From Desulfurococcus mucosus DSM 2162 (GTDB taxonomy: Archaea > Thermoproteota > Thermoprotei_A > Sulfolobales > Desulfurococcaceae): DNA of 64,000 nucleotides. Below the pieces are notes generated by a model that worked only from the letters and a program-made list of their open reading frames with translations, ran no database searches and had not been told where the DNA came from. Made by a program: the position numbers and the translations under genes. Numbering within the stretch: position 1 is the first letter of the stretch; each line of letters opens with the position of its first letter. The DNA lies in assembly GCF_000186365.1 (NCBI RefSeq), contig NC_014961.1, positions 992,001 through 1,056,000 of the forward strand, written 5' to 3'. Below are positions 1 to 64,000 of this stretch, one piece after another.

Positions 1-460
1 GCTCTACTATACTTCACTGGTCTCACACATGCTCTGGGCGATTAGCCCGTTGAAAACAGTCTCCATGGCACTGGCCACGGCGGCAGGCTTCCTCGGCTTG
101 ATGAGCATGCTGATGGTTAAGCCGTTTGACACGCCTGAGGCCGAGTCAGAGCTGTACTGGGGCATGTTCACGGAGCTCGGGGGGCCTAGGCTGGCACTAG
201 GCTTCTTCGCGAAGTTCGCTGAGAGAATAGTTTACCCCTTAATATACACACTGCTATTCCTCGGGGGAGCATGGCCCTTCACCGTTGGAGACTGGCTGCC
301 AGCATCCATAATCATACTGGCTAAAACAATCGCCGTGTTCACGGTGCTCACAGTGATAGATGCAGCGCTGCCGAGGTATAAGCCTGAGCAAGCCGTCAGA
401 TTCCTGTGGAAGTACCTCTACCCTGCATCCATAATTTCGCTTACACTAGCCCTTATATGA
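1..460 (+). CDS. NuoH-like membrane subunit of a complex I-related hydrogenase or dehydrogenase (3' part)
   Basis: The reading frame is open to the left edge, so only the C-terminal about 150 residues are seen and the true start lies outside the window. The segment FDTPEAESEL followed by TELGG matches the conserved quinone/proton-channel loop of the NuoH/HycD/EchB family (PFDxPEAExEL...TE). The ending, with K-P-E-Q-A-V-R-F-L-W-K-x-L-Y-P, is also typical of that family. Several hydrophobic membrane spans follow. In hyperthermophilic crenarchaea this family occurs mostly in Mbh/Mbs/Ech-type membrane complexes with Mrp-like antiporter subunits. The specific complex cannot be decided without the upstream genes. 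Membrane role is well supported; exact complex is inference. Confidence 0.85.
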   Translation, partial: LYYTSLVSHMLWAISPLKTVSMALATAAGFLGLMSMLMVKPFDTPEAESELYWGMFTELGGPRLALGFFAKFAERIVYPLIYTLLFLGGAWPFTVGDWLPASIIILAKTIAVFTVLTVIDAALPRYKPEQAVRFLWKYLYPASIISLTLALI

Positions 461-471
461 CGCCACGGCGC

Positions 472-1506
472 CTAAGGCGGGTTCCTGAAAAACCATGAGA
501 GATCCGCCGGCCGCCTCCTCCTAACTCCTCCATCAATCAATCCATGAGCTATCAGGGGTAACGCTATGGTTGCATCGACATAGACCACTTTCTTCTTGGC
601 TCTCGGCGACACCTTACCCCAGCTCACAGCTTCCTCCAGTGTAGCCCCGCTCAACCCTCCCCACTGGGGTGCATCCGTGGTGAACTGGACCACGTACTCG
701 AGGCTCTTATAGTAGTCGTGCCTCCCCTCCTCATACTCCCCTATCAGTGTCTGAGCAACGGTCACCAGGTTCACGTAGTCCTTGGGGACGCCTCCACCGA
801 TATATATCGCAGAGAGCTTCCCAGCCCTCCTACCTATCTCGACAAGCTGGTGGAAATCCCTCACCATGTCAAGTACCACTCTGTGCCCCCTCCTATACGC
901 TAAAACAGCTGCCATACCGTACCCGCTGTCAACGAGAGCCGGGGAGAAGACCGGGACCCCTGCCCTATATGCTGCTGCAACAATGCTGTCGACACCCCTC
1001 TCATTCAGATACCTGCCGAACTCGTGGAGGAACTCAGCCGTACTATATGGTCTCCCAGCAGGCAGCGACTCAATGAACTCCTGTATAAGCCTCTCCATCT
1101 TCCTATAGTCCTCTTCACTGGCCACGGTGTCGTAGAACCTGTCATACTTGTACTTGAGGAGCTCCTCATCATTGACGCATGGATGAGTCTTATAGTACTT
1201 GAAGCCCATGGCCTCATATATGTCCTCACTTATTATCGCACCCGTTGAAACCACGACGTCCACATACCTCTCCTCAATAAGCCACTTGATTATCCTCCAC
1301 ATGCCTGCAGTACTCATTGAGCCAGCCAACCCGAGGAACACGAGGTTATCCTCATCGCTGAACATATCTATGAGAACCCGGTAAGCCTCCCCTAGACTCC
1401 TCCCCTGGAACGCTGTATCCCCCATCTCGAGGAGGAGCTCGTGCAGCCCTCTGCGCTTAACATCCATGCTCCTGACTTCACCCATTATGAAGCCGGGTTC
1501 ACCCAT
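472..1506 (-). CDS. dys: deoxyhypusine synthase
   Basis: Predicted to transfer the aminobutyl group of spermidine to a lysine of aIF5A, the first step of hypusine formation. The 344-residue product has the family's usual length. Visible family blocks are the NAD-binding stretch VSTGAIISEDIYEAMG (about residues 86-101), FSPALVDSGYG, the GGGVPK turn, QFTTDAPQWGGLSGATLEEAVSWGK with the catalytic lysine in SWGK, and the closing VDATIALPL. The ATG at 1506 lies shortly downstream of a minus-strand TATA-like GTTTTTATTTC (about 1539-1549), with GGGGTTG as a likely ribosome-binding site. The gene faces the upstream membrane-subunit gene tail to tail with an 11-bp gap. Confidence 0.96.
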   Translation of the reverse strand: MGEPGFIMGEVRSMDVKRRGLHELLLEMGDTAFQGRSLGEAYRVLIDMFSDEDNLVFLGLAGSMSTAGMWRIIKWLIEERYVDVVVSTGAIISEDIYEAMGFKYYKTHPCVNDEELLKYKYDRFYDTVASEEDYRKMERLIQEFIESLPAGRPYSTAEFLHEFGRYLNERGVDSIVAAAYRAGVPVFSPALVDSGYGMAAVLAYRRGHRVVLDMVRDFHQLVEIGRRAGKLSAIYIGGGVPKDYVNLVTVAQTLIGEYEEGRHDYYKSLEYVVQFTTDAPQWGGLSGATLEEAVSWGKVSPRAKKKVVYVDATIALPLIAHGLIDGGVRRRRPADLSWFFRNPP

Positions 1507-1574
1507 GCTTCAACCCCGAGATAATACAACTCCGCCATGAAATAAAAACACTTAGCTAGGAGCACGCAGGGGAG

Positions 1575-1688
1575 TGCCGCCGCCGGGACTTGAACCCGGG
1601 GCAACCGGATCTCCCCTGGGCAGACCTCGGTACGGACCCGTGGACCCCGTATGAGTCCGGCGCTCTGACCAGGCTGAGCTACGGCGGC
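1575..1688 (-). tRNA. tRNA-Met (CAT), elongator type, with 39-nt intron
   Basis: The acceptor stem GCCGCCG pairs with CGGCGGC, with discriminator A (complement of 1575). The anticodon stem CCGGA/TCCGG encloses loop CTCATAA only after removing 1611-1649, a 39-nt intron between positions 37 and 38, the canonical archaeal site. The acceptor stem is not the initiator type, so this is an elongator Met. An Ile2 tRNA with modified C34 is the alternative but less likely. CCA is not encoded. Confidence 0.93.
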
Positions 1689-1819
1689 ACCAATCCATAT
1701 TATTCATTACTGGGAGGCTTATAAGCTTGTAGACACAGCGCCCCCAGCTCCACGTGCATCAACCTAGACGTGGAAACACTTATAATCCTCTCCAACCACT
1801 TAAGAGATAACGGTCGCAA

Positions 1820-1894
1820 GGGCCCGTCGCCTAGCCAGGATAGGGCGCCGGCCTCCTAAGCCGGAGGCCCGGGGTTCGAATCCCCGCGGGCCCG
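1820..1894 (+). tRNA. tRNA-Arg (CCT)
   Basis: A 75-nt cloverleaf without intron. The acceptor stem is GGGCCCG/CGGGCCC with discriminator G, the anticodon arm is CCGGC-CTCCTAA-GCCGG, and the T arm is CGGGG-TTCGAAT-CCCCG. A TATA-like CACTTATAATCC about 40 bp upstream (around 1777-1788) is a plausible promoter. The body closely resembles the Arg(TCG) gene at 11323-11397. Confidence 0.95.
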
Positions 1895-1993
1895 TAGCCC
1901 TCCATAATCCCAGTCCTCCACGCCGATGCCCACCCAGGGCTCCAGGAGGATGAAATGCGTGGTCAACGTGTTCGATGCAACTGCATGGTGGAG

Positions 1994-2098
1994 AGCCGGG
2001 GGCGGGATTCGAACCCGCGGATAAACGGGTCTCCGTGAACCCCTTTGCAGTGGGTGTGCCCTGCAGCCCGCCGCCTTAGACCGCTCGGCCACCCCGGC
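1994..2098 (-). tRNA. tRNA-Cys (GCA) with 30-nt intron
   Basis: The acceptor stem is GCCGGGG/CCCCGGC with discriminator T (complement of 1994), as expected for tRNA-Cys. The anticodon stem GCGGG pairs with CCCGT (one G-T pair) around loop CTGCAGA when 2031-2060 is removed, a 30-nt intron at 37/38. The T arm is GCGGG-TTCGAAT-CCCGC. The mature length is 75 nt. Confidence 0.92.
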
Positions 2099-2158
2099 TT
2101 CACTAATTAGATAGTGCTTTACTCCTTATAAATTGAAAAATAGTTGGGGTAACTGGCG

Positions 2159-3574
2159 CTAGCCCGCTACCAGCCTTATAAGCACTGTGAACGGTAAGAG
2201 TAGCAGTGATGAAGCCAGGATGAGTACTATACCGATCCTAGCCATCTCATAGTTCTTGAAGTAGCCGTATGAGTACGCTATCGCGTTAGGCGGCGTGTTA
2301 GCTGGCAGCAGGAACGCGTAGCAGGAGGCGATTCCGGCGACCACGCCGGCGATAACGGGGTCAACGCCCGTTGCCTTAGCGACACCTATGGCCACGGGCA
2401 CCATGGTCGAAGACGTAGCGGTGATACTGCTGAACACCGTTATGCTGAGCCCCGATACCACGGAGATTACTAGTAGCACACCGTACTCTGGGAGCCCCGA
2501 GGTATGGGCTGCCACAGCTCTCGCGATGACGTCTACAACCCCTGTATCCCTTAAACCAGCACCTAGTGCTAGGCCACCGGCTATCAGGAAGAGTACTCCC
2601 CAGTCAGCCTTCTCGGAGATATCGCTCCAGGACAGCACGCCTATCACCGGGAAGGAGAACAATGCTATGGCGAGCAGCGACACTATGTAGGTCCAGCCTG
2701 AGACCCACCTGGAGAACACTGGGTCAAGCAGCCAGAGCAAGGCGACTAGACTGAAGAGGATGAGGGTCTTCCTCTGCACCCTGTTTAAACCCCCCATGCT
2801 CCTCAACTCTCTTTCAACCACCTCCCTGCTGCCGGCAATCACCTCGTGCTCAGGCCTATAGAAGAGCATGAGCAGCCACCATGCTACAACCACTAGTAGA
2901 AGCGAAACCGGGACACCCCAGGACATCCATGTTGCGAAACCTATGTCCACGCCGGTTGCCTCCCTAATATTCCTTATCGTGATTGGAACCGGCGGTGTCC
3001 CAACAGGTGTCCCTATGCCACCTATGGTTGCAGCGTAGGCGACCCCGATCATCATCGCCTTCCCGAGGTTACCCCCCGTTCTCTCCGCGTTCACCAGCTT
3101 CAACACTCCGAAGGCTATCGGCGCCATCAAGGCTGCTGCAGCCGTGTTGGGTATCCACATGGAGAGAATGGCTGTCGACAGCATTAACCCTAATACCAGT
3201 CTACTCGACTTCTCACCCATGATGGACAGCACCTTGATACCTATGTACTTGTCGATGCCGTGTACTCCTAGAGCCAGCGATATCACTAGCCCAGCTAATA
3301 CAAGGATATTCACATCTGAAGCAATATATGACACCGCCTTCGCCAATGGGAAGACCCCGTAGAGTGCCTGTGCAAGCATTATCATCACCCCTGTCAACGG
3401 CATGGGAACACACTCCGTTGCCCAGTACACGACGGCCATTATCGTGATCCCTATCATCGCCATGGATTTCGATGTGAGACCCTCTGGAGGAGGCAGCATG
3501 GCTACAGCGTGCATTACCAGCAGTGTCGCGAAGGCTACAGCGGCTTTAACCCTGTTATTCAAAACCGGATACAC
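2159..3574 (-). CDS. DASS/SLC13-family divalent anion transporter
   Basis: This is an approximately 470-residue polytopic membrane protein with about 11-12 hydrophobic spans and an internal two-fold repeat, the architecture of INDY/CitT/SdcS carriers. Recognisable blocks are WATECVPMPLTG near residue 50, SMWIPNTAAAALMAPIA near 140, GTPVGTPP after it, and LPANTPPNAIAYSYG near the C-terminus. It probably imports dicarboxylate, sulfate or a related anion. The two SNT sodium/substrate motifs are altered: the first reads PNT and the second lies in SSITATSS. Ion coupling is therefore uncertain. The longest start is GTG at 3574, but a GGAGGTG immediately around it favours TTG at 3562. Confidence 0.87.
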   Translation of the reverse strand: MYPVLNNRVKAAVAFATLLVMHAVAMLPPPEGLTSKSMAMIGITIMAVVYWATECVPMPLTGVMIMLAQALYGVFPLAKAVSYIASDVNILVLAGLVISLALGVHGIDKYIGIKVLSIMGEKSSRLVLGLMLSTAILSMWIPNTAAAALMAPIAFGVLKLVNAERTGGNLGKAMMIGVAYAATIGGIGTPVGTPPVPITIRNIREATGVDIGFATWMSWGVPVSLLLVVVAWWLLMLFYRPEHEVIAGSREVVERELRSMGGLNRVQRKTLILFSLVALLWLLDPVFSRWVSGWTYIVSLLAIALFSFPVIGVLSWSDISEKADWGVLFLIAGGLALGAGLRDTGVVDVIARAVAAHTSGLPEYGVLLVISVVSGLSITVFSSITATSSTMVPVAIGVAKATGVDPVIAGVVAGIASCYAFLLPANTPPNAIAYSYGYFKNYEMARIGIVLILASSLLLLPFTVLIRLVAG

Positions 3575-3807
3575 CTCCCTGAGTCAAGTAGTATTGAATC
3601 CATTATGCTGTAGTGAGTTAATCCTTAAAAACAGTTATCCGGATGCTTCAAGGAGGCCTACTACCTAGGAGTCCGTACCGGTTGACTGCTCTACCTACCA
3701 GTATGTTTCCCCATGGTTTAAGCGGTGAAATATATATAAGCCTGTAACAGCCGATCTATATTTGACCAATAAGTATGAGTGGTTTAACTAAAGTGGTGAT
3801 GGGTTAC

Positions 3808-4842
3808 ATGGCTGGTACTGAGAGGAGAAGGGTTCAGAAAACCGGGTCGTCGTCATTTATCATAACTCTTCCAAAGGAGTGGGTGGACTCAGTCGGGTTG
3901 AAGAGCGGCGACTACGTGAACGTCGAGAAGTACGGTGACAAACTAGTGATAATACCCCCGTCGACGGAGATGACGCAGATGAAGGCCTCCATAAAGGTGA
4001 GCCCCGAGATCTCGGTTGACCAGGTATTCAGGATGCTCCTCGCCATGTATCTCTCAGGCTACAACACTATAACAATAACATTCGACCCGGGGACCCCGGA
4101 TCTAGCGAAGTTCATCAGCGACGTCAAGAACACGGCGAGGATAAAGCTCGCAGGCGTCGAGGTCGTCGAGGAGTCCTTCAACAGCGTTACATTCAAGATA
4201 CTATTAAACATAAAGGAGCTCCCCTTGATAAGCGCCATGAGGAGACTCCACTTAATAGTCAACAACATGATGGAAGACGTGAAGACACTGCTGAGAACCA
4301 TGGATGAGAACGTCGCATACGCGATAATACAGAGGGATGACGAGGCGGATAGATTCCACCACATGATCGTAAGGGAGCTCAGCATGGCCCTCCTCGATGT
4401 AAGAGTGCAGCACGAGCTAGGGATAACGAACGTTGTTGAAGCATTAAGCTACAGGATCATAGCGAGGAACCTTGAGAGGATAGCCGACCACAACGTCAAC
4501 ATAGCTAGAAGAGTGCTCGCCATGAAGAAGACAAGCGGCTCCGACATAGTCTACAAGCTCGTGGTGAAGGCATCAGACCTCTTCAACAAGGCTATGGGCG
4601 CTCTCTACAGCCTCAGCAGGAGGGACGCCGAGGAGGTGATACAGAGCTCCCGTGCACTCGTAGATGAAATAGAGAAAACCATATACGAGGAGATAATAAA
4701 CTCAACACTACCCGACAACGAGAAGGCGGGGCTCACCCTTATATGTGACAGCATAAGGAGGATAGCCAGGTACTCGAACGGCATAGCGGAATCCGTGCTC
4801 AACATAAAGGCGGCTAAGAATCCATCGGTCGAAGTAAAATAG
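3808..4842 (+). CDS. AbrB-PhoU fusion: phosphate-uptake regulator-like protein
   Basis: The protein joins an N-terminal SpoVT/AbrB-type swapped-hairpin DNA-binding segment (RRVQKTGSSSFIITLPKEW through GDKLVIIPP, about the first 50 residues) to a long alpha-helical PhoU-like region with two three-helix repeats. This is a known archaeal arrangement linked to phosphate transport control. No pst genes are adjacent, so its targets are unknown. An ATG at 3775 is in frame, but GGTGAT at 3794-3799 lies ideally before the ATG at 3808, and the family homology starts just after it. A TATA-like AATATATATAAG lies at about 3729-3740. Confidence 0.87.
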   Translation: MAGTERRRVQKTGSSSFIITLPKEWVDSVGLKSGDYVNVEKYGDKLVIIPPSTEMTQMKASIKVSPEISVDQVFRMLLAMYLSGYNTITITFDPGTPDLAKFISDVKNTARIKLAGVEVVEESFNSVTFKILLNIKELPLISAMRRLHLIVNNMMEDVKTLLRTMDENVAYAIIQRDDEADRFHHMIVRELSMALLDVRVQHELGITNVVEALSYRIIARNLERIADHNVNIARRVLAMKKTSGSDIVYKLVVKASDLFNKAMGALYSLSRRDAEEVIQSSRALVDEIEKTIYEEIINSTLPDNEKAGLTLICDSIRRIARYSNGIAESVLNIKAAKNPSVEVK

Positions 4843-4896
4843 TAGCACTGAACACCGTGTTAACGGTTTTAAACCCCTATACTCCTAGAGCTCAAG

Positions 4897-4996
4897 TGAT
4901 GTGACCCCGGTGCCCATGCAACACCCCCGCGTAACGGGGCGGAATGAACATGGGTCGGGTCACTCCCGGCCGCACTCTAATCCTCCACCGGGATCC
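4897..4996 (+). ncRNA. candidate structured RNA (two stacked hairpins, own promoter-like TATA box)
   Basis: No ORF fits this stretch. Three stems can be drawn. GTGACCC 4901-4907 pairs with GGGTCAC 4957-4963; CCCATG 4913-4918 pairs with CATGGG 4949-4954; CCCCG 4925-4929 pairs with CGGGG 4935-4939. A second hairpin follows immediately: TCCCGG 4964-4969 pairs with CCGGGA 4988-4993, and its loop contains ATCCTCC. A TATA-like TTTTAAA lies at 4867-4873, about 28 bp before the first stem. It is not SRP RNA (no GNRA/AGCAG helix 8), RNase P RNA or a canonical C/D RNA. Function unknown. Confidence 0.42.
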
Positions 4997-5072
4997 CCCA
5001 TGACACAGGTTTATTAGCACCTTTACTCAACTAAGTGATCAAAACACCGGGGCTACGTGGAGATGAATAGGT

Positions 5073-5297
5073 ATGGCTGAGGAGAAGCTCCAGGAGTTGA
5101 TGAAGAAGTATCTGGGCGTCAGCGTGCCAAGGCTCTTCGCAGGCGTGTTAATGCTGGTCTTCGGGCTCCTAATACTGGTGCTACCAGAGTTATTGAATCT
5201 CTTAATCGCAGCCTACCTTATAATCGAGGGGCTACTAGTCATAATCGACGAGTACGTTAAAAGTAGGATTACATCAACAGTCGCGCAGAAGCCTTAA
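5073..5297 (+). CDS. small membrane protein, DUF3096-like
   Basis: A 74-residue protein with a short charged amphipathic N-terminus (MAEEKLQELMKKYLG), one or two tightly spaced hydrophobic segments (about residues 19-62, LFAGVLMLVFGLLILVLPELL and LLIAAYLIIEGLLVI) and a charged tail. The pattern resembles the DUF3096 family of short archaeal membrane proteins. A TATA-like TTTATTAG at about 5010-5017 is its likely promoter. The gene stands alone between a candidate RNA and the convergent tldE. No function can be assigned. Confidence 0.7.
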   Translation: MAEEKLQELMKKYLGVSVPRLFAGVLMLVFGLLILVLPELLNLLIAAYLIIEGLLVIIDEYVKSRITSTVAQKP

Positions 5298-5327
5298 TCC
5301 GTGAAAAATTTTTTGAGCCGGCTTCCT

Positions 5328-6653
5328 CTAAGCCGTGTGCTTAGACGTGTTCACTCCTCTCACAAGTATGTAGGGCGCCCTCGTCGGGTAGCTTACCTCC
5401 CACCACTTGACATCATACCTCTCCCTTGTCAACCCGTCTATGTTCCTCAACACTTTTCCAAGCCTATCCGCTATCCTTATCTTCCTGACCGCTGCCTTAA
5501 TCCCACCGTTCTCGATGAGGAATAATGCATCCCTCGTTATAGTGGAGAACTCTCCCTCCACGTAGTTCTGGAACCTGGTATACCAGTTGTTGTTTACAAG
5601 TATACCTCTCCTCACTTCACCGATGAGCTCATCCATCCCGTAGTCACCGGGTTCAACGATCAGGTTCCATGGCTCAGGCGATATCCATCCCGCATTCCCC
5701 GTGGTCACAGTGTTGAACTTGGCCGCTGTCTTAGAGTTGTGCAGTATGTTGGCTAACACTCCCCTCTCTATTATTGGCTTAACCGATGTCCTGGCTCCCT
5801 CCATGTCGAATCCCCTGCTACCCGGTAGCTCTGGTTCATGTGGATTATCTATCAGTGTCAGCTTCTCGGAGGCCACCTTGTCGCCAGGCTTGTTCCCCAT
5901 GAACATCGACATCCCTGTCATTATGCTGAAGCCTGAAGCCATGTATGATATGTAGTCGAGCAGGTTTCCGAAGACCATGGGGGAGAGCACTAGGTCGTAG
6001 ACACCGGGCTCTATGTCCTGCCTACTCCTGGAGTCAACAGCGTATCTAGCGGCTATCCTAGCCATCTCGACGAGCTTGTCTCTTCTAAGCCTTGTGGAGC
6101 ACGTGCTCCACTGACCGCTCCCCTCTTCTCCTGCGAAGGCCCTCAGATAGGACTCCATGGAGGTGTACTCGTGGGTTCCTTCAAACCCCTTGGAGGACGC
6201 TAGGTACTCCTTCTCATGTTTAAGGTCGATCATGCCGGCCACGTAGTCTACTTTCTCCTCGTGTGCAGCCGTGATAACCTCCTCGGCTAGGCTTGATGGA
6301 TCCTCAATGTACCTGATTACCTCGCTGTCCACCAGGTTGCCGACCCCTACGGGTTCACCGGGCTCTGGGAGGGGAGCGTAGAGCTCGGACTCCCTGAGCT
6401 TGCCTGCCAGGGAGAGCAGCTGGCTCAGCGTGTAGCTCGTCCTCGCCGGGTCAAGCCCCTTGACTTCTGCAACCATTATCCTTCTATCTTTCACAAGGTA
6501 TAGGCCTACATCCAGGCTCCGCCAGTGCTGCACCACGCTTGGCTCGCTGTTAGCTATCTTAGCCATTGTTCTAGTCGACTCAACTACTCTGACCACCGCC
6601 TCCTGGAAACCCTTGTCCAGGGCCTCCCTGAGTATTCTTAGATGCATGTCCAC
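5328..6653 (-). CDS. tldE: TldE/PmbA-type subunit of the TldD-TldE metalloprotease
   Basis: 441 residues, the usual length of the non-catalytic partner of TldD. Family features are the RGFDMEGARTSVKPIIERGVL block (about residues 283-303), the NxTTGNAG turn, and the C-terminal GEFSTITRDALFLIENGGI region. It lacks the HExxxH zinc motif, as expected for TldE. The TldD/TldE pair degrades small or unfolded peptides and matures peptide natural products in bacteria; the archaeal role is less defined. It starts 6 bp after the tldD stop, so the two are co-transcribed and translationally close. Confidence 0.9.
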   Translation of the reverse strand: MDMHLRILREALDKGFQEAVVRVVESTRTMAKIANSEPSVVQHWRSLDVGLYLVKDRRIMVAEVKGLDPARTSYTLSQLLSLAGKLRESELYAPLPEPGEPVGVGNLVDSEVIRYIEDPSSLAEEVITAAHEEKVDYVAGMIDLKHEKEYLASSKGFEGTHEYTSMESYLRAFAGEEGSGQWSTCSTRLRRDKLVEMARIAARYAVDSRSRQDIEPGVYDLVLSPMVFGNLLDYISYMASGFSIMTGMSMFMGNKPGDKVASEKLTLIDNPHEPELPGSRGFDMEGARTSVKPIIERGVLANILHNSKTAAKFNTVTTGNAGWISPEPWNLIVEPGDYGMDELIGEVRRGILVNNNWYTRFQNYVEGEFSTITRDALFLIENGGIKAAVRKIRIADRLGKVLRNIDGLTRERYDVKWWEVSYPTRAPYILVRGVNTSKHTA

Positions 6654-6659
6654 TCCAGC

Positions 6660-8111
6660 TCACCCCGCTGTGCTCCTAAGCCTTATTCCTTTGAGCTTGA
6701 CGTTGGGTCCCCCGAACCATACGGGTACACCCTGCGCGGGCTCACCTTTACCGCATGTACCGGCATAGAACTCCAGGTTCCTGTCGACTGCGTCTATACT
6801 ACTGTAGAAGGATCTCGTGGTCACCTCGAGCACAGGGTTCCTCACATACTCCTTGAGCTCCCCGTTCTCAACAATGTATGCCTCCAGCCCAACGTATCTC
6901 TGACTCCATCGTTCATCATCAATATTCCACTCCATGTAGGATTTAATGTACACGCCTCTCCTCACTGATTCAAGCAGTTCCTCGAACCTCATGTCACCGG
7001 GCTTCAGGTAGGTGTTAGCCATTCTAACTATGGGCTCGCTCGCATAGTCCATGGCTCTCGCCGCTCCATTACTCCGCACACCGTAGAAGGGTGCCGTGAA
7101 CCTGTTCTGGAGGTGCTCGTGTATCAAGCCCTCCTTGTAGAGGTATCTTGGTCCCGCGGGGACGGCTTCGTCATCGTAGAGGTAGAACCCGTAGCTCCCG
7201 GGTATAGTGGGGTCGTCTATCACTGTGGCGTGCTCGCTCCCTATCCTCACACCAGTCATCCCTGGCTTTATGAAGCTTTTACCGGCCTGGGCTGCTTCAC
7301 GCCCAAGGATCCTGTCTGCTTCGCTTGGGTGTCCACATGACTCGTGCACTATTAACCCGACTATCTCGCTCCCCACGATGACGTCAACGGGGTCGGTTGG
7401 GGGTGGAACCGCCTTGAACAATATCTCCTCGTACCTTGCAAGCTCCACCGGTAGCTTCTCGTGGAGCCGCCACTTATCTAACAACTCCACCCCGCCGCTG
7501 CCCCCCAGTTGCTCCCATCTCTGCAGGCTCCCCTTCACCGGTGAGGAGACGACGACATTATAGTACATGGTTATCCTCGGTATCCTTGACTCGACGTATC
7601 CTCCATCACTGTTTACTATTATTTTCTCCTCAACCCACTCATTATACGTCACAGTCAACACGGGGACACGGGCCTCCCTCGTCGAGCCCTGAACACTCCT
7701 CCACAACCCGGTCAAGTACTCAACCTTCTCGTCAACCGGGAGCGAGTCAAACGGCTTCGCAGGCTCCACAGAGTACCTCGCCCTCCCAAGCCTCGAGTCA
7801 TCAAGCCTCAGAGGCCTCCTCATAAGCCTCGACGCAGCCCGGGCAAGCCCCACAGCCCTCTCAACAGCCCTCCTCACACCATCCCTACTCAACTCAGGCG
7901 TCGCAGCAAAGCCAAGCGCACCATTCACCAAGACCCTCACACCTATACCGCTACGGCTGACAACGCCTGAACCAACCACACCGCCATTCCTCGTATAGAT
8001 ATTCAGCCCGCTGACACCGTGGAACCTGGCCTCACCATAAGACGCACCGAGCTCGCCCGCCAACCTCACAGCATACTCAACCAGATCCAGCACCACCAAC
8101 CACCCACACAT
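6660..8111 (-). CDS. tldD: TldD zinc metalloprotease subunit
   Basis: 483 residues with the catalytic HESCGH motif (about residue 256, the HExxxH zinc site) and downstream GSYGFYLYDDEAVPA and C-terminal AGTCGKGEPAQGVPVWFGGP blocks characteristic of TldD, including the metal-binding cysteine region. It is the first gene of a two-gene operon with tldE. ATG at 8111 gives MCGWLVVLDLVEYAV; GTG codons at 8096 and 8093 would also serve. A minus-strand TATA-like GTTTTTATTGC at about 8130-8140 suggests a nearly leaderless mRNA. It is divergent from the CRISPR leader that begins about 35 bp away. Confidence 0.93.
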   Translation of the reverse strand: MCGWLVVLDLVEYAVRLAGELGASYGEARFHGVSGLNIYTRNGGVVGSGVVSRSGIGVRVLVNGALGFAATPELSRDGVRRAVERAVGLARAASRLMRRPLRLDDSRLGRARYSVEPAKPFDSLPVDEKVEYLTGLWRSVQGSTREARVPVLTVTYNEWVEEKIIVNSDGGYVESRIPRITMYYNVVVSSPVKGSLQRWEQLGGSGGVELLDKWRLHEKLPVELARYEEILFKAVPPPTDPVDVIVGSEIVGLIVHESCGHPSEADRILGREAAQAGKSFIKPGMTGVRIGSEHATVIDDPTIPGSYGFYLYDDEAVPAGPRYLYKEGLIHEHLQNRFTAPFYGVRSNGAARAMDYASEPIVRMANTYLKPGDMRFEELLESVRRGVYIKSYMEWNIDDERWSQRYVGLEAYIVENGELKEYVRNPVLEVTTRSFYSSIDAVDRNLEFYAGTCGKGEPAQGVPVWFGGPNVKLKGIRLRSTAG

Positions 8112-8146
8112 AGATTAAAACACCCGAAGCAATAAAAACCCAATGC

Positions 8147-8323
8147 CCCTCGCTGGTTTCTGGTCGAAGTGATCGCTTTATACAAACAGGTTGATCACCC
8201 GACTCTAGATCCCCCTCGTTGATACTGGTCGAAGTTGCTCCGCATACTCTTTCCAGTTAAAACCGTAAGATATTTAAGGCTGCGACCCAGGAAACATAAC
8301 ATGTAGAAGAACTTCGACAAATA
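8147..8323 (+). promoter_or_regulatory. CRISPR leader 1
   Basis: About 175 bp preceding the first repeat, nearly identical to 36285-36457 before array 2. It holds a TATA-like GATATTTAAGG at about 8268-8278. GTCGAAG occurs twice (8163-8169, 8228-8234) and once inverted as CTTCGAC (8312-8318), about 6 bp before the first repeat. Its position and conservation identify the transcription start and spacer-acquisition end of the array. Confidence 0.9.
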
Positions 8324-11300
8324 ACCTCAATGTAAAGAGGATTGAAAGAGTCTACCGAGGAACAATATGACACGGTTTATCGCATTAAACCTCAATGTAA
8401 AGAGGATTGAAAGTAAGAATAACTACTACGTGTCCCGTCGGGCATACGAGTAACCTCAATGTAAAGAGGATTGAAAGGAAGGCTATTAGCGATATGAACA
8501 CGGCTAGATGTATTAACCTCAATGTAAAGAGGATTGAAAGTAGTAACCACCGGGTGTATTGCTAACCAGCGAATTAAAGTACCTCAATGTAAAGAGGATT
8601 GAAAGATGGTGTACACGGTTTTATAGTCTAGTGCACTGAGGTCGACCTCAATGTAAAGAGGATTGAAAGACTCAGTGTTGCTCGGTGGCTTCTACTATAA
8701 TGGGAAACCTCAATGTAAAGAGGATTGAAAGATTATGCAAAAGAAACCCCCTAGGCTTCTACCCTTCTACACCTCAATGTAAAGAGGATTGAAAGCTAGC
8801 ACCTGGCGAGACTAAGACTATAACGCTACCATTCACCTCAATGTAAAGAGGATTGAAAGCACGGTGAAGAAGAAGCCGCCGGGCAACGTCATCTGCTTAA
8901 ACCTCAATGTAAAGAGGATTGAAAGATAGGCTCCTCCTGAGGCTCCTTCATGATGCGTAGGGGAGACCTCAATGTAAAGAGGATTGAAAGACTATTCTCG
9001 ACAGGTCAAGGGTAAACTCCTTTCCACTCATACCTCAATGTAAAGAGGATTGAAAGTCTCCGCCACCGCGCTGAAAGCACCGTCAAAGGCTACAAGACCT
9101 CAATGTAAAGAGGATTGAAAGATGACGCCAAGTTAGTTAAATCAGCAGTTGTAATCTCGACCTCAATGTAAAGAGGATTGAAAGTAATACCCGAGGAGGC
9201 AAGGGAATACAGGGATATGTGTAACCTCAATGTAAAGAGGATTGAAAGGCCATTAACCTCTACTGCTGTCAATACCACTTCCTCATAAACCTCAATGTAA
9301 AGAGGATTGAAAGATTGTTGAATGGGTCATATACACTTTGCCGTCTAGTAACACACCTCAATGTAAAGAGGATTGAAAGATGACCCAATCACACTCAACA
9401 TCATTGAGGCACTCTTCCTACCTCAATGTAAAGAGGATTGAAAGATACTCCTCGTGCTCCTTCTCGTATTTCTTGTGCTCCTACCTCAATGTAAAGAGGA
9501 TTGAAAGCTTATTGTCCTTCAGCCACCTATACACTATTTCAACGCCACCTCAATGTAAAGAGGATTGAAAGTTTGGCTGGCGGTTCTGATACTCAGTCCA
9601 TGATAAATCCACCTCAATGTAAAGAGGATTGAAAGACATCACCACTAGTGGGGTATGTTGTGCTTCCCATTTTACCTCAATGTAAAGAGGATTGAAAGAC
9701 TCCCTGAGGGAGTCCCAGTTTATCCCCGGGGTTTCAACCTCAATGTAAAGAGGATTGAAAGAGCGAATACCCGGTGATCACGCCGGCGAACATGCTTGCA
9801 ACCTCAATGTAAAGAGGATTGAAAGTAGAGGTGGTTGGGTATGAGCTACATGGTTGAAGTATGGACCTCAATGTAAAGAGGATTGAAAGCTGGGATTGAT
9901 GTTGAAGTTGAGGCTTGCGAGGAGGCTGGACCTCAATGTAAAGAGGATTGAAAGTCAGAGCCCTCGGGGGCAAAGCCCTCGGGGGCTCGACCTACCTCAA
10001 TGTAAAGAGGATTGAAAGCTCCATTCCCTTATACACTCCCACTCGATGTCATCATAGACCTCAATGTAAAGAGGATTGAAAGATTAGATCATATAATATT
10101 AGGTAAACCTAGCGTTTTAAACCTCAATGTAAAGAGGATTGAAAGTCATCACCTTGGTGAGTAATCTGAGTAACATCCCCGATGTACCTCAATGTAAAGA
10201 GGATTGAAAGCCTCACTCCCCTTCACCTCCCAGCGCGAGATACGCTAGACCTCAATGTAAAGAGGATTGAAAGACTCATCTTCCGTGGGAGGCGAGCCCC
10301 TAATGCCATAGGACCTCAATGTAAAGAGGATTGAAAGCGCATGCCGTTAATGTAGTCATCCTCAAGGGCCCGGACCTCAATGTAAAGAGGATTGAAAGAG
10401 CAAGTAAATAACGACGCTGCGGTGATAACCAATGCCAACACCTCAATGTAAAGAGGATTGAAAGGGGTCGGCCAGTATAATGTACTCCACGTCCCGCGGC
10501 ATAGACCTCAATGTAAAGAGGATTGAAAGGGGAGCTCCGTGCGGAGCGAGTACTTCACAGCGTACTCCACCTCAATGTAAAGAGGATTGAAAGTTAACGT
10601 CAAGTGCATATACATAATTATCGTCATTTTCAACCTCAATGTAAAGAGGATTGAAAGGTAAACACCACTTTCCTGGATCTGCTGAAGAACGGCACACCTC
10701 AATGTAAAGAGGATTGAAAGCATTTACGCTTACAATGCTATCCCTGAAGGTTACATTAAACCTCAATGTAAAGAGGATTGAAAGTATTCGCTATGGCTGG
10801 AGGCATAGGTCTAGGTCTATTCCACCTCAATGTAAAGAGGATTGAAAGGATTAGTGTAGTTGCCCATGAGGTCAGCACCGGGGATTGCACCTCAATGTAA
10901 AGAGGATTGAAAGTATAATCCGCCAACCGATATGGAACGGGCTCCAGATACAACCTCAATGTAAAGAGGATTGAAAGACCTGAGATGTTAACGGGACGAG
11001 GCTTATAACCACGGCTAAACCTCAATGTAAAGAGGATTGAAAGTTGCACCTCTGTAGGGTTTCCCGTGCCTCGGCGAGGATTGACCTCAATGTAAAGAGG
11101 ATTGAAAGTAGAGAGGTTTATGGTCTCAATTAGTCAAAAAGTCGAGAACCTCAATGTAAAGAGGATTGAAAGGCATATATCTCAGAGAAGAAGCCCAAGT
11201 CCGATACACTTGACCTCAATGTAAAGAGGATTGAAAGCCCTTCTTCTCCACTAGTATTAGGTAGCCGTGCTTGTAACCTCAATGTAAAGAGGATTGAAAG
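8324..11300 (+). CRISPR. CRISPR array 1: 47 repeats, 46 spacers
   Basis: A 25-nt repeat beginning ACCTCAATGTAAAG and ending GGATTGAAAG recurs 47 times, starting at 8324 and ending at 11276-11300. Spacers are 36-41 nt. All repeats read begin with A and no internal variant was seen. With the leader on the left, the transcript reads on the + strand and would leave the typical ATTGAAAG 8-nt handle of type I crRNAs. The final repeat is intact rather than degenerate and is followed by only 22 bp before tRNA-Arg. No cas genes are in the window. Minus-strand ORFs across the array, rich in SILFTLR and FNPLYIEV, are repeat translations. Confidence 0.99.
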
Positions 11301-11322
11301 CTTGTAGGAATGTTGCTTGATG

Positions 11323-11397
11323 CGGGCCCGCCGGGATTTGAACCCGGGGCATCCGGCTCCGAAGGCCGGCGCCCTTTCCTGGCTGGGCGACGGGCCC
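11323..11397 (-). tRNA. tRNA-Arg (TCG)
   Basis: 75 nt. The acceptor stem is GGGCCCG/CGGGCCC with discriminator G, the anticodon arm is CCGGC-CTTCGGA-GCCGG and the T-loop is TTCAAAT. There is no intron. Its 3' end faces the last CRISPR repeat at a distance of 22 bp. Confidence 0.95.
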
Positions 11398-11412
11398 TGT
11401 TTCATGGTCTTG

Positions 11413-12087
11413 TTATTTCTTCTTGGATGCTATATATCCTTGTCTAGCTGTGTTCTTTGAGTATTTGTCTGCTAGGTGTAGTGGTAGTGGTAGTTTGAGC
11501 CCTGGTTTCATGAGGTGTTTGACTACTGTGACGGCGTCTTCGAGCCTGATTAGGTAGCCTATGCTGACGTATAGCTTGACTCCTTTCACTGGTTCCAGTA
11601 TTTCGCCGGCTGTTACTCCGTGTGCTGTGATGAGTCTCCTGCCGTTCACGGTTTTCTCCTCGCCGTAGAGGGGGTTCTTGGCGACGCCTATGGTGGGTTT
11701 CCCGAGGACTAGCCCTATGTGGGTTGCTATGCCGAGTGCCCTGGGGTGGGTTAACCCGTGTCCGTCGACGAGTATTATGTCGGGGTTTTCCGGCAGCTTC
11801 CTCAGGGCTTTAATATATACTGGTGCCTCCCTGAACGCGAGGAGCCCGGGTACGTAGGGGATCGGCGGCTCACGTACATGGCACGTGTACGCTAACTGCG
11901 TGCTGGAGGCGTAGTCCACGAGGACGGCGCACCCTGCTTGAACCCCGCCCCCGTATGCCGCGTCAACCCCTGCGACCAGCCTAACCCTGGATGGATCGAG
12001 CCCTGGGAAGGATGCAGCCTCCTCGAGCACCCTCCTGGATAATGCTTCCTGAAGCCTTACAGCCCGCCTGTAGTCGAAGAGGCTCAT
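11413..12087 (-). CDS. nfi: endonuclease V
   Basis: Predicted to nick DNA (or RNA) next to deaminated adenine (inosine), an important repair task at high temperature. The 224-residue length is normal. Family blocks are GVDAAYGG (first acidic residue, about residue 41), PYVPGLLAFREAP (catalytic glutamate), LVDGHGLTHPRALGIATHIG (catalytic aspartate and histidine) and KPTIGVAKNPL. ATG at 12087 is the start. It ends 15 bp from the tRNA-Arg 5' end. Its location beside the CRISPR array gives no evidence of a defence role. Confidence 0.93.
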   Translation of the reverse strand: MSLFDYRRAVRLQEALSRRVLEEAASFPGLDPSRVRLVAGVDAAYGGGVQAGCAVLVDYASSTQLAYTCHVREPPIPYVPGLLAFREAPVYIKALRKLPENPDIILVDGHGLTHPRALGIATHIGLVLGKPTIGVAKNPLYGEEKTVNGRRLITAHGVTAGEILEPVKGVKLYVSIGYLIRLEDAVTVVKHLMKPGLKLPLPLHLADKYSKNTARQGYIASKKK

Positions 12088-12162
12088 TAATACACGCCTT
12101 AATTAGCTGTCCACGCAATAATATACCTAGCCGCCAACACCGTAATAAGCATGGTGGTTCAC

Positions 12163-12717
12163 ATGGCTTTCAAGCAGGGGGAACTAGCCAGAGTCCTCGA
12201 AACACTGCTAGACGAGGGCGTCAAGTTCACAGTTATAGGGGACACAGTGGTGCAGTTAGCCCTTGGCAGGGAGACACTGGAGGGCGACCTAGACTTATTC
12301 ACATACGAGCCAAGCCCCCTCCTCGAAGCAGGCTTCTACCGCGAGCTAGCTGCTAGACATGGATGGGAGGCATCCACAACGGAGCTCGGCACGGTTAAAC
12401 TAATAGTGCCCTTAAGCGAGGACTACCTCAACGTGGAGCTCTACGAGAACTACATGGACATAGAGATCCCCGAGGAGATACTTGGAAAAGCGGAGCCCGT
12501 GAGAGTCAACAGTGTTGAAGCCCCAATGATACCCGTGGAAGCATACCTTGTCCTCAAAGCCAGGCAGGGAGTCGGCTTAGACAAGCTGGCCGAGTACGTT
12601 AAACAGTTGAGGAAAACAATCGATGTAAGGCTCGTAGACGAGCTCGCCGCACAATACCCTGAGGACGAGTATGAAACCATAGTGAGCAGGTTGAGGAGCA
12701 TAGGGCTCGACATCTAG
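12163..12717 (+). CDS. nucleotidyltransferase-fold protein (MNT/AbiEii-like)
   Basis: About 184 residues. The N-terminus has the pattern of a minimal nucleotidyltransferase: VIGDTVVQLALGR followed by LEGDLDLFTYEP, where the DLD acidic pair corresponds to the hGS...DxD active-site region. The glycine-serine of the canonical motif is GD here, so catalysis is uncertain. Similar proteins act as antitoxin/toxin NTases or as uncharacterised archaeal NTases; no toxin partner is adjacent. ATG at 12151 is in frame, but GGTGGT at 12153-12158 favours ATG at 12163. It precedes the L40e gene, which has its own promoter. Confidence 0.6.
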   Translation: MAFKQGELARVLETLLDEGVKFTVIGDTVVQLALGRETLEGDLDLFTYEPSPLLEAGFYRELAARHGWEASTTELGTVKLIVPLSEDYLNVELYENYMDIEIPEEILGKAEPVRVNSVEAPMIPVEAYLVLKARQGVGLDKLAEYVKQLRKTIDVRLVDELAAQYPEDEYETIVSRLRSIGLDI

Positions 12718-12784
12718 CAGGGGAATATTTTTAAATCACTCAAGCAATGTAGATGGGAGGTAGGCGTGGAGAGGTGCTTAGAGA

Positions 12785-12961
12785 GTGCCCGTGAACAACC
12801 CTGAGCTCCAGAAAATAGTCTTCAACAGGGTGCTCAACAAAACAGTGTGTAGAAGGTGCGGTGCACTCAACCCGCCGGGTGCAACCAAGTGCAGGAGATG
12901 TAAGGCGAAGGGGACCCTGCGCCCTAAGAAAGCCGTGAGGACGGCTACGAAGGCGGCTTAA
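12785..12961 (+). CDS. rpl40e: ribosomal protein L40e
   Basis: A 58-residue zinc-ribbon protein of the large ribosomal subunit, missed by ATG-only searches because it starts with GTG. The N-terminus [17 protein letters not shown], the four cysteines in CRRCGA and KCRRCK, and the LRPKK ending match archaeal L40e. GAGGTG at 12771-12776 sits 8 nt before the GTG at 12785, and TATA-like AATATTTTTAAAT lies at about 12724-12736. Its stop is 7 bp from the convergent flippase-like gene. Confidence 0.93.
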
Positions 12962-12968
12962 AGCCGCT

Positions 12969-14039
12969 TCAACCACTTGTTTTACCCATCCTCCTGAGCA
13001 GGCTGTCGTAGGCTGCCAGTACAGCTAACCCGACTACGACACCATAGTAGTAGTAGAGGACCCTGTACTTAACCACGGTCGATGGATCCAGGAGCAGTGA
13101 TAAACCATACTCGGCTGCACCGCTCCCACCCGGTGTTGGAAGCGAGCTGAAAGACTGCATCAGGAAGTATGCTTCAACAGCCCTGGCAGCCAGGGGCAGG
13201 GCGGCTGAACCCGTGAAGGGGACTACTGCGAGACCCCATATAGTGTGGTATACAAGGGTTAAAGCCCATGCAGCAGCCTTCACCCTTAAAGGGATACTGG
13301 AGGAGACGGAGCTATAGCTCCTCGCGAACTCCAAGTACCTGGCGTATAAAGCGTTAAACCGGCTCCTCAAGAACCCCGGCACCCATCGAGGCAGGCTTGA
13401 ACCATCCCCCACGCTCCTCCCGGTCTTAGACACCTTGAAGGACGCGTAGAGCCATGACGTAGACATGAACACGGCTACGAGTAGAACCGGGGTGCTCAAC
13501 GGGAGGGCCTGGATGCTGAGGAATACTCCCGCAAGGTTCACAGCTATGACATCGTAGTAGACCTCATATATGACGAGCGCGTATGATTCAGCCATGCCTA
13601 ACCCAGTCCTCCTGGACACATAGTACGCCCTAGCCGGTTCACCACCGATCGATGAGGGAGTGATATTCGCGACTAGGCCGCCTATAAGCCTGATCGCCAC
13701 CGCATCGAGTAAGGGTAGGCGAACCCTCCCCCCATAGGACTCCAGGAGGAGCTTCAACCTGACTGCTGAGACAACCCAGCCGAGGGTTATAAGGGCGGCT
13801 GAGAAAGCGGTGTCGGCTGAAAGGAGGCCGGGTAGTGCTCCAAGGGATGATGTAACTACACTGTAAACCAGGATGACGACTGTGGCCAAGGCTACTGCGG
13901 CAACCATGCCGGCGCTGAGACTAATGGATCTCACCGAGTGCACCCCGCACACGGCTCCTAGGCTGAGGCACCGGGCTCCCTTGAAGAATATCTCCCCGCA
14001 AAGGGTATATAATGGGGGAGGCGGCTTAACCGCTGCCAC
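12969..14039 (-). CDS. flippase-like integral membrane protein (LPG synthase TM / UPF0104 family, AglD-type)
   Basis: A polytopic membrane protein of up to 356 residues. The block RLIGGLVANITPSSIGGEPARAYYVSRRTG and the late FSSLPTPGGSGAAEYGL stretch are hallmarks of the YbhN/UPF0104 family. That family is found attached to glycosyltransferases or acting in lipid or lipid-sugar handling. Here it is a single-domain protein, so lipid or glycolipid translocation is inference. The longest ATG start at 14039 lies too close to its TATA box (TTTAAATATATA on the minus strand, about 14041-14055). A downstream GTG near VHSVRSISLSAG or the ATG of AGMVAAV is more plausible. Confidence 0.8.
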   Translation of the reverse strand: MAAVKPPPPLYTLCGEIFFKGARCLSLGAVCGVHSVRSISLSAGMVAAVALATVVILVYSVVTSSLGALPGLLSADTAFSAALITLGWVVSAVRLKLLLESYGGRVRLPLLDAVAIRLIGGLVANITPSSIGGEPARAYYVSRRTGLGMAESYALVIYEVYYDVIAVNLAGVFLSIQALPLSTPVLLVAVFMSTSWLYASFKVSKTGRSVGDGSSLPRWVPGFLRSRFNALYARYLEFARSYSSVSSSIPLRVKAAAWALTLVYHTIWGLAVVPFTGSAALPLAARAVEAYFLMQSFSSLPTPGGSGAAEYGLSLLLDPSTVVKYRVLYYYYGVVVGLAVLAAYDSLLRRMGKTSG

Positions 14040-14070
14040 GTATATATTTAAACCCCCAAGTATATATGCG
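14040..14070. promoter_or_regulatory. divergent promoter region, flippase-like gene and prf1
   Basis: Two TATA-like elements lie back to back. TATATATTTAAAC (about 14041-14053) reads leftward as GTTTAAATATATA for the membrane protein. AAGTATATATGCG (about 14058-14070) reads rightward for aRF1. The spacing to predicted transcript starts is about 25-30 bp on each side. Confidence 0.55.
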
Positions 14071-14130
14071 TTAACCCGGTGTGAGGGATGAGTCTTTAGC
14101 TATAGTGAGGATCAACTCGAATCCCTTAGG

Positions 14131-15216
14131 GTGGATAAGCAGAGACTCAGGGAGATACTGAAGGAGTTGAAGAAGTGGAAGGCGCATGCAACAATACTGC
14201 TCAGCCTCTACATACCTCCGGGGAGGCCGATCAGCGACGTCCTCAACCTGCTGCGGCAGGAGCTCTCAGTAGCAGACAACATAAAGCTCAAGAAGACGAG
14301 GAACGCTGTGGAGAGAGCGCTCTCAGTAGCCATTGAGAGGGTCAGCAAGATCCCGAAGGTACCGGACAAGGGCCTAGTCCTGTTCACGGGTGAAAACCCT
14401 GACACAGGTGAATCCATAACGGTGATGCTGATCCCGCCGGAGGACGTCCCAGTCTTCTTCTACAGGACTGATAAAGTATTCCACACGGAGTTCCTGGAGG
14501 ACATGGTGAGCGAGTCCAACATGGTCGGCCTCCTCATAGTGGAACGGGATGCAGCCACCATAGGCTTGTTGAAGGGGAACAGGCTCCAAGTAGTTGAGGA
14601 GCTCGAAGACTACATACCCGGTAAACACCAGAAGGGAGGGCAGAGCCAGAGGAGATACGACAGGATCATAGAGCAGATGGTGGAGGACTTCTACAAGAGG
14701 GTTGGAGAACACGTGAACAAGGCTTTCCTACCCCTCCTCGAGCAAGGCAAGTTGAAGGCCATACTCGTCGGGGGGCCAGCGTACGCTAAGTATGATTTCA
14801 TGGAGAAGGACTACATGGATTACAGGTTGAAGAAGATAGTGCTCCCAGAGTTCATTGATGTAGCCTACCAGGGGGAGCCCGGCCTCCGTGAAATGATATT
14901 GAAGGCTGGCGACGCGTTGAAGGAGCAGGAGTACGCTGAAACACTTAAAGCACTCGAGGAGTTCAAGTACCACCTAGCCAAGGATGACGGCATGATAGTC
15001 TACGGGGATGAAGAGGTCCGCAACGCGCTTGAAATGGGGCTGGTGGAAACACTGCTCATAGGGGAATCCAGAGAGGATGTAGAGGAGTGGCTTGACCTAG
15101 CTAGGAAACGCGGTGCTAAACCACTCGTCCTCAGCGACGACATACCTGAGGGGGAGTGGTTCACTAAGACCTTCAACGGCTTAGCCGGGATACTCAGGAC
15201 ACGGATAACGTGGTAG
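14131..15216 (+). CDS. prf1: peptide chain release factor aRF1
   Basis: 361 residues with the three-domain eRF1/aRF1 layout. The N domain has SLYIPPGRP and the stop-codon recognition loop NIKLKKTR (canonical NIKS, with Leu in place of Ser, about residue 50). The M domain has the catalytic GGQ in QKGGQSQRR (about residue 170). A C domain follows, with the usual terminal zinc-ribbon-like cysteines absent. It recognises all three stop codons and triggers peptidyl-tRNA hydrolysis. The start is GTG at 14131, since an in-frame stop lies at 14089-14091 and no ATG intervenes; a TATA-like AAGTATATATGCG is about 60-70 bp upstream. Confidence 0.96.
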   Translation: MDKQRLREILKELKKWKAHATILLSLYIPPGRPISDVLNLLRQELSVADNIKLKKTRNAVERALSVAIERVSKIPKVPDKGLVLFTGENPDTGESITVMLIPPEDVPVFFYRTDKVFHTEFLEDMVSESNMVGLLIVERDAATIGLLKGNRLQVVEELEDYIPGKHQKGGQSQRRYDRIIEQMVEDFYKRVGEHVNKAFLPLLEQGKLKAILVGGPAYAKYDFMEKDYMDYRLKKIVLPEFIDVAYQGEPGLREMILKAGDALKEQEYAETLKALEEFKYHLAKDDGMIVYGDEEVRNALEMGLVETLLIGESREDVEEWLDLARKRGAKPLVLSDDIPEGEWFTKTFNGLAGILRTRITW

Positions 15217-15274
15217 CAGCCTCTGAAACAGATATAAGTCTCCGGGGCACAATATATTACATAGGTGCCCCTGC

Positions 15275-15532
15275 ATGATGGATCCATCCTACAGGAGGGA
15301 ACTCCTCTCCCTAATAGTGAACGCCGGGCTCGAAGAAGACTTCATAGAGTGGCTGAGAACCCAGGGGGTTAAACACCTCTACGGGCAGCTCGACAATATA
15401 CCGGAGGAACTATTACTCGCATACATCAGGGAGAAGAAGCTCGAGGATGCAGGCGAAGACATTGAGGCATCGAGCCCCGAGGCACCTGAGGAACCGGATG
15501 GAGGAGTCTACGTGAGGAGTAAGCGGAGGTAA
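15275..15532 (+). CDS. small acidic conserved-type protein of unknown function
   Basis: 85 residues in two parts. A helical N-terminal region of about 55 residues (RRELLSLIVNAGLEEDFIEWLRTQG ... IPEELLLAYIREKK) is followed by an acidic, proline-rich, probably disordered tail ending in basic SKRR. No recognised motif. It follows prf1 by 58 bp, within which GGGGCACAATATATTAC could be a promoter, so it may be independently expressed. ATG 15275 and ATG 15278 are both possible starts. Confidence 0.62.
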   Translation: MMDPSYRRELLSLIVNAGLEEDFIEWLRTQGVKHLYGQLDNIPEELLLAYIREKKLEDAGEDIEASSPEAPEEPDGGVYVRSKRR

Positions 15533-15596
15533 CCGTGGACACACAGCTGGACCCACTTGTTTCAAGGCATAGGCCTCCTCGCCGAGGACGGCTGGA

Positions 15597-15670
15597 TGGG
15601 CCCGCGGGGACTTGAACCCCGGGCCTCCGCCGTGTGAGGGCGGCGTCCTACCAGGCTAGACGACGGGCCC
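15597..15670 (-). tRNA. tRNA-Val (CAC)
   Basis: 74 nt. The acceptor stem is GGGCCCG/CGGGCCC with discriminator A, the anticodon arm is CCGCC-CTCACAC-GGCGG and the T-loop is TTCAAGT. There is no intron. Confidence 0.95.
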
Positions 15671-15768
15671 CATGAACACTGATTAAAGCCTAGGGCTTTA
15701 AAAGCCTTAGCCGCTGCAGTATTAGGCTTATTACCCGGCACACTCTTTCAGTGAGCATGGTGCTCGAC

Positions 15769-16608
15769 ATGTGCAGGCTCCTAGCGGCTTGGCTGAGAGA
15801 CGGGATGATTGACTCCTTGAACGACGTACTCCACGCTTTCGCGGAGAGCAGCAGGTTCGACCCCTACCTTGAGAAAGTCAGCTCCGGGAAGAGCAGGGAG
15901 CATGATGATGGATGGGGTGTAGCGGCAGTCGGCTACGGCGGTAACCCCAGCGTGGTCTACCAGAGGATGCTTGAACCCATATACTCGGAGAACAGTCTCA
16001 GAATCCTCGACCTCGTTGCAAGGAGACTCAGGAGGTATAGCGAGGTCTACGTGCTCATCCACGCCCGTAAATCCTCTAGGAACGAGCCCTACGGGCAAGA
16101 CTACACACACCCCTTCATGAGGCTCATGGATAATGGTGCACTATGGTTCGCCCACAACGGGGGAGCCGACAAGGAGGCATTGGCAAGAGTACTCGGCGTC
16201 TACCCGTGGGTCAGGGTTGACTCAGAGCTCCTGGGCTACTTCATCATGGGGCTTATAGATGAATGCGTCAGCGGGGGCGGAGGCCTCGATGAATGCGTCG
16301 GGAAAGCCTACGCCGAGGGGTTAAGGTTCATACCGGGTGCATCAGGCTATAACACGGGGTTACTGGCATTGGTCTCGAAGACCGCCTCACTCTACGTGTC
16401 ACATAAGGTTCTAGGGAACCCGTCCCCCGAGCTGGCAGAGTACTATAGGATCATATCGTATGCGTCGAGGGAAGCCGTGTTAGCTGGGTCAATAACTATA
16501 AGGGAGTACATGCCGGGGTCCCTGAGGAAGAGCCTCAACGAGGGATTACTGGAGCCAGGCGTCTACAGGATCGGGGCGGGAGGGCTTACACGAGTAGCCA
16601 GCCTATAG
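15769..16608 (+). CDS. stand-alone class II glutamine amidotransferase (YafJ/EgtC-like)
   Basis: About 279 residues of Ntn-hydrolase glutaminase fold. Start choice is decided by mechanism: the catalytic cysteine must be residue 2, and ATG at 15769 gives Met-Cys-Arg-Leu-Leu. The upstream GTG at 15751 would bury it. Other family features are HDDGWGVA (about residue 50), LIHARKSS and the glutamine-binding LWFAHNGG. There is no fused synthase domain, so the acceptor of the released ammonia is unknown. GGTG just upstream of the ATG could serve as a ribosome-binding site. It is followed by an NAD-kinase-like gene 15 bp downstream, probably in one operon. Confidence 0.85.
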   Translation: MCRLLAAWLRDGMIDSLNDVLHAFAESSRFDPYLEKVSSGKSREHDDGWGVAAVGYGGNPSVVYQRMLEPIYSENSLRILDLVARRLRRYSEVYVLIHARKSSRNEPYGQDYTHPFMRLMDNGALWFAHNGGADKEALARVLGVYPWVRVDSELLGYFIMGLIDECVSGGGGLDECVGKAYAEGLRFIPGASGYNTGLLALVSKTASLYVSHKVLGNPSPELAEYYRIISYASREAVLAGSITIREYMPGSLRKSLNEGLLEPGVYRIGAGGLTRVASL

Positions 16609-16623
16609 GATCCCGTTGAGGCG

Positions 16624-17769
16624 GTGAACCCGGTGGTACAGTGCAGTAGAGTGGTAAAAGTAGGCTTCATAGTCAACCCTATCGCCGGCATGGGCGGCAG
16701 GGTGGGCTTGAAGGGGACTGATGGAGAAGCATATAAGACTGCACTGGAGAGAGGGGCTGAACCTGTTTCCCCGCGGAGGGCAGTAGAGTTCCTCAACCAC
16801 GTGTCATCAAAGTGCTTTGAAATATACTCGGCACCAGGCATCATGGGGGCTGACGAGGTCTCGGAGAGCGTTCACAGGGATAGGCTTGCAATGATAGTGG
16901 GCTCCACGCGTAAAGGAGCCTCCACCACGAGGGAGGACACGGTTAGGATCGCCGGCGAGATGAAGAGGCTGGTAGACATCCTGGTATTCGTGGGCGGCGA
17001 CGGCACTGCACGCGACATCCATGAAGCCGTTGATGGTGAACTACCAGTGCTCGGGGTGCCAAGCGGGGTTAAAATGTATAGTAGCGTGTTCGCGGTCAAC
17101 CCCCGTGCAGCGGCCGAGCTACTGGTGAGGTTCATAAACGGTGAAACAGTGATCGAGGAGCGGGAGGTAGTGGACGTCGACGAGCATGCCTTCAGGCTGG
17201 ACAGGGTTTCCCTGAGGATCTACGGGTACGTGAAGACCCCTGTATACCATGGGCTACTGCAGTCGAGTAAAAGCGTGTACGCAGGGATGGATGAGGAGCT
17301 CAACAAGGAGGCCATAGCAGAGTACATAGTTGAAACCATGGAGCATGGAACACCCTACATCCTTGGACCGGGCTCAACGGTTAAAGCAGTGTGCTCGAAG
17401 CTAGGGGTCTCCTGCACCCTCCTCGGCGTAGACGTCGTGCTCAACGGTGGAGTAGTCGTCAAGGATGCATGGGAGAAGCACCTCCTAGAGATCCTTGACA
17501 CATATGGCACAGCTAAACTAGTTGTCACACCCATAGGGGGTCAAGGCTTCCTCTTCGGGAGGGGAAACCAGCAGCTCTCCCCAAGGGTTCTCTCACTGAT
17601 CGGGCGTAGCAACGTGATCGTCGTGGCCACGGAGTCCAAGATAAGGCAGCTCAAGGAGCTCCTCATAGACACAGGCGACCCAGCCGTGGATAAGATGCTT
17701 GAAGGCTACTACAAGGTCGTGGTTGGCTACGGGAGATACCGGGTTGTGAAAGCAGTCTCCTACGTGTAA
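16624..17769 (+). CDS. ATP-NAD kinase family protein (COG3199-like)
   Basis: 381 residues. The N-terminal VKVGFIVNPIAGMGGRVGLKG is the nucleotide-entry region typical of this branch. LVFVGGDGTARDI carries the GGDGT signature of the NAD kinase/diacylglycerol kinase superfamily, and GVPSGVKMYSSVFA follows. The second half is a separate alpha/beta region with GPGSTVKAV and TPIGGQGFLFGRGN. The substrate is probably NAD or a related small molecule but is not proven. It is distinct from the classical NAD kinase fragment at the right end of the window. GTG at 16624 is used; GTG at 16633 and 16651 are alternatives. Confidence 0.82.
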   Translation: MNPVVQCSRVVKVGFIVNPIAGMGGRVGLKGTDGEAYKTALERGAEPVSPRRAVEFLNHVSSKCFEIYSAPGIMGADEVSESVHRDRLAMIVGSTRKGASTTREDTVRIAGEMKRLVDILVFVGGDGTARDIHEAVDGELPVLGVPSGVKMYSSVFAVNPRAAAELLVRFINGETVIEEREVVDVDEHAFRLDRVSLRIYGYVKTPVYHGLLQSSKSVYAGMDEELNKEAIAEYIVETMEHGTPYILGPGSTVKAVCSKLGVSCTLLGVDVVLNGGVVVKDAWEKHLLEILDTYGTAKLVVTPIGGQGFLFGRGNQQLSPRVLSLIGRSNVIVVATESKIRQLKELLIDTGDPAVDKMLEGYYKVVVGYGRYRVVKAVSYV

Positions 17770-17834
17770 CACCACCCCTTAAGCGTTGAAACAGTAATTA
17801 AGCCCCGGGTACACATGATAACACAGTGGTCTAA

Positions 17835-18755
17835 ATGAGTGTGCTCGAGAACCTTGCAAGGGAGGCTGTGGAGACGGCGAGGGACCCTGGGAGGTTCGCC
17901 GACCTCATAGCTGGATCCATAAGCCTTCTGGGTTCAGACGGCGCCTCCTTCAAGGTTCACAGGCCAGGCGTAGTTGAGTTCACGGATGCCTCGGGCATCA
18001 CGTTCATAGGCGACATCCACGGCGACTTCTACTCGTTGATCGCGGTGCTCGAAAACACTCTCCCAAGGATAGCAGGCGGCGGCACAGTAGTATTCCTCGG
18101 CGACTACGCTGACAGAGGGTATGCTCAACTCGAGTCACTCGCACTCGTCCTATTGTTGAAGAAGTATTACCCGGAGAGAGTCGTCTTGCTCAGAGGGAAC
18201 CATGAACCCCCTGAATGGCTTAAACCATACCCCCACGACCTGCCAAGCGTGCTGGCTGAAAGGTTCAGCGGGGACGCAGCCCGATTATATGGGTTGCTCA
18301 CAAGGTTCTTCAACCACCTCCCGTTGATAGGGTTTAGGAGGGGAGGCTTCATAGCGGTTCACGGCGGCCCACCCTTAAAGTCTATTAGGAGCAGTAGGCT
18401 TGAAGAAGCCTTCGAGATAGGGTCCCCTGAGTTCTCAGCTGAAACCCTGGAGTCAGTGCTCTGGAGTGATCCAACGGAGCTGGGGGTTGAAGCAGTTCCA
18501 TCGCCCCGGGGAGCAGGCTACCTGTATGGACCCGGCTTCACGGCTAAGGCGTTGAGCCTCGTGGACGGCGGCTTCATAGTGAGGGGGCATGAGTATGTCG
18601 ACGGCTACAAGGAGATGCACGGCGGCCGCGTGATCACAGTGTTCTCAGCCCCCTTAGTCTACGAGCTCAGGTATGCTGGTATAGTGGTTTACAGTGAGAG
18701 AGGCGGGGAGCGCAGCGTTGAGAAAGTACTGGTGGAGCCTAAGCGTCCAGGGTAG
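17835..18755 (+). CDS. PPP-family serine/threonine protein phosphatase (PP1/PP2A type)
   Basis: 306 residues with all three metal-binding signatures of the PPP family: GDIHGD (about residue 55), GDYADRG (about 90) and LRGNHE (about 121). A distal GGFIVRGHEYVDGYK histidine region and a C-terminal VFSAPLVYE strand follow. It hydrolyses phosphoserine/threonine in a dinuclear metal site in the cytoplasm. The ATG start is preceded by 65 bp without a strong ribosome-binding site. The two following genes encode related helical proteins and may be functionally linked, although a TATA-like element separates them. Confidence 0.93.
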   Translation: MSVLENLAREAVETARDPGRFADLIAGSISLLGSDGASFKVHRPGVVEFTDASGITFIGDIHGDFYSLIAVLENTLPRIAGGGTVVFLGDYADRGYAQLESLALVLLLKKYYPERVVLLRGNHEPPEWLKPYPHDLPSVLAERFSGDAARLYGLLTRFFNHLPLIGFRRGGFIAVHGGPPLKSIRSSRLEEAFEIGSPEFSAETLESVLWSDPTELGVEAVPSPRGAGYLYGPGFTAKALSLVDGGFIVRGHEYVDGYKEMHGGRVITVFSAPLVYELRYAGIVVYSERGGERSVEKVLVEPKRPG

Positions 18756-18811
18756 TCGCTGAAATATTTAATACGTGTTTAACACCATAACTAGGCATTG
18801 AGCCGGAGAGC

Positions 18812-19147
18812 GTGGGAGGAGTGCCGAGGAGAAGCAGTACGGAGGCAGCCAAGATAGTTGAAGAGGTTGTCGGCGACATAATAGATGAACTCGTGGAGAA
18901 ATACTATAGTGACAAGGTGGACGAATACGTTGAATACGAGGAGCTACTCGCCAAGATAGCGGATGAAATCACCAGGGTGGTCTTCAAGGGGAAGGCCACC
19001 GTGGACGATATCGAAGCATACCTCTACAGGCTGCGCGAGAAGAAAGGCTACGCGAAACTCATCCTCAGCTACCTGATAGGCAGGGCCCTCGAGCTCAGGG
19101 AAGAGGTAGAAGGCTACATGCCTGTCTCAGACAACACGAGAACCTAG
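18812..19147 (+). CDS. helical protein paralogous to the N-terminal half of its downstream neighbour
   Basis: 111 residues, predicted almost wholly alpha-helical and acidic, with the pattern VEEVVGDIIDEL ... EELLAKIADEIT ... AYLYRLREKK ... ILSYLIGRALEL. The same order of motifs is seen in the next protein (VEEVLDQV ... ARTIAREIAEMV ... RKIQRSREQ ... YIAGRILEM), suggesting an ancient tandem duplication. TATA-like GAAATATTTAATACG at about 18760-18774 and the GTG start suggest it opens a two-gene operon. No known family was recognised. Confidence 0.68.
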   Translation: MGGVPRRSSTEAAKIVEEVVGDIIDELVEKYYSDKVDEYVEYEELLAKIADEITRVVFKGKATVDDIEAYLYRLREKKGYAKLILSYLIGRALELREEVEGYMPVSDNTRT

Positions 19148-19154
19148 ACTAGAG

Positions 19155-19979
19155 GTGTCAACCATACCCCGTGGCAAGCGGAGGACGCGTGCACAGGAGA
19201 AGGAAGAGTCCACCGGTAAGCAGGCCACGGGCACAGGGGTGAAGCCCAAGAAAACCAGGTCGGGCTTCGATGTTGAACGAGTCGTCGAGGAAGTCCTAGA
19301 CCAGGTTTACATGCAGCTCGGGCTCGGGGAACTGGATCTCGGCGAGGAGACCGCTAGAACCATAGCCAGGGAGATCGCTGAAATGGTGGTGTCGAGTTAC
19401 GCTAGTAAGCCTTCACCCGACTCCATTCTAAGGAAGATACAGCGTAGCAGGGAGCAGGTGAACGAGTATATAGCTGGAAGGATCCTTGAAATGATTGAGA
19501 AACCGGGGCCATTAACCCTGGAGTTCCTCGTGTCAAACGGGGGCCGGGCAATCCTAAGGGAAGTAGGGAGGATTTACAAGCTTCTCTCAGAGTATAATAG
19601 GCTGGACCTCGTAGACGCGCTTCAAAACCTCTGGAACAAGTATGGGGGTAAAGGCATGGTGAGGTGCCCTAAGTGCGGCTTCAACAGCGTTTCCCCGGAC
19701 TACACATGCATCGTGTGCGGGAGCCCTGTTCCCGAGAAGCATGTGAGGGAGGAGTTAGGGTTCGCGGAGAAATTCAAGCAGTATGTTAAGGCAGCCAGCA
19801 TAGCTGAGCTGAGAGAGGTGCTTGATGCAGGCTTCCTCCTAGCCGACGCCTACGGCGTCTACAATCCTAGGAGCATGAGTATACGTGGCAGGAAAACCCC
19901 TCTCTACCCCATATACTTGAAGCGCAGCGAGGTAGGCTTCATAATCGAGGAGATCAACAGCAGGGATATCAGGGTGTAG
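19155..19979 (+). CDS. helical protein with internal zinc ribbon, unknown function
   Basis: 274 residues. A basic, lysine/arginine-rich start (about residues 1-35) is followed by a helical domain resembling the preceding gene product (about 36-115), a linker, a four-cysteine zinc ribbon CPKCGF...CIVCGS (about 170-190) and a C-terminal alpha/beta tail. The zinc ribbon and basic tail suggest nucleic-acid or protein binding, but this is inference. It starts with GTG 7 bp after its neighbour's stop, so the pair is an operon lying downstream of the PPP phosphatase. Confidence 0.72.
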   Translation: MSTIPRGKRRTRAQEKEESTGKQATGTGVKPKKTRSGFDVERVVEEVLDQVYMQLGLGELDLGEETARTIAREIAEMVVSSYASKPSPDSILRKIQRSREQVNEYIAGRILEMIEKPGPLTLEFLVSNGGRAILREVGRIYKLLSEYNRLDLVDALQNLWNKYGGKGMVRCPKCGFNSVSPDYTCIVCGSPVPEKHVREELGFAEKFKQYVKAASIAELREVLDAGFLLADAYGVYNPRSMSIRGRKTPLYPIYLKRSEVGFIIEEINSRDIRV

Positions 19980-19990
19980 GATCCACGGGG

Positions 19991-20365
19991 CTACACACGT
20001 AGATTCACATTGAGCCCCCTGAAGACGCTTCTCACACCCCTCCTTAAAGCCTGCAGGTTCAAGTCGACGGTGCTCAGGCTCCCATAGTGCTCGAAGACCC
20101 TTTCACCCATATAGTAGACTTCGACGCACGGCGCCCTCCTCCAGGACTCCGGGAGCCAGGAGTGCTCAGCCACGTTGACCCTGCAGAACAGTATACGGGG
20201 GTCAGCGCCCTCCTCCAGGTTCTTCAAGGCTGCTGAGAGATTCTCTGAGTCCCTGTCCCCGGGCACATAGTATTCTATGAAGACCACCTCGTTCCCCTTC
20301 ACAGCCCTAATGAACTCCTCCCTTGAACGCAGCTCGTACATCCCGTCCACAACCATCGGGCTCAC
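19991..20365 (-). CDS. thioredoxin-fold protein without the CxxC active site
   Basis: Up to 124 residues. VVFIEYYVPGDRDSENLSAAL corresponds to the beta-strand and active-site loop of thioredoxins (VVFxxxWxxWCxxC), but the redox cysteines are replaced by GDRDSEN. RILFCRVNVAEHSWLPESW, APCVEVYYMGERV (the cis-proline region) and a C-terminal helix complete the fold. It is therefore unlikely to be a classic disulfide oxidoreductase and may be a binding or scaffold protein. TATA-like ACATATAAGG on the minus strand (about 20393-20402) supports independent transcription. The exact start among several ATGs is uncertain. Confidence 0.62.
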   Translation of the reverse strand: MSPMVVDGMYELRSREEFIRAVKGNEVVFIEYYVPGDRDSENLSAALKNLEEGADPRILFCRVNVAEHSWLPESWRRAPCVEVYYMGERVFEHYGSLSTVDLNLQALRRGVRSVFRGLNVNLRV

Positions 20366-20454
20366 TACTAATGCAGGTTAAGGATTGAAGAGCCTTATAT
20401 GTGTTCAAGGAGGAATGCTTCCAGCGGGCTGGGGGAACATGGCCGGGACCCCAG

Positions 20455-21120
20455 TCACCCACTGCTGGCTGAGGACGCAACGGGAGCCGGCTGCGCCGCC
20501 ACAGTGTGACGCTGCCTCCTCCAGGTTAACACTGCTATCACGACGGCAACCACCACTACTGCTACAGCGATAGCAGCCGGCACAGAGTGCTGGGTGAGGA
20601 AGCTGGTCAACGCGTTGAGAGGCGATGGTTTAACAAATTGGATGCTTGAATCCACCACGGAGATGCTTACAGATGCAACTATGGGGGTCTCCAACTTTAT
20701 CTCAGCCGACTTTAACACGCCGTTAACGTATGTCGCCCTCCCCTCAACACCTGTAAGGTCTACATCACCGGTGAAGGAGGGGTTTGTGAAGAAACCTCCT
20801 CTCCCAGGCGGGTTTTCCTCCACATTCACAGGCGTCGCAGATGAAAACGAGAGCCCGAGGATCAGCCACCCGTAGACGGAGCCGCATACCTTCTCATCGC
20901 CCTCAGTCTTTTCAATACCAGCCGTGTACTTGACATACGGGTAGTCGGCGTTCTTGACTTCAACATATATTGTGAACCCGCACTCACCACTTGGTGTTTT
21001 AAACTGGAAGCTGTAACGGATCCAGTCGCCGGCTTTATAGGGTAGTTGCTGCATCACCCCTATAGGGGATAGTGTTACCGCTATAAGGATTATTAGTGCG
21101 ACAGCGTTGAATGGTTGCAT
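20455..21120 (-). CDS. secreted, C-terminally membrane-anchored protein of unknown function
   Basis: 221 residues. An N-terminal hydrophobic signal peptide (about residues 5-24) is followed by a beta-rich extracellular domain with two cysteines (GECGFT and KVCGSV) that could form a disulfide. A single C-terminal transmembrane helix (VPAAIAVAVVVVAVVIAVL, about 180-198) precedes a basic stop-transfer patch (TWRRQRH) and a short Ala/Ser-rich cytoplasmic tail. This is type-I membrane topology, likely at the cell surface. No family recognised. It is divergent from the thermosome gene, with a roughly 175-bp shared upstream region. Confidence 0.7.
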   Translation of the reverse strand: MQPFNAVALIILIAVTLSPIGVMQQLPYKAGDWIRYSFQFKTPSGECGFTIYVEVKNADYPYVKYTAGIEKTEGDEKVCGSVYGWLILGLSFSSATPVNVEENPPGRGGFFTNPSFTGDVDLTGVEGRATYVNGVLKSAEIKLETPIVASVSISVVDSSIQFVKPSPLNALTSFLTQHSVPAAIAVAVVVVAVVIAVLTWRRQRHTVAAQPAPVASSASSG

Positions 21121-21228
21121 AACGCACCACGGGTATGAGTATCACTATAATTGTTTAAAAACGTGCCGTGTGCAGCAGGGTGTTTGCGGAGAGACTGCTT
21201 CAATGATGATCATTTAATCGGTTATGAT

Positions 21229-21243
21229 AGAAAGATTTATATA
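21229..21243 (+). promoter_or_regulatory. thermosome promoter (BRE/TATA)
   Basis: AGAAAGATTTATATA combines a purine-rich BRE-like segment with a strong TATA box (21236-21243), about 25 bp before a predicted transcript start near 21266 and about 55 bp before the ATG. The preceding AT-rich palindromic ATGATGATCAT (about 21203-21213) could bind a regulator. Confidence 0.6.
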
Positions 21244-21295
21244 GAAGCCCTCTCATGAGATACGATTGGTTCTATTGTACTGCGGGTGAAGAATT

Positions 21296-22951
21296 ATGGC
21301 GCTGTATGGTATACCTGTATTGGTGATGAAGGAGGGCACCCGTAGAACAGTCGGTAGAGATGCTTTAAGAGCAAACATAGCTGCAGCGAGAGCGCTTGCA
21401 GAGGTGTTGAGGACAAGCCTAGGGCCCAGGGGACTAGACAAGATGCTTGTCGACAGCTTCGGGGATGTCACAGTAACCAATGATGGTGCCACAATAGTTA
21501 AGGAGATGGAGGTCCAGCACCCGGCTGCAAAGCTGCTCGTCGAGGTGGCTAAAGCCCAGGACGCTGAGGTAGGCGACGGCACAACCAGCGCCGTGGTACT
21601 AGCCGGCACACTCCTGGCTAAGGCCGAGGAGCTCCTGGATCAAAACATTCACCCAAGCATCATAATCGAGGGATACACCAAGGCCATGAAGGAGGCGTTG
21701 AAAGCACTCGACGAGATAGCGGTCAAAGTCAACCCGAAGGATAAGGATGTGCTCAGAAGGATAGTTAACACAACGATTTCAAGCAAGTACATTGGGGGAG
21801 ACGTGATATCCAAGAAGATCACTGAGATAGCCATCGATGCAGCCCTAGCCGTGGCTGAGCCAAAGCCTGATGGAACATACGACTTCAGGGTCGACGACGT
21901 CAAGATAGAGAAGAAGAAGGGAGGCAACGTCCTAGACACGCAGCTGGTCTACGGCATAGTCCTCGACAAGGAGGTAGTGCACCCAGGCATGCCGAGAAGG
22001 GTTGAGAACGCTAAGATAGCGTTGCTCGACGCAGCCCTTGAAATCGAGAAGCCGGAGATAACGGCCAAGATAAATATCACGAGCCCCGAGCTCATAAAGG
22101 CGTTCCTCGACAAGGAGGCCGAGATGCTGAAGGAAATGGTTGACAAGATAGCGAGCGTTGGGGCAAACGTGGTGGTCTGCCAGAAGGGTATCGATGAGGT
22201 TGCACAGCACTTCCTCGCGAAGAAAGGCATACTCGCAGTGAGGAGAGCTAAGAGAAGCGACCTAGAGAAGCTTGAGAGGGCGACAGGCGGGAGAATAGTC
22301 AGCAGTGTGAGAGACCTGAAGCCCGAGGACCTCGGCTACGCTGCACTAGTAGAGGAGAGAAGAGTCGGCAACGACAAGATGGTGTTCATAGAGGGATGCA
22401 AGAACCCCAAGGCTGTGACAATACTGGTCCGCGGAGCAAGCGACATGGTCATGGATGAAATAGAGAGGAGCATAAAGGACGCCTTAAACGTGCTCAGGAA
22501 CGTGATGAGGTCGCCTAAGATAGTCCCAGGCGGCGGTGCAGTGGAAATAGAGCTCGCAATGAGGCTGAGGGAATACGCTAAGAAGATAGGTGGGAAAGAA
22601 CAGCTAGCGATAGAGGCATTTGCATCCGCATTAGAGGAGATACCCCTCATACTCGCCGAGACAAGCGGCAGGGAGCCCCTTGACACACTCATGAAGCTGA
22701 GGCAGCTCCACAGTGAGGGCAAGAAGTATGCTGGCGTTAACGCTGTGACAGGCGAGATCATAGAGGACATGGCGGCGAGCAATGTGATTGAGCCGCTACT
22801 AGTGAAGGAGTCAATGATAAAGACGGCTGGTGAGGCAGCCGTTACAATACTGAAGATAGATGACGTCATAGCCGCCAGCCCGGTCAAAAAGGAGAAGGAG
22901 AAGGAAGGCAAGAAGGAAGGCGAGGAATCCAAGCCGCCGAGCTTCGACTAG
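21296..22951 (+). CDS. thermosome subunit (group II chaperonin)
   Basis: 551 residues, the family's normal size. It forms the double-ring ATP-dependent folding machine of archaea. Visible blocks are [14 protein letters not shown] (about residue 45), [23 protein letters not shown] (nucleotide-binding, about 95), [13 protein letters not shown] (about 400) and a C-terminal [14 protein letters not shown] ... [19 protein letters not shown]. The tail ends in a charged [11 protein letters not shown] stretch instead of the GGM repeats of some homologues. GGTGA at 21285-21289 precedes the ATG. Which paralogue (alpha, beta or gamma) it is cannot be decided here. Confidence 0.97.
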
Positions 22952-22960
22952 GAGTCGATG

Positions 22961-22975
22961 CGTTTTTTAAAACAC
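22961..22975 (+). terminator. U-rich terminator after the thermosome gene
   Basis: GCGTTTTTTAAAACA lies about 10 bp after the stop codon. A T6 tract is the usual archaeal intrinsic termination signal. Confidence 0.5.
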
Positions 22976-23072
22976 TATGCTGGAGGCCGCCGGCCTATTC
23001 TCCCCCACCGGTTATCATTTATTAATCCAGTGAACCCTTAACCTATAGTGTCTAAGCCCCAGAGGTGGTTAC

Positions 23073-23393
23073 ATGGCTTCAGAGATAACGAGGATTTACG
23101 AGGAGGTTTTCTCTAAGAGGATGACGAGGTTCGAGGTGGCTAGAGTAGTCGGTGCAAGGGCGCTTCAGCTCTCCATGGGGGCGCCCCCCGTGATAGATGT
23201 ATCATCGCTACCGGTTAAAGACCCGGTTTACATCGCCATAAAGGAGGTGTTAACCGGCTTACTACCAATGTCTATAAGGAGGGTGCGTGATGGGAGAGGA
23301 GAACTCGTCCCAATCGGGAGACTACTTACACCAAGCGTTAGGAGAAGTCTTGAAGTGGTTCTCGAGAGCTGGGATATCAGTCGTAGAGTCTAG
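23073..23393 (+). CDS. rpoK: DNA-directed RNA polymerase subunit K (Rpb6 homologue)
   Basis: 106 residues. The MTRFEVARVVGARALQLSMGAPPV block is the diagnostic RpoK/Rpb6 core that clamps the largest subunit, followed by DPVYIAIKEVLTGLLPMSIRR. GAGGTG at 23062-23067 precedes the ATG, and a TATA-like CATTTATTAATCC lies at about 23015-23027. The final about 20 residues extend beyond the usual core and lie in the overlap with the next gene. The overlap of about 104 bp in a different frame implies coupled expression with the protease. Confidence 0.95.
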   Translation: MASEITRIYEEVFSKRMTRFEVARVVGARALQLSMGAPPVIDVSSLPVKDPVYIAIKEVLTGLLPMSIRRVRDGRGELVPIGRLLTPSVRRSLEVVLESWDISRRV

Positions 23394-24450
23394 GGAGTTC
23401 ACGGTACAGGGTAAACGGGTAGTAGACCTCGTACTCGTAAACCCTGTTGACGAAGAGTTGTTTAACGAGCTCTACACTTATCTCTCAGGGAGAGGTATAC
23501 AGCTAATACAGTTGAAGACTGAGAAACCCGTCGTCAGGTTAATCGAGGCCGATGCAGGGCGCAGCAGGTTCAAGCTGGCTTTAACCATGGCGTCCCTTAT
23601 CACGATAGGGTTAACCGGGTACGGGCTCTCGGAGTCATTCCTTAGCCTAGGGGGTCGTGTAGCAGATACAGTGGCTTTGGCCGTCAACACGCTTGCATAC
23701 ACGTTGATATTCGCACTGGTCCTCCTAACCCATGAATTCGGCCACATTTACATCAGCAGGAGGTCGGGGGTCAGGATAGATGGGCCCATACTGCTCCCAG
23801 CTCCCCCGATACAGCTCGGGTTCCTTGGGACATTCGGCGCAGTAATATACATGAGGACCCTGCCGCCCTCGCGAAGAGAGCTGGCTAAGCTGGGTGTTTC
23901 GGGACCCCTGACAGGCTTCATCGCGGCGACAATAGTTGGTGTTGTAGGCCTATACATGTCCCCGGTTATACCTGTTGAGCAGGCAGCTGAGATGATGGGT
24001 AAAGGAGAGTTGACGCCTACACCGGTCTCCAGCCTCATGTTACAGGTGATCACGTTGCTGAGGCCTGGCAACGGCGGCGTGATAGTCATGCACCCCCTCC
24101 TCTTCATAGCGTACATAATGTACCTGATCACATTCCTGAATCTGCTTCCAATAGGGCAGCTCGACGGGGGGCATGTTGTGAGATCCTTCACGAACAGTGA
24201 GACCCATAGGAGGCTTGGATCCCTCACCGTAATGATGCTGCTAGCGGTCGGCACGCTACTCTTCCTCCTCGGCAGCAGTGCTTACTCGTTCTACCTGAGT
24301 CTAGGAGCCGTTGCAGCCCTACTCTACCTCGTGGTTGCCAGGGGGCGGCATCCCGGGTACGCTAACCAGTATGATGAATCGGATTGCAGGCTGTGCCTCG
24401 CACTATACCTGCTACTAGTGGTGTTGACAACCCCCATTCCACTATGGTAG
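23290..24450 (+). CDS. site-2-type intramembrane zinc protease (M50 family)
   Basis: About 386 residues. A soluble N-terminal domain of about 95 residues precedes a polytopic membrane protease core. The first catalytic motif is LLTHEFGHIYISRR (HExxH, about residue 155); the second is LLPIGQLDGGHV (aspartate ligand, about 295). The cytoplasmic NPDG-type motif is modified to PIGQLDGG, as in S2P branches. It cleaves membrane-bound substrates within the bilayer; substrates are unknown. ATG 23290 follows AAGGAGGGTG at the right spacing. The 5' end lies inside rpoK in another frame. Confidence 0.9.
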   Translation: MGEENSSQSGDYLHQALGEVLKWFSRAGISVVESREFTVQGKRVVDLVLVNPVDEELFNELYTYLSGRGIQLIQLKTEKPVVRLIEADAGRSRFKLALTMASLITIGLTGYGLSESFLSLGGRVADTVALAVNTLAYTLIFALVLLTHEFGHIYISRRSGVRIDGPILLPAPPIQLGFLGTFGAVIYMRTLPPSRRELAKLGVSGPLTGFIAATIVGVVGLYMSPVIPVEQAAEMMGKGELTPTPVSSLMLQVITLLRPGNGGVIVMHPLLFIAYIMYLITFLNLLPIGQLDGGHVVRSFTNSETHRRLGSLTVMMLLAVGTLLFLLGSSAYSFYLSLGAVAALLYLVVARGRHPGYANQYDESDCRLCLALYLLLVVLTTPIPLW

Positions 24451-24457
24451 TGGCTTG

Positions 24458-26530
24458 GTGAGCGGGGTAGAGCCGTGGATGAGCCGTGGTGTAAGGATAT
24501 GGGATCTCAAGGGCAGGGTCCTCGTTATAGCTGAGAAACCTAAGGCGGCTAGGAAGATAGCTGAAGCGTTATCGCCTGGATACGTTACGAGGAGGATTGG
24601 CTCAATACCGGTCTACGAGATCAACGCCTATGGCTCCATGATACTTGTGGCGAGCTCTGTTGGACACCTCTACGAGTTGAACACCGGTGTGAAAGGATAC
24701 CCGGTTTACAGCTATGAGTGGGTTCCCTCACACCTGGTGAACCCGGGTAAGAGGCATGCGAGAGAATACCTCGAGGTGTTGAAGAAGCTTTGCCGCGGCG
24801 TAGACTACTATGTTAACGCATGCGACTACGATATAGAGGGCAGCGTCATAGGATACCTGATAATAAAGTTCAACGGCGACGAGGAGAAGGCGCTCAGAGC
24901 CAAGTTCTCCAGCCTGACACGCGAGGAGCTGAGGCAGGCATTCAACAACCTGGCGAAACTAGACTACGAGATGATAGAGGCAGGCCTCTGCAGGCACGAG
25001 CTCGACTGGCTATGGGGGATAAACGTTAGCAGGGCCCTCATGAAGGCGGTTGAGGATGCAACCGGCAGGAGGATCGTCCTCAGCGCTGGAAGAGTTCAAA
25101 CACCCACGTTGAAATACGTGGTTGAGAAAACCGTGGAGAGAAACCTCTTCATACCTCTACCCCAGTACAGGGTGACGGTTACAGCGGAGAGGAACGGCGA
25201 GGAAGTGGTTCTCGAGTACGCTGGAAACCCGGTTGAGAAACATGGAGAAGCCAGGAGCATTGTTGAAAGAGTTAGGAGGCAGGGCTACCTCATCGTGGAG
25301 GAGGTTGAAGGGAAAACCTACGTGTTGAAGCCGCCGCCCCCATTCAACCTCGGCGACCTCCAGGAGGAGGCGGCCAGGATATACGGGTTCAGTCCAGCCA
25401 AGACTCAGGCTATAGCTGAGCAACTATACCTCGACGCATTGATAAGCTACCCGAGAACCAATAGTCAGAAGCTCCCTCCAACCCTGAACTACAGGGGGAT
25501 CCTTGATAATCTCGCCTCAATAGGGAAGTACAGTGGATTAGTGGCCAGCCTGCTCTCCGAGACCCGCGGCGTCTTGAAGCCTGTTGAAGGGGAGAAGGAG
25601 GACCCGGCTCACCCAGCAATATATCCCACTGGTATGAAACCAGGCGGGCTCACAGATGAGCAGTGGGCTGTCTACGATTTAATAGTGAGGAGGTTCCTAG
25701 CAGTCTTCGCGCAGCCGGCTAGGCTGACACATTATACTGTTAAAGCCGTGACGCCGAGCCGTGACGCAGTATTCAAGGCGAGCTGGCAGAGGGTTGAGGA
25801 GCAGGGGTGGATGAAGTACTATGGCTTCCACACCTATAAGTCGAGCAGGGCACCGGGGCTTGTGAAAGGGGATAAGCTGGGAGTCGTGAAGGTATCAATG
25901 AGGGAGTCATATACGAAGCCGCCTAAGAGGCTGTCAAAGATAGATGTGTTAAGGTGGATGGAGAGCGTTGAGATAGGTACCGAGGCTACTAGAGCCCAGA
26001 TAATAGAGAAGCTCTTCGAGAGGAAGTACCTGTTCCTTGAATCGAAAGGCATAGGTGTCTCAGACCTCGGCTTCGGCGTCGTGGAGGTTGTAGAGAGGTT
26101 TTTCCCAGACCTCCTCAGCATAGAGTTAACCAGGAGGTTCGAGAAAGAAATGGATGCTATAAGACGGGGGTTGAGGAGCAGGGGGCAGGTGCTGGAGGAA
26201 GCCAAGCGCATCCTCACAGCTATGCTCGGCGAGTTCGATGAGAACAGGGTTGAAGCCGGGAGGCAGCTCGCTGTGAGACTGGGTGTCGCCGAGCCTAGCC
26301 GAGGCAAGTGTCGCATCAGCTCGTGTAAGCGTGAAGCCGTTGAGGAGGGGCTCTGCAGGCATCATGCGAGTGCAGCCCGCCTCATCCACGAGTACTATGT
26401 TGAATGGTCTAGGAGAAAGGAGATAGGGTTCGATGAATACGTTGAGAAACTGAGGAAGTCTAGGAACACGGGTAAGTGGATCAAGGAGGTCATAGAGGCA
26501 GGCGTGGTCAAGGCTCCTAGGTTCCCCTGA
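24458..26530 (+). CDS. topA: type IA DNA topoisomerase
   Basis: About 690 residues. The N-terminal Toprim domain has VIAEKPKAARKIAEAL and ACDYDIEGSVIGY (acidic DxD-like metal site). The cleavage domain has VLSAGRVQTPTLKYVV, LYLDALISYPRTNSQ with the catalytic tyrosine near residue 331, and IGTEATRAQIIEKL. It relaxes negative supercoils or resolves catenanes through a 5'-phosphotyrosine link. The C-terminus carries a short cysteine/histidine cluster (CRISSC ... LCRHH, about residues 617-634) and a helical tail rather than the usual four-cysteine fingers. The start is GTG 24458 (TTG 24455 adjacent). The 3' end overlaps the convergent signal peptidase gene by 14 bp. Confidence 0.93.
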   Translation: MSGVEPWMSRGVRIWDLKGRVLVIAEKPKAARKIAEALSPGYVTRRIGSIPVYEINAYGSMILVASSVGHLYELNTGVKGYPVYSYEWVPSHLVNPGKRHAREYLEVLKKLCRGVDYYVNACDYDIEGSVIGYLIIKFNGDEEKALRAKFSSLTREELRQAFNNLAKLDYEMIEAGLCRHELDWLWGINVSRALMKAVEDATGRRIVLSAGRVQTPTLKYVVEKTVERNLFIPLPQYRVTVTAERNGEEVVLEYAGNPVEKHGEARSIVERVRRQGYLIVEEVEGKTYVLKPPPPFNLGDLQEEAARIYGFSPAKTQAIAEQLYLDALISYPRTNSQKLPPTLNYRGILDNLASIGKYSGLVASLLSETRGVLKPVEGEKEDPAHPAIYPTGMKPGGLTDEQWAVYDLIVRRFLAVFAQPARLTHYTVKAVTPSRDAVFKASWQRVEEQGWMKYYGFHTYKSSRAPGLVKGDKLGVVKVSMRESYTKPPKRLSKIDVLRWMESVEIGTEATRAQIIEKLFERKYLFLESKGIGVSDLGFGVVEVVERFFPDLLSIELTRRFEKEMDAIRRGLRSRGQVLEEAKRILTAMLGEFDENRVEAGRQLAVRLGVAEPSRGKCRISSCKREAVEEGLCRHHASAARLIHEYYVEWSRRKEIGFDEYVEKLRKSRNTGKWIKEVIEAGVVKAPRFP

Positions 26531-26984
26531 AGAAGAGTGATATGTAGCCTAGGTAAGGGATCTTGAATACGTAGCCGTTGAAGCCTACGACCCTGCCGAG
26601 AACCCTTTCATATGGTACGCCTAAACCATCCTCGAAATATATTAAGTCGGGTACACTATTATTGTCGCCCTTTGTAACATAGTAATACCTGCCGTCCCTG
26701 ACCTCAACATCTATAACTCTATGTATTATGAGCCTGTCCCCGGCACTATATATCACTATATCGCCCGGTTTAATGGAGTCGGGCGGCGTCTTCTCCAATA
26801 ATACTACATCGCCCTCCCTTAGAGTGGGCAGCATGCTGTAGCCCTTCACGACGGCTAGGAGAGAACCCCCGTTGAGGAGCATTGGGAGCACTAGTAGCAC
26901 TATAAACGCTAGGGCTAGGGTGGTTGCCAGTAGGCTCGGCAGATACCTCCTGACTCCTCCATACGCCGCCTGCCCACTACTCAT
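26517..26984 (-). CDS. archaeal type I signal peptidase
   Basis: 155 residues. One N-terminal transmembrane helix (about residues 16-38) anchors an extracellular S26 catalytic domain. The nucleophile serine is in KGYSMLPTLREGDVV, the general-base histidine in LIIHRVIDV (the Ser-His arrangement of SipW/Sec11-type enzymes rather than bacterial Ser-Lys), and the conserved TKGDNNSVPD follows. It removes signal peptides from secreted proteins such as those at 20455-21120 and 50596-51714. It is the last gene of a three-gene operon, 3 bp after the zinc-ribbon gene. Confidence 0.92.
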   Translation of the reverse strand: MSSGQAAYGGVRRYLPSLLATTLALAFIVLLVLPMLLNGGSLLAVVKGYSMLPTLREGDVVLLEKTPPDSIKPGDIVIYSAGDRLIIHRVIDVEVRDGRYYYVTKGDNNSVPDLIYFEDGLGVPYERVLGRVVGFNGYVFKIPYLGYISLFFRGT

Positions 26985-26987
26985 CTC

Positions 26988-27290
26988 CTACTCCTCTTCC
27001 AGGACGTCGTCGAGATCTATCACTATTTCCTTAGGTGGCCTAGCCTCCTCACCGCTCTCGAAAACCTTCCTACCGCCCTCGCCCTCAACCTCCAGCGACC
27101 TACCACCCACCTTCAACTTGCTGACAGGCCCCCTCCACCTGTGGCCACAGCTCCTACACCTCATAACCCCCATCACGGTCACAGTGATCCTCCCCTGGGA
27201 GTCGGGGAAGGGGGAGACCAGTTGCCACGTCTTCTCAACATCCACCTCGCTACTACCGCACCTCGGGCACTTCACCTGGCGACTACTCAT
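26988..27290 (-). CDS. zinc-ribbon protein of unknown function
   Basis: About 100 residues. Two CxxC knuckles (KCPRCGSSE and RCRSCGHRW), about 34 residues apart, form a zinc ribbon resembling the TFIIS/RPA-small-subunit type. An acidic tail ends in DLDDVLEEE. The ATG at 27290 overlaps the upstream TGA as ATGA, so this shorter start is preferred over ATG 27311. A nucleic-acid-binding or transcription-factor role is possible but not demonstrated. It sits between a membrane protein and signal peptidase in one operon. Confidence 0.75.
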   Translation of the reverse strand: MSSRQVKCPRCGSSEVDVEKTWQLVSPFPDSQGRITVTVMGVMRCRSCGHRWRGPVSKLKVGGRSLEVEGEGGRKVFESGEEARPPKEIVIDLDDVLEEE

Positions 27291-27601
27291 GGACCGCCAC
27301 CCAGTTGCCACAGTGTTAGCAGCAATGCTATGACTAGCGGTAGAGGTACTAAAATAATTTTCCTCCCTATTCGAGGGGCTAGGGTGCAGATGGCGAGTGC
27401 TAGGGGAACTGGGAATGCAAGCAGGGGTTGCTTAGCGTGGAGCGCCCCGAGAACAGTAGCCGTGGAGAGCACTGATACGGGGAAGAGGAGGTAGAGGTAC
27501 GGGTTCTTCACTCTGTCAAGGATCCTGAGTGTGAGAAGCGACCAGGCTGTATACGATGCCAGGAGGCTTACTGAGAGCATTAACCATAATAACTCCCCCA
27601 T
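27287..27601 (-). CDS. small polytopic membrane protein of unknown function
   Basis: 104 residues with three or four hydrophobic spans (about 5-25, 33-52, 57-75 and 82-100), separated by short basic loops such as ILDRVKNP and APRIGRK. There is no recognised family. ATGA overlap with the zinc-ribbon gene shows translational coupling, which supports its being real despite its simple composition. It is divergent from enolase with a gap of only 29 bp that must hold both start regions. Confidence 0.65.
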   Translation of the reverse strand: MGELLWLMLSVSLLASYTAWSLLTLRILDRVKNPYLYLLFPVSVLSTATVLGALHAKQPLLAFPVPLALAICTLAPRIGRKIILVPLPLVIALLLTLWQLGGGP

Positions 27602-27630
27602 GGCAATATATCACCCAGGGTGCATGGCGA

Positions 27631-28938
27631 ATGTACCTGGACATATATGATGACGCGTACATAATAAAAGATGTCAAGGCAAGAACAGTGCTGGACAGCA
27701 GGGGGAACCCGACAGTTCAAGTCAGGGTTGTGACAGAGGGGCTTGGCGTAGGCGTGGCGAACGCGCCTAGCGGGGCTTCCACGGGCAGGCATGAGGCAGT
27801 CGAGCTAAGGGATGGGGGAAGAGACTTCAAGGGTAAAGGGGTTTCAAGAGCCGTTGAAAACGTGAACAAGCTGATAGCCCCGGCCCTAGTAGGGTTGAGT
27901 TCCAGGCGTCAATACGAGGTGGACTCGAAGCTTATAGAGATAGATGGAACCCCGAACAAGGCTAGACTCGGAGGCAACGCTATTGTAGCCACGAGCCTGG
28001 CGGTCGCGAAAGCCGCGTCATCAACCATGGGTGTCCCCTTCTACTACTACCTGGGTGGTAGGGCAGCCGACACTCTCCCAGTCCCCTTGCTCAACATAAT
28101 AAACGGCGGTGTACACGCTGGGAACAAGCTTGACTTCCAGGAGTTCATGATTGTGCCAGCAGGGTTCAGCAGCTTCCACGATGCTTTGAAGGCAGCTGTG
28201 GAGGTCTACCATGAGTTGAAGACCATTATAAAGAACAAGTATGGGCCTACAGCGGTGAACGTTGGCGATGAAGGCGGCTATGCTCCACCCCTTGAGAAGG
28301 TGCGCGACGCATTAGACTTGCTTGTAGAGGCGATAAAGGGAGCCGGCTACGAGCCCGGTGGACAGATAGCTATAGCCATTGACGCGGCGAGCTCCCAGTT
28401 CTACAGGGAGGATAAGGGAGCATACATTGTTGAGGGCAGGGAGATGACCAGGGATGACATGCTGCTCCTCTACGAGAAACTCGTGGAGGACTACCCGGTG
28501 GTGAGCATAGAGGACCCGTTGCACGAGGAGGACTTCGAGGGGTTCGCGGAGATGCGTAGGAGGCTTGGAGGCAGGATACTCATAGTCGGCGACGACTTAT
28601 TCACAACCAACCCGGCTAGGTTATCCAAGGGGATTGAGACCGGTGCCGGTAACGCGGTACTGGTGAAGGTGAACCAGGTGGGCACGCTCTCGGAGACCAT
28701 TGACGTCGTCAAGATGGCGCATGAAAACGGGTATCGAGCGATAATCAGCCATAGGAGCGGTGAAACCGAGGACACCAGCATAGCTGACATAGTCGTCGGG
28801 CTGTCCACGGGGCTCATAAAGACGGGTGCTCCTGCGAGAGGTGAGAGGACGGCGAAGTACAATAGGTTGCTTGAAATAGCTGAGGAACTGGAGAAGCCCA
28901 GGTACCCTGGCTTCAAGGTCTTCCCGAGAAAACCATGA
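27631..28938 (+). CDS. eno: enolase (phosphopyruvate hydratase)
   Basis: 435 residues from ATG 27631; a longer in-frame ORF from 27556 would add non-homologous residues. It converts 2-phosphoglycerate to phosphoenolpyruvate. Blocks seen are ARTVLDSRGNPTVQV, NAPSGASTGRHEAVELRDG, LNIINGGVHAGNKLDFQEFMI, the metal ligands in VSIEDPLHEEDFEG and VGDDLFTTN, the catalytic lysine region VLVKVNQVGTLSET, and SHRSGETEDT. TATA-like CAATATATC at about 27604-27612 places the transcript start almost at the ATG, so the mRNA is probably leaderless. It works with the GAPN gene at 31578-33104 in glycolysis. Confidence 0.97.
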   Translation: MYLDIYDDAYIIKDVKARTVLDSRGNPTVQVRVVTEGLGVGVANAPSGASTGRHEAVELRDGGRDFKGKGVSRAVENVNKLIAPALVGLSSRRQYEVDSKLIEIDGTPNKARLGGNAIVATSLAVAKAASSTMGVPFYYYLGGRAADTLPVPLLNIINGGVHAGNKLDFQEFMIVPAGFSSFHDALKAAVEVYHELKTIIKNKYGPTAVNVGDEGGYAPPLEKVRDALDLLVEAIKGAGYEPGGQIAIAIDAASSQFYREDKGAYIVEGREMTRDDMLLLYEKLVEDYPVVSIEDPLHEEDFEGFAEMRRRLGGRILIVGDDLFTTNPARLSKGIETGAGNAVLVKVNQVGTLSETIDVVKMAHENGYRAIISHRSGETEDTSIADIVVGLSTGLIKTGAPARGERTAKYNRLLEIAEELEKPRYPGFKVFPRKP

Positions 28939-28947
28939 TTTTTCTAC

Positions 28948-29193
28948 TTATGGGATTACTAGGCCTATAATCATCAACGCTATAGCAGTTATCACCGTTA
29001 GCTTCAGGAACTGACTTACAGTGAGATTAGGTAGCTCCTTCAAAGCCCTGATCAATAGTGTCAGAGCCATTGAGAACCCGATCACAAGCAGGATCACGAA
29101 GCCTGCGAGGAATAGCCACGTGCCCACACCACTCACCTTGCCCAGTGCACTTACCAATGCATTCACGGCTGCACCAATCTTCTCAACCACCAT
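28948..29193 (-). CDS. small two-span membrane protein
   Basis: 81 residues. An amphipathic N-terminus (VEKIGAAVNALVSALGK) precedes two hydrophobic helices (about 26-47 and 60-80) joined by a short charged loop (RALKELPNLTVSQ). No recognised family. It ends 9 bp from the enolase stop (convergent). TATA-like ATTTAAAT at 29230-29237 is palindromic and may serve both this gene and the candidate sRNA on the opposite strand. Confidence 0.6.
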   Translation of the reverse strand: MVVEKIGAAVNALVSALGKVSGVGTWLFLAGFVILLVIGFSMALTLLIRALKELPNLTVSQFLKLTVITAIALMIIGLVIP

Positions 29194-29258
29194 GCTGGGT
29201 CCCGCTGAGACTATGTCCTCATCGAAGGCATTTAAATCCTTGGACTAATAGTTTCAAG

Positions 29259-29325
29259 CATGGATGATGATGGTTAAAAGCGTGTAGCCGGCTTGGCGAT
29301 GACATGCACCAGGCTTCTGATCACG
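29259..29325 (+). ncRNA. candidate C/D-box sRNA
   Basis: A perfect C box ATGATGA (29264-29270), a C'-like GCGATGA (29296-29302) and a D box CTGA (29317-29320) enclose 57 nt. TATA-like ATTTAAAT (29230-29237) is 34 bp before the C box, the same geometry as the better candidate at 51857. The D' box is unclear and the C'-D spacing is 14 rather than 12 nt, so support is moderate. Confidence 0.4.
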
Positions 29326-29328
29326 CGT

Positions 29329-30156
29329 CTAAGGCTCTATCACTGTCCCCTCCTCGACCTCTCCCTTCACGATGGCGTCTGCTAAGCCCTTCTGATCGAA
29401 GCCGGAGACTATGATTACTTTCACCCCGATCCTCCTCGAGAGCGCGCTCATCGATTTAACTTTACCATATATGCTTCCAGTAGCATCACGACCCTCCTCC
29501 CTGCTGAGCAGCTCGAGGACCTCCTCCATATTACCACTGTTTATCCTCCTTATCAGCTCAGGGTTTTCACAGGTATATGGGTTACACGTGTAGACTCCCT
29601 TCACATCCGTGACGAGCACTATCCGCAACGGCTTAATGCTCTCGGCGAGTAGTTCGAAGACTTTCTCGGTTGAGACCACCGAGTAGCCTCTCTCGGAGGG
29701 AATGCACTCGCCATAGACAACCGGTATCAACCCAAGGGAAAGATAGTTGTAGACGGGGTCCGGGAAAACCCGGTATCCGCCGCCGGGGCTAGCTGAGACT
29801 ATTGCGCTTGTCTGGAGGCTTGACGCCGGTACTCCGAGAGCCACCAGGTGGTCGACCACCATTCTGTTGAGGAGCCTCGTGGATTGATGACACTTCACAA
29901 CGCACTGCACTGGGTCGTTAACACAGTATTTTTTAACAGCGTAGTGGGCGAAGCTCCCGCCGCCGTTGCCCAGGATTAACCCCACCTCTCCATGCACTTG
30001 CTTCAACACGGCTGCAACAGCGTCGAGAGCATCCTTCCTCAGCGTGACCGGCTTCTCCTTAACTGTTATAAAGCTCCCGCCGAGTTTAACGTAGACCACG
30101 CCTCGTAAAGCATGGTTCAAGCCGGGCACGGCCTCCACCGGTGAACCAGTGATCAC
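29329..30156 (-). CDS. isopentenyl phosphate kinase
   Basis: Amino-acid-kinase fold of about 275 residues. VVYVKLGGSFIT is the N-terminal phosphate-binding lysine motif, GNGGGSFAHYAVKKY holds the histidine diagnostic of IPK, and LVTDVKGVYTC and DATGSIYGKVKSM are the late ATP-binding segments. It phosphorylates isopentenyl phosphate to IPP in the archaeal modified mevalonate pathway, feeding ether-lipid synthesis. GTG at 30156 is the longest start. A minus-strand TATA-like AATATAAT (about 30165-30172) suggests a slightly later GTG such as 30138. Confidence 0.88.
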   Translation of the reverse strand: MITGSPVEAVPGLNHALRGVVYVKLGGSFITVKEKPVTLRKDALDAVAAVLKQVHGEVGLILGNGGGSFAHYAVKKYCVNDPVQCVVKCHQSTRLLNRMVVDHLVALGVPASSLQTSAIVSASPGGGYRVFPDPVYNYLSLGLIPVVYGECIPSERGYSVVSTEKVFELLAESIKPLRIVLVTDVKGVYTCNPYTCENPELIRRINSGNMEEVLELLSREEGRDATGSIYGKVKSMSALSRRIGVKVIIVSGFDQKGLADAIVKGEVEEGTVIEP

Positions 30157-30188
30157 TGGAAAACATTATATTGCTTAACCCTGGATCA

Positions 30189-31565
30189 ATGGTGAACCAG
30201 ATGTGTCGCAGCTCAGTGGTGGCAATGCGCAGGTTGCTTAACCGGGTACCGTCAACCGTGAGACGTGAGTGGAGGATAATACTGGCTAACGCGCTGGCAC
30301 TCCTACTAGCGGTTTCAGGGTGGAACTACTACGATGTAAGATACTTTATAAACTACTGGTTCGACTACTTCAAGGAGGGCAGGCCACTGGATATTTACAG
30401 TGGGCCCCCCATGGCGAAGGTCGCGTACCCGCCTCTCGCCGTTTACATATTCATAGTACCGCACCTCATCGCCACAAGCCTCCCTTACAGCAGTATCGCA
30501 CTGGTCAGGTTGATTGATAAAGCCCCCTTGATAGCGGCGTTCAACATGGTGTACCTGATCCTTAGGAGAAGGTATGGGCATACAGCCGGCAACCTGTGGC
30601 TTCTAAACTATATGGTGTACGGGGTGATCGCCGACTACCAGTTCGACCTAGTGGCAGTTGTATTCCTGCTCATGGGCTTCATCTATTTAACCGAGAGGAA
30701 ATACACGGCGGCATCAGTCATGATCACGCTTTCAGCACTGGTAAAGCAGTTGCTAGCAGTCTTCATGGTTTTCCCCCTCATAGAGTTGTTCAAGGCAAGG
30801 GATTACAGGGGGATGGCTAGAGTACTACTCGTATCCCTTGGTGTTGCATCGGTATTCATAGCTCCCTTCATGCTCCGCAACCCGTATGGTTTCATAGGGA
30901 AGGTGCTCTTATTCCATGGGGAACGCTACCCGCAGAACTATAGTCTATGGGCGCTCCCAGTGCATCTCAGCTGGTATAATATAGCGTCACTCCCCTCCTG
31001 GCTGACATGGGTATGGATCATGCCTTTCACGCTCGCTCTCTTAATCCTCTACTTATACTTCTACCGTGATACACCGGTAGGGCACGACTCGCTCCTGGGA
31101 TACTTCGCCTTGGCATCCCTCCTCATGCTAGTGTTAAACAAGGTTGGGAACCCCAACTACTACCTTTGGGCATCAGTATTCCTCGCAATATACATCGCCA
31201 GGAACATTCATAGGACACCCCGTAGACTCATATCCCTCTACATATTCATACCCCTGCTAATAGGGTTGATAGCAGGGTTCCTCATAGAGTTCACTGCCGC
31301 GGTAGTGGGCGACGACATATTAATGGTGGAGGACTCCAACTGGGTTTCAGCGGAGCAACTCATAGCATGGAGCACCGGCATAGACTCAATCCTCTATAAG
31401 TTGATCATCTATGCCAGGAGCTCCCCAGCGTTCTTCACATTCTTCTCAGTGCTCAACAGTGCAAGAGGAGTCACAGCAACGGTTGCAACACTACTCTACA
31501 ACTCGTATCTAATCTACACGGCGGTGAGAATAGCTAGGGACATATCACGGCATAAAAATCGGTGA
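30189..31565 (+). CDS. polytopic membrane protein, GT-C/GT87-like glycosyltransferase
   Basis: About 458 residues with roughly 10-12 membrane spans. The first extracellular loop has YDVRYFINYWFDYFKEG followed by AYPPLAVYIF, matching the acidic-loop plus YPP pattern of GT87/mannosyltransferase-type GT-C enzymes that use polyprenyl-phosphate sugars. It may act in lipid-linked glycan or S-layer glycosylation. No other glycosylation gene is adjacent. ATGs at 30189, 30201 and 30225 are all in frame; a TATA-like CATTATATTG at about 30164-30173 favours one of the later two. It is divergent from the IPK gene. Confidence 0.68.
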   Translation: MVNQMCRSSVVAMRRLLNRVPSTVRREWRIILANALALLLAVSGWNYYDVRYFINYWFDYFKEGRPLDIYSGPPMAKVAYPPLAVYIFIVPHLIATSLPYSSIALVRLIDKAPLIAAFNMVYLILRRRYGHTAGNLWLLNYMVYGVIADYQFDLVAVVFLLMGFIYLTERKYTAASVMITLSALVKQLLAVFMVFPLIELFKARDYRGMARVLLVSLGVASVFIAPFMLRNPYGFIGKVLLFHGERYPQNYSLWALPVHLSWYNIASLPSWLTWVWIMPFTLALLILYLYFYRDTPVGHDSLLGYFALASLLMLVLNKVGNPNYYLWASVFLAIYIARNIHRTPRRLISLYIFIPLLIGLIAGFLIEFTAAVVGDDILMVEDSNWVSAEQLIAWSTGIDSILYKLIIYARSSPAFFTFFSVLNSARGVTATVATLLYNSYLIYTAVRIARDISRHKNR

Positions 31566-31577
31566 AGATATGGATGC

Positions 31578-33104
31578 CTAGATGTAGCTCCAGACTCCTT
31601 TACCCCTGTAGTTATATATGATGGTTTTATATGCCGTGACATACTCAACCGAGTACCCTATTCCCTCCCGGCCTATGCCTGAATCCTTTCTACCTCCATA
31701 GGGATAGTACCCTATCCCGTGGCGGGGCATGTCATTTATGTAGATGGCGCCGAACTCGAGTAGCCTAACAAGCCTACGGATATCCTCTATATCATGGCCG
31801 AAGACAGCGGCATCCAACCCGTATCTCCTACCGTTTGCGAGCTCCACTGCTTCATCGAGACTCCTGTAGCTGGTTATCAACGCGACTGGTGCGAACACCT
31901 CCTCCTGGTAGAGCTTCACATCCTTGATCCTCTTGTTATCCTCGAACCCTATGAGGGTTGGCTCCACATAGTTCCCGCCTAGCCTTCTTCCACCGTAGAG
32001 TATTCTTCCACCCTTCTTCACAGCGTCTTCAACAGCCTCCATCATAGTGTCAACAGCTGCTTCATCTATCAGGGGCCCCATGTCGACATCCTCCCTCCGG
32101 GGATCACCGACGCGAACCCTTGAGAGCCTCTCCACGATTCTCCCGGCGAGCTCATGGTAGGCGTCTGCGCTGACTAGAATCAGCCTTATCGCGTCGCATC
32201 TCTGGCCAGCGTAACTATATATCCCCGTTGAAATCTTCTCTGCTGCATCCTCCAAATCGGCGTCGGGCAGCACGATCGCTGGGTCCCCTCCACCCAGCTC
32301 CATGATGAACTGCTTGATGCCTGCTGATCCAAGTATCCTCCTGCCGGTCTCACTGCTCCCTGTGAAACTCACAACTGAGATCCTTCTATCAGCAACCAGC
32401 CTCCCGCTCTCCCTACCGGGCACCATGGCGACAGCGAGTCCATCCCGCGGGAACCCAGCCTCCTCCAGCAACCTGGCCAGCAATAGAACTGGCAGTGGGT
32501 CGGCTGAGGGTGGCTTAACGACTACAGCATTACCGCTCACGAAACTATAGGCTATCTTAGACACAGTGTCGAAGAGCGGGTAGTTGAAGGGTATTATCGC
32601 TAATACAACTCCATACGGCTCCCGTCGCACAACCGCCTCGGTTTCAATGGTTGTTGAATCCCAGTCGCCCGGCATGTACTCTCCGAAAATCTTTCTCGCA
32701 TCGAACACTGATGCCTTCACCCTCTCAATTGACGCGTTGACCTCGCCCTCAGCCTGCTTCCTTGTCTTACCCGAGTTAAGGATCAACGCGTTAACCATAT
32801 CCCTTCTATGCTCCTCCAACAGCTCAGCTAGTCTTCCAAGTATTTCAAGCCTCCTCCAGCCGGGAGTATTCCTCACAGACCACCTGCCCTCTACGTAGAT
32901 GGATTCAAGTGCTGAGTCAACAAGCTCCCACGGCGTCTTAGAGACCCTTGCTACCAGGGATCCATCTATTGGTGTGGCGACATCCAAGTATTCGCCTGTA
33001 TCAATCCACTTGCCGGCTAGGTAGGCTTTGAAGAAGGGCACGTTGTCCTCTACTCTGAGTATATCCTTGAAGAGCCTTGATTCGAGCTCCAACACGGGTT
33101 GCAC
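31578..33104 (-). CDS. gapN: non-phosphorylating glyceraldehyde-3-phosphate dehydrogenase (GAPN-type ALDH)
   Basis: 508 residues of the aldehyde dehydrogenase superfamily. The NAD(P)-binding IIPFNYPLFDTVSKIAY and VVVKPPSADPLP, the glutamate in MELGGGDPAIV and the catalytic cysteine in YAGQRCDAIRLIL are visible; QRCDAI and the MPRHGIGYYPYGGRKDSGIGREG C-terminal block are typical of archaeal GAPN. It oxidises glyceraldehyde 3-phosphate to 3-phosphoglycerate without making ATP, a key step of the modified Embden-Meyerhof pathway. Start GTG 33104; minus-strand TATA-like AATATTAAATAG at about 33132-33143. Confidence 0.9.
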   Translation of the reverse strand: MQPVLELESRLFKDILRVEDNVPFFKAYLAGKWIDTGEYLDVATPIDGSLVARVSKTPWELVDSALESIYVEGRWSVRNTPGWRRLEILGRLAELLEEHRRDMVNALILNSGKTRKQAEGEVNASIERVKASVFDARKIFGEYMPGDWDSTTIETEAVVRREPYGVVLAIIPFNYPLFDTVSKIAYSFVSGNAVVVKPPSADPLPVLLLARLLEEAGFPRDGLAVAMVPGRESGRLVADRRISVVSFTGSSETGRRILGSAGIKQFIMELGGGDPAIVLPDADLEDAAEKISTGIYSYAGQRCDAIRLILVSADAYHELAGRIVERLSRVRVGDPRREDVDMGPLIDEAAVDTMMEAVEDAVKKGGRILYGGRRLGGNYVEPTLIGFEDNKRIKDVKLYQEEVFAPVALITSYRSLDEAVELANGRRYGLDAAVFGHDIEDIRRLVRLLEFGAIYINDMPRHGIGYYPYGGRKDSGIGREGIGYSVEYVTAYKTIIYNYRGKGVWSYI

Positions 33105-33288
33105 CCGGGGTCACTAATGTTGAAGAGTGCTATTTAATATTTTGATGAAACCTTATAATAATACACTGTGCAGCTCGACCAGTATCTTTTCATTGATTTT
33201 TCAATACATGCTTAGCCTCCGTAGAGGAGGCCTGGTGATAAGGTTAATAACCCCCATCAACTTTAAAATAATGAAAGCCTCAGACAAC

Positions 33289-33615
33289 ATGGTAGAGCGG
33301 GATACAGTCGTGTCCAGGCAGCAGAAGAAACACAGCTGGAACCCATACACCAGTGACGTGCAGAGGTTCAGCATATATCCAAGGATACAGGCACCCCAGG
33401 AGGACTCATTAAAACCCGGCAGGATTCTAACAGTCGAGATAGGGGATGTCGACAAGCATGGAAACGGCGTGGTCAACTACAAGGGGACGAGGATAATAGT
33501 GTACAATGCGAGCCTCGGGTCGAAGGTGAGGATCAGGATCACAAGGGTAAACGGTGACACCGCTTACGGAGAGATCCTGGAGACGCTGAGTGAAGCTGAT
33601 GAAAGATACCAGTAA
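33289..33615 (+). CDS. TRAM-domain RNA-binding protein
   Basis: About 108 residues from ATG 33289; in-frame codons reach back to 33127 but lack homology. A flexible, basic N-terminal stretch (SRQQKKHSWNPYT) precedes a C-terminal TRAM beta-barrel: PGRILTVEIGDVDKHGNGVVNYKGTRIIV ... VRIRITRVNGDTAYGEILE. Single-domain TRAM proteins are abundant in archaea and are thought to act as RNA chaperones, similar in role to bacterial Csp proteins. Its stop overlaps the start of the following gene, indicating an operon. Confidence 0.85.
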   Translation: MVERDTVVSRQQKKHSWNPYTSDVQRFSIYPRIQAPQEDSLKPGRILTVEIGDVDKHGNGVVNYKGTRIIVYNASLGSKVRIRITRVNGDTAYGEILETLSEADERYQ

Positions 33616-33934
33616 CATATTCGTTGAAATAGCATTGGAGATAGGGGTTGAAGCAGCAGACAAGTTGGAGTCAGGTGAGCCCCTAGAGGGATCGCTCGCC
33701 TGGAGGGTCATGGATCTACTTGCAAGCAGACACAGGCACACGGTGATTTATGAGGATGAAGAAGTAGATGGTGGCGTGGAGTGCTACGTGATCGCAATGG
33801 AGATCGACGGTGGCTACGTGTTCTACCTAGCTAAGAAAGGGGATTCCTCGCTCTGCTGGATGAGCAGTAGTGGGAGTGAAGTGTCAAAAAACATAAGGAG
33901 ACTGGAGGCCCTTCTAGACGAGTGCACCGGGTAG
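33599..33934 (+). CDS. small protein of unknown function downstream of TRAM gene
   Basis: About 111 residues. An N-terminal helical half (NIFVEIALEIGVEAADKLESG ... WRVMDLLASRHRH) is followed by a beta-rich half (TVIYEDEEVDGGVECYVIAMEIDGGYVFYLAKKG) and a terminal helix. No family recognised. ATG 33599 lies inside the TRAM gene in another frame (17-bp overlap), so translation is probably coupled. GTG at 33590 is an alternative start. Convergent with the adenosine-specific kinase gene. Confidence 0.65.
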   Translation: MKDTSNIFVEIALEIGVEAADKLESGEPLEGSLAWRVMDLLASRHRHTVIYEDEEVDGGVECYVIAMEIDGGYVFYLAKKGDSSLCWMSSSGSEVSKNIRRLEALLDECTG

Positions 33935-33940
33935 AACCCT

Positions 33941-34429
33941 CTATTTTTTATAGCCTATCCTCCTAAGGAACTCTTTCCTCTCCTCCCTGTCCGCCGCGCC
34001 TTCAACACCCAGGGGTGGATATCCGTCGACGACGCCTATAATTGTCCTCCCCTGGTTTGTCTCGGCGACCAGTACCTGTACAGGGTTCCCTGTTGCAACG
34101 TAGAGTGAAACCACTTCCTGCACGTTCTTCAACTGGTTCAAGATGTTTATTGGATAGGCGTTCCTTATGTAGAGGATGAAAGTATGGCCTGACCCTATCT
34201 TTAAGGCCGCATTGACCGCCGCGTTAACCAGCTCTTCATCGTTTCCCTCATACCTTACAAGCCTTTTCCCGCTTGCCTCGTTGAACGCTAACCCGAATCT
34301 TACCCCGGGGACGCTTGTTACGAGGACCTCGTATATGTCCTCAACGGTCTTTATGAAGTGGCTCCGCCCTATGATAATGTTGGCGCCCTCAGGGATCTCT
34401 ACGTCTACCACATGTATCGAGACGCTCAT
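33941..34429 (-). CDS. adenosine-specific kinase family protein (COG1839)
   Basis: 162 residues, full length for this family. Features are [17 protein letters not shown], the conserved [22 protein letters not shown] block, [19 protein letters not shown], and [33 protein letters not shown]. The family (for example the Pyrobaculum PAE2307 protein) binds adenosine and was named adenosine-specific kinase from structure; biochemical proof is limited. ATG 34429 gives a clean start. It is monocistronic, convergent with the TRAM-linked gene. Confidence 0.9.
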
Positions 34430-34480
34430 TCCCTGACACCCCGTGTAAGACTATGGGGGCCCCGGGATAAATCCCTGGCT

Positions 34481-34861
34481 TCAATGCTTCAACCGGTCTA
34501 AGCCGTGGAGGAGGGAGTGTATGTCGATTAAGCACTCCTTTTTAACACGGTTGCCTTGAAACACCACTCCCTCCACCTCCAGTAGCCGCCTTTTAACCCC
34601 CACCCCGCCGGGCGTGTAGCCGCCTAACCCTCCATTACTGTACACGACGCGGTGGCATGGAACCAGGATGGGATCCCTATTGAGTGAGAGGCATCGTGCA
34701 ACTATCCTTGGATGCACGCCGAGAACCCTGGCTATGCTGGAGTACGTTGTGGCTGAGCCTACAGGTATGATCATGGTAAGCATGTACACGGCTTCACATA
34801 TATCAGTCATTAAAGCACCATGTGCAAGGAGCCTACCTTCCCTGCTCTCAACCACTATCAA
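34481..34861 (-). CDS. ogt: O6-methylguanine-DNA methyltransferase, short form
   Basis: 126 residues with the acceptor cysteine in ILVPCHRVVYSNGGLGGYTPGG, the helix-turn-helix region IPVGSATTYSSIARVLG and the asparagine-hinge-like SLNRDPILV. It removes alkyl groups from O6-guanine in a single-turnover reaction. The N-terminal domain present in most AGT/Ogt proteins is almost absent (only about 15 residues before the helix preceding the HTH), making this a minimal C-domain enzyme. A downstream start cannot be extended upstream because of the divergent promoter region. Divergent from moaB. Confidence 0.85.
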   Translation of the reverse strand: MIVVESREGRLLAHGALMTDICEAVYMLTMIIPVGSATTYSSIARVLGVHPRIVARCLSLNRDPILVPCHRVVYSNGGLGGYTPGGVGVKRRLLEVEGVVFQGNRVKKECLIDIHSLLHGLDRLKH

Positions 34862-34940
34862 CGCTTACACCCGGCGGCACTCACACATCGATCACTCGGG
34901 TCCTTAGGTTATTAAGTCCAAGGCCTCTACCTATCCATTG

Positions 34941-35435
34941 ATGAGGGGGTCAACAGTGTTGGACTTCCACATAGTAGTCGTCAGCGATAGGATCGCGGGT
35001 GGAGAATCCATTGATGTAAGCGGTGAGAAAGCCGTGGAATACCTTGCCAGCAGGGGATTCAAGGTTTCAGGGAAAACGGTGGTCGGCAACAGTTACAGGG
35101 ACATAGTCAGGGTGCTACGTGAATCAAAGAGCAGGGTCATTCTCTTCATCGGTGGCACGGGACCCAGCCCCAGGGATATAACAGTAGACGTCCTCGAGTC
35201 GCTCGCGTGGAGAGAGCTCCCAGGCTTCGGGGAAGCCTTCAGAAGGCTCTCCAGCAGCACCATAGGTCATAGGGCAATTCTCTCACGTGCAGGACTCTAC
35301 ATCCTGCCTGATGGGAGGATAACCGTGGCGCTCCCGGGTTCGACTCAGGCCCTTGAAGTAGGCTTAAGTATACTGGTCGACATAGTGGGGCACCTGGCTG
35401 AGGAAGTAGACAGGTTCGAGGGCCCCCACAGGTGA
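34941..35435 (+). CDS. moaB: molybdopterin adenylyltransferase-like protein (MoaB/MogA)
   Basis: About 164 residues. The VVVSDRIAGGE start, VILFIGGTGPSPRDITVDVLE (GGTGxxxRD substrate-binding motif) and the late ALPGSTQALEVGL match the MoaB/MogA fold. It activates molybdopterin by adenylation during molybdenum/tungsten cofactor synthesis, relevant for tungsten enzymes of hyperthermophiles. ATG 34941 follows a TTG at 34938 that could also initiate. The 3' end abuts the HAD gene, which begins within a few bases, suggesting an operon. Confidence 0.9.
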   Translation: MRGSTVLDFHIVVVSDRIAGGESIDVSGEKAVEYLASRGFKVSGKTVVGNSYRDIVRVLRESKSRVILFIGGTGPSPRDITVDVLESLAWRELPGFGEAFRRLSSSTIGHRAILSRAGLYILPDGRITVALPGSTQALEVGLSILVDIVGHLAEEVDRFEGPHR

Positions 35436-35443
35436 CTCACAGT

Positions 35444-36169
35444 ATGGCCGGGTGCATGGCGGTAAGCTTCGATGTATGGGGCACGCTCGTAGATCTCGAT
35501 AAGACTCTTGACCACCTCTCAGAGGTGGCTTCAAGGAGGCTTGGGCTCACCGGGGAGGAGGCACGTAGAGCTGTATACGGGTCTCATGACGATGCACGGA
35601 GGCTTAGGAGGCTCACGCCAAACCTGCATCCAGCCGAATTAATTTCACGTGCAAAGGAGATGCTTGCAGCACGCTTATCAACTGAGACACGTGTAGTCGA
35701 CTCAATACTGTTCGAGGCCTTTACAACGGTTAAACCCGAGGCAATACTATACCCTGACGTGGAGCCCGCACTAAGCGAGCTCGAGGAAGCCGGCTGCTAC
35801 ATGGGTGTAATAGGGAACGTGCTCTTCTGGCCCAGCAGCTACACTGTCACAGTACTAGAGAGGATCGGCCTCTCCAGGTATTTTAAGACACTGGTTTTCT
35901 CGGATACAGTGGGCTACAGTAAGCCCGACAGAGGTATATTCCTAGAGTTCGCGGAGGCCTCAGGATTCGAGCCAGGCAGAATAATACACGTAGGGGACAA
36001 CACACTAGAGGATGTTGGAGGAGCCCTTTCCTCAGGGTTCATCGGCGTATTGATAAACAGGAGAACCCGTAGAAACATGTATATCGAGGAACTGAAGGCA
36101 GCAGTAATCAACGACATGAGAGAACTACCAAAACTCTACCACGAGATATCACGCACAACATGCACATGA
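35444..36169 (+). CDS. HAD-superfamily hydrolase
   Basis: About 241 residues. Motif I is SFDVWGTLVDLD (nucleophile Asp, with the DVWGT variant common in archaeal HADs), motif II the GVIGN strand, motif III YSKPDRGIF (lysine) and motif IV HVGDNTLEDVGGA. A helical cap of the C1 type lies between motifs I and II. It is a phosphatase or haloacid dehalogenase-like enzyme acting on an unknown small substrate. GTG 35432 overlaps the moaB stop, but AGGTGA at 35430-35435 sits 8 nt before ATG 35444. Confidence 0.88.
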   Translation: MAGCMAVSFDVWGTLVDLDKTLDHLSEVASRRLGLTGEEARRAVYGSHDDARRLRRLTPNLHPAELISRAKEMLAARLSTETRVVDSILFEAFTTVKPEAILYPDVEPALSELEEAGCYMGVIGNVLFWPSSYTVTVLERIGLSRYFKTLVFSDTVGYSKPDRGIFLEFAEASGFEPGRIIHVGDNTLEDVGGALSSGFIGVLINRRTRRNMYIEELKAAVINDMRELPKLYHEISRTTCT

Positions 36170-36284
36170 AACACAACGATACAGCCAATCCCGACACCAC
36201 ACCCTAAATCAACCAGTCCTCAAGCCTCCAAAGCAGTACAACACGCAAACCCCGTACCCCCGTCGCGGGAAACCCTGAACACCC

Positions 36285-36457
36285 CTCGTTGTTTTTGGTC
36301 GAAGTGATCGCTTTATACAAACAGGTTGATCACCCGATTCTGGATCCCTCCCGTTGATACTGGTCGAAGTTGCTCCGCATACTCTTTCCAGTTAAAACCG
36401 TAAGATATTTAAGGCTGCGACCCAGGAAACATAACATGTAGAAGAACTTCGACAAAT
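36285..36457 (+). promoter_or_regulatory. CRISPR leader 2
   Basis: About 173 bp nearly identical to leader 1, including TATA-like GATATTTAAGG. It has direct GTCGAAG copies at 36298-36304 and 36363-36369 and inverted CTTCGAC at 36447-36453. It differs from leader 1 by a few substitutions and single-base indels; one indel is immediately before the first repeat (leader 1 has an extra A). Confidence 0.9.
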
Positions 36458-39400
36458 GCCTCAATGTAAAGAGGATTGAAAGATCCGGGCCGAAGTAATC
36501 GACATATTGGCCCGTAAAATGGGGCCTCAATGTAAAGAGGATTGAAAGGTTCACATTTGCGAACACTATTCATACCCATAGACAATGTGCCTCAATGTAA
36601 AGAGGATTGAAAGACCTCTATCCTTATCCACTTTTCATAAATGGGCCGGTTTCGCCTCAATGTAAAGAGGATTGAAAGTCGCACTGATTATCGAGGAGGG
36701 CTTACTCCTATGGTTCAAGCCTCAATGTAAAGAGGATTGAAAGATATCCCCGGCGGTCGCCCCACGGTATATGAAGCCCTCGGGCCTCAATGTAAAGAGG
36801 ATTGAAAGTCCCAGCTGGAGTAGTCATCCAGATGCGGTTTAACCATGCCTCAATGTAAAGAGGATTGAAAGTTATAGCTAACGCAATACGCTCGCGTCTT
36901 TCTTCCACTAGGCCTCAATGTAAAGAGGATTGAAAGCGAATTAAGACGCCTAACCCTCCCCAGAGCCTGAGGGCCTCAATGTAAAGAGGATTGAAAGCCA
37001 ACGAGCTAGGCTGGTACGGCATCCATTACAGGGAGAGCCTCAATGTAAAGAGGATTGAAAGCTCTAAGTATGACCTCCTCGGTAGCCCTCTCAATACATG
37101 GGCCTCAATGTAAAGAGGATTGAAAGGTGTAATGCACCATTAAAGCCTGCGTGGTCTTTATGATGCCTCAATGTAAAGAGGATTGAAAGACCCAATTGAG
37201 GTTTTCACCGCTCACATATCCCTGAAGCCTCAATGTAAAGAGGATTGAAAGCTCGGGTTAGTGTAATTGATGCTGGTTACCTGCTGCAGCGGCCTCAATG
37301 TAAAGAGGATTGAAAGAGAGGATCCCGAGCTACCTGAAGGCGAGAAGATAATCCTAGGCCTCAATGTAAAGAGGATTGAAAGTTTCTTCAGCTCAAAGCC
37401 TATATCGTGGTCTAGCACATAGCCTCAATGTAAAGAGGATTGAAAGATACTATCGCATTACTCCAGAAGCTATTTGACACGACTGGGCCTCAATGTAAAG
37501 AGGATTGAAAGCTATTGCTACTCCACACGCCTCCCCGCTAGTGAACCACGGCCTCAATGTAAAGAGGATTGAAAGTAAATTGTTTAAAATGATTATCACT
37601 CAACCTCATGGACGCCTCAATGTAAAGAGGATTGAAAGGTGGGTACGTATATGGTGCTACCATTAGTAAGGTATATGCCTCAATGTAAAGAGGATTGAAA
37701 GTTGCACAGGCGTTTTCCTGCTGCTGTTCTAGTTATGGCGCCTCAATGTAAAGAGGATTGAAAGATTTTCTGCCTTATCTAGGCTGGCCCGGCTCATTAA
37801 ACCAGCCTCAATGTAAAGAGGATTGAAAGCTGAGGAGATCCCCGCAGAGTCGTGAGTCAAGGGCTTTTATGCCTCAATGTAAAGAGGATTGAAAGTTCAG
37901 CTGCTGATCAATTCTGCCCGCCCACTTCAATATTGGGCCTCAATGTAAAGAGGATTGAAAGATATTGGCGCCAGACTTATTATATTGAACCTCGTTTAAA
38001 GCCTCAATGTAAAGAGGATTGAAAGGCTCTAACAAGTTGAGCCGGCTGATAGCCTTGCGGTAGCTGCCTCAATGTAAAGAGGATTGAAAGATGGATGACT
38101 GCTACTGGCAGTACGGCGACTATAGTAGGGCCTCAATGTAAAGAGGATTGAAAGTATAATTATATCGGGAGTGGTTTCGGGTATATATTTTAAGCCTCAA
38201 TGTAAAGAGGATTGAAAGCTAGATCCCTGATCCTTATAGGATCCTAGACTCGTTAAGGCCTCAATGTAAAGAGGATTGAAAGTAGCTATGTCTTGCAGGG
38301 CTTTCTCCGCCTTGCTTAAGCCTATGCCTCAATGTAAAGAGGATTGAAAGAAAATGTCGGGCGGGGTATTTAAGCGTTGTGTTTTGTAGCCTCAATGTAA
38401 AGAGGATTGAAAGTTACGATCACCTTGCTTTTCTACTAGTATGAGGTACCCGGCCTCAATGTAAAGAGGATTGAAAGTGCTACCCTTTATCAGCAACGCT
38501 AGCTCACGGGCCCACAGCCTCAATGTAAAGAGGATTGAAAGACGAGCTGGAAGTATACCGTGGTATACCAGGCTCCCGTGAGCCTCAATGTAAAGAGGAT
38601 TGAAAGTGGAGACCGTTACCAAGATCAATAGTAGAACTGAGATAGGCCTCAATGTAAAGAGGATTGAAAGGTAACTTATTTTCATTTTCCAGAAGTGGTA
38701 TTCTACCATGCCTCAATGTAAAGAGGATTGAAAGTATGGGGTTACAAAAGCTATATGGGATTAAACTGCTGGAGCCTCAATGTAAAGAGGATTGAAAGTG
38801 TAGTCAACCCTTGCAACAGGCACAGCCGTGTACACGGTGCCTCAATGTAAAGAGGATTGAAAGCTACCATAGGGGTAGCTTATAAACAGCTGTGTAGTGT
38901 ACGCCTCAATGTAAAGAGGATTGAAAGCCAGCTTTTACATATATTTTAAGGTAATGGTATCCGTCGCCTCAATGTAAAGAGGATTGAAAGAAAACATACA
39001 TATATAGTCAGCAGGCGATATATATAGCCTCAATGTAAAGAGGATTGAAAGATACTCTCCCTCACAACCGGGACGGGATCCACCATGCAGCCTCAATGTA
39101 AAGAGGATTGAAAGACGTAGGAAGGTATTCCAGGATTCCTTTCCCTTATATCTTTGCCTCAATGTAAAGAGGATTGAAAGTTAAATTTAAAGGCCTCCAA
39201 CACTACCGCGTCGCCCGCCAGCCTCAATGTAAAGAGGATTGAAAGGTCAGCAACGAGGAGCTTCTGCAGCTACTACGCAACTACGAGGCCTCAATGTAAA
39301 GAGGATTGAAAGTTACTGCCGCCACCTTCTTGCCGTCATACTGCAGTGTGAGCCTCAATGTAAAGAGGATTGAAAGATAAGCCTAGTGAGAGAAGCTTCT

Positions 39401-40539
39401 TCTCACGCTCATGCCTCAATGTAAAGAGGATTGAAAGCCGTCCTGCTTACACCCGGCTTTGCAGGCCTCCCATATTGCCTCAATGTAAAGAGGATTGAAA
39501 GCTCACGAATGCCACCGGGTTCAACCCGGCCACAGTGCTGGGCCTCAATGTAAAGAGGATTGAAAGCCACAGTTATAAAGTGGGGCCTGGTGGCCCCGTT
39601 CGGCTAGCCTCAATGTAAAGAGGATTGAAAGATATATCCACTCCACTGATTTCACCAAGGGCTCAGGGCTCCGCCTCAATGTAAAGAGGATTGAAAGAGA
39701 ACACGGGAAGCGATGGATGGGTTAGGGTAAGGGTTGCCTCAATGTAAAGAGGATTGAAAGACGGGTTCCTCCCCTGGCGGCGCCAGCTTAATCCACTCAG
39801 GCCTCAATGTAAAGAGGATTGAAAGTGTAAAAGTGCTAAAAGCTAAGTACAACAACTGTAAGGTAAGCCTCAATGTAAAGAGGATTGAAAGATAAAATAA
39901 GGCGCGCTAGGGGGCTGGCCGGGGGGCGGAGGCCTCAATGTAAAGAGGATTGAAAGATTGGGACAGATTTCAAGCCCTATGGTGCCCTCCAAATGCCTCA
40001 ATGTAAAGAGGATTGAAAGCTTCACCGGTGGTGAGGTCAACTATATATGGGCTCGGGCCTCAATGTAAAGAGGATTGAAAGATTAGGTAGGATCCACGGC
40101 ATCCTACCTAGTAGGGACCCCGGCCTCAATGTAAAGAGGATTGAAAGCTGTAACCGTGGTTGAAACATTACCGGCAAGGAGGGTAGGCCTCAATGTAAAG
40201 AGGATTGAAAGGTTTCATATGTCTCCCCTCAATTCTCTAATATGCATTTAGAGGCCTCAATGTAAAGAGGATTGAAAGAGTCTTTTACCGGGTTCAACTT
40301 GTTTCATTAATTCACGCAGCCTCAATGTAAAGAGGATTGAAAGACGGCAGCCTCCCGTAGAAAAAGCTGCAGTCTCCCCGTGGGCCTCAATGTAAAGAGG
40401 ATTGAAAGTAAAGTAATCCAATACCTCCCGGGGATCTCCCTCTGTGGTGGCCTCAATGTAAAGAGGATTGAAAGATTGTCATAGGTAATAGAACTTGAGT
40501 GATTATCGGGATGCGCCTCAATGTAAAGGGGATTGAAAG
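36458..40539 (+). CRISPR. CRISPR array 2: 64 repeats, 63 spacers
   Basis: A 25-nt repeat beginning GCCTCAATGTAAAG and ending GGATTGAAAG recurs 64 times from 36458 to 40539; spacers are 36-43 nt. Every copy begins with G, where array 1 always has A. The last copy (40515-40539) has one A-to-G change (AAAGGGG), the normal sign of a leader-distal terminal repeat. Orientation is the same as array 1. Some spacers are strongly self-complementary (for example 40082-40122). No cas gene is adjacent. Confidence 0.99.
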
Positions 40540-40656
40540 GGTTTCGGAACAGCTGCCTCTAAACAAGATGTTGGATGAGTTGGAAATACGTGAATACGCT
40601 GTGGTAAAGGCATAAATACCTGGTTTGTCTTTTTATGGGTGGGGCATGTGAATATT

Positions 40657-42210
40657 ATGAGGCTGGTGGCTCCTCTATTAGTAGTAGCCATCCTGGTATC
40701 GGGGCTGGTGGTCCTAGATTATACTGTACCCGCGGATATTAAGAGGGATGAGCATAGGGGTTTAACTACCAGGTATTATAGGGATTATTTTGAGCCAGCT
40801 ATAAGAATACGTGTACCGGGCACGTCGTCAAGGGCTATCACCATATCCAGGGTTTACTTCTGGGCTCTTAACGGTAGCCTGATAGATCTCGGTAGGTATA
40901 GAAGTGTAGGCGGCGTCATAAAGATACCCAAGGGTAAGATTGTCGAGGTGTATGGGGAAGTAGCTGAATACGTGAAGAGAGAAGGGTTAGACCCTGATAG
41001 CGTCGGATTAGGATTAGTAATACTGAACTCTATACACATGGAAGACGGAGTATACACTAATATTATCATGCCACCACTGAGAATAGGGTTAGCCTCGAAA
41101 CCAGAAGTATCAATCGAAGTAACATCTAGTCAGAAATCAATTAAGATAAGAGGTATAGAAGACGTAAGGAAAGATGTTGCAAGTAGTCTTGGAGTTGAAC
41201 CTGAAAAGGTAGTAGTTGAATTAGCAAGTGAAACCGCTTTCACCCGGTTCATTAATTTGTTAAATACTGGGAGAGTTGAAGAGTACTGCTACTATACAGG
41301 AGGCCCTAATTATGGTAGGGTGATATGTTATGAATGGAGACTTGATAAAACATATGGAAGCTTCAGTAATGTGGACATACCATTAGCCATGGGTATTATT
41401 CGATGGCTAGATAGGGTTAGAGAACCCGAGTTCAATGTTGTTCTAATGGCATCAGAACAATTTGCTATATCAGTTGGTATAGCTCCAACATTTGGTATCG
41501 GGAGTAATTATGGTGGCGCATCATATGAGGTGCCGGGTTTATCATGGGCAGCTTATAGTCAGCGAAGTGCCAATCTCAATCTTGGAAAGAGATTTATATA
41601 CGGGGCTGATTATAATTCTCCAAGCATACTTTATGTTGGATTTAAAGGTAATGCTACAATCGGGTTATTTAAGGAGTACCTCTGCGTATACCCGGATCTA
41701 GGCACCCCTACATGTAGTTATCTAGGTGTAGATGCTAATGCAACTATAGCGAGGCCCTTCAAGCTCAACTTAGATAATAGTATAGGTGTGATCGGCGCAG
41801 CACCTTTACCTAATACTGAACACTACTTGGTTAAAACATATCAGATATTAAAGGACAACAATTGGTTTGGATCCTGGAAGTACATCACTGGACCCGTCGA
41901 TTTAAGAATTAACAGTACCATCATTTCCGCTGAACTGAATACTATTCCACTGCTTTCAGGCAGTATAAGCGTTGGGGCTGTATTGTTCGCTCTAGTAGGA
42001 GGACCTATACCGGCATGGGCTACCGCACTTCTATGTGTAAGTATAGGTATAACTGCGAGTAGGATGGATCAGCGATTCATGTTTATAGGTGTATCATTCG
42101 TTGTTAATAGTGGTAAGTTAGTTGCATATAGATACATTAATTCGCCATACTTCTACAAGTACCAGGATGGTAGTTACAAGATTGGAGGAGTATATGTTGA
42201 AACCTGGTAG
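40657..42210 (+). CDS. AT-rich gene for a secreted/membrane-anchored protein of unknown function
   Basis: About 517 residues from ATG 40657 (GTG 40639 and 40648 also in frame). An N-terminal signal-anchor (MRLVAPLLVVAILVSGLVV) is followed by a large beta-rich extracellular region with four cysteines (EEYCYYTGG, RVICYEW, EYLCVYP, PTCSYLG) and a hydrophobic region near residues 440-475 that could cross the membrane once or twice. GGTGGGG at 40639-40645 may be the ribosome-binding site; TATA-like ATAAATAC at 40612-40619. Codon use is visibly richer in A/T than in neighbours, suggesting transfer. It lies just after CRISPR array 2. No family recognised. Confidence 0.75.
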   Translation: MRLVAPLLVVAILVSGLVVLDYTVPADIKRDEHRGLTTRYYRDYFEPAIRIRVPGTSSRAITISRVYFWALNGSLIDLGRYRSVGGVIKIPKGKIVEVYGEVAEYVKREGLDPDSVGLGLVILNSIHMEDGVYTNIIMPPLRIGLASKPEVSIEVTSSQKSIKIRGIEDVRKDVASSLGVEPEKVVVELASETAFTRFINLLNTGRVEEYCYYTGGPNYGRVICYEWRLDKTYGSFSNVDIPLAMGIIRWLDRVREPEFNVVLMASEQFAISVGIAPTFGIGSNYGGASYEVPGLSWAAYSQRSANLNLGKRFIYGADYNSPSILYVGFKGNATIGLFKEYLCVYPDLGTPTCSYLGVDANATIARPFKLNLDNSIGVIGAAPLPNTEHYLVKTYQILKDNNWFGSWKYITGPVDLRINSTIISAELNTIPLLSGSISVGAVLFALVGGPIPAWATALLCVSIGITASRMDQRFMFIGVSFVVNSGKLVAYRYINSPYFYKYQDGSYKIGGVYVETW

Positions 42211-42527
42211 AAACAATCCCTTTTCCGCTTTGTCTTTCAATCCGCTTTCAAACGGATCCCTTATAGCTAAAAGATGCATCTACACATATCTCCACCAACC
42301 ACTCTCCAATACAAGCATCTACCCATACCTTAACTCTCAACCCACCGCTACCCCGGCTTCCCAACACATACATCTCATAATCCATAGCAGTGTAGGATCA
42401 CACTTAGTCATCGATCAGTTGAAGTGAAGAAGCCTGTTAAAAACAATATGAAAGCAGTGTTTTTCTATGCAGGATAACTATTAGGAGCCCTACACACGTG
42501 GATAAGCAATACCTAGATGTCTCCCCG
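42211..42527 (+). other. intergenic region, no convincing gene
   Basis: About 317 bp, AT-richer than the window. It contains a short hairpin ATCCG...CGGAT (42240-42257) that could end the upstream transcript. An overlapping ORF (42122-42427) has no plausible start signal or motif. Confidence 0.5.
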
Positions 42528-42552
42528 CCTCAATGCAGAGAGGATTGGGGGC
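42528..42552 (+). repeat. solitary degenerate CRISPR repeat
   Basis: 25 nt matching the array 2 repeat at 20 of 25 positions, in the same orientation: GCCTCAATGCAGAG then AGGATTGGGGG. All five differences are transitions (one T to C and four A to G). It lies 1,988 bp beyond the last array 2 repeat, just before tRNA-Gly. Confidence 0.75.
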
Positions 42553-42574
42553 TGTGAGTTGTGTTGAGGGGAGT

Positions 42575-42649
42575 GCGGCGGCCGGGATTTGAACCCGGGA
42601 TTTCCGGCGTGGCAGGCCGGCGTCCTAGTCCAGGCTAGACGACCGCCGC
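42575..42649 (-). tRNA. tRNA-Gly (GCC)
   Basis: 75 nt. The acceptor stem is GCGGCGG/CCGCCGC with discriminator A, the anticodon arm is CCGGC-CTGCCAC-GCCGG and the T-loop is TTCAAAT. There is no intron. Confidence 0.95.
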
Positions 42650-42709
42650 ATCACGTATTTTCTAGGTGGGGGTGGGTTTTAAAGTGTTTTCGTTTGGGGT
42701 TTGTGTGAG

Positions 42710-42784
42710 TGCCGCCGCCGGGATTTGAACCCGGGTCACGGGCTCGAAAGGCCCGCATACTTGACCGGGCTATACTACGGCGGC
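42710..42784 (-). tRNA. tRNA-Glu (TTC)
   Basis: 75 nt. The acceptor stem is GCCGCCG/CGGCGGC with discriminator A, the D-arm has the Glu-like GTAGTATAG, and the anticodon arm is CGGGC-CTTTCGA-GCCCG. There is no intron. Confidence 0.95.
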
Positions 42785-42837
42785 GTGTCCCGATGGGTTT
42801 TATTCCTGCTGGGTTTTTAATTCTTTACGGGCTGCTT

Positions 42838-43374
42838 CTACTTGGCTTGTGTTCCCGCTCTCTCGATGGCTGCCCTTATCCTTTTCAATGCCTCCTCCCT
42901 GTTCCTCCACCCTATTGTTTTAACCCATTTACCTGGCTCGAGCTCCTTGTAGTGTTCGAAGAAGTGCTTTATCCTCTGCTTCACTGGTTCAGGTATGTCG
43001 CCTATATCTCTTACACCACTGTACCTTGGGTCCACTTTGTCGGCTGGTACAGCTATTATCTTAGCGTCCCTCCCCTTCTCATCCTCGGTCTCCAGGACGC
43101 CGACCGGCCTAGCCTTTATCACTGAGCCTGGGACAAGGGGCTCGGATGAAACCACGAGGACGTCCACGGGGTCCCCATCCTCCTCAAGGGTACCGGGGAT
43201 GAAGCCGTAGTTGAAGGGGTACACCATGGATGTGTAGAGAACCCTGTCAACGAAGAGTAAGCCTGTCTCCTTGTCAAGCTCGTATTTCACACCGCTGTTA
43301 ACAGGGATCTCTATTACAACATATACTTCTTCAGGAGCCTTGGAGCCGGGGCCCAGCTTATCGTATACACCCAT
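42838..43374 (-). CDS. ppa: inorganic pyrophosphatase (family I)
   Basis: 178 residues, the usual size. It hydrolyses pyrophosphate to drive biosynthetic reactions. Active-site blocks are [43 protein letters not shown] (with the DxxPxD metal cluster) and [40 protein letters not shown] ribosome-binding site lies 7 nt before the ATG at 43374, and TATA-like CTTTTTACC is about 55 bp upstream on the minus strand. Confidence 0.97.
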
Positions 43375-43468
43375 TGGTTAACACACCTCCAGTATTGGCG
43401 CACGACACTCTATGAGTGCAGCCAGGGGTAAAAAGCGTTACCTAGACTCCTCCACGCAGCCGGGAACC

Positions 43469-43497
43469 CGGCCGCCCTGCTAATAGGGGGCGGGCCG
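43469..43497 (-). terminator. GC-rich stem-loop after the coiled-coil gene
   Basis: CGGCCGCCC (43469-43477) pairs with GGGCGGGCCG (43488-43497) over 9 bp with one bulged G at 43492 and a 10-nt loop. It starts 6 nt after the stop of the minus-strand gene. It could stabilise the 3' end or aid termination. No U-tract immediately follows, so a terminator role is tentative. Confidence 0.4.
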
Positions 43498-43502
43498 CAG
43501 GC

Positions 43503-43916
43503 CTAGAGCTTCAGCATTATCGCTACAGGTATACCCTCCCTGACGACCACTGTTATCCTGCTGGGGACCTCGACCGTTGTCCATGGCTCAAGCGACTTCT
43601 TAAGGTTCTGCAGCGTCAGTATCGTCGTGTTTATCTTCTCAATAGCCTCCTCAATAACCTTGAGCTCGGTTAATGGATCCGGGTTTATCAGTATCTTAGC
43701 GTCCTTCAAGTCTATCTCTCTACCGGACACCAGGACCTCGTCGCCCAGCAGGTTCTTGAACGTCTCCCTCAGCTTCTTAACCTGCTCGGCCCTCACCCGT
43801 GCATCCTCCAGCTTCTTAAGGTTCTCGGCCAGCTGCTGCTTGAGGGATGTTATAGTGTCATCTATCATCTTGACTACGTCCCTGAATGAGGAAACCTCCT
43901 TTATCATCACGCTCAA
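43503..43916 (-). CDS. coiled-coil protein of unknown function
   Basis: 137 residues. Two helical segments with strong heptad character (about residues 10-58, DVVKMIDDTITSLKQQLAENLKKLE..., and about 80-110, LTELKVIEEAIEKINTTILTLQNLKKSL) flank a short strand-rich linker (EVLVSGREIDLKDAKILI). Two or three C-terminal beta strands follow (TTVEVPSRITVVVREGIPVAIMLKL). The helix-hairpin-helix form recalls prefoldin, but the C-terminal strands do not fit the family. Likely expressed from TATA-like TTTATTTAT at about 43958-43966 on the minus strand. Confidence 0.7.
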   Translation of the reverse strand: MSVMIKEVSSFRDVVKMIDDTITSLKQQLAENLKKLEDARVRAEQVKKLRETFKNLLGDEVLVSGREIDLKDAKILINPDPLTELKVIEEAIEKINTTILTLQNLKKSLEPWTTVEVPSRITVVVREGIPVAIMLKL

Positions 43917-43989
43917 ATCGCTCCACCTAGGTTTACTATTTAGAGAGGAGAGAATAAATAAATTTTTCCCTCAAAAGTACCTTGGAGGA

Positions 43990-44868
43990 CTAACGCTTAA
44001 GCAGCCTCCCCAGGAGCACTGGGACCTGGGAAGGGGTCTCGGCTACAGGTATCCCGGCTTCCTCAAGGCTCCTCCGCTTAGACGCGTAGTCCCCCATCCC
44101 CATGGATATTATTGCCCCTGCATGCCCCATCCTCTTACCGGGCGGCGCAGTCCTCCCAGCCACATAGGCTACAACAGGCTTCCTCTCAGCCAGCCCAGCG
44201 TAGAATCCCGCGAACCTCTCCTCCGCGTCCCCGCCTATCTCACCCACGACGACGAGTGCATCCGTACCGCTGTCCGCGAAGAAGAGCTTGGCGGCGTCTA
44301 TGAAGTCGAGGCCTGTGACAGGGTCGCCGCCGAGGCCGAGCACTGTTGAAACCCCGTAGCCGTGCTTCGAGAGCTCACGAGCTATCTCATACGTGAGGGT
44401 CCCACTCCTCGAGACTATCCCGACCCTGCCGGGTTTAAACACGTGGGCCGGCATTATGCCGAGCTTCGCCTCGCCAACCGTCATTACACCGGGTGTATTA
44501 GGCCCCACGACGACCACGCCGCGGCTCCTTGCGTAGTTGACGAATCTGAGCTCGTCGTGCAGGGGGATGCCCTCGGTGATCACGACCACTGTTCTCACAC
44601 CGTTGTCAACGGCCTCGTAGACAGCGTCACCTGCGAATCTTGCCGGGACGAAGACGATGCTGGCGTCAACCGCTCCCTGCTCCCTCACGGCTTCCCATAT
44701 AGAGTTGTATACTGGGACACCGTGAACATAGCTGCCTCCCTTACCGGGCGACGTGCCCGCCACGATCCTGGTACCGTACTCCAGCATGAGCTTCGTGTGG
44801 AAGCTCCCCTCCCTCCCGGTAACCCCTTGAACCACTACTCTAGTGGCTGAGTCAACGAGGACGCCCAT
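43990..44868 (-). CDS. sucD: succinate-CoA ligase alpha subunit
   Basis: 292 residues. The CoA-binding N-terminus has VVQGVTGREGSFHTKLMLEYG, followed by AGTSPGKGG, VVGPNTPGVMTVGEAKLGIMP, IVSRSGTLTYEIARELS, and GLGGDPVTGLDFIDA. The phosphorylated catalytic histidine is in MGHAGAIISMGMGDY. With SucC it interconverts succinyl-CoA and succinate with nucleotide phosphorylation in the cytoplasm. It starts directly after the sucC stop with no gap, so the subunits are co-translated in equal amounts. Confidence 0.95.
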   Translation of the reverse strand: MGVLVDSATRVVVQGVTGREGSFHTKLMLEYGTRIVAGTSPGKGGSYVHGVPVYNSIWEAVREQGAVDASIVFVPARFAGDAVYEAVDNGVRTVVVITEGIPLHDELRFVNYARSRGVVVVGPNTPGVMTVGEAKLGIMPAHVFKPGRVGIVSRSGTLTYEIARELSKHGYGVSTVLGLGGDPVTGLDFIDAAKLFFADSGTDALVVVGEIGGDAEERFAGFYAGLAERKPVVAYVAGRTAPPGKRMGHAGAIISMGMGDYASKRRSLEEAGIPVAETPSQVPVLLGRLLKR

Positions 44869-46008
44869 CTAACCCACCTCCCTCGCTAGTTGAACCACTT
44901 TTAAAACCGCTTCATCCATCTCCGTGTAAGCGTTTATCCCGTGCTCCCTGAGTATCCTCCTCCCCTCCTCCTCATTGGTGCCAAGCATCCTGACCACGAC
45001 TGGCTTAGCCACCCCGGCCTCCTTCAAGGCTTCAACGACTCCTGCTGCAACCTCATCGCATCTCGTTATACCTCCAAATATGTTGACGAGGACTGCTTTA
45101 ACCCTTGGATGAGTGAGCACTATTTTAGCAGCCTCCCTAACCCTTTCACGGGTTGCCCCACCCCCTATATCCAGGAAGTTAGCCGGCCTCCCACCGTAGT
45201 GGAGGATGGCGTCCATCGTGGCCATGGTCAACCCGGCTCCATTACTTATCACCCCTATATCGCCGTCCAGCTCCACGTAGTTGAACTCCAACTGCTTGGC
45301 AAGCCGCTCATAGCTGGATGCATCCCTCCCGTAGAGGGGCTGTAGATCCGGGTGCCTGTACAAGCTGTTATCGTCCACGATCACCTTGGCATCCAGGGCT
45401 GTAAGCCCCCCGCTACACGTGTATGCAAGCGGGTTGAACTCAACGAGCTCGGCATCGTAGTCAACCATAATCCTGTACATGGCTCTCATAACGTTCTCGA
45501 GAACCCCTAGTTTATCCCATGGAAGCCCGAGGAAGCCCAGCGCCTGCCTAGCCATGTAGCTGCTGAACCCGTTGAAGGGGTCTACAGGGATCCTAAGTAC
45601 CTTATCCGGGTGCCTCCTCGCAAGCTCCTCTATCTCCACCCCGCCCATCCCTGAGACAAGGTAGACCAGCCTCCTCGACGCCCTGTCAACGGTGAGGGAG
45701 ACGTAGAGCTCGCGGGAGATGCAGACAGCCTCCTCGACAAGGAGTTTCCCAACCCTCTCACCCCTTATACTCGTGGAGAACAGCTCGCCGGCCTTAGCCA
45801 CCGCTTCCTCAAGGCTCCCAGCCTTCTTCACGCCGCCGGCTAAACCCCTACCGCCTACAAGCACCTGCGCCTTTAAAACCACCACTTGGGAGCCAAGCCT
45901 CCTATACGCCTCCGCAACCTCCTCAACACTCGAGGCAAGGAGCCCCCTGGGGACGTCGACACCATACCTCCTAGCTATCTCCTTACCCTCATACTCGTAG
46001 AGCTTCAT
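44869..46008 (-). CDS. sucC: succinate-CoA ligase beta subunit
   Basis: 379 residues with an N-terminal ATP-grasp fold (MKLYEYEGKEIARRYGV; VVLKAQVLVGGRGLAGGVKKA; KLLVEEAV) and a C-terminal ligase domain (VISNGAGLTMATMDAI; ANFLDIGGGATRERV; VNIFGGITRCDEVA). It provides nucleotide binding and the succinate site. It is the first gene of the sucCD operon, with a minus-strand TATA-like TCGTTTAAAATGC at about 46041-46053. ATG 46008 has the family's usual N-terminus. Confidence 0.96.
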   Translation of the reverse strand: MKLYEYEGKEIARRYGVDVPRGLLASSVEEVAEAYRRLGSQVVVLKAQVLVGGRGLAGGVKKAGSLEEAVAKAGELFSTSIRGERVGKLLVEEAVCISRELYVSLTVDRASRRLVYLVSGMGGVEIEELARRHPDKVLRIPVDPFNGFSSYMARQALGFLGLPWDKLGVLENVMRAMYRIMVDYDAELVEFNPLAYTCSGGLTALDAKVIVDDNSLYRHPDLQPLYGRDASSYERLAKQLEFNYVELDGDIGVISNGAGLTMATMDAILHYGGRPANFLDIGGGATRERVREAAKIVLTHPRVKAVLVNIFGGITRCDEVAAGVVEALKEAGVAKPVVVRMLGTNEEEGRRILREHGINAYTEMDEAVLKVVQLAREVG

Positions 46009-46063
46009 GTAGAACCCCTGTTAAAGGTATCGGTGGGGAAGCATTTTAAACGATTACTGATGT

Positions 46064-46080
46064 AAAGGGGGAAACCCTTT
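46064..46080 (-). terminator. hairpin downstream of the SIS-like gene or upstream of sucC
   Basis: AAAGGG (46064-46069) pairs with CCCTTT (46075-46080) around loop GGAAA. It lies between the sucC promoter and the stop of the SIS-like gene at 46095, both transcribed leftward. A role as upstream boundary element or 3' signal is possible. Confidence 0.35.
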
Positions 46081-46094
46081 AGGGCGGGAGGAGG

Positions 46095-47018
46095 TTAGTG
46101 ATCCAGGTGGGTTGATGCAATGTAGTTGGCGAGTATAGCTAGGTATATGTTGGCCTCCACGGGATCCGTGTTAACAACCAGCTCCCTGACCACTATCCCG
46201 GTGGATGAAAACCTGTGCTTCAACTCCCTTAAATAATACTCCTCTACCCCGGTGCCCGCAACCAGGGCGTCGCCGGGGCCCCTCAGCATCTCCGGGTGCT
46301 CGTACCTTGCGTCAACACCCCTACGCCTCAACGCTTCAACAAGGTAGAGTGAGGAGGATTCGAGAAGCCTCCCAGAGGTCACGGTGAGCGACCTGTGTGA
46401 AAGCATCCAGGAGACAGCGTCACCGTAGGCTTCGATAAGCCCCTCTACAACCGGTGTGAAACCCTCCCGGCTGTGTCCAAGTATCCTCGCACCCCTCTTA
46501 GCGAGCCTGCCCCCGTAGAGCTCCGCCAGCGCATGGTACACGGCGATAGACATCGCGAGCGATGAGTCGAGCTCGCCCTGCGAAGCCGTGTAAAGCAACC
46601 CGTATCCCTCGAGCACCTCAGCCTCCCTCCCACCACTAGGCTTCCCCGTGAACGCTGCATACGGGTGGCCCATGACCCTGGCCACCTGTAGCATGTTGAG
46701 GAAGCTGGCTGAAGGGGCTGGAGCGTAGGCGACGATAGGTGTTGGATCCCTGTATGCAAGGATGTAGAGGGCTGTGGAGGATGCGTCGAGGAGGAGGATC
46801 GACTTCTCCTCATCCATGGTGACCGTGTGCCAGAACATGCAGGAGGCCGGCAGGTAGCCGTGGCCGCTGTACGCTACTATGAGCCTCGTGGACTGGGAGC
46901 TGCTTAGAAAACCCACTAGGCTCCTCGAGAGGCGCCTAGCATCCTCCTCTAGGCTCGTGAGCTTCGACACATATTTCTTCACATCAAAGCCGTCTCCAGG
47001 CTCCTGCAGCAACTGCAC
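46095..47018 (-). CDS. putative double SIS-domain protein
   Basis: Up to 307 residues. Two halves each look like a sugar-isomerase fold. The first is [19 protein letters not shown] ... [14 protein letters not shown] ... [32 protein letters not shown]. The second is [25 protein letters not shown] ... [32 protein letters not shown]. This matches the glucosamine-fructose aminotransferase/phosphosugar isomerase layout but without clear catalytic residues, so it may bind phosphosugars as a regulator or enzyme. The 5' end overlaps mtnP by 40 bp unless a later start is used. It follows mtnP in an operon. Confidence 0.55.
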
Positions 47019-47800
47019 TCCTCTCTACACGGCTCACTCGGCAGCAACCCTATTATGTCTGGGAGGAGTTTTTGAATCTTCTCAGTGTTCCTCCTCATGG
47101 TTGCGACAACCTCCTCGGCTGTAACGGGTTTCTCAGCCCATACATCGTAATCCGTAACCATGGCTATGGTTGCATAGCAGAGCTGTGCCTCGCAGGCGAG
47201 GTTCACCTCGGGGACAAGCGTCATCCCAACGATGTCGGCCTTGAAGACATCCCTCCAAACCCTGCTCTCAGCCCTCGTGCTGAACCTGGGTCCCTCTATA
47301 CATATATAGGTGCCCTTGCCATGCACCCTTATATCGCTGTGCCTGCCGGCTGCCTCCAGTATCTTCTTCCTCAAGCACTCGCAGAACGGGTCGGCGACGC
47401 TCACGTGTGCAACGCTCCCTCCCTCGAAGAATGTGAAGGCCCTGACCCCTTTAGTCATGTCTATGAATTGATCCGGGACAACGAAGTCCCCGGGCCTGTA
47501 GTCCTCCCTCAGGCTCCCCACTGCTGAAACAGCTATAACCCATTTCACGCCAATACTCTTCAAAGCCCATATGTTAGCCCTGTAGTTCACCCTGTGAGGC
47601 GGTATCCTATGCCCCCTCCCATGCCTGGGTAGGAAGGCTATCGTCCTCCCGTTCAACTCGCCTACTATAATGTTGTCGCTGGGGGCACCGTAAGGCGTGT
47701 AAACCTTGTACTCCCTTACATTGGCTAACCCTGGTAGACTATATACCCCGCTCCCCCCTATAACGGCTACTTCTGCTTTAACCGGTGGCTCCACTAGCAT
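46979..47800 (-). CDS. mtnP: S-methyl-5'-thioadenosine phosphorylase
   Basis: 273 residues of the PNP/MTAP family: [40 protein letters not shown], the active-site VSAVGSL and [45 protein letters not shown]. It phosphorolyses methylthioadenosine from polyamine synthesis to adenine and methylthioribose-1-phosphate. The C-terminus carries [10 protein letters not shown], a CxC-type cysteine cluster like the disulfide that stabilises thermophilic MTAP II. It sits 3 bp after the phosphoribosyltransferase gene, consistent with salvage of the released adenine. Confidence 0.93.
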
Positions 47801-47803
47801 AGC

Positions 47804-48487
47804 CTACACCCTTAACACGTATCTATCCCTAGCCGCATCATAGTCAACCACTCCTTTCTCCACGAGGACCCGGAGGGCCTCCCTGTAGTAGGCTTCACCA
47901 ACATCTATCCCATACCACTCCCTGAACCCCTCGACAACCTCGCTGAAGCCCCATTCACGCCTCCCAGTCTCCCTGTAGGCTTCACTCATCATTCTCTTAA
48001 TGAACTGGTAGGTGTCCTCGAGCCTCGTCCAAGGATACTGGAACCAGACCCACTCCTTGACCTCGAGGTAGTAGTAGTCGGGCCTGTACTTGGCTACAGG
48101 GCTTATCCACTGTAATGCAGCAGTCTTAACCTCCCTGGGACCCCAGTTATCCCTCACGTAATCCCTCGCCAGCCTCAACGTCTCCCCTGTGTCAACTATG
48201 TCGTCGACCACGAGTACGTTGAGGCCAGACGCGTCAAGCCTATACGGATACTTAAGGATGGCGCGCTCCCCCGCCTTAGCCGCCTCAGTCCAATGCTGGC
48301 TCTGAATACTTGCAAGGTTCTCGACGCCGAGGAAGTCGCATACAAGCCTAGCGGGGACGAAGCCGCCCCTGGATACAGCGACAACTAGGTCGGGCCTGAA
48401 CCCGCTTTCCCTCACCAGTCTAGCGAGATTCCTCGACCAGTCGACTACCTCATCCCATGTAACTAAATGTGTTTTAACCCGGGGCAT
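47804..48487 (-). CDS. purine phosphoribosyltransferase
   Basis: About 227 residues. The PRPP-binding signature is NVLVVDDIVDTGETLRLA (about residues 97-114) and the N-terminal VAVSRGGFVPARLVCDFLG loop binds pyrophosphate. WISPVAKYRPDYYYLEVKEWVWFQYPW and an additional C-terminal helical domain of about 60 residues (winged-helix-like) follow. It converts a free purine base to its nucleotide. Adjacent MTAP suggests adenine or 6-oxopurine salvage; the base specificity is not decided by sequence alone. GTG 48496 is possible, ATG 48487 is preferred for homology. Confidence 0.85.
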   Translation of the reverse strand: MPRVKTHLVTWDEVVDWSRNLARLVRESGFRPDLVVAVSRGGFVPARLVCDFLGVENLASIQSQHWTEAAKAGERAILKYPYRLDASGLNVLVVDDIVDTGETLRLARDYVRDNWGPREVKTAALQWISPVAKYRPDYYYLEVKEWVWFQYPWTRLEDTYQFIKRMMSEAYRETGRREWGFSEVVEGFREWYGIDVGEAYYREALRVLVEKGVVDYDAARDRYVLRV

Positions 48488-48536
48488 GCCTATCACATTG
48501 TATCAATAATACGCGTGGACTTAAAAAGTTGGAAGC

Positions 48537-49088
48537 CTAACTCCTCCCGGCGAGCAGGAGCCTGCCGCTGACGGTGAAAGCCCTCCCACCCGCATGCATC
48601 AGTATCCTGGCCTTACCGAGATTCCACCCGTACCTACCGTAGAGATCCCTGTTGACCCGTACAGCCTTCACGCCTGCAATAAACAACGTGGACTCCCCCA
48701 CGGGGACCCTGTTCTCCACCACGCATTCAAGTATGCCGAGGGCTCCTTCGACACCGGGCACCGATACATGCCTGGAAGGATAGGGCTTCAACCCCAGCAA
48801 CCCCCATTTATCCACCTCCCTCCCGCTGACGCTGCCGGCTTTGAAAGCCGTCTCCAAGTGCTCCTCACCCAGCACGTTAACCGTGAACTCCCCTGTCTCC
48901 GAGACATACTCATGCGTCAAGCTCCCCCTCCATATGGAGACCGCTATCAGGAATGGTTCATCACTAATCGGGGAAACCCATGACGCCGACATCACGTTAA
49001 GCCTTCCCCCACGGCTCCTTGAAACAACCAGGTACACGGGTCTCGGGTGGAGCACATGGTAGTCGCCTGGATCAACTTCAACGTACAC
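48537..49088 (-). CDS. flavin reductase-like FMN-binding protein
   Basis: 183 residues of the flavin reductase-domain family: LHPRPVYLVVSRSRGGRLNVMSASWVSPISDEPFLIAVSI (FMN-binding split barrel), HEYVSETGEFTVNVLGEE and the later GALGILECVVENRVPVGESTLFIAGVKAV. It probably binds FMN and passes electrons or acts as an oxidoreductase on flavin or metal substrates. The family is widespread in anaerobic archaea. It is monocistronic and lies upstream of tRNA-Leu in the opposite orientation. Confidence 0.87.
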   Translation of the reverse strand: MYVEVDPGDYHVLHPRPVYLVVSRSRGGRLNVMSASWVSPISDEPFLIAVSIWRGSLTHEYVSETGEFTVNVLGEEHLETAFKAGSVSGREVDKWGLLGLKPYPSRHVSVPGVEGALGILECVVENRVPVGESTLFIAGVKAVRVNRDLYGRYGWNLGKARILMHAGGRAFTVSGRLLLAGRS

Positions 49089-49161
49089 CGCTCCCCACCA
49101 CTAGGGGTATCCGTCATGGAAAACATTAAAACCCCGGCACACCATTAACTCAGACCCGTGT

Positions 49162-49246
49162 GCGGGGGTGCCCGAGCTTGGCCAAAGGGGCCGGGTTGAG
49201 GACCCGGTGGCGTAGGCCTGCGTGGGTTCAAATCCCACCCCCCGCA
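49162..49246 (+). tRNA. tRNA-Leu (GAG)
   Basis: 85 nt, class II with a long variable arm (TGGCGTAGGCCTGC region). The acceptor stem is GCGGGGG/CCCCCGC with discriminator A, the anticodon arm is CCGGG-TTGAGGA-CCCGG and the T-arm is GTGGG-TTCAAAT-CCCAC. There is no intron. Confidence 0.95.
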
Positions 49247-49337
49247 CTCTCCTAGCAGGCTGGCCCGCTGCCCCCACCCTTGCTAATGCTTTAAAATACC
49301 TTGGAGGCCTCTATCTAGCTTGTCGAGGAGGATCCCT

Positions 49338-49679
49338 GTGAGCAGGGTGCTGTACTCGGGGAAAGCCAGGTATCTAGCGGGACTAGGCGTCTTCGCAGGG
49401 TCGGCGACGGCTACATATAGCTCGACCCCTACCGGTGTCGCAGCAGGACTAGTACTCCTGGCTGCCTCAATGCTCTACTTCTACATGTATATCGAGCGAT
49501 ACGGTAGCAGGAGGGAGGCATTGAGCCTCCTATACTTGCTCACCCCTGTCGTCGCCGCCGGCTCACTGCTCGGCGCACTGCTCTCCGGCCCCTCCCCGGC
49601 CGCCGGTTTCACTGCAGCCGGGGTATCGGTTGCATCACTCATCCTAGTATTGATCGCTGGGAGGATGCAGGGCCCTTGA
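49338..49679 (+). CDS. small polytopic membrane protein
   Basis: About 113 residues from GTG 49338, which follows GAGGAGG (49325-49331) at 6 nt; a TTG at 49320 is the longer option. Four hydrophobic spans (YLAGLGVFAGSATATY, GVAAGLVLLAASMLYFYMYI, LYLLTPVVAAGSLLGALL, GFTAAGVSVASLILVLIAG) separated by short loops, one with a basic YGSRREA cytoplasmic patch. No family recognised. The stop overlaps the TTG of the RimK-like gene (TTGA), so the two are co-translated. TATA-like TTTAAAATACC at about 49291-49301. Confidence 0.65.
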   Translation: MSRVLYSGKARYLAGLGVFAGSATATYSSTPTGVAAGLVLLAASMLYFYMYIERYGSRREALSLLYLLTPVVAAGSLLGALLSGPSPAAGFTAAGVSVASLILVLIAGRMQGP

Positions 49680-50566
49680 GGATAGCCGTCGTAGACTATA
49701 AGAAGGAGCCGAGGAAAGGATCCCTGGAGCTATTGGACTCCATATCCAGGCACGGGCATGAAGCCGTGTACCTGAAGACACCCATGCTTGACGCTACTGT
49801 ATCGCGGAGCGGGGTCAAAGTATATTATTCCACGGAGGAGGTGAGGGTTGACGCAGCAATCCTCAGGGGACTCGGCTTCATAACAAGCCTAGAGGCACTT
49901 GTGAAGAGGATAGGCGTCCTCGAGGCACTCGCCTCCCTCATCCCCGTGGTCAACGATCCCTCGAGATCCCTGGTTGCAAGGGATAAGTGGAGGTGCCTAC
50001 TACACCTCCACCTTAAAGGGCTCCCCGTGCCCGAGACCCTTGTAACAGAGAACCCGTTCACAGCCATGAGGTATGTCAGGGAGAAGCAGCTCGTGGTGTA
50101 CAAGCCGCTGATGGGGAGCCTGGGCCTCGGCAGCACATTAATACACGACCCCGACCTAGCGTTCAACGTGACAAGGGGTTTAATGAACATTGGGCAGCCA
50201 AGCTACTACCAGGTGTTCCTTGATAAACCAGGCTACGACTACAGGGTCTTCGTGGTGGGCGGCAGGGTGATAGGGGCTATGAAACGCGTCAACCCCTACT
50301 CGTGGAAAACAAACGTGGCGCAGGGAGCCGGGGGAGTAGCCGTTAAGGAGAGCGAGGAGCCCGAGGTATACGAGCTCGGGTTGAAGGCTGTTGAAGCCCT
50401 TGGATTAGACTACGCGGGGGTCGACGTCGCATACGATAAGGCTACTGGAGGATACTATATCCTCGAGGTAAACGCCTTCCCGCAATGGGAGGGGTTGAGG
50501 AGCGCCACAGGGGTTAACCCGCCTGACCACATAGTTGAATACGTGGTTGAGAAAGCAAGGAAGTAG
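49676..50566 (+). CDS. RimK-like ATP-grasp ligase
   Basis: 296 residues of the ATP-grasp superfamily, beginning RIAVVDYKKEPRKGSLELL. The central region has VVNDPSRSLVARDKW and LVVYKPLMGSLGLGSTLIHD (ATP-binding lysine and glycine loop). The C-terminus has YDYRVFVVGGRVIGAMKRVNP and GLDYAGVDVAYDKATGGYYILEVNAFPQWEGL (Mg-binding acidic/Asn residues). RimK relatives ligate amino acids, often glutamate, to proteins or cofactors such as LysW or F420/tetrahydromethanopterin. The substrate here is unknown. It starts with TTG at 49676, overlapping the membrane-protein stop. Confidence 0.87.
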   Translation: MRIAVVDYKKEPRKGSLELLDSISRHGHEAVYLKTPMLDATVSRSGVKVYYSTEEVRVDAAILRGLGFITSLEALVKRIGVLEALASLIPVVNDPSRSLVARDKWRCLLHLHLKGLPVPETLVTENPFTAMRYVREKQLVVYKPLMGSLGLGSTLIHDPDLAFNVTRGLMNIGQPSYYQVFLDKPGYDYRVFVVGGRVIGAMKRVNPYSWKTNVAQGAGGVAVKESEEPEVYELGLKAVEALGLDYAGVDVAYDKATGGYYILEVNAFPQWEGLRSATGVNPPDHIVEYVVEKARK

Positions 50567-50595
50567 GTTTCCCTGGGAAAAAACCGTGGAAGGGT

Positions 50596-51714
50596 TTAGT
50601 GTTTCACACGGATCTTAACCACTGAGCTCTGGAACTCCTGCTGTATGTTCAGGTTGCTGAGCTTGCCCTGGAGCTCCTGGAGGGATAGCTGGAGCAGCTG
50701 CAGTCCCGTGGCGTTGGTCCTGGAGGCGACGTCCCTGACTATATCGTAGCAAAAGTCGTAGAGCTGCCTCCCGTGCAGCGGGAGCGACCTGCTGAGCTTC
50801 GCCAGCGCCGCCGCCATTATGCTGGCCACCTGCCTGTACTCGCGCTCCCTCCTCTCCTCCGCCCTCAACTGTATCTCCTTCCTGACCTCGCCGACGACGT
50901 CCCTTATCGACTTAACCTCGCCCTTCTCGATCCTCGCCTTCAGCTCGCTCCTCAGCTCAACGGGTAGCTTGTCGATCAAGCCGGGTGGCAGGAACGCTTT
51001 AGCCCTCACTATTCCGAGATCCCTGAGGAACTGGGCGAACACAGTCTTCACGAGCACGGAGTACGCTTTCACGTACATCCTGTAGCCTGCGACCGCGTGC
51101 CTGAAGCCCGCCGTCACGTTGCCCGCGGCGAGCAGCTGCTGGGCTGTCGCAGTAGCGTTATCGCCCCTCGCTATCCACGCCTCAGCCAGCGTGGTGTTGT
51201 ATCCCTTCGACTCAGCGTAGCCCACGGCGTTCAGCAGTATCGACTTTAACTCGCTTGAAGCGCTGAGAACAGCGTTCACGGTGTCAGCCGTCACGGTGCC
51301 GTTCTCGCCGAGGCTCCCCTTCACCACTCTCGCGAGCACCGGGTGCGCGAACGCCGGCGCGTGGCCGTAGTGTATCGCTGCGACGACGGCGAAGACCGTG
51401 GCTTTCCTGGTAGCGTTATCCTTCAACTCCAGCGCCCTAGCCAGGAACCTGTCGCCCACGGTAAGGGTCACGTTCGCAGCGGTCACGTTGCGGCTTATCT
51501 CCCACTGGAATAGCTCGTAAGTCAGGTTCCTCACCGTGTAAGCCAGGTTCAACGCGTCCTCGAAGGACAGCACCGGGACAGTGATGTTAACCGTGCCTTC
51601 ACCGGCCTCAACGACCTCGTCGCTGTCCCCGGCTACCGCGACCGGCACAACTAGCGATGCTGTTGGCAGCAGTAGAGCCACCAGGGCTATCAACCCGAGT
51701 ATTCTTACATCCAT
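50596..51714 (-). CDS. secreted helical protein rich in N-glycosylation sequons
   Basis: 372 residues. An N-terminal signal peptide (ILGLIALVALLLPTASLVVPVAVAG) is followed by an exported, mainly alpha-helical protein. About ten Asn-x-Thr sequons (for example NIT, NLT, NVT, NAT, NGT, NTT) cluster in the first two-thirds, and a charged coiled-coil-like region (ELKARIEKGEVKSIRDVVGEVRKEIQLRAEERREREYRQ) lies near residues 255-300. There is no C-terminal membrane anchor. It probably sits at the cell surface or S layer. No family recognised; TATA-like AAAAATAAG is not clear. Confidence 0.72.
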   Translation of the reverse strand: MDVRILGLIALVALLLPTASLVVPVAVAGDSDEVVEAGEGTVNITVPVLSFEDALNLAYTVRNLTYELFQWEISRNVTAANVTLTVGDRFLARALELKDNATRKATVFAVVAAIHYGHAPAFAHPVLARVVKGSLGENGTVTADTVNAVLSASSELKSILLNAVGYAESKGYNTTLAEAWIARGDNATATAQQLLAAGNVTAGFRHAVAGYRMYVKAYSVLVKTVFAQFLRDLGIVRAKAFLPPGLIDKLPVELRSELKARIEKGEVKSIRDVVGEVRKEIQLRAEERREREYRQVASIMAAALAKLSRSLPLHGRQLYDFCYDIVRDVASRTNATGLQLLQLSLQELQGKLSNLNIQQEFQSSVVKIRVKH

Positions 51715-51856
51715 TCACACCTCACCTCAAGCCACCTATATGGCGACCGTTAAAAATAAGGGCTAGACTGAAACAACACCTGTAACCGTTCCACCCGCTT
51801 GGAACAATCCCGCGTCCCATGATGCATTAATAAACCCGTTGAACCAGTATCCATTG

Positions 51857-51914
51857 AATCAGTGATGAGGAGCAAACCGGCGGAGAGGTGAAGAAGAGCT
51901 CTCATCCTGAGCAC
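51857..51914 (+). ncRNA. C/D-box sRNA (predicted 2'-O-methylation guide)
   Basis: All four boxes are in order with standard spacing: C box GTGATGA (51862-51868), 12-nt guide, D'-like CGGA (51881-51884), 3-nt spacer, C' GTGAAGA (51888-51894), 12-nt guide, D box CTGA (51907-51910). The two equal 12-nt guides match the archaeal spacing rule. TATA-like ATTAATAAA (51826-51834) lies about 36 bp before the C box, placing the start about 5 nt upstream of it. The rRNA or tRNA targets were not determined. It explains most of the otherwise geneless 51715-52023. Confidence 0.75.
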
Positions 51915-52026
51915 GCGGGGGCTCCAGCCCCTGTAGTTGAATGCGGCCGGTGTAGGTTGGATATAAGGAGGGAAGGGGATAACCTATCTCGGGGAGGCCG
52001 CGGAGCAGGCTGGTAGAGGAGGAGTG

Positions 52027-53157
52027 ATGCTCGACTGGTTTAAAACACTCTTAACCTACAGGCCGGACGCCCTGACCGTGTGGAGCGACCCCGTGGTCGC
52101 TGAGAGGCTGTCATGGTACCACAGTGTCATGAGGGATGAGAAGCCGGCTAGATTCATGGTGGCTAGGAGGATCCCGGTTGACAGCGACCCCTATGCGGAG
52201 GAGTCCCTTGAAGAACTATGGAGAATGCATGACAGGGCTTCAAGAGAGCATGAGTCACTTCTAAGAGACGTCTCCGAGAGAGGGTTGGACGCGTGGAGGC
52301 TGGGGGAGCCCCGCTACAGCTACCTCGATGTGAAGATAGCGATCGCATACAGGTTGATCGATGGATGCATACTCTGCGAGAGGAGGTGTGGTGCGAGGAG
52401 AACCCAGGGGAAGCCAGGCGTCTGCCTAGTCGACAAGGAGTGCATAGTGCACAGCTACTTCCACCACATGGGGGAGGAGGCCCCGCTGGTTCCGAGTGGA
52501 ACCGTCTTCTACGGGGGCTGCAACTTCAAGTGTGTCTACTGTCAGAACTGGGAGATAAGCCAGGTCCACGCCAGGAGCGGTGAAAGAGTTGCACCGGGGA
52601 GGCTTGCCATCATACAGAGGTGGCTCAGGCTCAACGGGGCCAGGAACATAAACCATGTGGGAGGCGAACCCACGCCACACCTCCCCTTCATACTTGAAAG
52701 CCTCAAACACCTCGATGTAAACGTGCCCCAGTTATGGAACAGCAATATGTATATGAGCTGGGAGTCCATGAGGCTCCTCATAGACATTGTTGACATATGG
52801 CTCCCAGACCTCAAATACGGGAGCAACGAGTGTGCTTGGAGGTTGAGCAAGGTTAGAAACTACTGGGAGGTTGCGACAAGGAACATTAAGGCTGCACACG
52901 ACTCAGGAGACATTATTATAAGGCACCTCGTGCTACCCGGCCACGTAGAGTGCTGCACCAGGAGGGTTCTCGAATGGATCGCGTCCAACACGCCGAGAGC
53001 ACTCGTCAACATCATGGATCAATACAGGCCGGAACACCTTGTAGCACGATACCCCCGCCTCTACCAGGAGATAGCTAGGAGGCCTAGTACCGCAGAGTTA
53101 AAGGCGGCGTACGAGATAGCGGATAGCCTGGGCATAGAGTACCGTCAAGTATCGTGA
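52027..53157 (+). CDS. PflX-type radical SAM iron-sulfur protein (COG1313)
   Basis: About 376 residues. An N-terminal cysteine cluster (CILCERRCGARRTQGKPGVC) precedes the radical SAM motif GGCNFKCVYCQNWE (CxxxCxxC for a [4Fe-4S] cluster), then NHVGGEPTPHLPFILE and the TIM-barrel. The C-terminus has VLPGHVECCTRRVLEWI. This resembles pyruvate formate-lyase-activating-enzyme relatives, whose target is unknown in archaea. ATG 52027 follows GAGGAGG at 52016-52022. TATA-like GGATATAAGG at about 51958-51967 is the likely promoter. It may share an operon with the next gene. Confidence 0.88.
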   Translation: MLDWFKTLLTYRPDALTVWSDPVVAERLSWYHSVMRDEKPARFMVARRIPVDSDPYAEESLEELWRMHDRASREHESLLRDVSERGLDAWRLGEPRYSYLDVKIAIAYRLIDGCILCERRCGARRTQGKPGVCLVDKECIVHSYFHHMGEEAPLVPSGTVFYGGCNFKCVYCQNWEISQVHARSGERVAPGRLAIIQRWLRLNGARNINHVGGEPTPHLPFILESLKHLDVNVPQLWNSNMYMSWESMRLLIDIVDIWLPDLKYGSNECAWRLSKVRNYWEVATRNIKAAHDSGDIIIRHLVLPGHVECCTRRVLEWIASNTPRALVNIMDQYRPEHLVARYPRLYQEIARRPSTAELKAAYEIADSLGIEYRQVS

Positions 53158-53169
53158 GGTGAACACTGG

Positions 53170-53565
53170 TTGAGCCAGTCAGCCGGGGTATCAGAGTACT
53201 ATTTCAGCGAGCACTACAGGGTCTTAGTCATCGAGGAGGGAGACCACTACACTGTGTCGGTAGACGTATACAGGGATGAATGGGTCTTCACAGGGCACAT
53301 GGAGAAATGCATCGGGGACACATGCCTCCTAGTAAAGGAGCTTGAACCCGGATCCACGGCGGCCCTCGTCGACACAGGGGTTGAAGGAGTGGTTAAGACG
53401 GTGGTCATAGGGGTCAGGGTGAAGGAAACCCGTGAAACAGTGAACGTTAAATGGATCATGGGGAGAAAGCCCTCCTACAGTGATGTGGAAGCCCTCTACA
53501 GGGCGTCATGGCGGCTAATAGGTTGCACCAGGGAGGGGTGCGCCGAGGGCGCTGAACCAGTATAG
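53170..53565 (+). CDS. protein of unknown function downstream of PflX-like gene
   Basis: 131 residues with a beta-rich pattern (HYRVLVIEEGDHYTVSVDVYRDEWVFTGHMEK; VVKTVVIGVRVKETRETVNVKWIMG) and two C-terminal cysteines (LIGCTREGCAEG) that could bind metal or form a disulfide with CIGDTC. No family recognised. It begins with TTG 12 bp after the radical SAM stop, which suggests co-transcription. Confidence 0.65.
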   Translation: MSQSAGVSEYYFSEHYRVLVIEEGDHYTVSVDVYRDEWVFTGHMEKCIGDTCLLVKELEPGSTAALVDTGVEGVVKTVVIGVRVKETRETVNVKWIMGRKPSYSDVEALYRASWRLIGCTREGCAEGAEPV

Positions 53566-53690
53566 CGCAGCGGGCTGGAAAAGCTTATATGTATCGAAGC
53601 ATCTCATACTGCTCATAGCACTAGGCGTTCACGCGGGCCACCGGCAACCCATGCCCCGTGAAGCAGGATGTGGAAAGGGGGTTACACGCC

Positions 53691-56138
53691 ATGGAGCAAC
53701 GCTTCGAGCCAAGGCTACGTGAGACAAGATGGGATCCTGGAAGAGAAAGGGAACTACTGGATAAATGGGAGGGGGAAGGCATCCACGAGTTCAAAGCAGA
53801 CCCAGGGGACCCCAGGGAGATCATAGCGATCGACACGCCTCCCCCATACGCAAGCGGGAAGTGGCATGTAGGCGGCGCCGCCCACTACGCTCAAATAGAC
53901 ATGGTTGCAAGATACTTCAGGATGAAGGGATACAACGTACTCGTCCCCTTCTACGCTGATAGAAACGGGCTACCCGTAGAGGTACAGGTTGAGAAAGCCT
54001 ACAAGGTGAACCCCCATAAGCTCTCCTCAACCCCGGAGGGCAGGGAGCACTTCCTCAAGCTCTGCAGAGAGTTCCTCGATAAGGCTGAGAGAGACATAGT
54101 ATCCGTGTGGAGGAGGCTTGGATGCAGCTTCCAATACTGGAAGAATGGGACGGACAGCGAGGAGTACAGGAGGATCACGCAGGCAACCTTCATAGAGCTC
54201 TATAAGAAGGGCCTCATATACGAGGCTGAGAGACCCGTCAACTGGTGCCCCAGGTGCAGGACCTCACTAGCCGACGCGGAACTAGAGTATGTTGAAGAAG
54301 ACACCTACCTATACTACATAAGGTTCCAGGTGAAGGAGACCGGGGAACACCTCGTGGTAGCCACCACGAGGCCCGAGCTACTGCGCTCCTGTAAGGCACT
54401 CGTCTACCATCCTGGTGATGAAAGATACTCGAAGTACAAGGGTATGCATGCAGTAAACCCGGTGTACGGCCACGAGATGCCCATACTCGAATACGAGGAA
54501 GTAGACCCGGGCTACGGCACCGGGCTAGTCATGGTGTGCAGCTACGGGGATCAAGCCGATGTAAAAATGTTCAGGGATCTAGGCCTCGAACCCCTCGTAA
54601 TAGTCAGCAAGGACGGCTACCTCACGGAGGAAGCCGGGCCCATCGCCGGGTTGAAGCCCGAGGAGGCCAGGGTCAAGATAGCGGAGATCCTGGAGTCCAA
54701 GGGCCTACTGGTTAAGAAGGAGAGGATTAGGCACAGCATCCCGGTGTGCTGGAGGTGTAAGACCCCTATACAGATAGTGAACTCGAAGGAGTGGTTCCTG
54801 AAGCAGCTCGAGTTCAAGGACGCACTCTTAAAGCTAATCGAGCAAATAGACTTCAAGCCACCGTTACACAAGAGGAAGCTGGTCGACTGGGTGAACAGTG
54901 TTTCAACAGACTGGCCGATAAGCAAGGACAGGTACTATGCCACAGAGATACCCTTATGGAGGTGCAGTAGATGCGGCTCCATACTCCTACCGGAGCCAGG
55001 TAGGTATTACAGGCCGTGGAGGGATCCAGCGCCATGGGATAAGTGCCCTGTCTGCGGTGCACCCAGGGAGAGCCTAGTGGGTGAGTCAAAGGTCTTCGAC
55101 ACATGGTTTGACAGCAGTATAAGCGTCCTATACGTAACCCACTACATGAGGAACCCGGCGCTCTTCGAGAAGGCCTTCAAGCACACCCTGAGACCCCAGG
55201 GGCAGGACATTATTAGGACATGGCTCTACTACTCGCTTCTAAGAGTATACCAGTTGACGGGTAAACCAGCCTTCAAATGGGTTAGGATAACCGGGATGGG
55301 GCTCGATGAGAAAGGGGAAGCCATGCATAAGTCGAAAGGGAACGTGATAGATCCAGACCCATTCATAGAGAAGTATGGTGCAGATGCATTCAGGTACTGG
55401 GCGGCGGCAAGCGCGAAGCTAGGCTACGACTACAGGTTCTCGGAGCAAACCCTGAGGACAGGCCTACTCTTCGCGACGAAACTCTGGAACATAGCCAGGT
55501 ACATATCCAGCTTCCCCGAGCCAGTGGACTACGAGCTCAGAGAGATCGATAAGGCGACGCTAGCGTACCTGGGCAGAGTGCTTGAGAAAGTGGATAAAGC
55601 ATACAGTGAGCTAGACGTCTACGAGCCAGTGAACGAGCTATACCAGTTCACATGGAACTACTTCGCATCCCACTACATTGAGCTAACAAAGTCAAGGGCG
55701 TACAACAGGGAGGGCAAGTACAGTGAGCTAGAGCAGAAGGCCGCATGGTACACATTACACTACACTCTTAAAGCAGTGCTCAGAGCACTCGCACCCATCA
55801 TGCCTTTCATAACGGACGCCATATACAGGGAGCTCTACGGGAGAAGCGTCCACACCGAGAGATTCCCCGAGCCCCTTGAAGAACACCTTAAACAACCCCA
55901 CGACCTAGTGGACAGGGTAATGAATGCTGACTCAGCGATATGGGGGTACAAGAAGAAGAAGGGGTTGAAGCTCAGCGACCCATTGAAAACCACGGTCTAC
56001 CTGCCCAGGGCCCTCGAAGGCGTCCTAGAGGAGCTCAAGGACCTGCATAGACTGGAGAACACGGTGCTCTACGATGAGCCGCCGAGCAACGCCGTCGACA
56101 TAGGTGGAGGAGTCTACATAGCTGGGGAGGCGGTTTAA
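53691..56138 (+). CDS. valS: valyl-tRNA synthetase
   Basis: About 815 residues from ATG 53691, preceded by AAAGGGGG; an in-frame GTG at 53658 is the longer alternative. Class I signatures are PPYASGKWHVGGA (HIGH region) and EAMHKSKGNVIDPD (KMSKS region). The editing (CP1) domain lies between, with WCPRCRTSLADAELEYVEE. CP zinc knuckles CRRCK/CWRCKTPI and CSRCGS...CPVCGA are seen. The C-terminal anticodon-binding domain is shorter than in bacteria, as in archaeal ValS, and lacks the coiled-coil arm. TATA-like GCTTATATG at about 53583-53591. It charges the Val(CAC) tRNA encoded at 15597. Confidence 0.95.
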   Translation: MEQRFEPRLRETRWDPGRERELLDKWEGEGIHEFKADPGDPREIIAIDTPPPYASGKWHVGGAAHYAQIDMVARYFRMKGYNVLVPFYADRNGLPVEVQVEKAYKVNPHKLSSTPEGREHFLKLCREFLDKAERDIVSVWRRLGCSFQYWKNGTDSEEYRRITQATFIELYKKGLIYEAERPVNWCPRCRTSLADAELEYVEEDTYLYYIRFQVKETGEHLVVATTRPELLRSCKALVYHPGDERYSKYKGMHAVNPVYGHEMPILEYEEVDPGYGTGLVMVCSYGDQADVKMFRDLGLEPLVIVSKDGYLTEEAGPIAGLKPEEARVKIAEILESKGLLVKKERIRHSIPVCWRCKTPIQIVNSKEWFLKQLEFKDALLKLIEQIDFKPPLHKRKLVDWVNSVSTDWPISKDRYYATEIPLWRCSRCGSILLPEPGRYYRPWRDPAPWDKCPVCGAPRESLVGESKVFDTWFDSSISVLYVTHYMRNPALFEKAFKHTLRPQGQDIIRTWLYYSLLRVYQLTGKPAFKWVRITGMGLDEKGEAMHKSKGNVIDPDPFIEKYGADAFRYWAAASAKLGYDYRFSEQTLRTGLLFATKLWNIARYISSFPEPVDYELREIDKATLAYLGRVLEKVDKAYSELDVYEPVNELYQFTWNYFASHYIELTKSRAYNREGKYSELEQKAAWYTLHYTLKAVLRALAPIMPFITDAIYRELYGRSVHTERFPEPLEEHLKQPHDLVDRVMNADSAIWGYKKKKGLKLSDPLKTTVYLPRALEGVLEELKDLHRLENTVLYDEPPSNAVDIGGGVYIAGEAV

Positions 56139-56158
56139 ACCCTTCTACACGCCCCTGG

Positions 56159-56851
56159 TCACTGTTTCTTCGAGCCGGCTAGTCTCCTAACCCTGTACTC
56201 TATGCTCCAGGAAAACCTCTCTATGTTCTCTCTCACGGAGAGGCTTCCAGGATGGGGTTTCACAAGCCCCTTTCTGATTGCTTCAAGCACGTCCACTATG
56301 CTTGACGCGTTGTCGAGCAATATATACGTGTAGGCTGAGCCTATGTGCTCCGGTACATGTGCATCACTGCTCGCTAAGCCGGGCTTACCCAGGAGGCGGG
56401 CTGCCTCCATAGCCTTCCTGTTCGCCCCCCTGGGTGCATGAGAGTTCCACACCTCTACAGCATCCCACCCTTTATACTCGTAGATTAACTCCCCGATCCC
56501 ATGCCTCCACGTGTCGAAGGGGTGTGCAGGTGCAACCACGCAGTTAGACTCATGTGCCTTATCTATGAGCAGCTGTATCTCACGCGGCAAGTCAACCTCG
56601 CCCTCACAGTACACCAGTATGTCGCCGCCACTGCTCCTCAACTCTATCCCGGGCACCACAAGAACCCCCGGGGACCCAGTGCCCGCAGCCTCCCTTGAAA
56701 GCCTGTAGCCCTCTAACCCGCCTCTAAACGTGTCATGGTCGGTTATAGCGATGACGCCAACCCCCTTAAGGGCGGCATACCTGAGGATCTCCCGGGGACC
56801 CGCCCTCCCATCACTGTAGCTTGAGTGAACATGTAGGTCGGCTACGATCAT
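56159..56851 (-). CDS. PHP-domain metal-dependent phosphoesterase
   Basis: About 230 residues. The four PHP motifs are visible: DLHVHSSYSDG (metal histidines), AITDHDTFRG, PGIELRSSGGDILVYC (glutamate), and APAHPFDTW ... ASSDAHVPEHIGSAYTYIL. Such proteins cleave small phosphoesters, for example histidinol phosphate or 3',5'-bisphosphates; the substrate here is not known. GTG 56863 is the longer start, ATG 56851 the homologous one. It is divergent from the ferredoxin, with a TATA-like CCATTATATACG shared around 56888-56899. Confidence 0.87.
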   Translation of the reverse strand: MIVADLHVHSSYSDGRAGPREILRYAALKGVGVIAITDHDTFRGGLEGYRLSREAAGTGSPGVLVVPGIELRSSGGDILVYCEGEVDLPREIQLLIDKAHESNCVVAPAHPFDTWRHGIGELIYEYKGWDAVEVWNSHAPRGANRKAMEAARLLGKPGLASSDAHVPEHIGSAYTYILLDNASSIVDVLEAIRKGLVKPHPGSLSVRENIERFSWSIEYRVRRLAGSKKQ

Positions 56852-56908
56852 CCCTGCCCACACCGTTTTAAGCCTGTATACATATGCCCGTATATAATGG
56901 TGTAGGAG

Positions 56909-57094
56909 TTGACGAGGATACTCCTCGATGAATCCAAGTGCACGCTGTGCATGCTGTGCGTCGAATACTGTCCAGCATTCGTCTTCACGCTGAGGGAGGG
57001 CAGGATAGTGGTTGAGGCGGAGAGATGCGTGGAGTGCTATGCCTGCGAACCCCTATGCCCTGCCGGCGCCGTAAAGGTGGTTGGGGAGGAGTAG
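56909..57094 (+). CDS. ferredoxin with two [4Fe-4S] clusters
   Basis: 61 residues with two CxxCxxCxxxCP motifs: CTLCMLCVEYCP and CVECYACEPLCP, each binding a [4Fe-4S] cluster, followed by AGAVKVV. It is a small electron carrier or subunit for oxidoreductases. The start is TTG 56909, with TATA-like CGTATATAATGG at about 56888-56899 so that the transcript begins close to the start codon. No partner oxidoreductase is adjacent. Convergent with the zinc-ribbon gene 4 bp further on. Confidence 0.87.
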   Translation: MTRILLDESKCTLCMLCVEYCPAFVFTLREGRIVVEAERCVECYACEPLCPAGAVKVVGEE

Positions 57095-57098
57095 GCCG

Positions 57099-57338
57099 CT
57101 AAGCATAGTATGGCTTCAACTCGCCTTTACAATACGGGCACTTATAGTGGAGGACCCTAGCGTCCGCACTGCAGAAGTAGGCCTTCAAACCCTGGCTAAC
57201 GCATCTGGGACAGTAGTAGATGTTCTTAGCCTCGTAACCGCTGACGAAGTCAAGCGTTGTACCACATATAGCACACTTCTCCGTCGTCCACCCCTTATGC
57301 CCCGACTTGTTCACGCCTTTAAGCAAGCCTATCGTCAT
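57099..57338 (-). CDS. small protein with multiple CxxC knuckles
   Basis: 79 residues with three CxxC knuckles (KCAICG, CPRCV, CPYCKGE) plus an extra cysteine in AYFCSADARV, enough for two zinc sites (rubredoxin- or treble-clef-like). It could be a nucleic-acid or protein-binding zinc module. No family recognised. ATG 57338 is preceded by GGGGTGTTGAG, a reasonable ribosome-binding region. Tail-to-tail with the ferredoxin gene. Confidence 0.7.
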   Translation of the reverse strand: MTIGLLKGVNKSGHKGWTTEKCAICGTTLDFVSGYEAKNIYYCPRCVSQGLKAYFCSADARVLHYKCPYCKGELKPYYA

Positions 57339-57388
57339 GTCTCAACACCCCTTAATGCTTAACAGTCCAAGGGGACTTTATAAAATTA

Positions 57389-58099
57389 TTGGGGACACGC
57401 GGCTTGACCACGGTCTGCGCCTCATCAGACATACATAGCCCAAGACACCTGGAGCTCTTCAAGAAGGCACTAGAGGAGTCACGGTGCGATCCAGATGTCT
57501 TCGTGCTGGCAGGCGACGTCGTGGAACGCAACAACATAGCTGAATACGGACGCGTACTAAGCCTCCTGAAAACAAGGCACCCTGGAACACCCATAGTAGC
57601 CGTCTTCGGGAACGAGGAGTACCGTGGCTTTGAAAAAGAGTACATGGAGAAATACAGGGACGTAGTGTTCCTCAACGACTCCTACAGGATCCTGGAGGCC
57701 CGTGGAAGCCGGCTCGTAGTCGTCGGCCCAAGAGGGGCGCTCGATAAGCCGACTAAGTGGCAAGAGAAAAACCTCCCAGGGCTAGCCAGGTATTACAGTG
57801 AGCTACCGGCCAGGCTATCAGAGCTTTTAAGCGATGCATCGTCGACACACCTACCCATCCTGCTCGTCACGCACTACGGGGTGACCCATAGGAACCTTAT
57901 CGGGGAGAACCCTGCCGTATACCCTTATCTCGCATCTGTGAGAATGGAGGAGGTCATAGCGAGACACAGCGGGTTGCTGAAGGCAGTGATACACGGGCAC
58001 GCCCATAACGGGGCCGTTGAAAGCGTTGAAGTAGGCGGTGTCAAAGTATATAATGTCGCGTTGCCGGCGAGGGGGAGAATAGTTGAGGTGGAAGTATAG
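57389..58099 (+). CDS. calcineurin-like metallophosphoesterase
   Basis: Up to 236 residues. ASSDIHSPRHL (metal site), FVLAGDVVERNN (GDxxxR-type), AVFGNEEYR (GNxE), LLVTHYGVTH and VIHGHAHNGAVE cover the five metallophosphatase motifs. It hydrolyses a phosphoester of unknown identity, possibly a nucleotide or RNA-related substrate. TTG 57389 is the longest start. TATA-like CTTTATAAAATTATTG at about 57373-57388 puts the transcript start downstream of it, so TTG 57404 (TTG ACC ACG) is more likely. Confidence 0.85.
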   Translation: MGTRGLTTVCASSDIHSPRHLELFKKALEESRCDPDVFVLAGDVVERNNIAEYGRVLSLLKTRHPGTPIVAVFGNEEYRGFEKEYMEKYRDVVFLNDSYRILEARGSRLVVVGPRGALDKPTKWQEKNLPGLARYYSELPARLSELLSDASSTHLPILLVTHYGVTHRNLIGENPAVYPYLASVRMEEVIARHSGLLKAVIHGHAHNGAVESVEVGGVKVYNVALPARGRIVEVEV

Positions 58100-58103
58100 G
58101 CGG

Positions 58104-58970
58104 CTATCTGACCCCTTCAAGCGCCGCCAGCGAGGACAAGTTAACCACTTGCTCCACAAGCCCGTTGAAGACCAGGTTACTCTTCCTCAACGCCGTGTCA
58201 AGCTCGTAGAGTCTCCTAGCCCCGTTGAGGGTTGACATGAGTCCAAGCCTCCTGGCCTCCGACACCATCCCCCTGTACTGTTCACTCAGCCTCTCCTCCA
58301 GCATGTCGAGGTAGAGCATTAGTAGAGCGGTCTGCGAGCTCCTCGTCTTCCTATAGTACTCAACAAGCCTCCTCAACCCGTTTAAGAGGAGGCCCTCCCT
58401 TGGATCCAGGAGTATGAAGCCGGGCCAACGGGATCCAAGTGCACGGAAGACATCGGCTAGCGACGCCCCGCCCTGTATCAGGGATACCTGTGTTAAACCC
58501 GTTGAGGAGAGGTGCTCACTCATGTCATCCCTCCCCACGGACCTCAATGTATCCATGTAGTGTTTCACATCACTCCACTTCCCCGCCGCAAGGATCGAGT
58601 CCATCGACCTCTTAAACCTGCTTGGGTCGCTTAACACGCTTTCAACCCCGCTGTGGCTGAGCGCCATGGATGCGACGAGTACAGGGGTGTAGTACTCCGG
58701 GTGGACGGCGCCACACACCCTGTAAGCCTCCCTGTAGGCCTTAGCTAGGAGCCTCCCGAGCTCCACGCTTGTTAAAGCCTTCTCACCCCTCCTAACCCTC
58801 TCACCCTCCTCATAGGCTTCAACAATACCGTCGAGGGATGACACGATGTTGCATACTACTTCATCGAACAGCTTATCAGGCCTCAACCTGTGGAGGCCGC
58901 CCGGCTTCACGTAAGTGTTCAACCCGTTTAATGCACCGTAGACAAGTATCTTCGCTGCCTCAAGGCTCAT
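58104..58970 (-). CDS. divergent CitG/MdcB-like protein (triphosphoribosyl-dephospho-CoA synthase family)
   Basis: 288 residues. AAKILVYGALNGLNTYVKPGGLHRLRPDKLFDEVVCNIVSSLDGI resembles the CitG N-terminal block (KPGNVHRYRDFxDxxFExF). The GERVRRGE..., HPEYYTPVLVASMALSHSG and C-terminal helical regions follow the family's all-helical order, but the usual glycine-rich TxGNxGLG nucleotide block is not seen. CitG makes the prosthetic group precursor of citrate lyase; citrate-lyase genes are absent nearby, as in other archaea with CitG homologues. Function therefore remains open. It is the last gene of a cluster with HD and AGOG genes. Confidence 0.5.
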   Translation of the reverse strand: MSLEAAKILVYGALNGLNTYVKPGGLHRLRPDKLFDEVVCNIVSSLDGIVEAYEEGERVRRGEKALTSVELGRLLAKAYREAYRVCGAVHPEYYTPVLVASMALSHSGVESVLSDPSRFKRSMDSILAAGKWSDVKHYMDTLRSVGRDDMSEHLSSTGLTQVSLIQGGASLADVFRALGSRWPGFILLDPREGLLLNGLRRLVEYYRKTRSSQTALLMLYLDMLEERLSEQYRGMVSEARRLGLMSTLNGARRLYELDTALRKSNLVFNGLVEQVVNLSSLAALEGVR

Positions 58971-59014
58971 GGAGTGAACCCTCGCTCCTTAAATTATGCT
59001 GGCTGAGGCTAATA

Positions 59015-59638
59015 TTAATCAATGGATAAGGATGCACTAGTGGAGCCAGCGTTACACTCCTGCCTAAGCTCCTCGCCAAGCATGCTGAGCAAGAAGCGGG
59101 TTCTCTCGCTCAGGCATCTTGCAAGCCTCCTAGAGTACTCGAGCCGCATAAGTCCCTCAAGCCTCAGTATTTTCTCATCGAAGTGTTTAAGGGACTCCTC
59201 AAGGCTCCTCCCATGCCTCTCACCGTAGAGGAACACCCTTATGAAGCCTATCAAGCCAAGCGCATCCAGCTTATCAGCGTCGCTGAGAATCATGGAGAGG
59301 GTTGAACCAGATGCACCCGACCTGTTGAAGCTGAAGGAGTGCGCCTTAATCGCGTCGACCACGGCTTCAACCCTGTCCCTTGGGAGCCCCAGCTCCACGA
59401 GCAGCTCCTCAGCGGCGAGAGCCGAGTAGTAGGCGTGGGGCTCCCCGATCATCCTGCCGAGGTCGTGGAGGAACACTGCAAGCTTGAGGAGCTCCTCGTC
59501 GACTACCACTCCTCCCTCCCTAGCTATCTTGAGCGAGTAGCCCAGTACTCTTTCAACATGAGGCCACCCGTGTTCAAGGGAAGTGTCGTAGAGGGCCCTA
59601 CATATTTTCTCAACGAGCCCCACAGGCTCCATGGGCAA
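59015..59638 (-). CDS. HD-domain phosphohydrolase
   Basis: 207 residues. Metal-binding residues are H in SLEHGWPHVERV, the HD pair in LAVFLHDLGRMIGE, and D in LSDADKLDALGLIGF, the classic H...HD...D signature. Helices surround the site. It probably hydrolyses a nucleotide or phosphate monoester in the cytosol. It starts 6 bp after the AGOG gene, so the two are co-transcribed. A link between nucleotide hydrolysis and oxidised base repair is possible but inferred. Confidence 0.87.
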   Translation of the reverse strand: MPMEPVGLVEKICRALYDTSLEHGWPHVERVLGYSLKIAREGGVVVDEELLKLAVFLHDLGRMIGEPHAYYSALAAEELLVELGLPRDRVEAVVDAIKAHSFSFNRSGASGSTLSMILSDADKLDALGLIGFIRVFLYGERHGRSLEESLKHFDEKILRLEGLMRLEYSRRLARCLSERTRFLLSMLGEELRQECNAGSTSASLSID

Positions 59639-59644
59639 CCACCC

Positions 59645-60493
59645 TTACGGGTTGAAACGCTTGCTGCACCTCGAAAACTCCCGTAGTATCTCATCAGGGA
59701 TCTCTATATTAAACCGCTCCCGTAGCACTGCACGGGAACCCTGGGTATCGAAGCCCGTGTCCCTTAAAACCCCTACTATAAGCCATGTGAGGACATCGAG
59801 CTCCAGGCAGTCGAGGCCACTGCACTCGCACATCACTTGGAGAGCCTTGAGAGCCTCCCTCCTATTCCTCGACATAACTGCCTCGACGCAGTCCTCGAGG
59901 GACCCATAGCCCTCGGCGATACAGGATGAGCAGAGGAGCAGGGAGTTCCTCAGGTCGAGTGGTGGGGGAACCCCTTTTGCAACAGGCTTGAGCCCGGATG
60001 CCTCGCAAAGGTACCAGTACATCTTCACAGCGAACGCAACGGTCTTCGAGTAGCCGCCCCCGTAGAGCCCTGTGAGCTCGTCGTAGAGGCCTCTTAAATC
60101 CCCACAGTACACGAGTCCATCCGTATTGAGCCTCCTGGAGAGGCTTGAGGCGAAGAATGCTGAAAGCCTCCTCTTCTTCTGCTCGAGGAGCCTTGTGTTC
60201 AAGCCTGTGGAGGACATGAATGCGAGCAGTTCCTCAGGCGTAACACTCCTAGAGGCGTCCCTGAAGTACTCGGAGAACCTGTACCAGTATTCCTCCCCAC
60301 GCGTGTTAAGCTGGTAGCTGACAAGGCTGTTAGCTATGACTAGTACAGCAGCCTCCCCGGCGCCCCTGGCCTCCAAGAGGTTTACGACAGCCTTGAACTG
60401 CGGGTCCCCGTGCTTCAGTAACGTGATTACATGCCCAGCCAGCCCGACAGCCTCGCCAACCCTGCACGCCCTGTCATAGTTGAAAACCAGCAT
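59645..60493 (-). CDS. archaeal 8-oxoguanine DNA glycosylase/lyase (AGOG)
   Basis: About 282 residues. The block NSLVSYQLNTRGEEYWYRFSEYF, then LYGGGYSKTVAFAVKMYWYL with the candidate catalytic lysine in KTVAFAVKM, and the C-terminal LDVLTWLIVGVLRD match AGOG rather than OGG1. The helix-hairpin-helix module is degenerate as in that family. It excises 8-oxoguanine and cuts the backbone by beta-elimination. GTG 60508 is longer, but GGGGGTG at 60499-60505 lies 5 nt before ATG 60493. It heads an operon with HD and CitG-like genes. Confidence 0.83.
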   Translation of the reverse strand: MLVFNYDRACRVGEAVGLAGHVITLLKHGDPQFKAVVNLLEARGAGEAAVLVIANSLVSYQLNTRGEEYWYRFSEYFRDASRSVTPEELLAFMSSTGLNTRLLEQKKRRLSAFFASSLSRRLNTDGLVYCGDLRGLYDELTGLYGGGYSKTVAFAVKMYWYLCEASGLKPVAKGVPPPLDLRNSLLLCSSCIAEGYGSLEDCVEAVMSRNRREALKALQVMCECSGLDCLELDVLTWLIVGVLRDTGFDTQGSRAVLRERFNIEIPDEILREFSRCSKRFNP

Positions 60494-60574
60494 TAACACC
60501 CCCTGCACGGCTATTCTTAATAATGAGGGCCAGCATTAAGAGTCATCGATCCAGGGTTGGAATGGTGCATCGCG

Positions 60575-60862
60575 TTGAAGTACGTGTTGATCACTGTGAG
60601 AGACGACGAGGTTTCAAGCTTCGAGGCAGCGGAAAAACTGCTCGTCTACGATGTTGAGGAGGGACGGCCAGTTAAATCCCTTGGAAGACCCGTGACACCG
60701 GACCTCCTCGAGGACGTAGTCGAGGAGTACGATGCATGGGTGCTCTTCACCAGGGGGATTACAAGGGAGAACCGGGAGCCCGTTGAGGAGGCAGGCATTA
60801 AAATAGTTGAGACAAGGGCAGGCAGCGTAGTAGACGTCGTAAAGGAGTTTTTCACCTGGTGA
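60575..60862 (+). CDS. small NifX/NafY-like or unassigned alpha/beta protein
   Basis: About 95 residues. The beta-alpha-beta order KYVLITVRDDEV...EKLLVYDVEEGRPVKSLGRP...VVEEYDAWVLFTRGITRENREPVEEAGIKIVETRAGSVVDVVKEFF recalls the dinitrogenase iron-molybdenum cofactor family (RNase H-like fold), whose archaeal members are scattered. Cofactor-binding residues are not obvious, so this is tentative. TTG 60575 is preferred over TTG 60557, since the sequence then starts like its family (KYVLITV) and GGTG precedes it. Followed closely by another small gene, probably one operon. Confidence 0.5.
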   Translation: MKYVLITVRDDEVSSFEAAEKLLVYDVEEGRPVKSLGRPVTPDLLEDVVEEYDAWVLFTRGITRENREPVEEAGIKIVETRAGSVVDVVKEFFTW

Positions 60863-60866
60863 AACC

Positions 60867-61220
60867 ATGGTGGAGCACTACGCTATAGACGTTAACTCCC
60901 CAGGGGCGGAAGCCCTGGGAAACCTGGTTAAGAAGCTGGCTGACGCAGGGTGTAGGGAGGTTGAGACAGGCGTGGGCAAACCCAGGCTTTTCTACTGTGG
61001 CGAGGACTCCTTCACGTTGATCACATTAATCAAGGACTCACTACTAATAGACCTCGTCAACCCGCCGGGCAGGCTCCTCGACGAAGTACTCAGCACCCTA
61101 CCACCCTCCCAGACGCTCATAAGGATCCTTGAAAGAGGCTTCGAAGCCCCGTCCCCCCGGGGCCCTGAGAGGCCGTGGGACGGGGGTTTTAAACGGGGGA
61201 GAACCCCGCCTTCCTACTGA
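60867..61220 (+). CDS. protein of unknown function
   Basis: 117 residues. MVEHYAIDVNSPGAEALGNLVKKLADAGCREVETG is a plausible helix-strand start; LFYCGEDSFTLITLIKDSLLIDLVNPPGRLLDEVLSTLPPSQTLIRILERG continues the alpha/beta pattern. A low-complexity, proline/glycine/arginine tail follows. No family recognised. ATG 60867 follows the previous stop by 4 bp, so translation may be coupled. The 3' end overlaps the convergent DUF2283-like gene by 32 bp. Confidence 0.62.
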   Translation: MVEHYAIDVNSPGAEALGNLVKKLADAGCREVETGVGKPRLFYCGEDSFTLITLIKDSLLIDLVNPPGRLLDEVLSTLPPSQTLIRILERGFEAPSPRGPERPWDGGFKRGRTPPSY

Positions 61221-61446
61221 AGTTCATGACCATTATGGAGAGTATCCTGCCCTGCTTCACCCTGAAAGCCGTGTCCCCGTCCTCGCCGAGTATTTCTTCA
61301 TCGGCCTCCTGCTCTTCATCAGTGAAGTATATGTAGAGTATGTCGCTCTGCTGATCGTACTCGAAGACTATTTTCTCCGGGTTCTCCACGTAGTACCTCC
61401 TGCCCTCCAAGACCACGCCACCTTCACAGTGGTGATGCCACGACAT
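61189..61446 (-). CDS. DUF2283-like small protein
   Basis: 85 residues. FEYDQQSDILYIYFTDEEQEADEEILGEDGDTAFRVKQGRILSIMVMNF follows the DUF2283 pattern (YD...DxLYI...G...GxIxxIxI), a small beta-rich family of unknown function, sometimes found near toxin-antitoxin loci. Here it is preceded by a cysteine-rich small protein with a 23-bp overlap. The ATG at 61446 has no strong ribosome-binding site, so translational coupling to the upstream gene or a later GTG are options. Confidence 0.75.
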   Translation of the reverse strand: MSWHHHCEGGVVLEGRRYYVENPEKIVFEYDQQSDILYIYFTDEEQEADEEILGEDGDTAFRVKQGRILSIMVMNFSRKAGFSPV

Positions 61447-61741
61447 CCGCGAAGTCTAAGGGTAGGGGCATGTTTTTAGACTTGTATTCATCGTACTTCT
61501 TCTCCAGGAACGACTTGAAGACCGGGCATATATCGAACTTGCCGTCCCTCTCACACTTAGTCCCCATTAGCAGGAAGCACATCTTCGTCCTCTTATCGTA
61601 GTAGGGGCATATCTTATGGTACTGTTTAGCGCTCCTCATAATCCTGTTTATCCAGCGCTGCTTCTCGTCAGCAGGCTTCTTCTCCTGCTTCTCCATCAAG
61701 GCCTCATCAAGCTCCTTATCGGATATCCTGGTGTCAGCCAT
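61424..61741 (-). CDS. small four-cysteine protein of unknown function
   Basis: About 105 residues from ATG 61741, preceded by GGAGGGTGG. An acidic/lysine-rich helical N-terminus (DKELDEALMEKQEKKPADEKQRWINRIMRSAKQYHK) is followed by KICPYYDKRTKMCFLLMGTKCERDGKFDICPVFKSFLEKKYDEY, where four cysteines (CPYY, MCFL, KCER, ICPVF) could bind zinc or iron-sulfur. The spacing C-x8-C-x6-C-x8-C resembles no family I can name. It begins an operon with the DUF2283-like gene. The minus-strand TATA is probably AGATTAAAC at about 61770-61778. Confidence 0.72.
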   Translation of the reverse strand: MADTRISDKELDEALMEKQEKKPADEKQRWINRIMRSAKQYHKICPYYDKRTKMCFLLMGTKCERDGKFDICPVFKSFLEKKYDEYKSKNMPLPLDFADVVASPL

Positions 61742-61887
61742 GTCGACCACCCTCCTAGTGGAGACATGTGTTTAATCTCTAATAAGTCTGTCTGCAAGCC
61801 GCACCCAATGAACCCACCGTGCACGCCATGGTACAGCATAATAACCGTTAACCACAGGGATCCAGGAGTGATGGAGGGGCGCTGGGA

Positions 61888-63030
61888 GTGAGGGATCTAC
61901 TGGTCAAGCCCTACGGTAGCCTCGCCGACGCCTTGGTTGAAGGGTTGAGGAGGCCTCCGCGACGCATGTATCTACGGGTGAACACATTGAGGATCACCCC
62001 GGTTAGGCTGGTCGAGCTCTTAAGGAGCCGGGGAGTACAGGCATACATGGATGAACACGTTGAGGAAGCAGTCTACGTGGAGGTGGAGGGCCCCTTCCCC
62101 CTTGAATGCAATGCTGAAAACCGCGTGGTCGTCGATGAGAAAACAGCTGTATCCCTAATGCTCGGCGCAAACCTCTACCGTCCAGGAGTGGTTAAGTCAA
62201 GCTCCTTCAGGAAGGGGGATAGGCTTCTCGCTGTGACCAGGCATGGGACCCCGGTTGCATGCCTGGAGGCGACAGTATCCTCGAGAAGCCTCCACAGGGC
62301 TGAGAAAGGCTTGGTGGCGTACAATACGTCCTCACCGTTCAGGGCTCCCCGGCTAAGTGAGCTCGACATCTACTCGCAGGGGCTCTTCTACCCGCAGGGA
62401 TACCCGAGCATTGGGACATCGAGGATCCTGGGGCCGGAGCCCGGTGAGCTAGTAGTAGACATGAATGCCTCGCCCGGGGGTAAGACAAGCCATATAGTCC
62501 AGTTGACAAGGGGTAGGGCACTGGTCGTGGCCTTCGACAGGAGCCCCGGGAAGGTTGAGAAGCTTAAAGAGACGCTTACAAACCTGGGTTTGAATCTAAA
62601 TGTGATCGCCGTCCCCTACGACTCACGGTATGCGCATTTAGACTTCAAGCTAGCCGGTAAAGCGGACAGGGTTCTCGTCGACCCACCATGCAGTAACCTC
62701 GGCGTCAGACCCAGGCTCGTAGACGACAGGGGCGTCAGGGATGTAGCCAGCCTCTCAAGCTACCAGAGGCAGTTCCTTAAGGCGGCTGCCAGGGTGGTGA
62801 AGCCTGGTGGCTACATTGTTTACTCGACGTGCACGCTTACCCTTGAGGAAAACGAGGAGAACATAGTGTACGCTGTCGAAGAGCTTGGATTGGAGAGCGT
62901 GGAGCTTGAATCCAGCCCGCCGTTCTCGGAGAAGACCTCTTACAGGGGGGTCGTGGGCTACAGGTATACCCCGCTAAGCGGCGACATGCCGGGGCACTTC
63001 ATCGCATTGCTGAGGAAGCCCGCCTCCTAG
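61888..63030 (+). CDS. NSUN6-like RNA m5C methyltransferase (NOL1/NOP2/Sun family with PUA domain)
   Basis: 380 residues from GTG 61888. An N-terminal RRMYLRVNTLRI block precedes a PUA-like insertion (ENRVVVDEKTAVSLMLGANLYRPGVVKSSSFRKGDRLLAVTRHGTPVA, about residues 75-130). The SAM domain follows, with MNASPGGKTSHIVQL, AFDRSPGKVEKL, VDPPCSNLG (TC/PC catalytic cysteine) and YSTCTLTLEENEENI (second cysteine). It methylates cytosine in tRNA or rRNA; the PUA arrangement is like NSUN6, which acts on C72 of the tRNA acceptor. Target RNA is not proven. The 3' end overlaps nob1 by 32 bp (convergent). Confidence 0.9.
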   Translation: MRDLLVKPYGSLADALVEGLRRPPRRMYLRVNTLRITPVRLVELLRSRGVQAYMDEHVEEAVYVEVEGPFPLECNAENRVVVDEKTAVSLMLGANLYRPGVVKSSSFRKGDRLLAVTRHGTPVACLEATVSSRSLHRAEKGLVAYNTSSPFRAPRLSELDIYSQGLFYPQGYPSIGTSRILGPEPGELVVDMNASPGGKTSHIVQLTRGRALVVAFDRSPGKVEKLKETLTNLGLNLNVIAVPYDSRYAHLDFKLAGKADRVLVDPPCSNLGVRPRLVDDRGVRDVASLSSYQRQFLKAAARVVKPGGYIVYSTCTLTLEENEENIVYAVEELGLESVELESSPPFSEKTSYRGVVGYRYTPLSGDMPGHFIALLRKPAS

Positions 63031-63520
63031 TCAAGGGGGTCCCGCAGAGAGGACACGTCTTCTCACCCGGCTTAGCTGGAACATACCCGCATGTAGGGCA
63101 ATACTCCAAGTACTCTCTCCCAGTCCTGATACCCCTGGTTCTCAGGGGCTTGAATGATACCCCTAGGTGTAGGAGCAGGTTTTGGAGACTGTAGTCGTCT
63201 GTCACAACGATGACCTTGCCTCTCCCACTGAGCATTACGGCGAGTGACGCGATGCTTAAATCGGTCTCCGAGAGCCTTGAAACCTCACCTATCCTCCTAG
63301 CCTCCTCGAGGACCCTGGAGTAGGATGACTCATCGGGGTCAAGCACCTCGAGGAGGCCTGCTTCAAGCGCATCTGTCAAAGCCGCCTTGTTCTCCTCGTC
63401 CACCACCTCGCCTGCCGCCAGCCTCGTAGTGTAGACCCTGTAGAGGTGGTGTGGCAGGAGCCTATAGTACTTGGCTAGTAAGCCCCCTGTATCCAGGATG
63501 ACTATTATGCTAGTATACAA
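62999..63520 (-). CDS. nob1: rRNA maturation endonuclease Nob1
   Basis: 173 residues. The N-terminal PIN nuclease domain begins VILDTGGLLAKYYRLLP, with acidic residues in LDTG, SETDLSIASLAV and VTDDYSLQNLLLHLG. A C-terminal zinc ribbon (CPTCGYVP...CPLCGTPL) follows. Nob1 makes the final 3' cut of 16S-type rRNA during small-subunit maturation. The start is ATG 63520, which overlaps the end of the NAD kinase gene by 11 bp, so the two are in one operon; later starts such as VILDTGG are also possible. Confidence 0.92.
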   Translation of the reverse strand: MYTSIIVILDTGGLLAKYYRLLPHHLYRVYTTRLAAGEVVDEENKAALTDALEAGLLEVLDPDESSYSRVLEEARRIGEVSRLSETDLSIASLAVMLSGRGKVIVVTDDYSLQNLLLHLGVSFKPLRTRGIRTGREYLEYCPTCGYVPAKPGEKTCPLCGTPLTRRRASSAMR

Positions 63521-64000
63521 CTCTCCTCTTACCCAGGACTATTTTTATCAGGTCGCGGCCACTGCTGAATCTAACGAGCTTCAAGAAGCCTACACCACCT
63601 GTTATCCTTACAGGCTCCCTCCTGTCAAGCAGCCTCATTTTCTCACCGTCCACGTAGAGCACCGTGTAACCCCTTGAAGCCGCCTCGACAACGCTCACAT
63701 AGGCCGGCAGCGTTATCGAGGGTATGCCGAGCTGCATCGGGTTCAAGTGCGTTAACACTAGTTCATCGCCCCAGCCGGCTACAAGGGGGCCTCTAGCAGA
63801 TAGGTTATAGCCGGCTGAGCCAGGCGCCGTGCTCACGATGAAGCCGTCTCCCTCAAAGTCGTACCTCGAGTAGACGCCGGCTGAACGCACCGTCACCGTG
63901 AACCCTATCACCCTACCCATGTCCATGTTCAACACGGCTGCCTCGTTCAGGAAGTACACGCATCTATCCCTTACGCAAACCCTGCCCCTCGGGTAGAGTT
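63510..64000 (-). CDS. NAD kinase (C-terminal part; 5' end outside window)
   Basis: The frame is open to the right edge, so the first domain and true start are missing. The segment YFLNEAAVLN corresponds to the substrate-binding ALNE region, followed by YDFEGDGFIVSTAPGSAGYNLSARGPLV, the characteristic DGxxVSTPTGSTAY-like loop of NAD kinase, and the C-terminal LVLTHLNPMQLGIPSITLP, where HxxxP-type features are replaced by THLNPMQL. It makes NADP from NAD. A second, unrelated-branch NAD kinase-like gene is at 16624-17769. Co-transcribed with nob1. Confidence 0.9.
   Translation of the reverse strand, partial: LYPRGRVCVRDRCVYFLNEAAVLNMDMGRVIGFTVTVRSAGVYSRYDFEGDGFIVSTAPGSAGYNLSARGPLVAGWGDELVLTHLNPMQLGIPSITLPAYVSVVEAASRGYTVLYVDGEKMRLLDRREPVRITGGVGFLKLVRFSSGRDLIKIVLGKRRVVY

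Follow-up and report, generated by a model that had tools for sequence, protein, structure and literature searches.

A one-gene cassette between CRISPR repeats at the ends of two type I-A arrays of Desulfurococcus mucosus, and a putative chromosome inversion between them

In the genome of Desulfurococcus mucosus O7/1 (1,314,639 bases, one contig), a solitary, decayed CRISPR repeat lies about 2 kb past the end of a CRISPR array, with an AT-rich gene in between. How did a repeat come to stand behind a protein-coding gene, and what does it reveal about the end of the array? CRISPR arrays are usually seen purely as immune memory. In D. mucosus, repeats delimit a protein-coding cassette in two arrays, and the array ends appear to be the breakpoints of an inversion that swapped the sequences downstream. 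Immune arrays can in this way serve as sites of chromosome rearrangement. The sequence analysed, referred to as the window, comprises 64,000 nucleotides (992,001-1,056,000 of the chromosome). A first-pass annotation had proposed that its array 2 once extended to a tRNA-Gly and was interrupted by a foreign segment that stranded the last repeat.

The lone repeat and the end of array 2

The locus has the following features (window coordinates).

35432..36169, plus strand: gene for a HAD-like hydrolase, flanking array 2 on the left; in relatives it adjoins a MATE gene
36270..36457, plus strand: array-2 leader of about 190 bp; its identity with the leaders of arrays 1 and 3 and with that of a mini-array is 88-94%
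36458..40539, plus strand: CRISPR array 2, 64 repeats
40515-40539, plus strand: R*, the last repeat of array 2, bordering the cassette on its left; it has A>G at its position 15 and is identical in the second copy
40540..42526, plus strand: cassette body A, 1987 bp, with a second copy on the minus strand at 967485-969466 of the chromosome
40611..40619, plus strand: putative TATA-like element upstream of the gene, recognised by eye
40639..42210, plus strand: cassette gene for a 523-aa protein, GTG start
42527-42551, plus strand: decayed lone repeat that borders the cassette on its right, 20/25 positions conserved (24/25 in the second copy)
42573-42649, minus strand: tRNA-Gly(GCC), right flank; in the congener G002, an sfsA-like gene and then a nuo-like cluster come next

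The lone repeat, GCCTCAATGcAgAGAGGATTGgggG, shares 20 of 25 positions with the array-2 repeat in the same orientation. The five differences, one T>C and four A>G, are all transitions. This match and the A-to-G change in R* had been recognised in the first-pass annotation, and both were recovered in a sequence scan; the lone repeat had been placed at 42528-42552, one base to the right of its true position. A single 20/25 match chosen by eye may be a chance resemblance. In the 57 kb of the window that lie outside arrays, no other site has seven or fewer mismatches. Among 300 first-order Markov simulations, no site had five or fewer mismatches, and sites with six or fewer occurred at 0.0033 per scan. 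The chance expectation of the match is below 0.004 per 57 kb. The homologous site in the second copy of the block, described below, matches the repeat in 24 of 25 positions, which already refutes coincidence; its probability is next to nil. The lone repeat is a genuine array-terminal repeat, now decayed.

The segment between R* and the lone repeat is AT-rich, as first described, with 42% GC (GC3 36%) versus 53% for the window. The end of its gene had been predicted correctly at 42210. The former start, 40657, is an internal ATG, and the gene begins with the GTG at 40639.

Array 2 has no adjacent cas genes. Array 3, with about 45 repeats on the minus strand, adjoins a type I-A cas operon with cas1, cas2, two cas4, Cas11a, Cas7a, Cas5a and Cas8a. 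Both arrays (64 and 45 repeats) have the characteristics of type I-A arrays: regular identical repeats, unique spacers of 36-43 nt, a shared leader of about 190 bp and, at array 3, the type I-A cas genes beside it. Recent copying of one whole array from the other is excluded, because their leaders are only about 90% identical and no spacer is shared.

Array 1, whose last repeat is located at 11276-11300, stops 21 bp short of the 3' end of the tRNA-Arg gene at 11322-11397 on the minus strand. The same 21-bp spacing separates the lone repeat from the tRNA-Gly. The genome also contains two mini-arrays of two repeats each, L011 (G000:C1:1239499-1239588) and L012 (1254027-1254116). L011 has the full leader common to arrays 1-3, and L012 has none.

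A second cassette and a mosaic of divergence

A protein search of the genome found the cassette gene twice. The second gene is located at 967,804-969,366 on the minus strand, within a second copy of the whole block (copy B, 967,460-969,491 on the same strand), where the cas-linked array 3 ends. Copy B consists of R* with the same A>G change, the same 2-kb gene segment and then a lone repeat. The alignment of the two copies starts at R* and ends at the lone repeat, with no similarity outside the repeats, and the distance to the lone repeat is the same in both. A DNA search detected no third copy in the D. mucosus genome. The gene segment is a discrete unit with CRISPR-repeat borders. What needs to be explained is a block of R*, 1987 bp with one gene and a repeat, present at the tails of two arrays. 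The alternative offered in the first-pass annotation, an old unit that had duplicated and diverged, was likewise correct in part, as there are two copies of the whole block.

The copies differ in a patchy manner. Identical stretches, synonymous sites included, span 40515-41387 (except for one T in a T run), 41613-41879 and 42139-42449. The runs of complete identity are 758, 311 and 267 bp long. Two divergent islands lie in between.

41388..41612, plus strand: divergent island 1, dS 0.82 and dN 0.30 between the copies
41880..42138, plus strand: divergent island 2, dS 0.59 and dN 0.21 between the copies

The final 102 bp (42450-42551), including the lone repeat, have nine differences, all transitions; at eight of these nine positions, copy A has G or C and copy B has A or T. 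A G at position 22 is common to both lone repeats, to which copy A adds four transitions. Positive selection on the islands was considered and rejected, as a dN/dS of about 0.36 indicates purifying selection on average.

A single recent duplication is rejected, because complete identity and high synonymous divergence coexist in the same pair of sequences. The mosaic could originate from a recent duplicate that imported the two islands from elsewhere. The preferred reading is an old duplicate that gene conversion has overwritten piecemeal, since conversion in short, discontinuous patches is documented for Sulfolobus (S. acidocaldarius; Mao and Grogan 2012, reviewed in PMC4471258). The exchange tracts described there are likewise short, discontinuous and non-reciprocal and belong to a hyperthermophilic archaeon. 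They were measured in transformation and mating experiments, whereas in D. mucosus conversion would have acted between two chromosomal paralogues.

Gene neighbourhoods exchanged between the array ends

Gene order in relatives sheds light on the flanks of the two arrays. In two genomes of the genus (G001 and G002) and one of the family (G007), the order is OGT, MoaB, HAD and MATE, the last two being direct neighbours on the same strand. In D. mucosus, array 2, cassette A and the tRNA-Gly come after HAD. The D. mucosus MATE gene (965,656-967,338) lies beside cassette copy B and is preceded by array 3 and that cassette. In G002, the tRNA-Gly is followed by the sfsA-like gene and then by the nuo-like cluster. 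In D. mucosus, the nuo-like cluster is found at 984-988 kb, just past the cas genes adjoining array 3. Both ancestral junctions are thus present in relatives and reciprocally exchanged in D. mucosus, the second with the sfsA-like gene in between. The HAD-MATE junction was seen in G001, G002 and G007, the tRNA-Gly-nuo-like junction in G002 alone; in G001, which supports only the first junction, another neighbour stands at the PPase gene.

Reversing the segment between the cassettes restores HAD-MATE and the nuo-like cluster with the tRNA-Gly, with one array within each pair. Judged from gene order in the deposited sequence, the two array ends are the breakpoints of a putative chromosome inversion. 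Its length would be about 63 kb, measured from one R* repeat to the other. The inversion is inferred because the two reciprocal junctions have the polarity expected from a single inversion between the arrays. The copies and their arrays face in opposite directions, which makes such an event possible. Cassettes A (plus) and B (minus) provide inverted homologous sequences at both breakpoints, with identity runs of up to 758 bp. In each locus, the crossover would have fallen within the region from the leader to the lone repeat, in which the 758 bp of the cassette are the longest identical stretch.

An assembler can flip a segment between inverted, near-identical blocks, and the exchanged junctions would then be an artefact while the cassettes themselves are real. 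Two inverted copies with complete identity over 758, 311 and 267 bp adjoining repeat arrays are a suitable substrate for such an error, and the genome was sequenced in 2011 with 454 and Illumina reads. The published project used paired ends of a 13-kb library, which exceeds the length of either array with its cassette, and finished the repeats. Both make a flip less likely, and an artefact is judged improbable.

In Thermotogales, inversions were reported to coincide with CRISPR loci, and what part the arrays played there was not settled (DeBoy et al. 2006, as cited in PMC5052741). The likeness to D. mucosus is in the inversions with CRISPR loci at their ends. The difference is that the array tails of D. 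mucosus also carry a common 2-kb, repeat-bounded coding cassette, that is, long homology for an exchange. For earlier rearrangements at CRISPR loci, a role of the array was not established; D. mucosus offers two defined breakpoints and a shared 2-kb homology.

The inversion also changes the view of array 2. The array that formerly ended at the tRNA-Gly was probably the cas-linked array 3 and not, as initially proposed, array 2, because the inversion joined the tRNA-Gly end with the array-2 end.

Cassette gene, insertion and proposed history

The 523-aa protein had no significant match in sequence searches of Pfam, PHROG, NCBIfam, PADLOC and PDB. A two-sequence profile found homologues in 14 other genomes of the 229 searched in the class, often several in each, and none in any other searched genome of the family of D. 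mucosus. In two closely inspected stretches, the homologues lie among ordinary chromosomal genes. None of 20 stretches with Desulfurococcales homologues had a CRISPR array beside the gene; one of these loci had two short direct-repeat signals, which are not arrays of the D. mucosus kind. Loci L052-L071 represent a multi-copy family of about 520 aa with a hydrophobic N-terminus and without Pfam match, distributed over several Desulfurococcales families and arranged in tandem pairs in some genomes. A viral origin of the gene was considered and dismissed: phage records contained no match, and the protein and three family alignments found no relative in IMG/VR. The exact CRISPR repeat was also absent from IMG/VR.

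A first structure model, based on two sequences, was discarded (pLDDT 31). A six-sequence model (mean pLDDT 62) predicted a hydrophobic helix at the N-terminus and, after it, a beta-rich body. Foldseek searches with this model gave no convincing match to the whole protein, with TM-scores near 0.1. Residues 41-151 alone resembled Ig- or macroglobulin-like domains in the model (Z about 6), which may reflect a common arrangement. The protein is most likely a membrane-anchored surface protein.

The insertion of a mobile element into the array tail, as put forward in the first-pass annotation, would have stranded the last repeat, and copy B would be the product of a second jump. The insert is indeed discrete, AT-rich and repeat-bounded, its gene is absent from the rest of the family, and it is positioned inside an array. 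The block encodes no transposase or integrase; beside the 523-aa gene it has only short overlapping ORFs. A target-site duplication had been suggested as a check. The longest direct match between the cassette ends is 9 bp, within the range of shuffled sequences, and inverted matches of at least 8 bp between the ends are absent, so that neither target-site duplication nor terminal inverted repeats rise above chance. Close relatives had been proposed as a second check. G001 and G002 have no array of this kind at either place, nor any copy of the CRISPR repeat within three mismatches, so neither a continuous array nor an empty site was seen. A much closer relative is D. mobilis DSM 2161, with an ANI of 99.88% to D. 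mucosus (PMC4711178). Both copies have the repeats themselves as borders and share the distance to the lone repeat, which also argues against transposon-type insertion. It is considered rather unlikely. The literature searched contained no direct precedent for gene insertion inside CRISPR arrays.

A regulatory function of the decayed repeat would resemble CreTA modules, which pair degenerate ectopic CRISPR-like repeats with a gene (PMC8501985, PMC9458426); a guide RNA from the degenerate repeat would silence the neighbouring gene. The similarity lies in degenerate CRISPR-like repeats beside a gene and outside a canonical array. In addition, the GGTTT after R* recurs behind CCT at the promoter of the gene, a 5-nt seed with a CCN motif. 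This is a weak match, of a length present in about 1.3% of random sequences. The sequence past the lone repeat differs between the copies and thus offers no conserved guide. CreTA modules contain a tiny RNA toxin, whereas the gene of D. mucosus, the only substantial ORF of the block, encodes a long, secreted-type protein. A CreTA-like module is very unlikely.

Recombination at the repeats is the preferred origin of the block. Faure et al. 2019 (as cited in PMC8616872) proposed that solitary repeat units in mobile elements recombine with host arrays and thereby become integrated. The product expected from this is foreign DNA with one CRISPR repeat on each side; exactly one repeat per side fits the borders of the cassette. 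Unlike the elements described there, the D. mucosus insert is a single gene, and searches found no virus or plasmid with its repeat or gene. A stronger version is that the cassette is a mobile unit with CRISPR repeats as attachment sites, in which its two flanking repeats would recombine and set free a circle of the gene and one repeat that can enter any array with this repeat. The array tail would then be an integron-like docking station for cargo genes. There is a slim chance that this holds.

A history of entry, copying, conversion and then inversion is considered probable for this one-gene cassette, in the order R*, gene and repeat, at the trailer end of two type I-A arrays. Most likely, recombination took place between an array repeat and the single repeat of a DNA molecule that also carried the gene. 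The block may then have been copied to the second array's tail by recombination anchored in the repeats. The two copies would have aged into paralogues and later been partly re-homogenised by patchy gene conversion. A crossover between the inverted copies or arrays, presumably by homologous recombination, would have flipped the approximately 63 kb in between. It would have joined HAD, array 2 and cassette with the tRNA-Gly, and the cas genes, array 3 and cassette with MATE. The lone repeats would be the original last repeats of the two loci, of which the one at the tRNA-Gly decayed further.

Two minor observations concern repeat and spacer sequences. An inverted fragment at 42234-42248 (minus strand), 24 bp past the stop codon of the cassette gene, agrees with the 3' half of the CRISPR repeat at 14 of 15 bases. 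Among 150 simulated sequences, none reached its score; the fragment overlaps a small hairpin and may be coincidental. In array 3 (L003, about 9468-12320), spacers 24 and 29 are 87.5% similar across 40 nt, and 22 nt are common to the neighbouring spacers 39 and 40. These near-duplicate and overlapping spacers suggest repeated sampling of the same or related targets.
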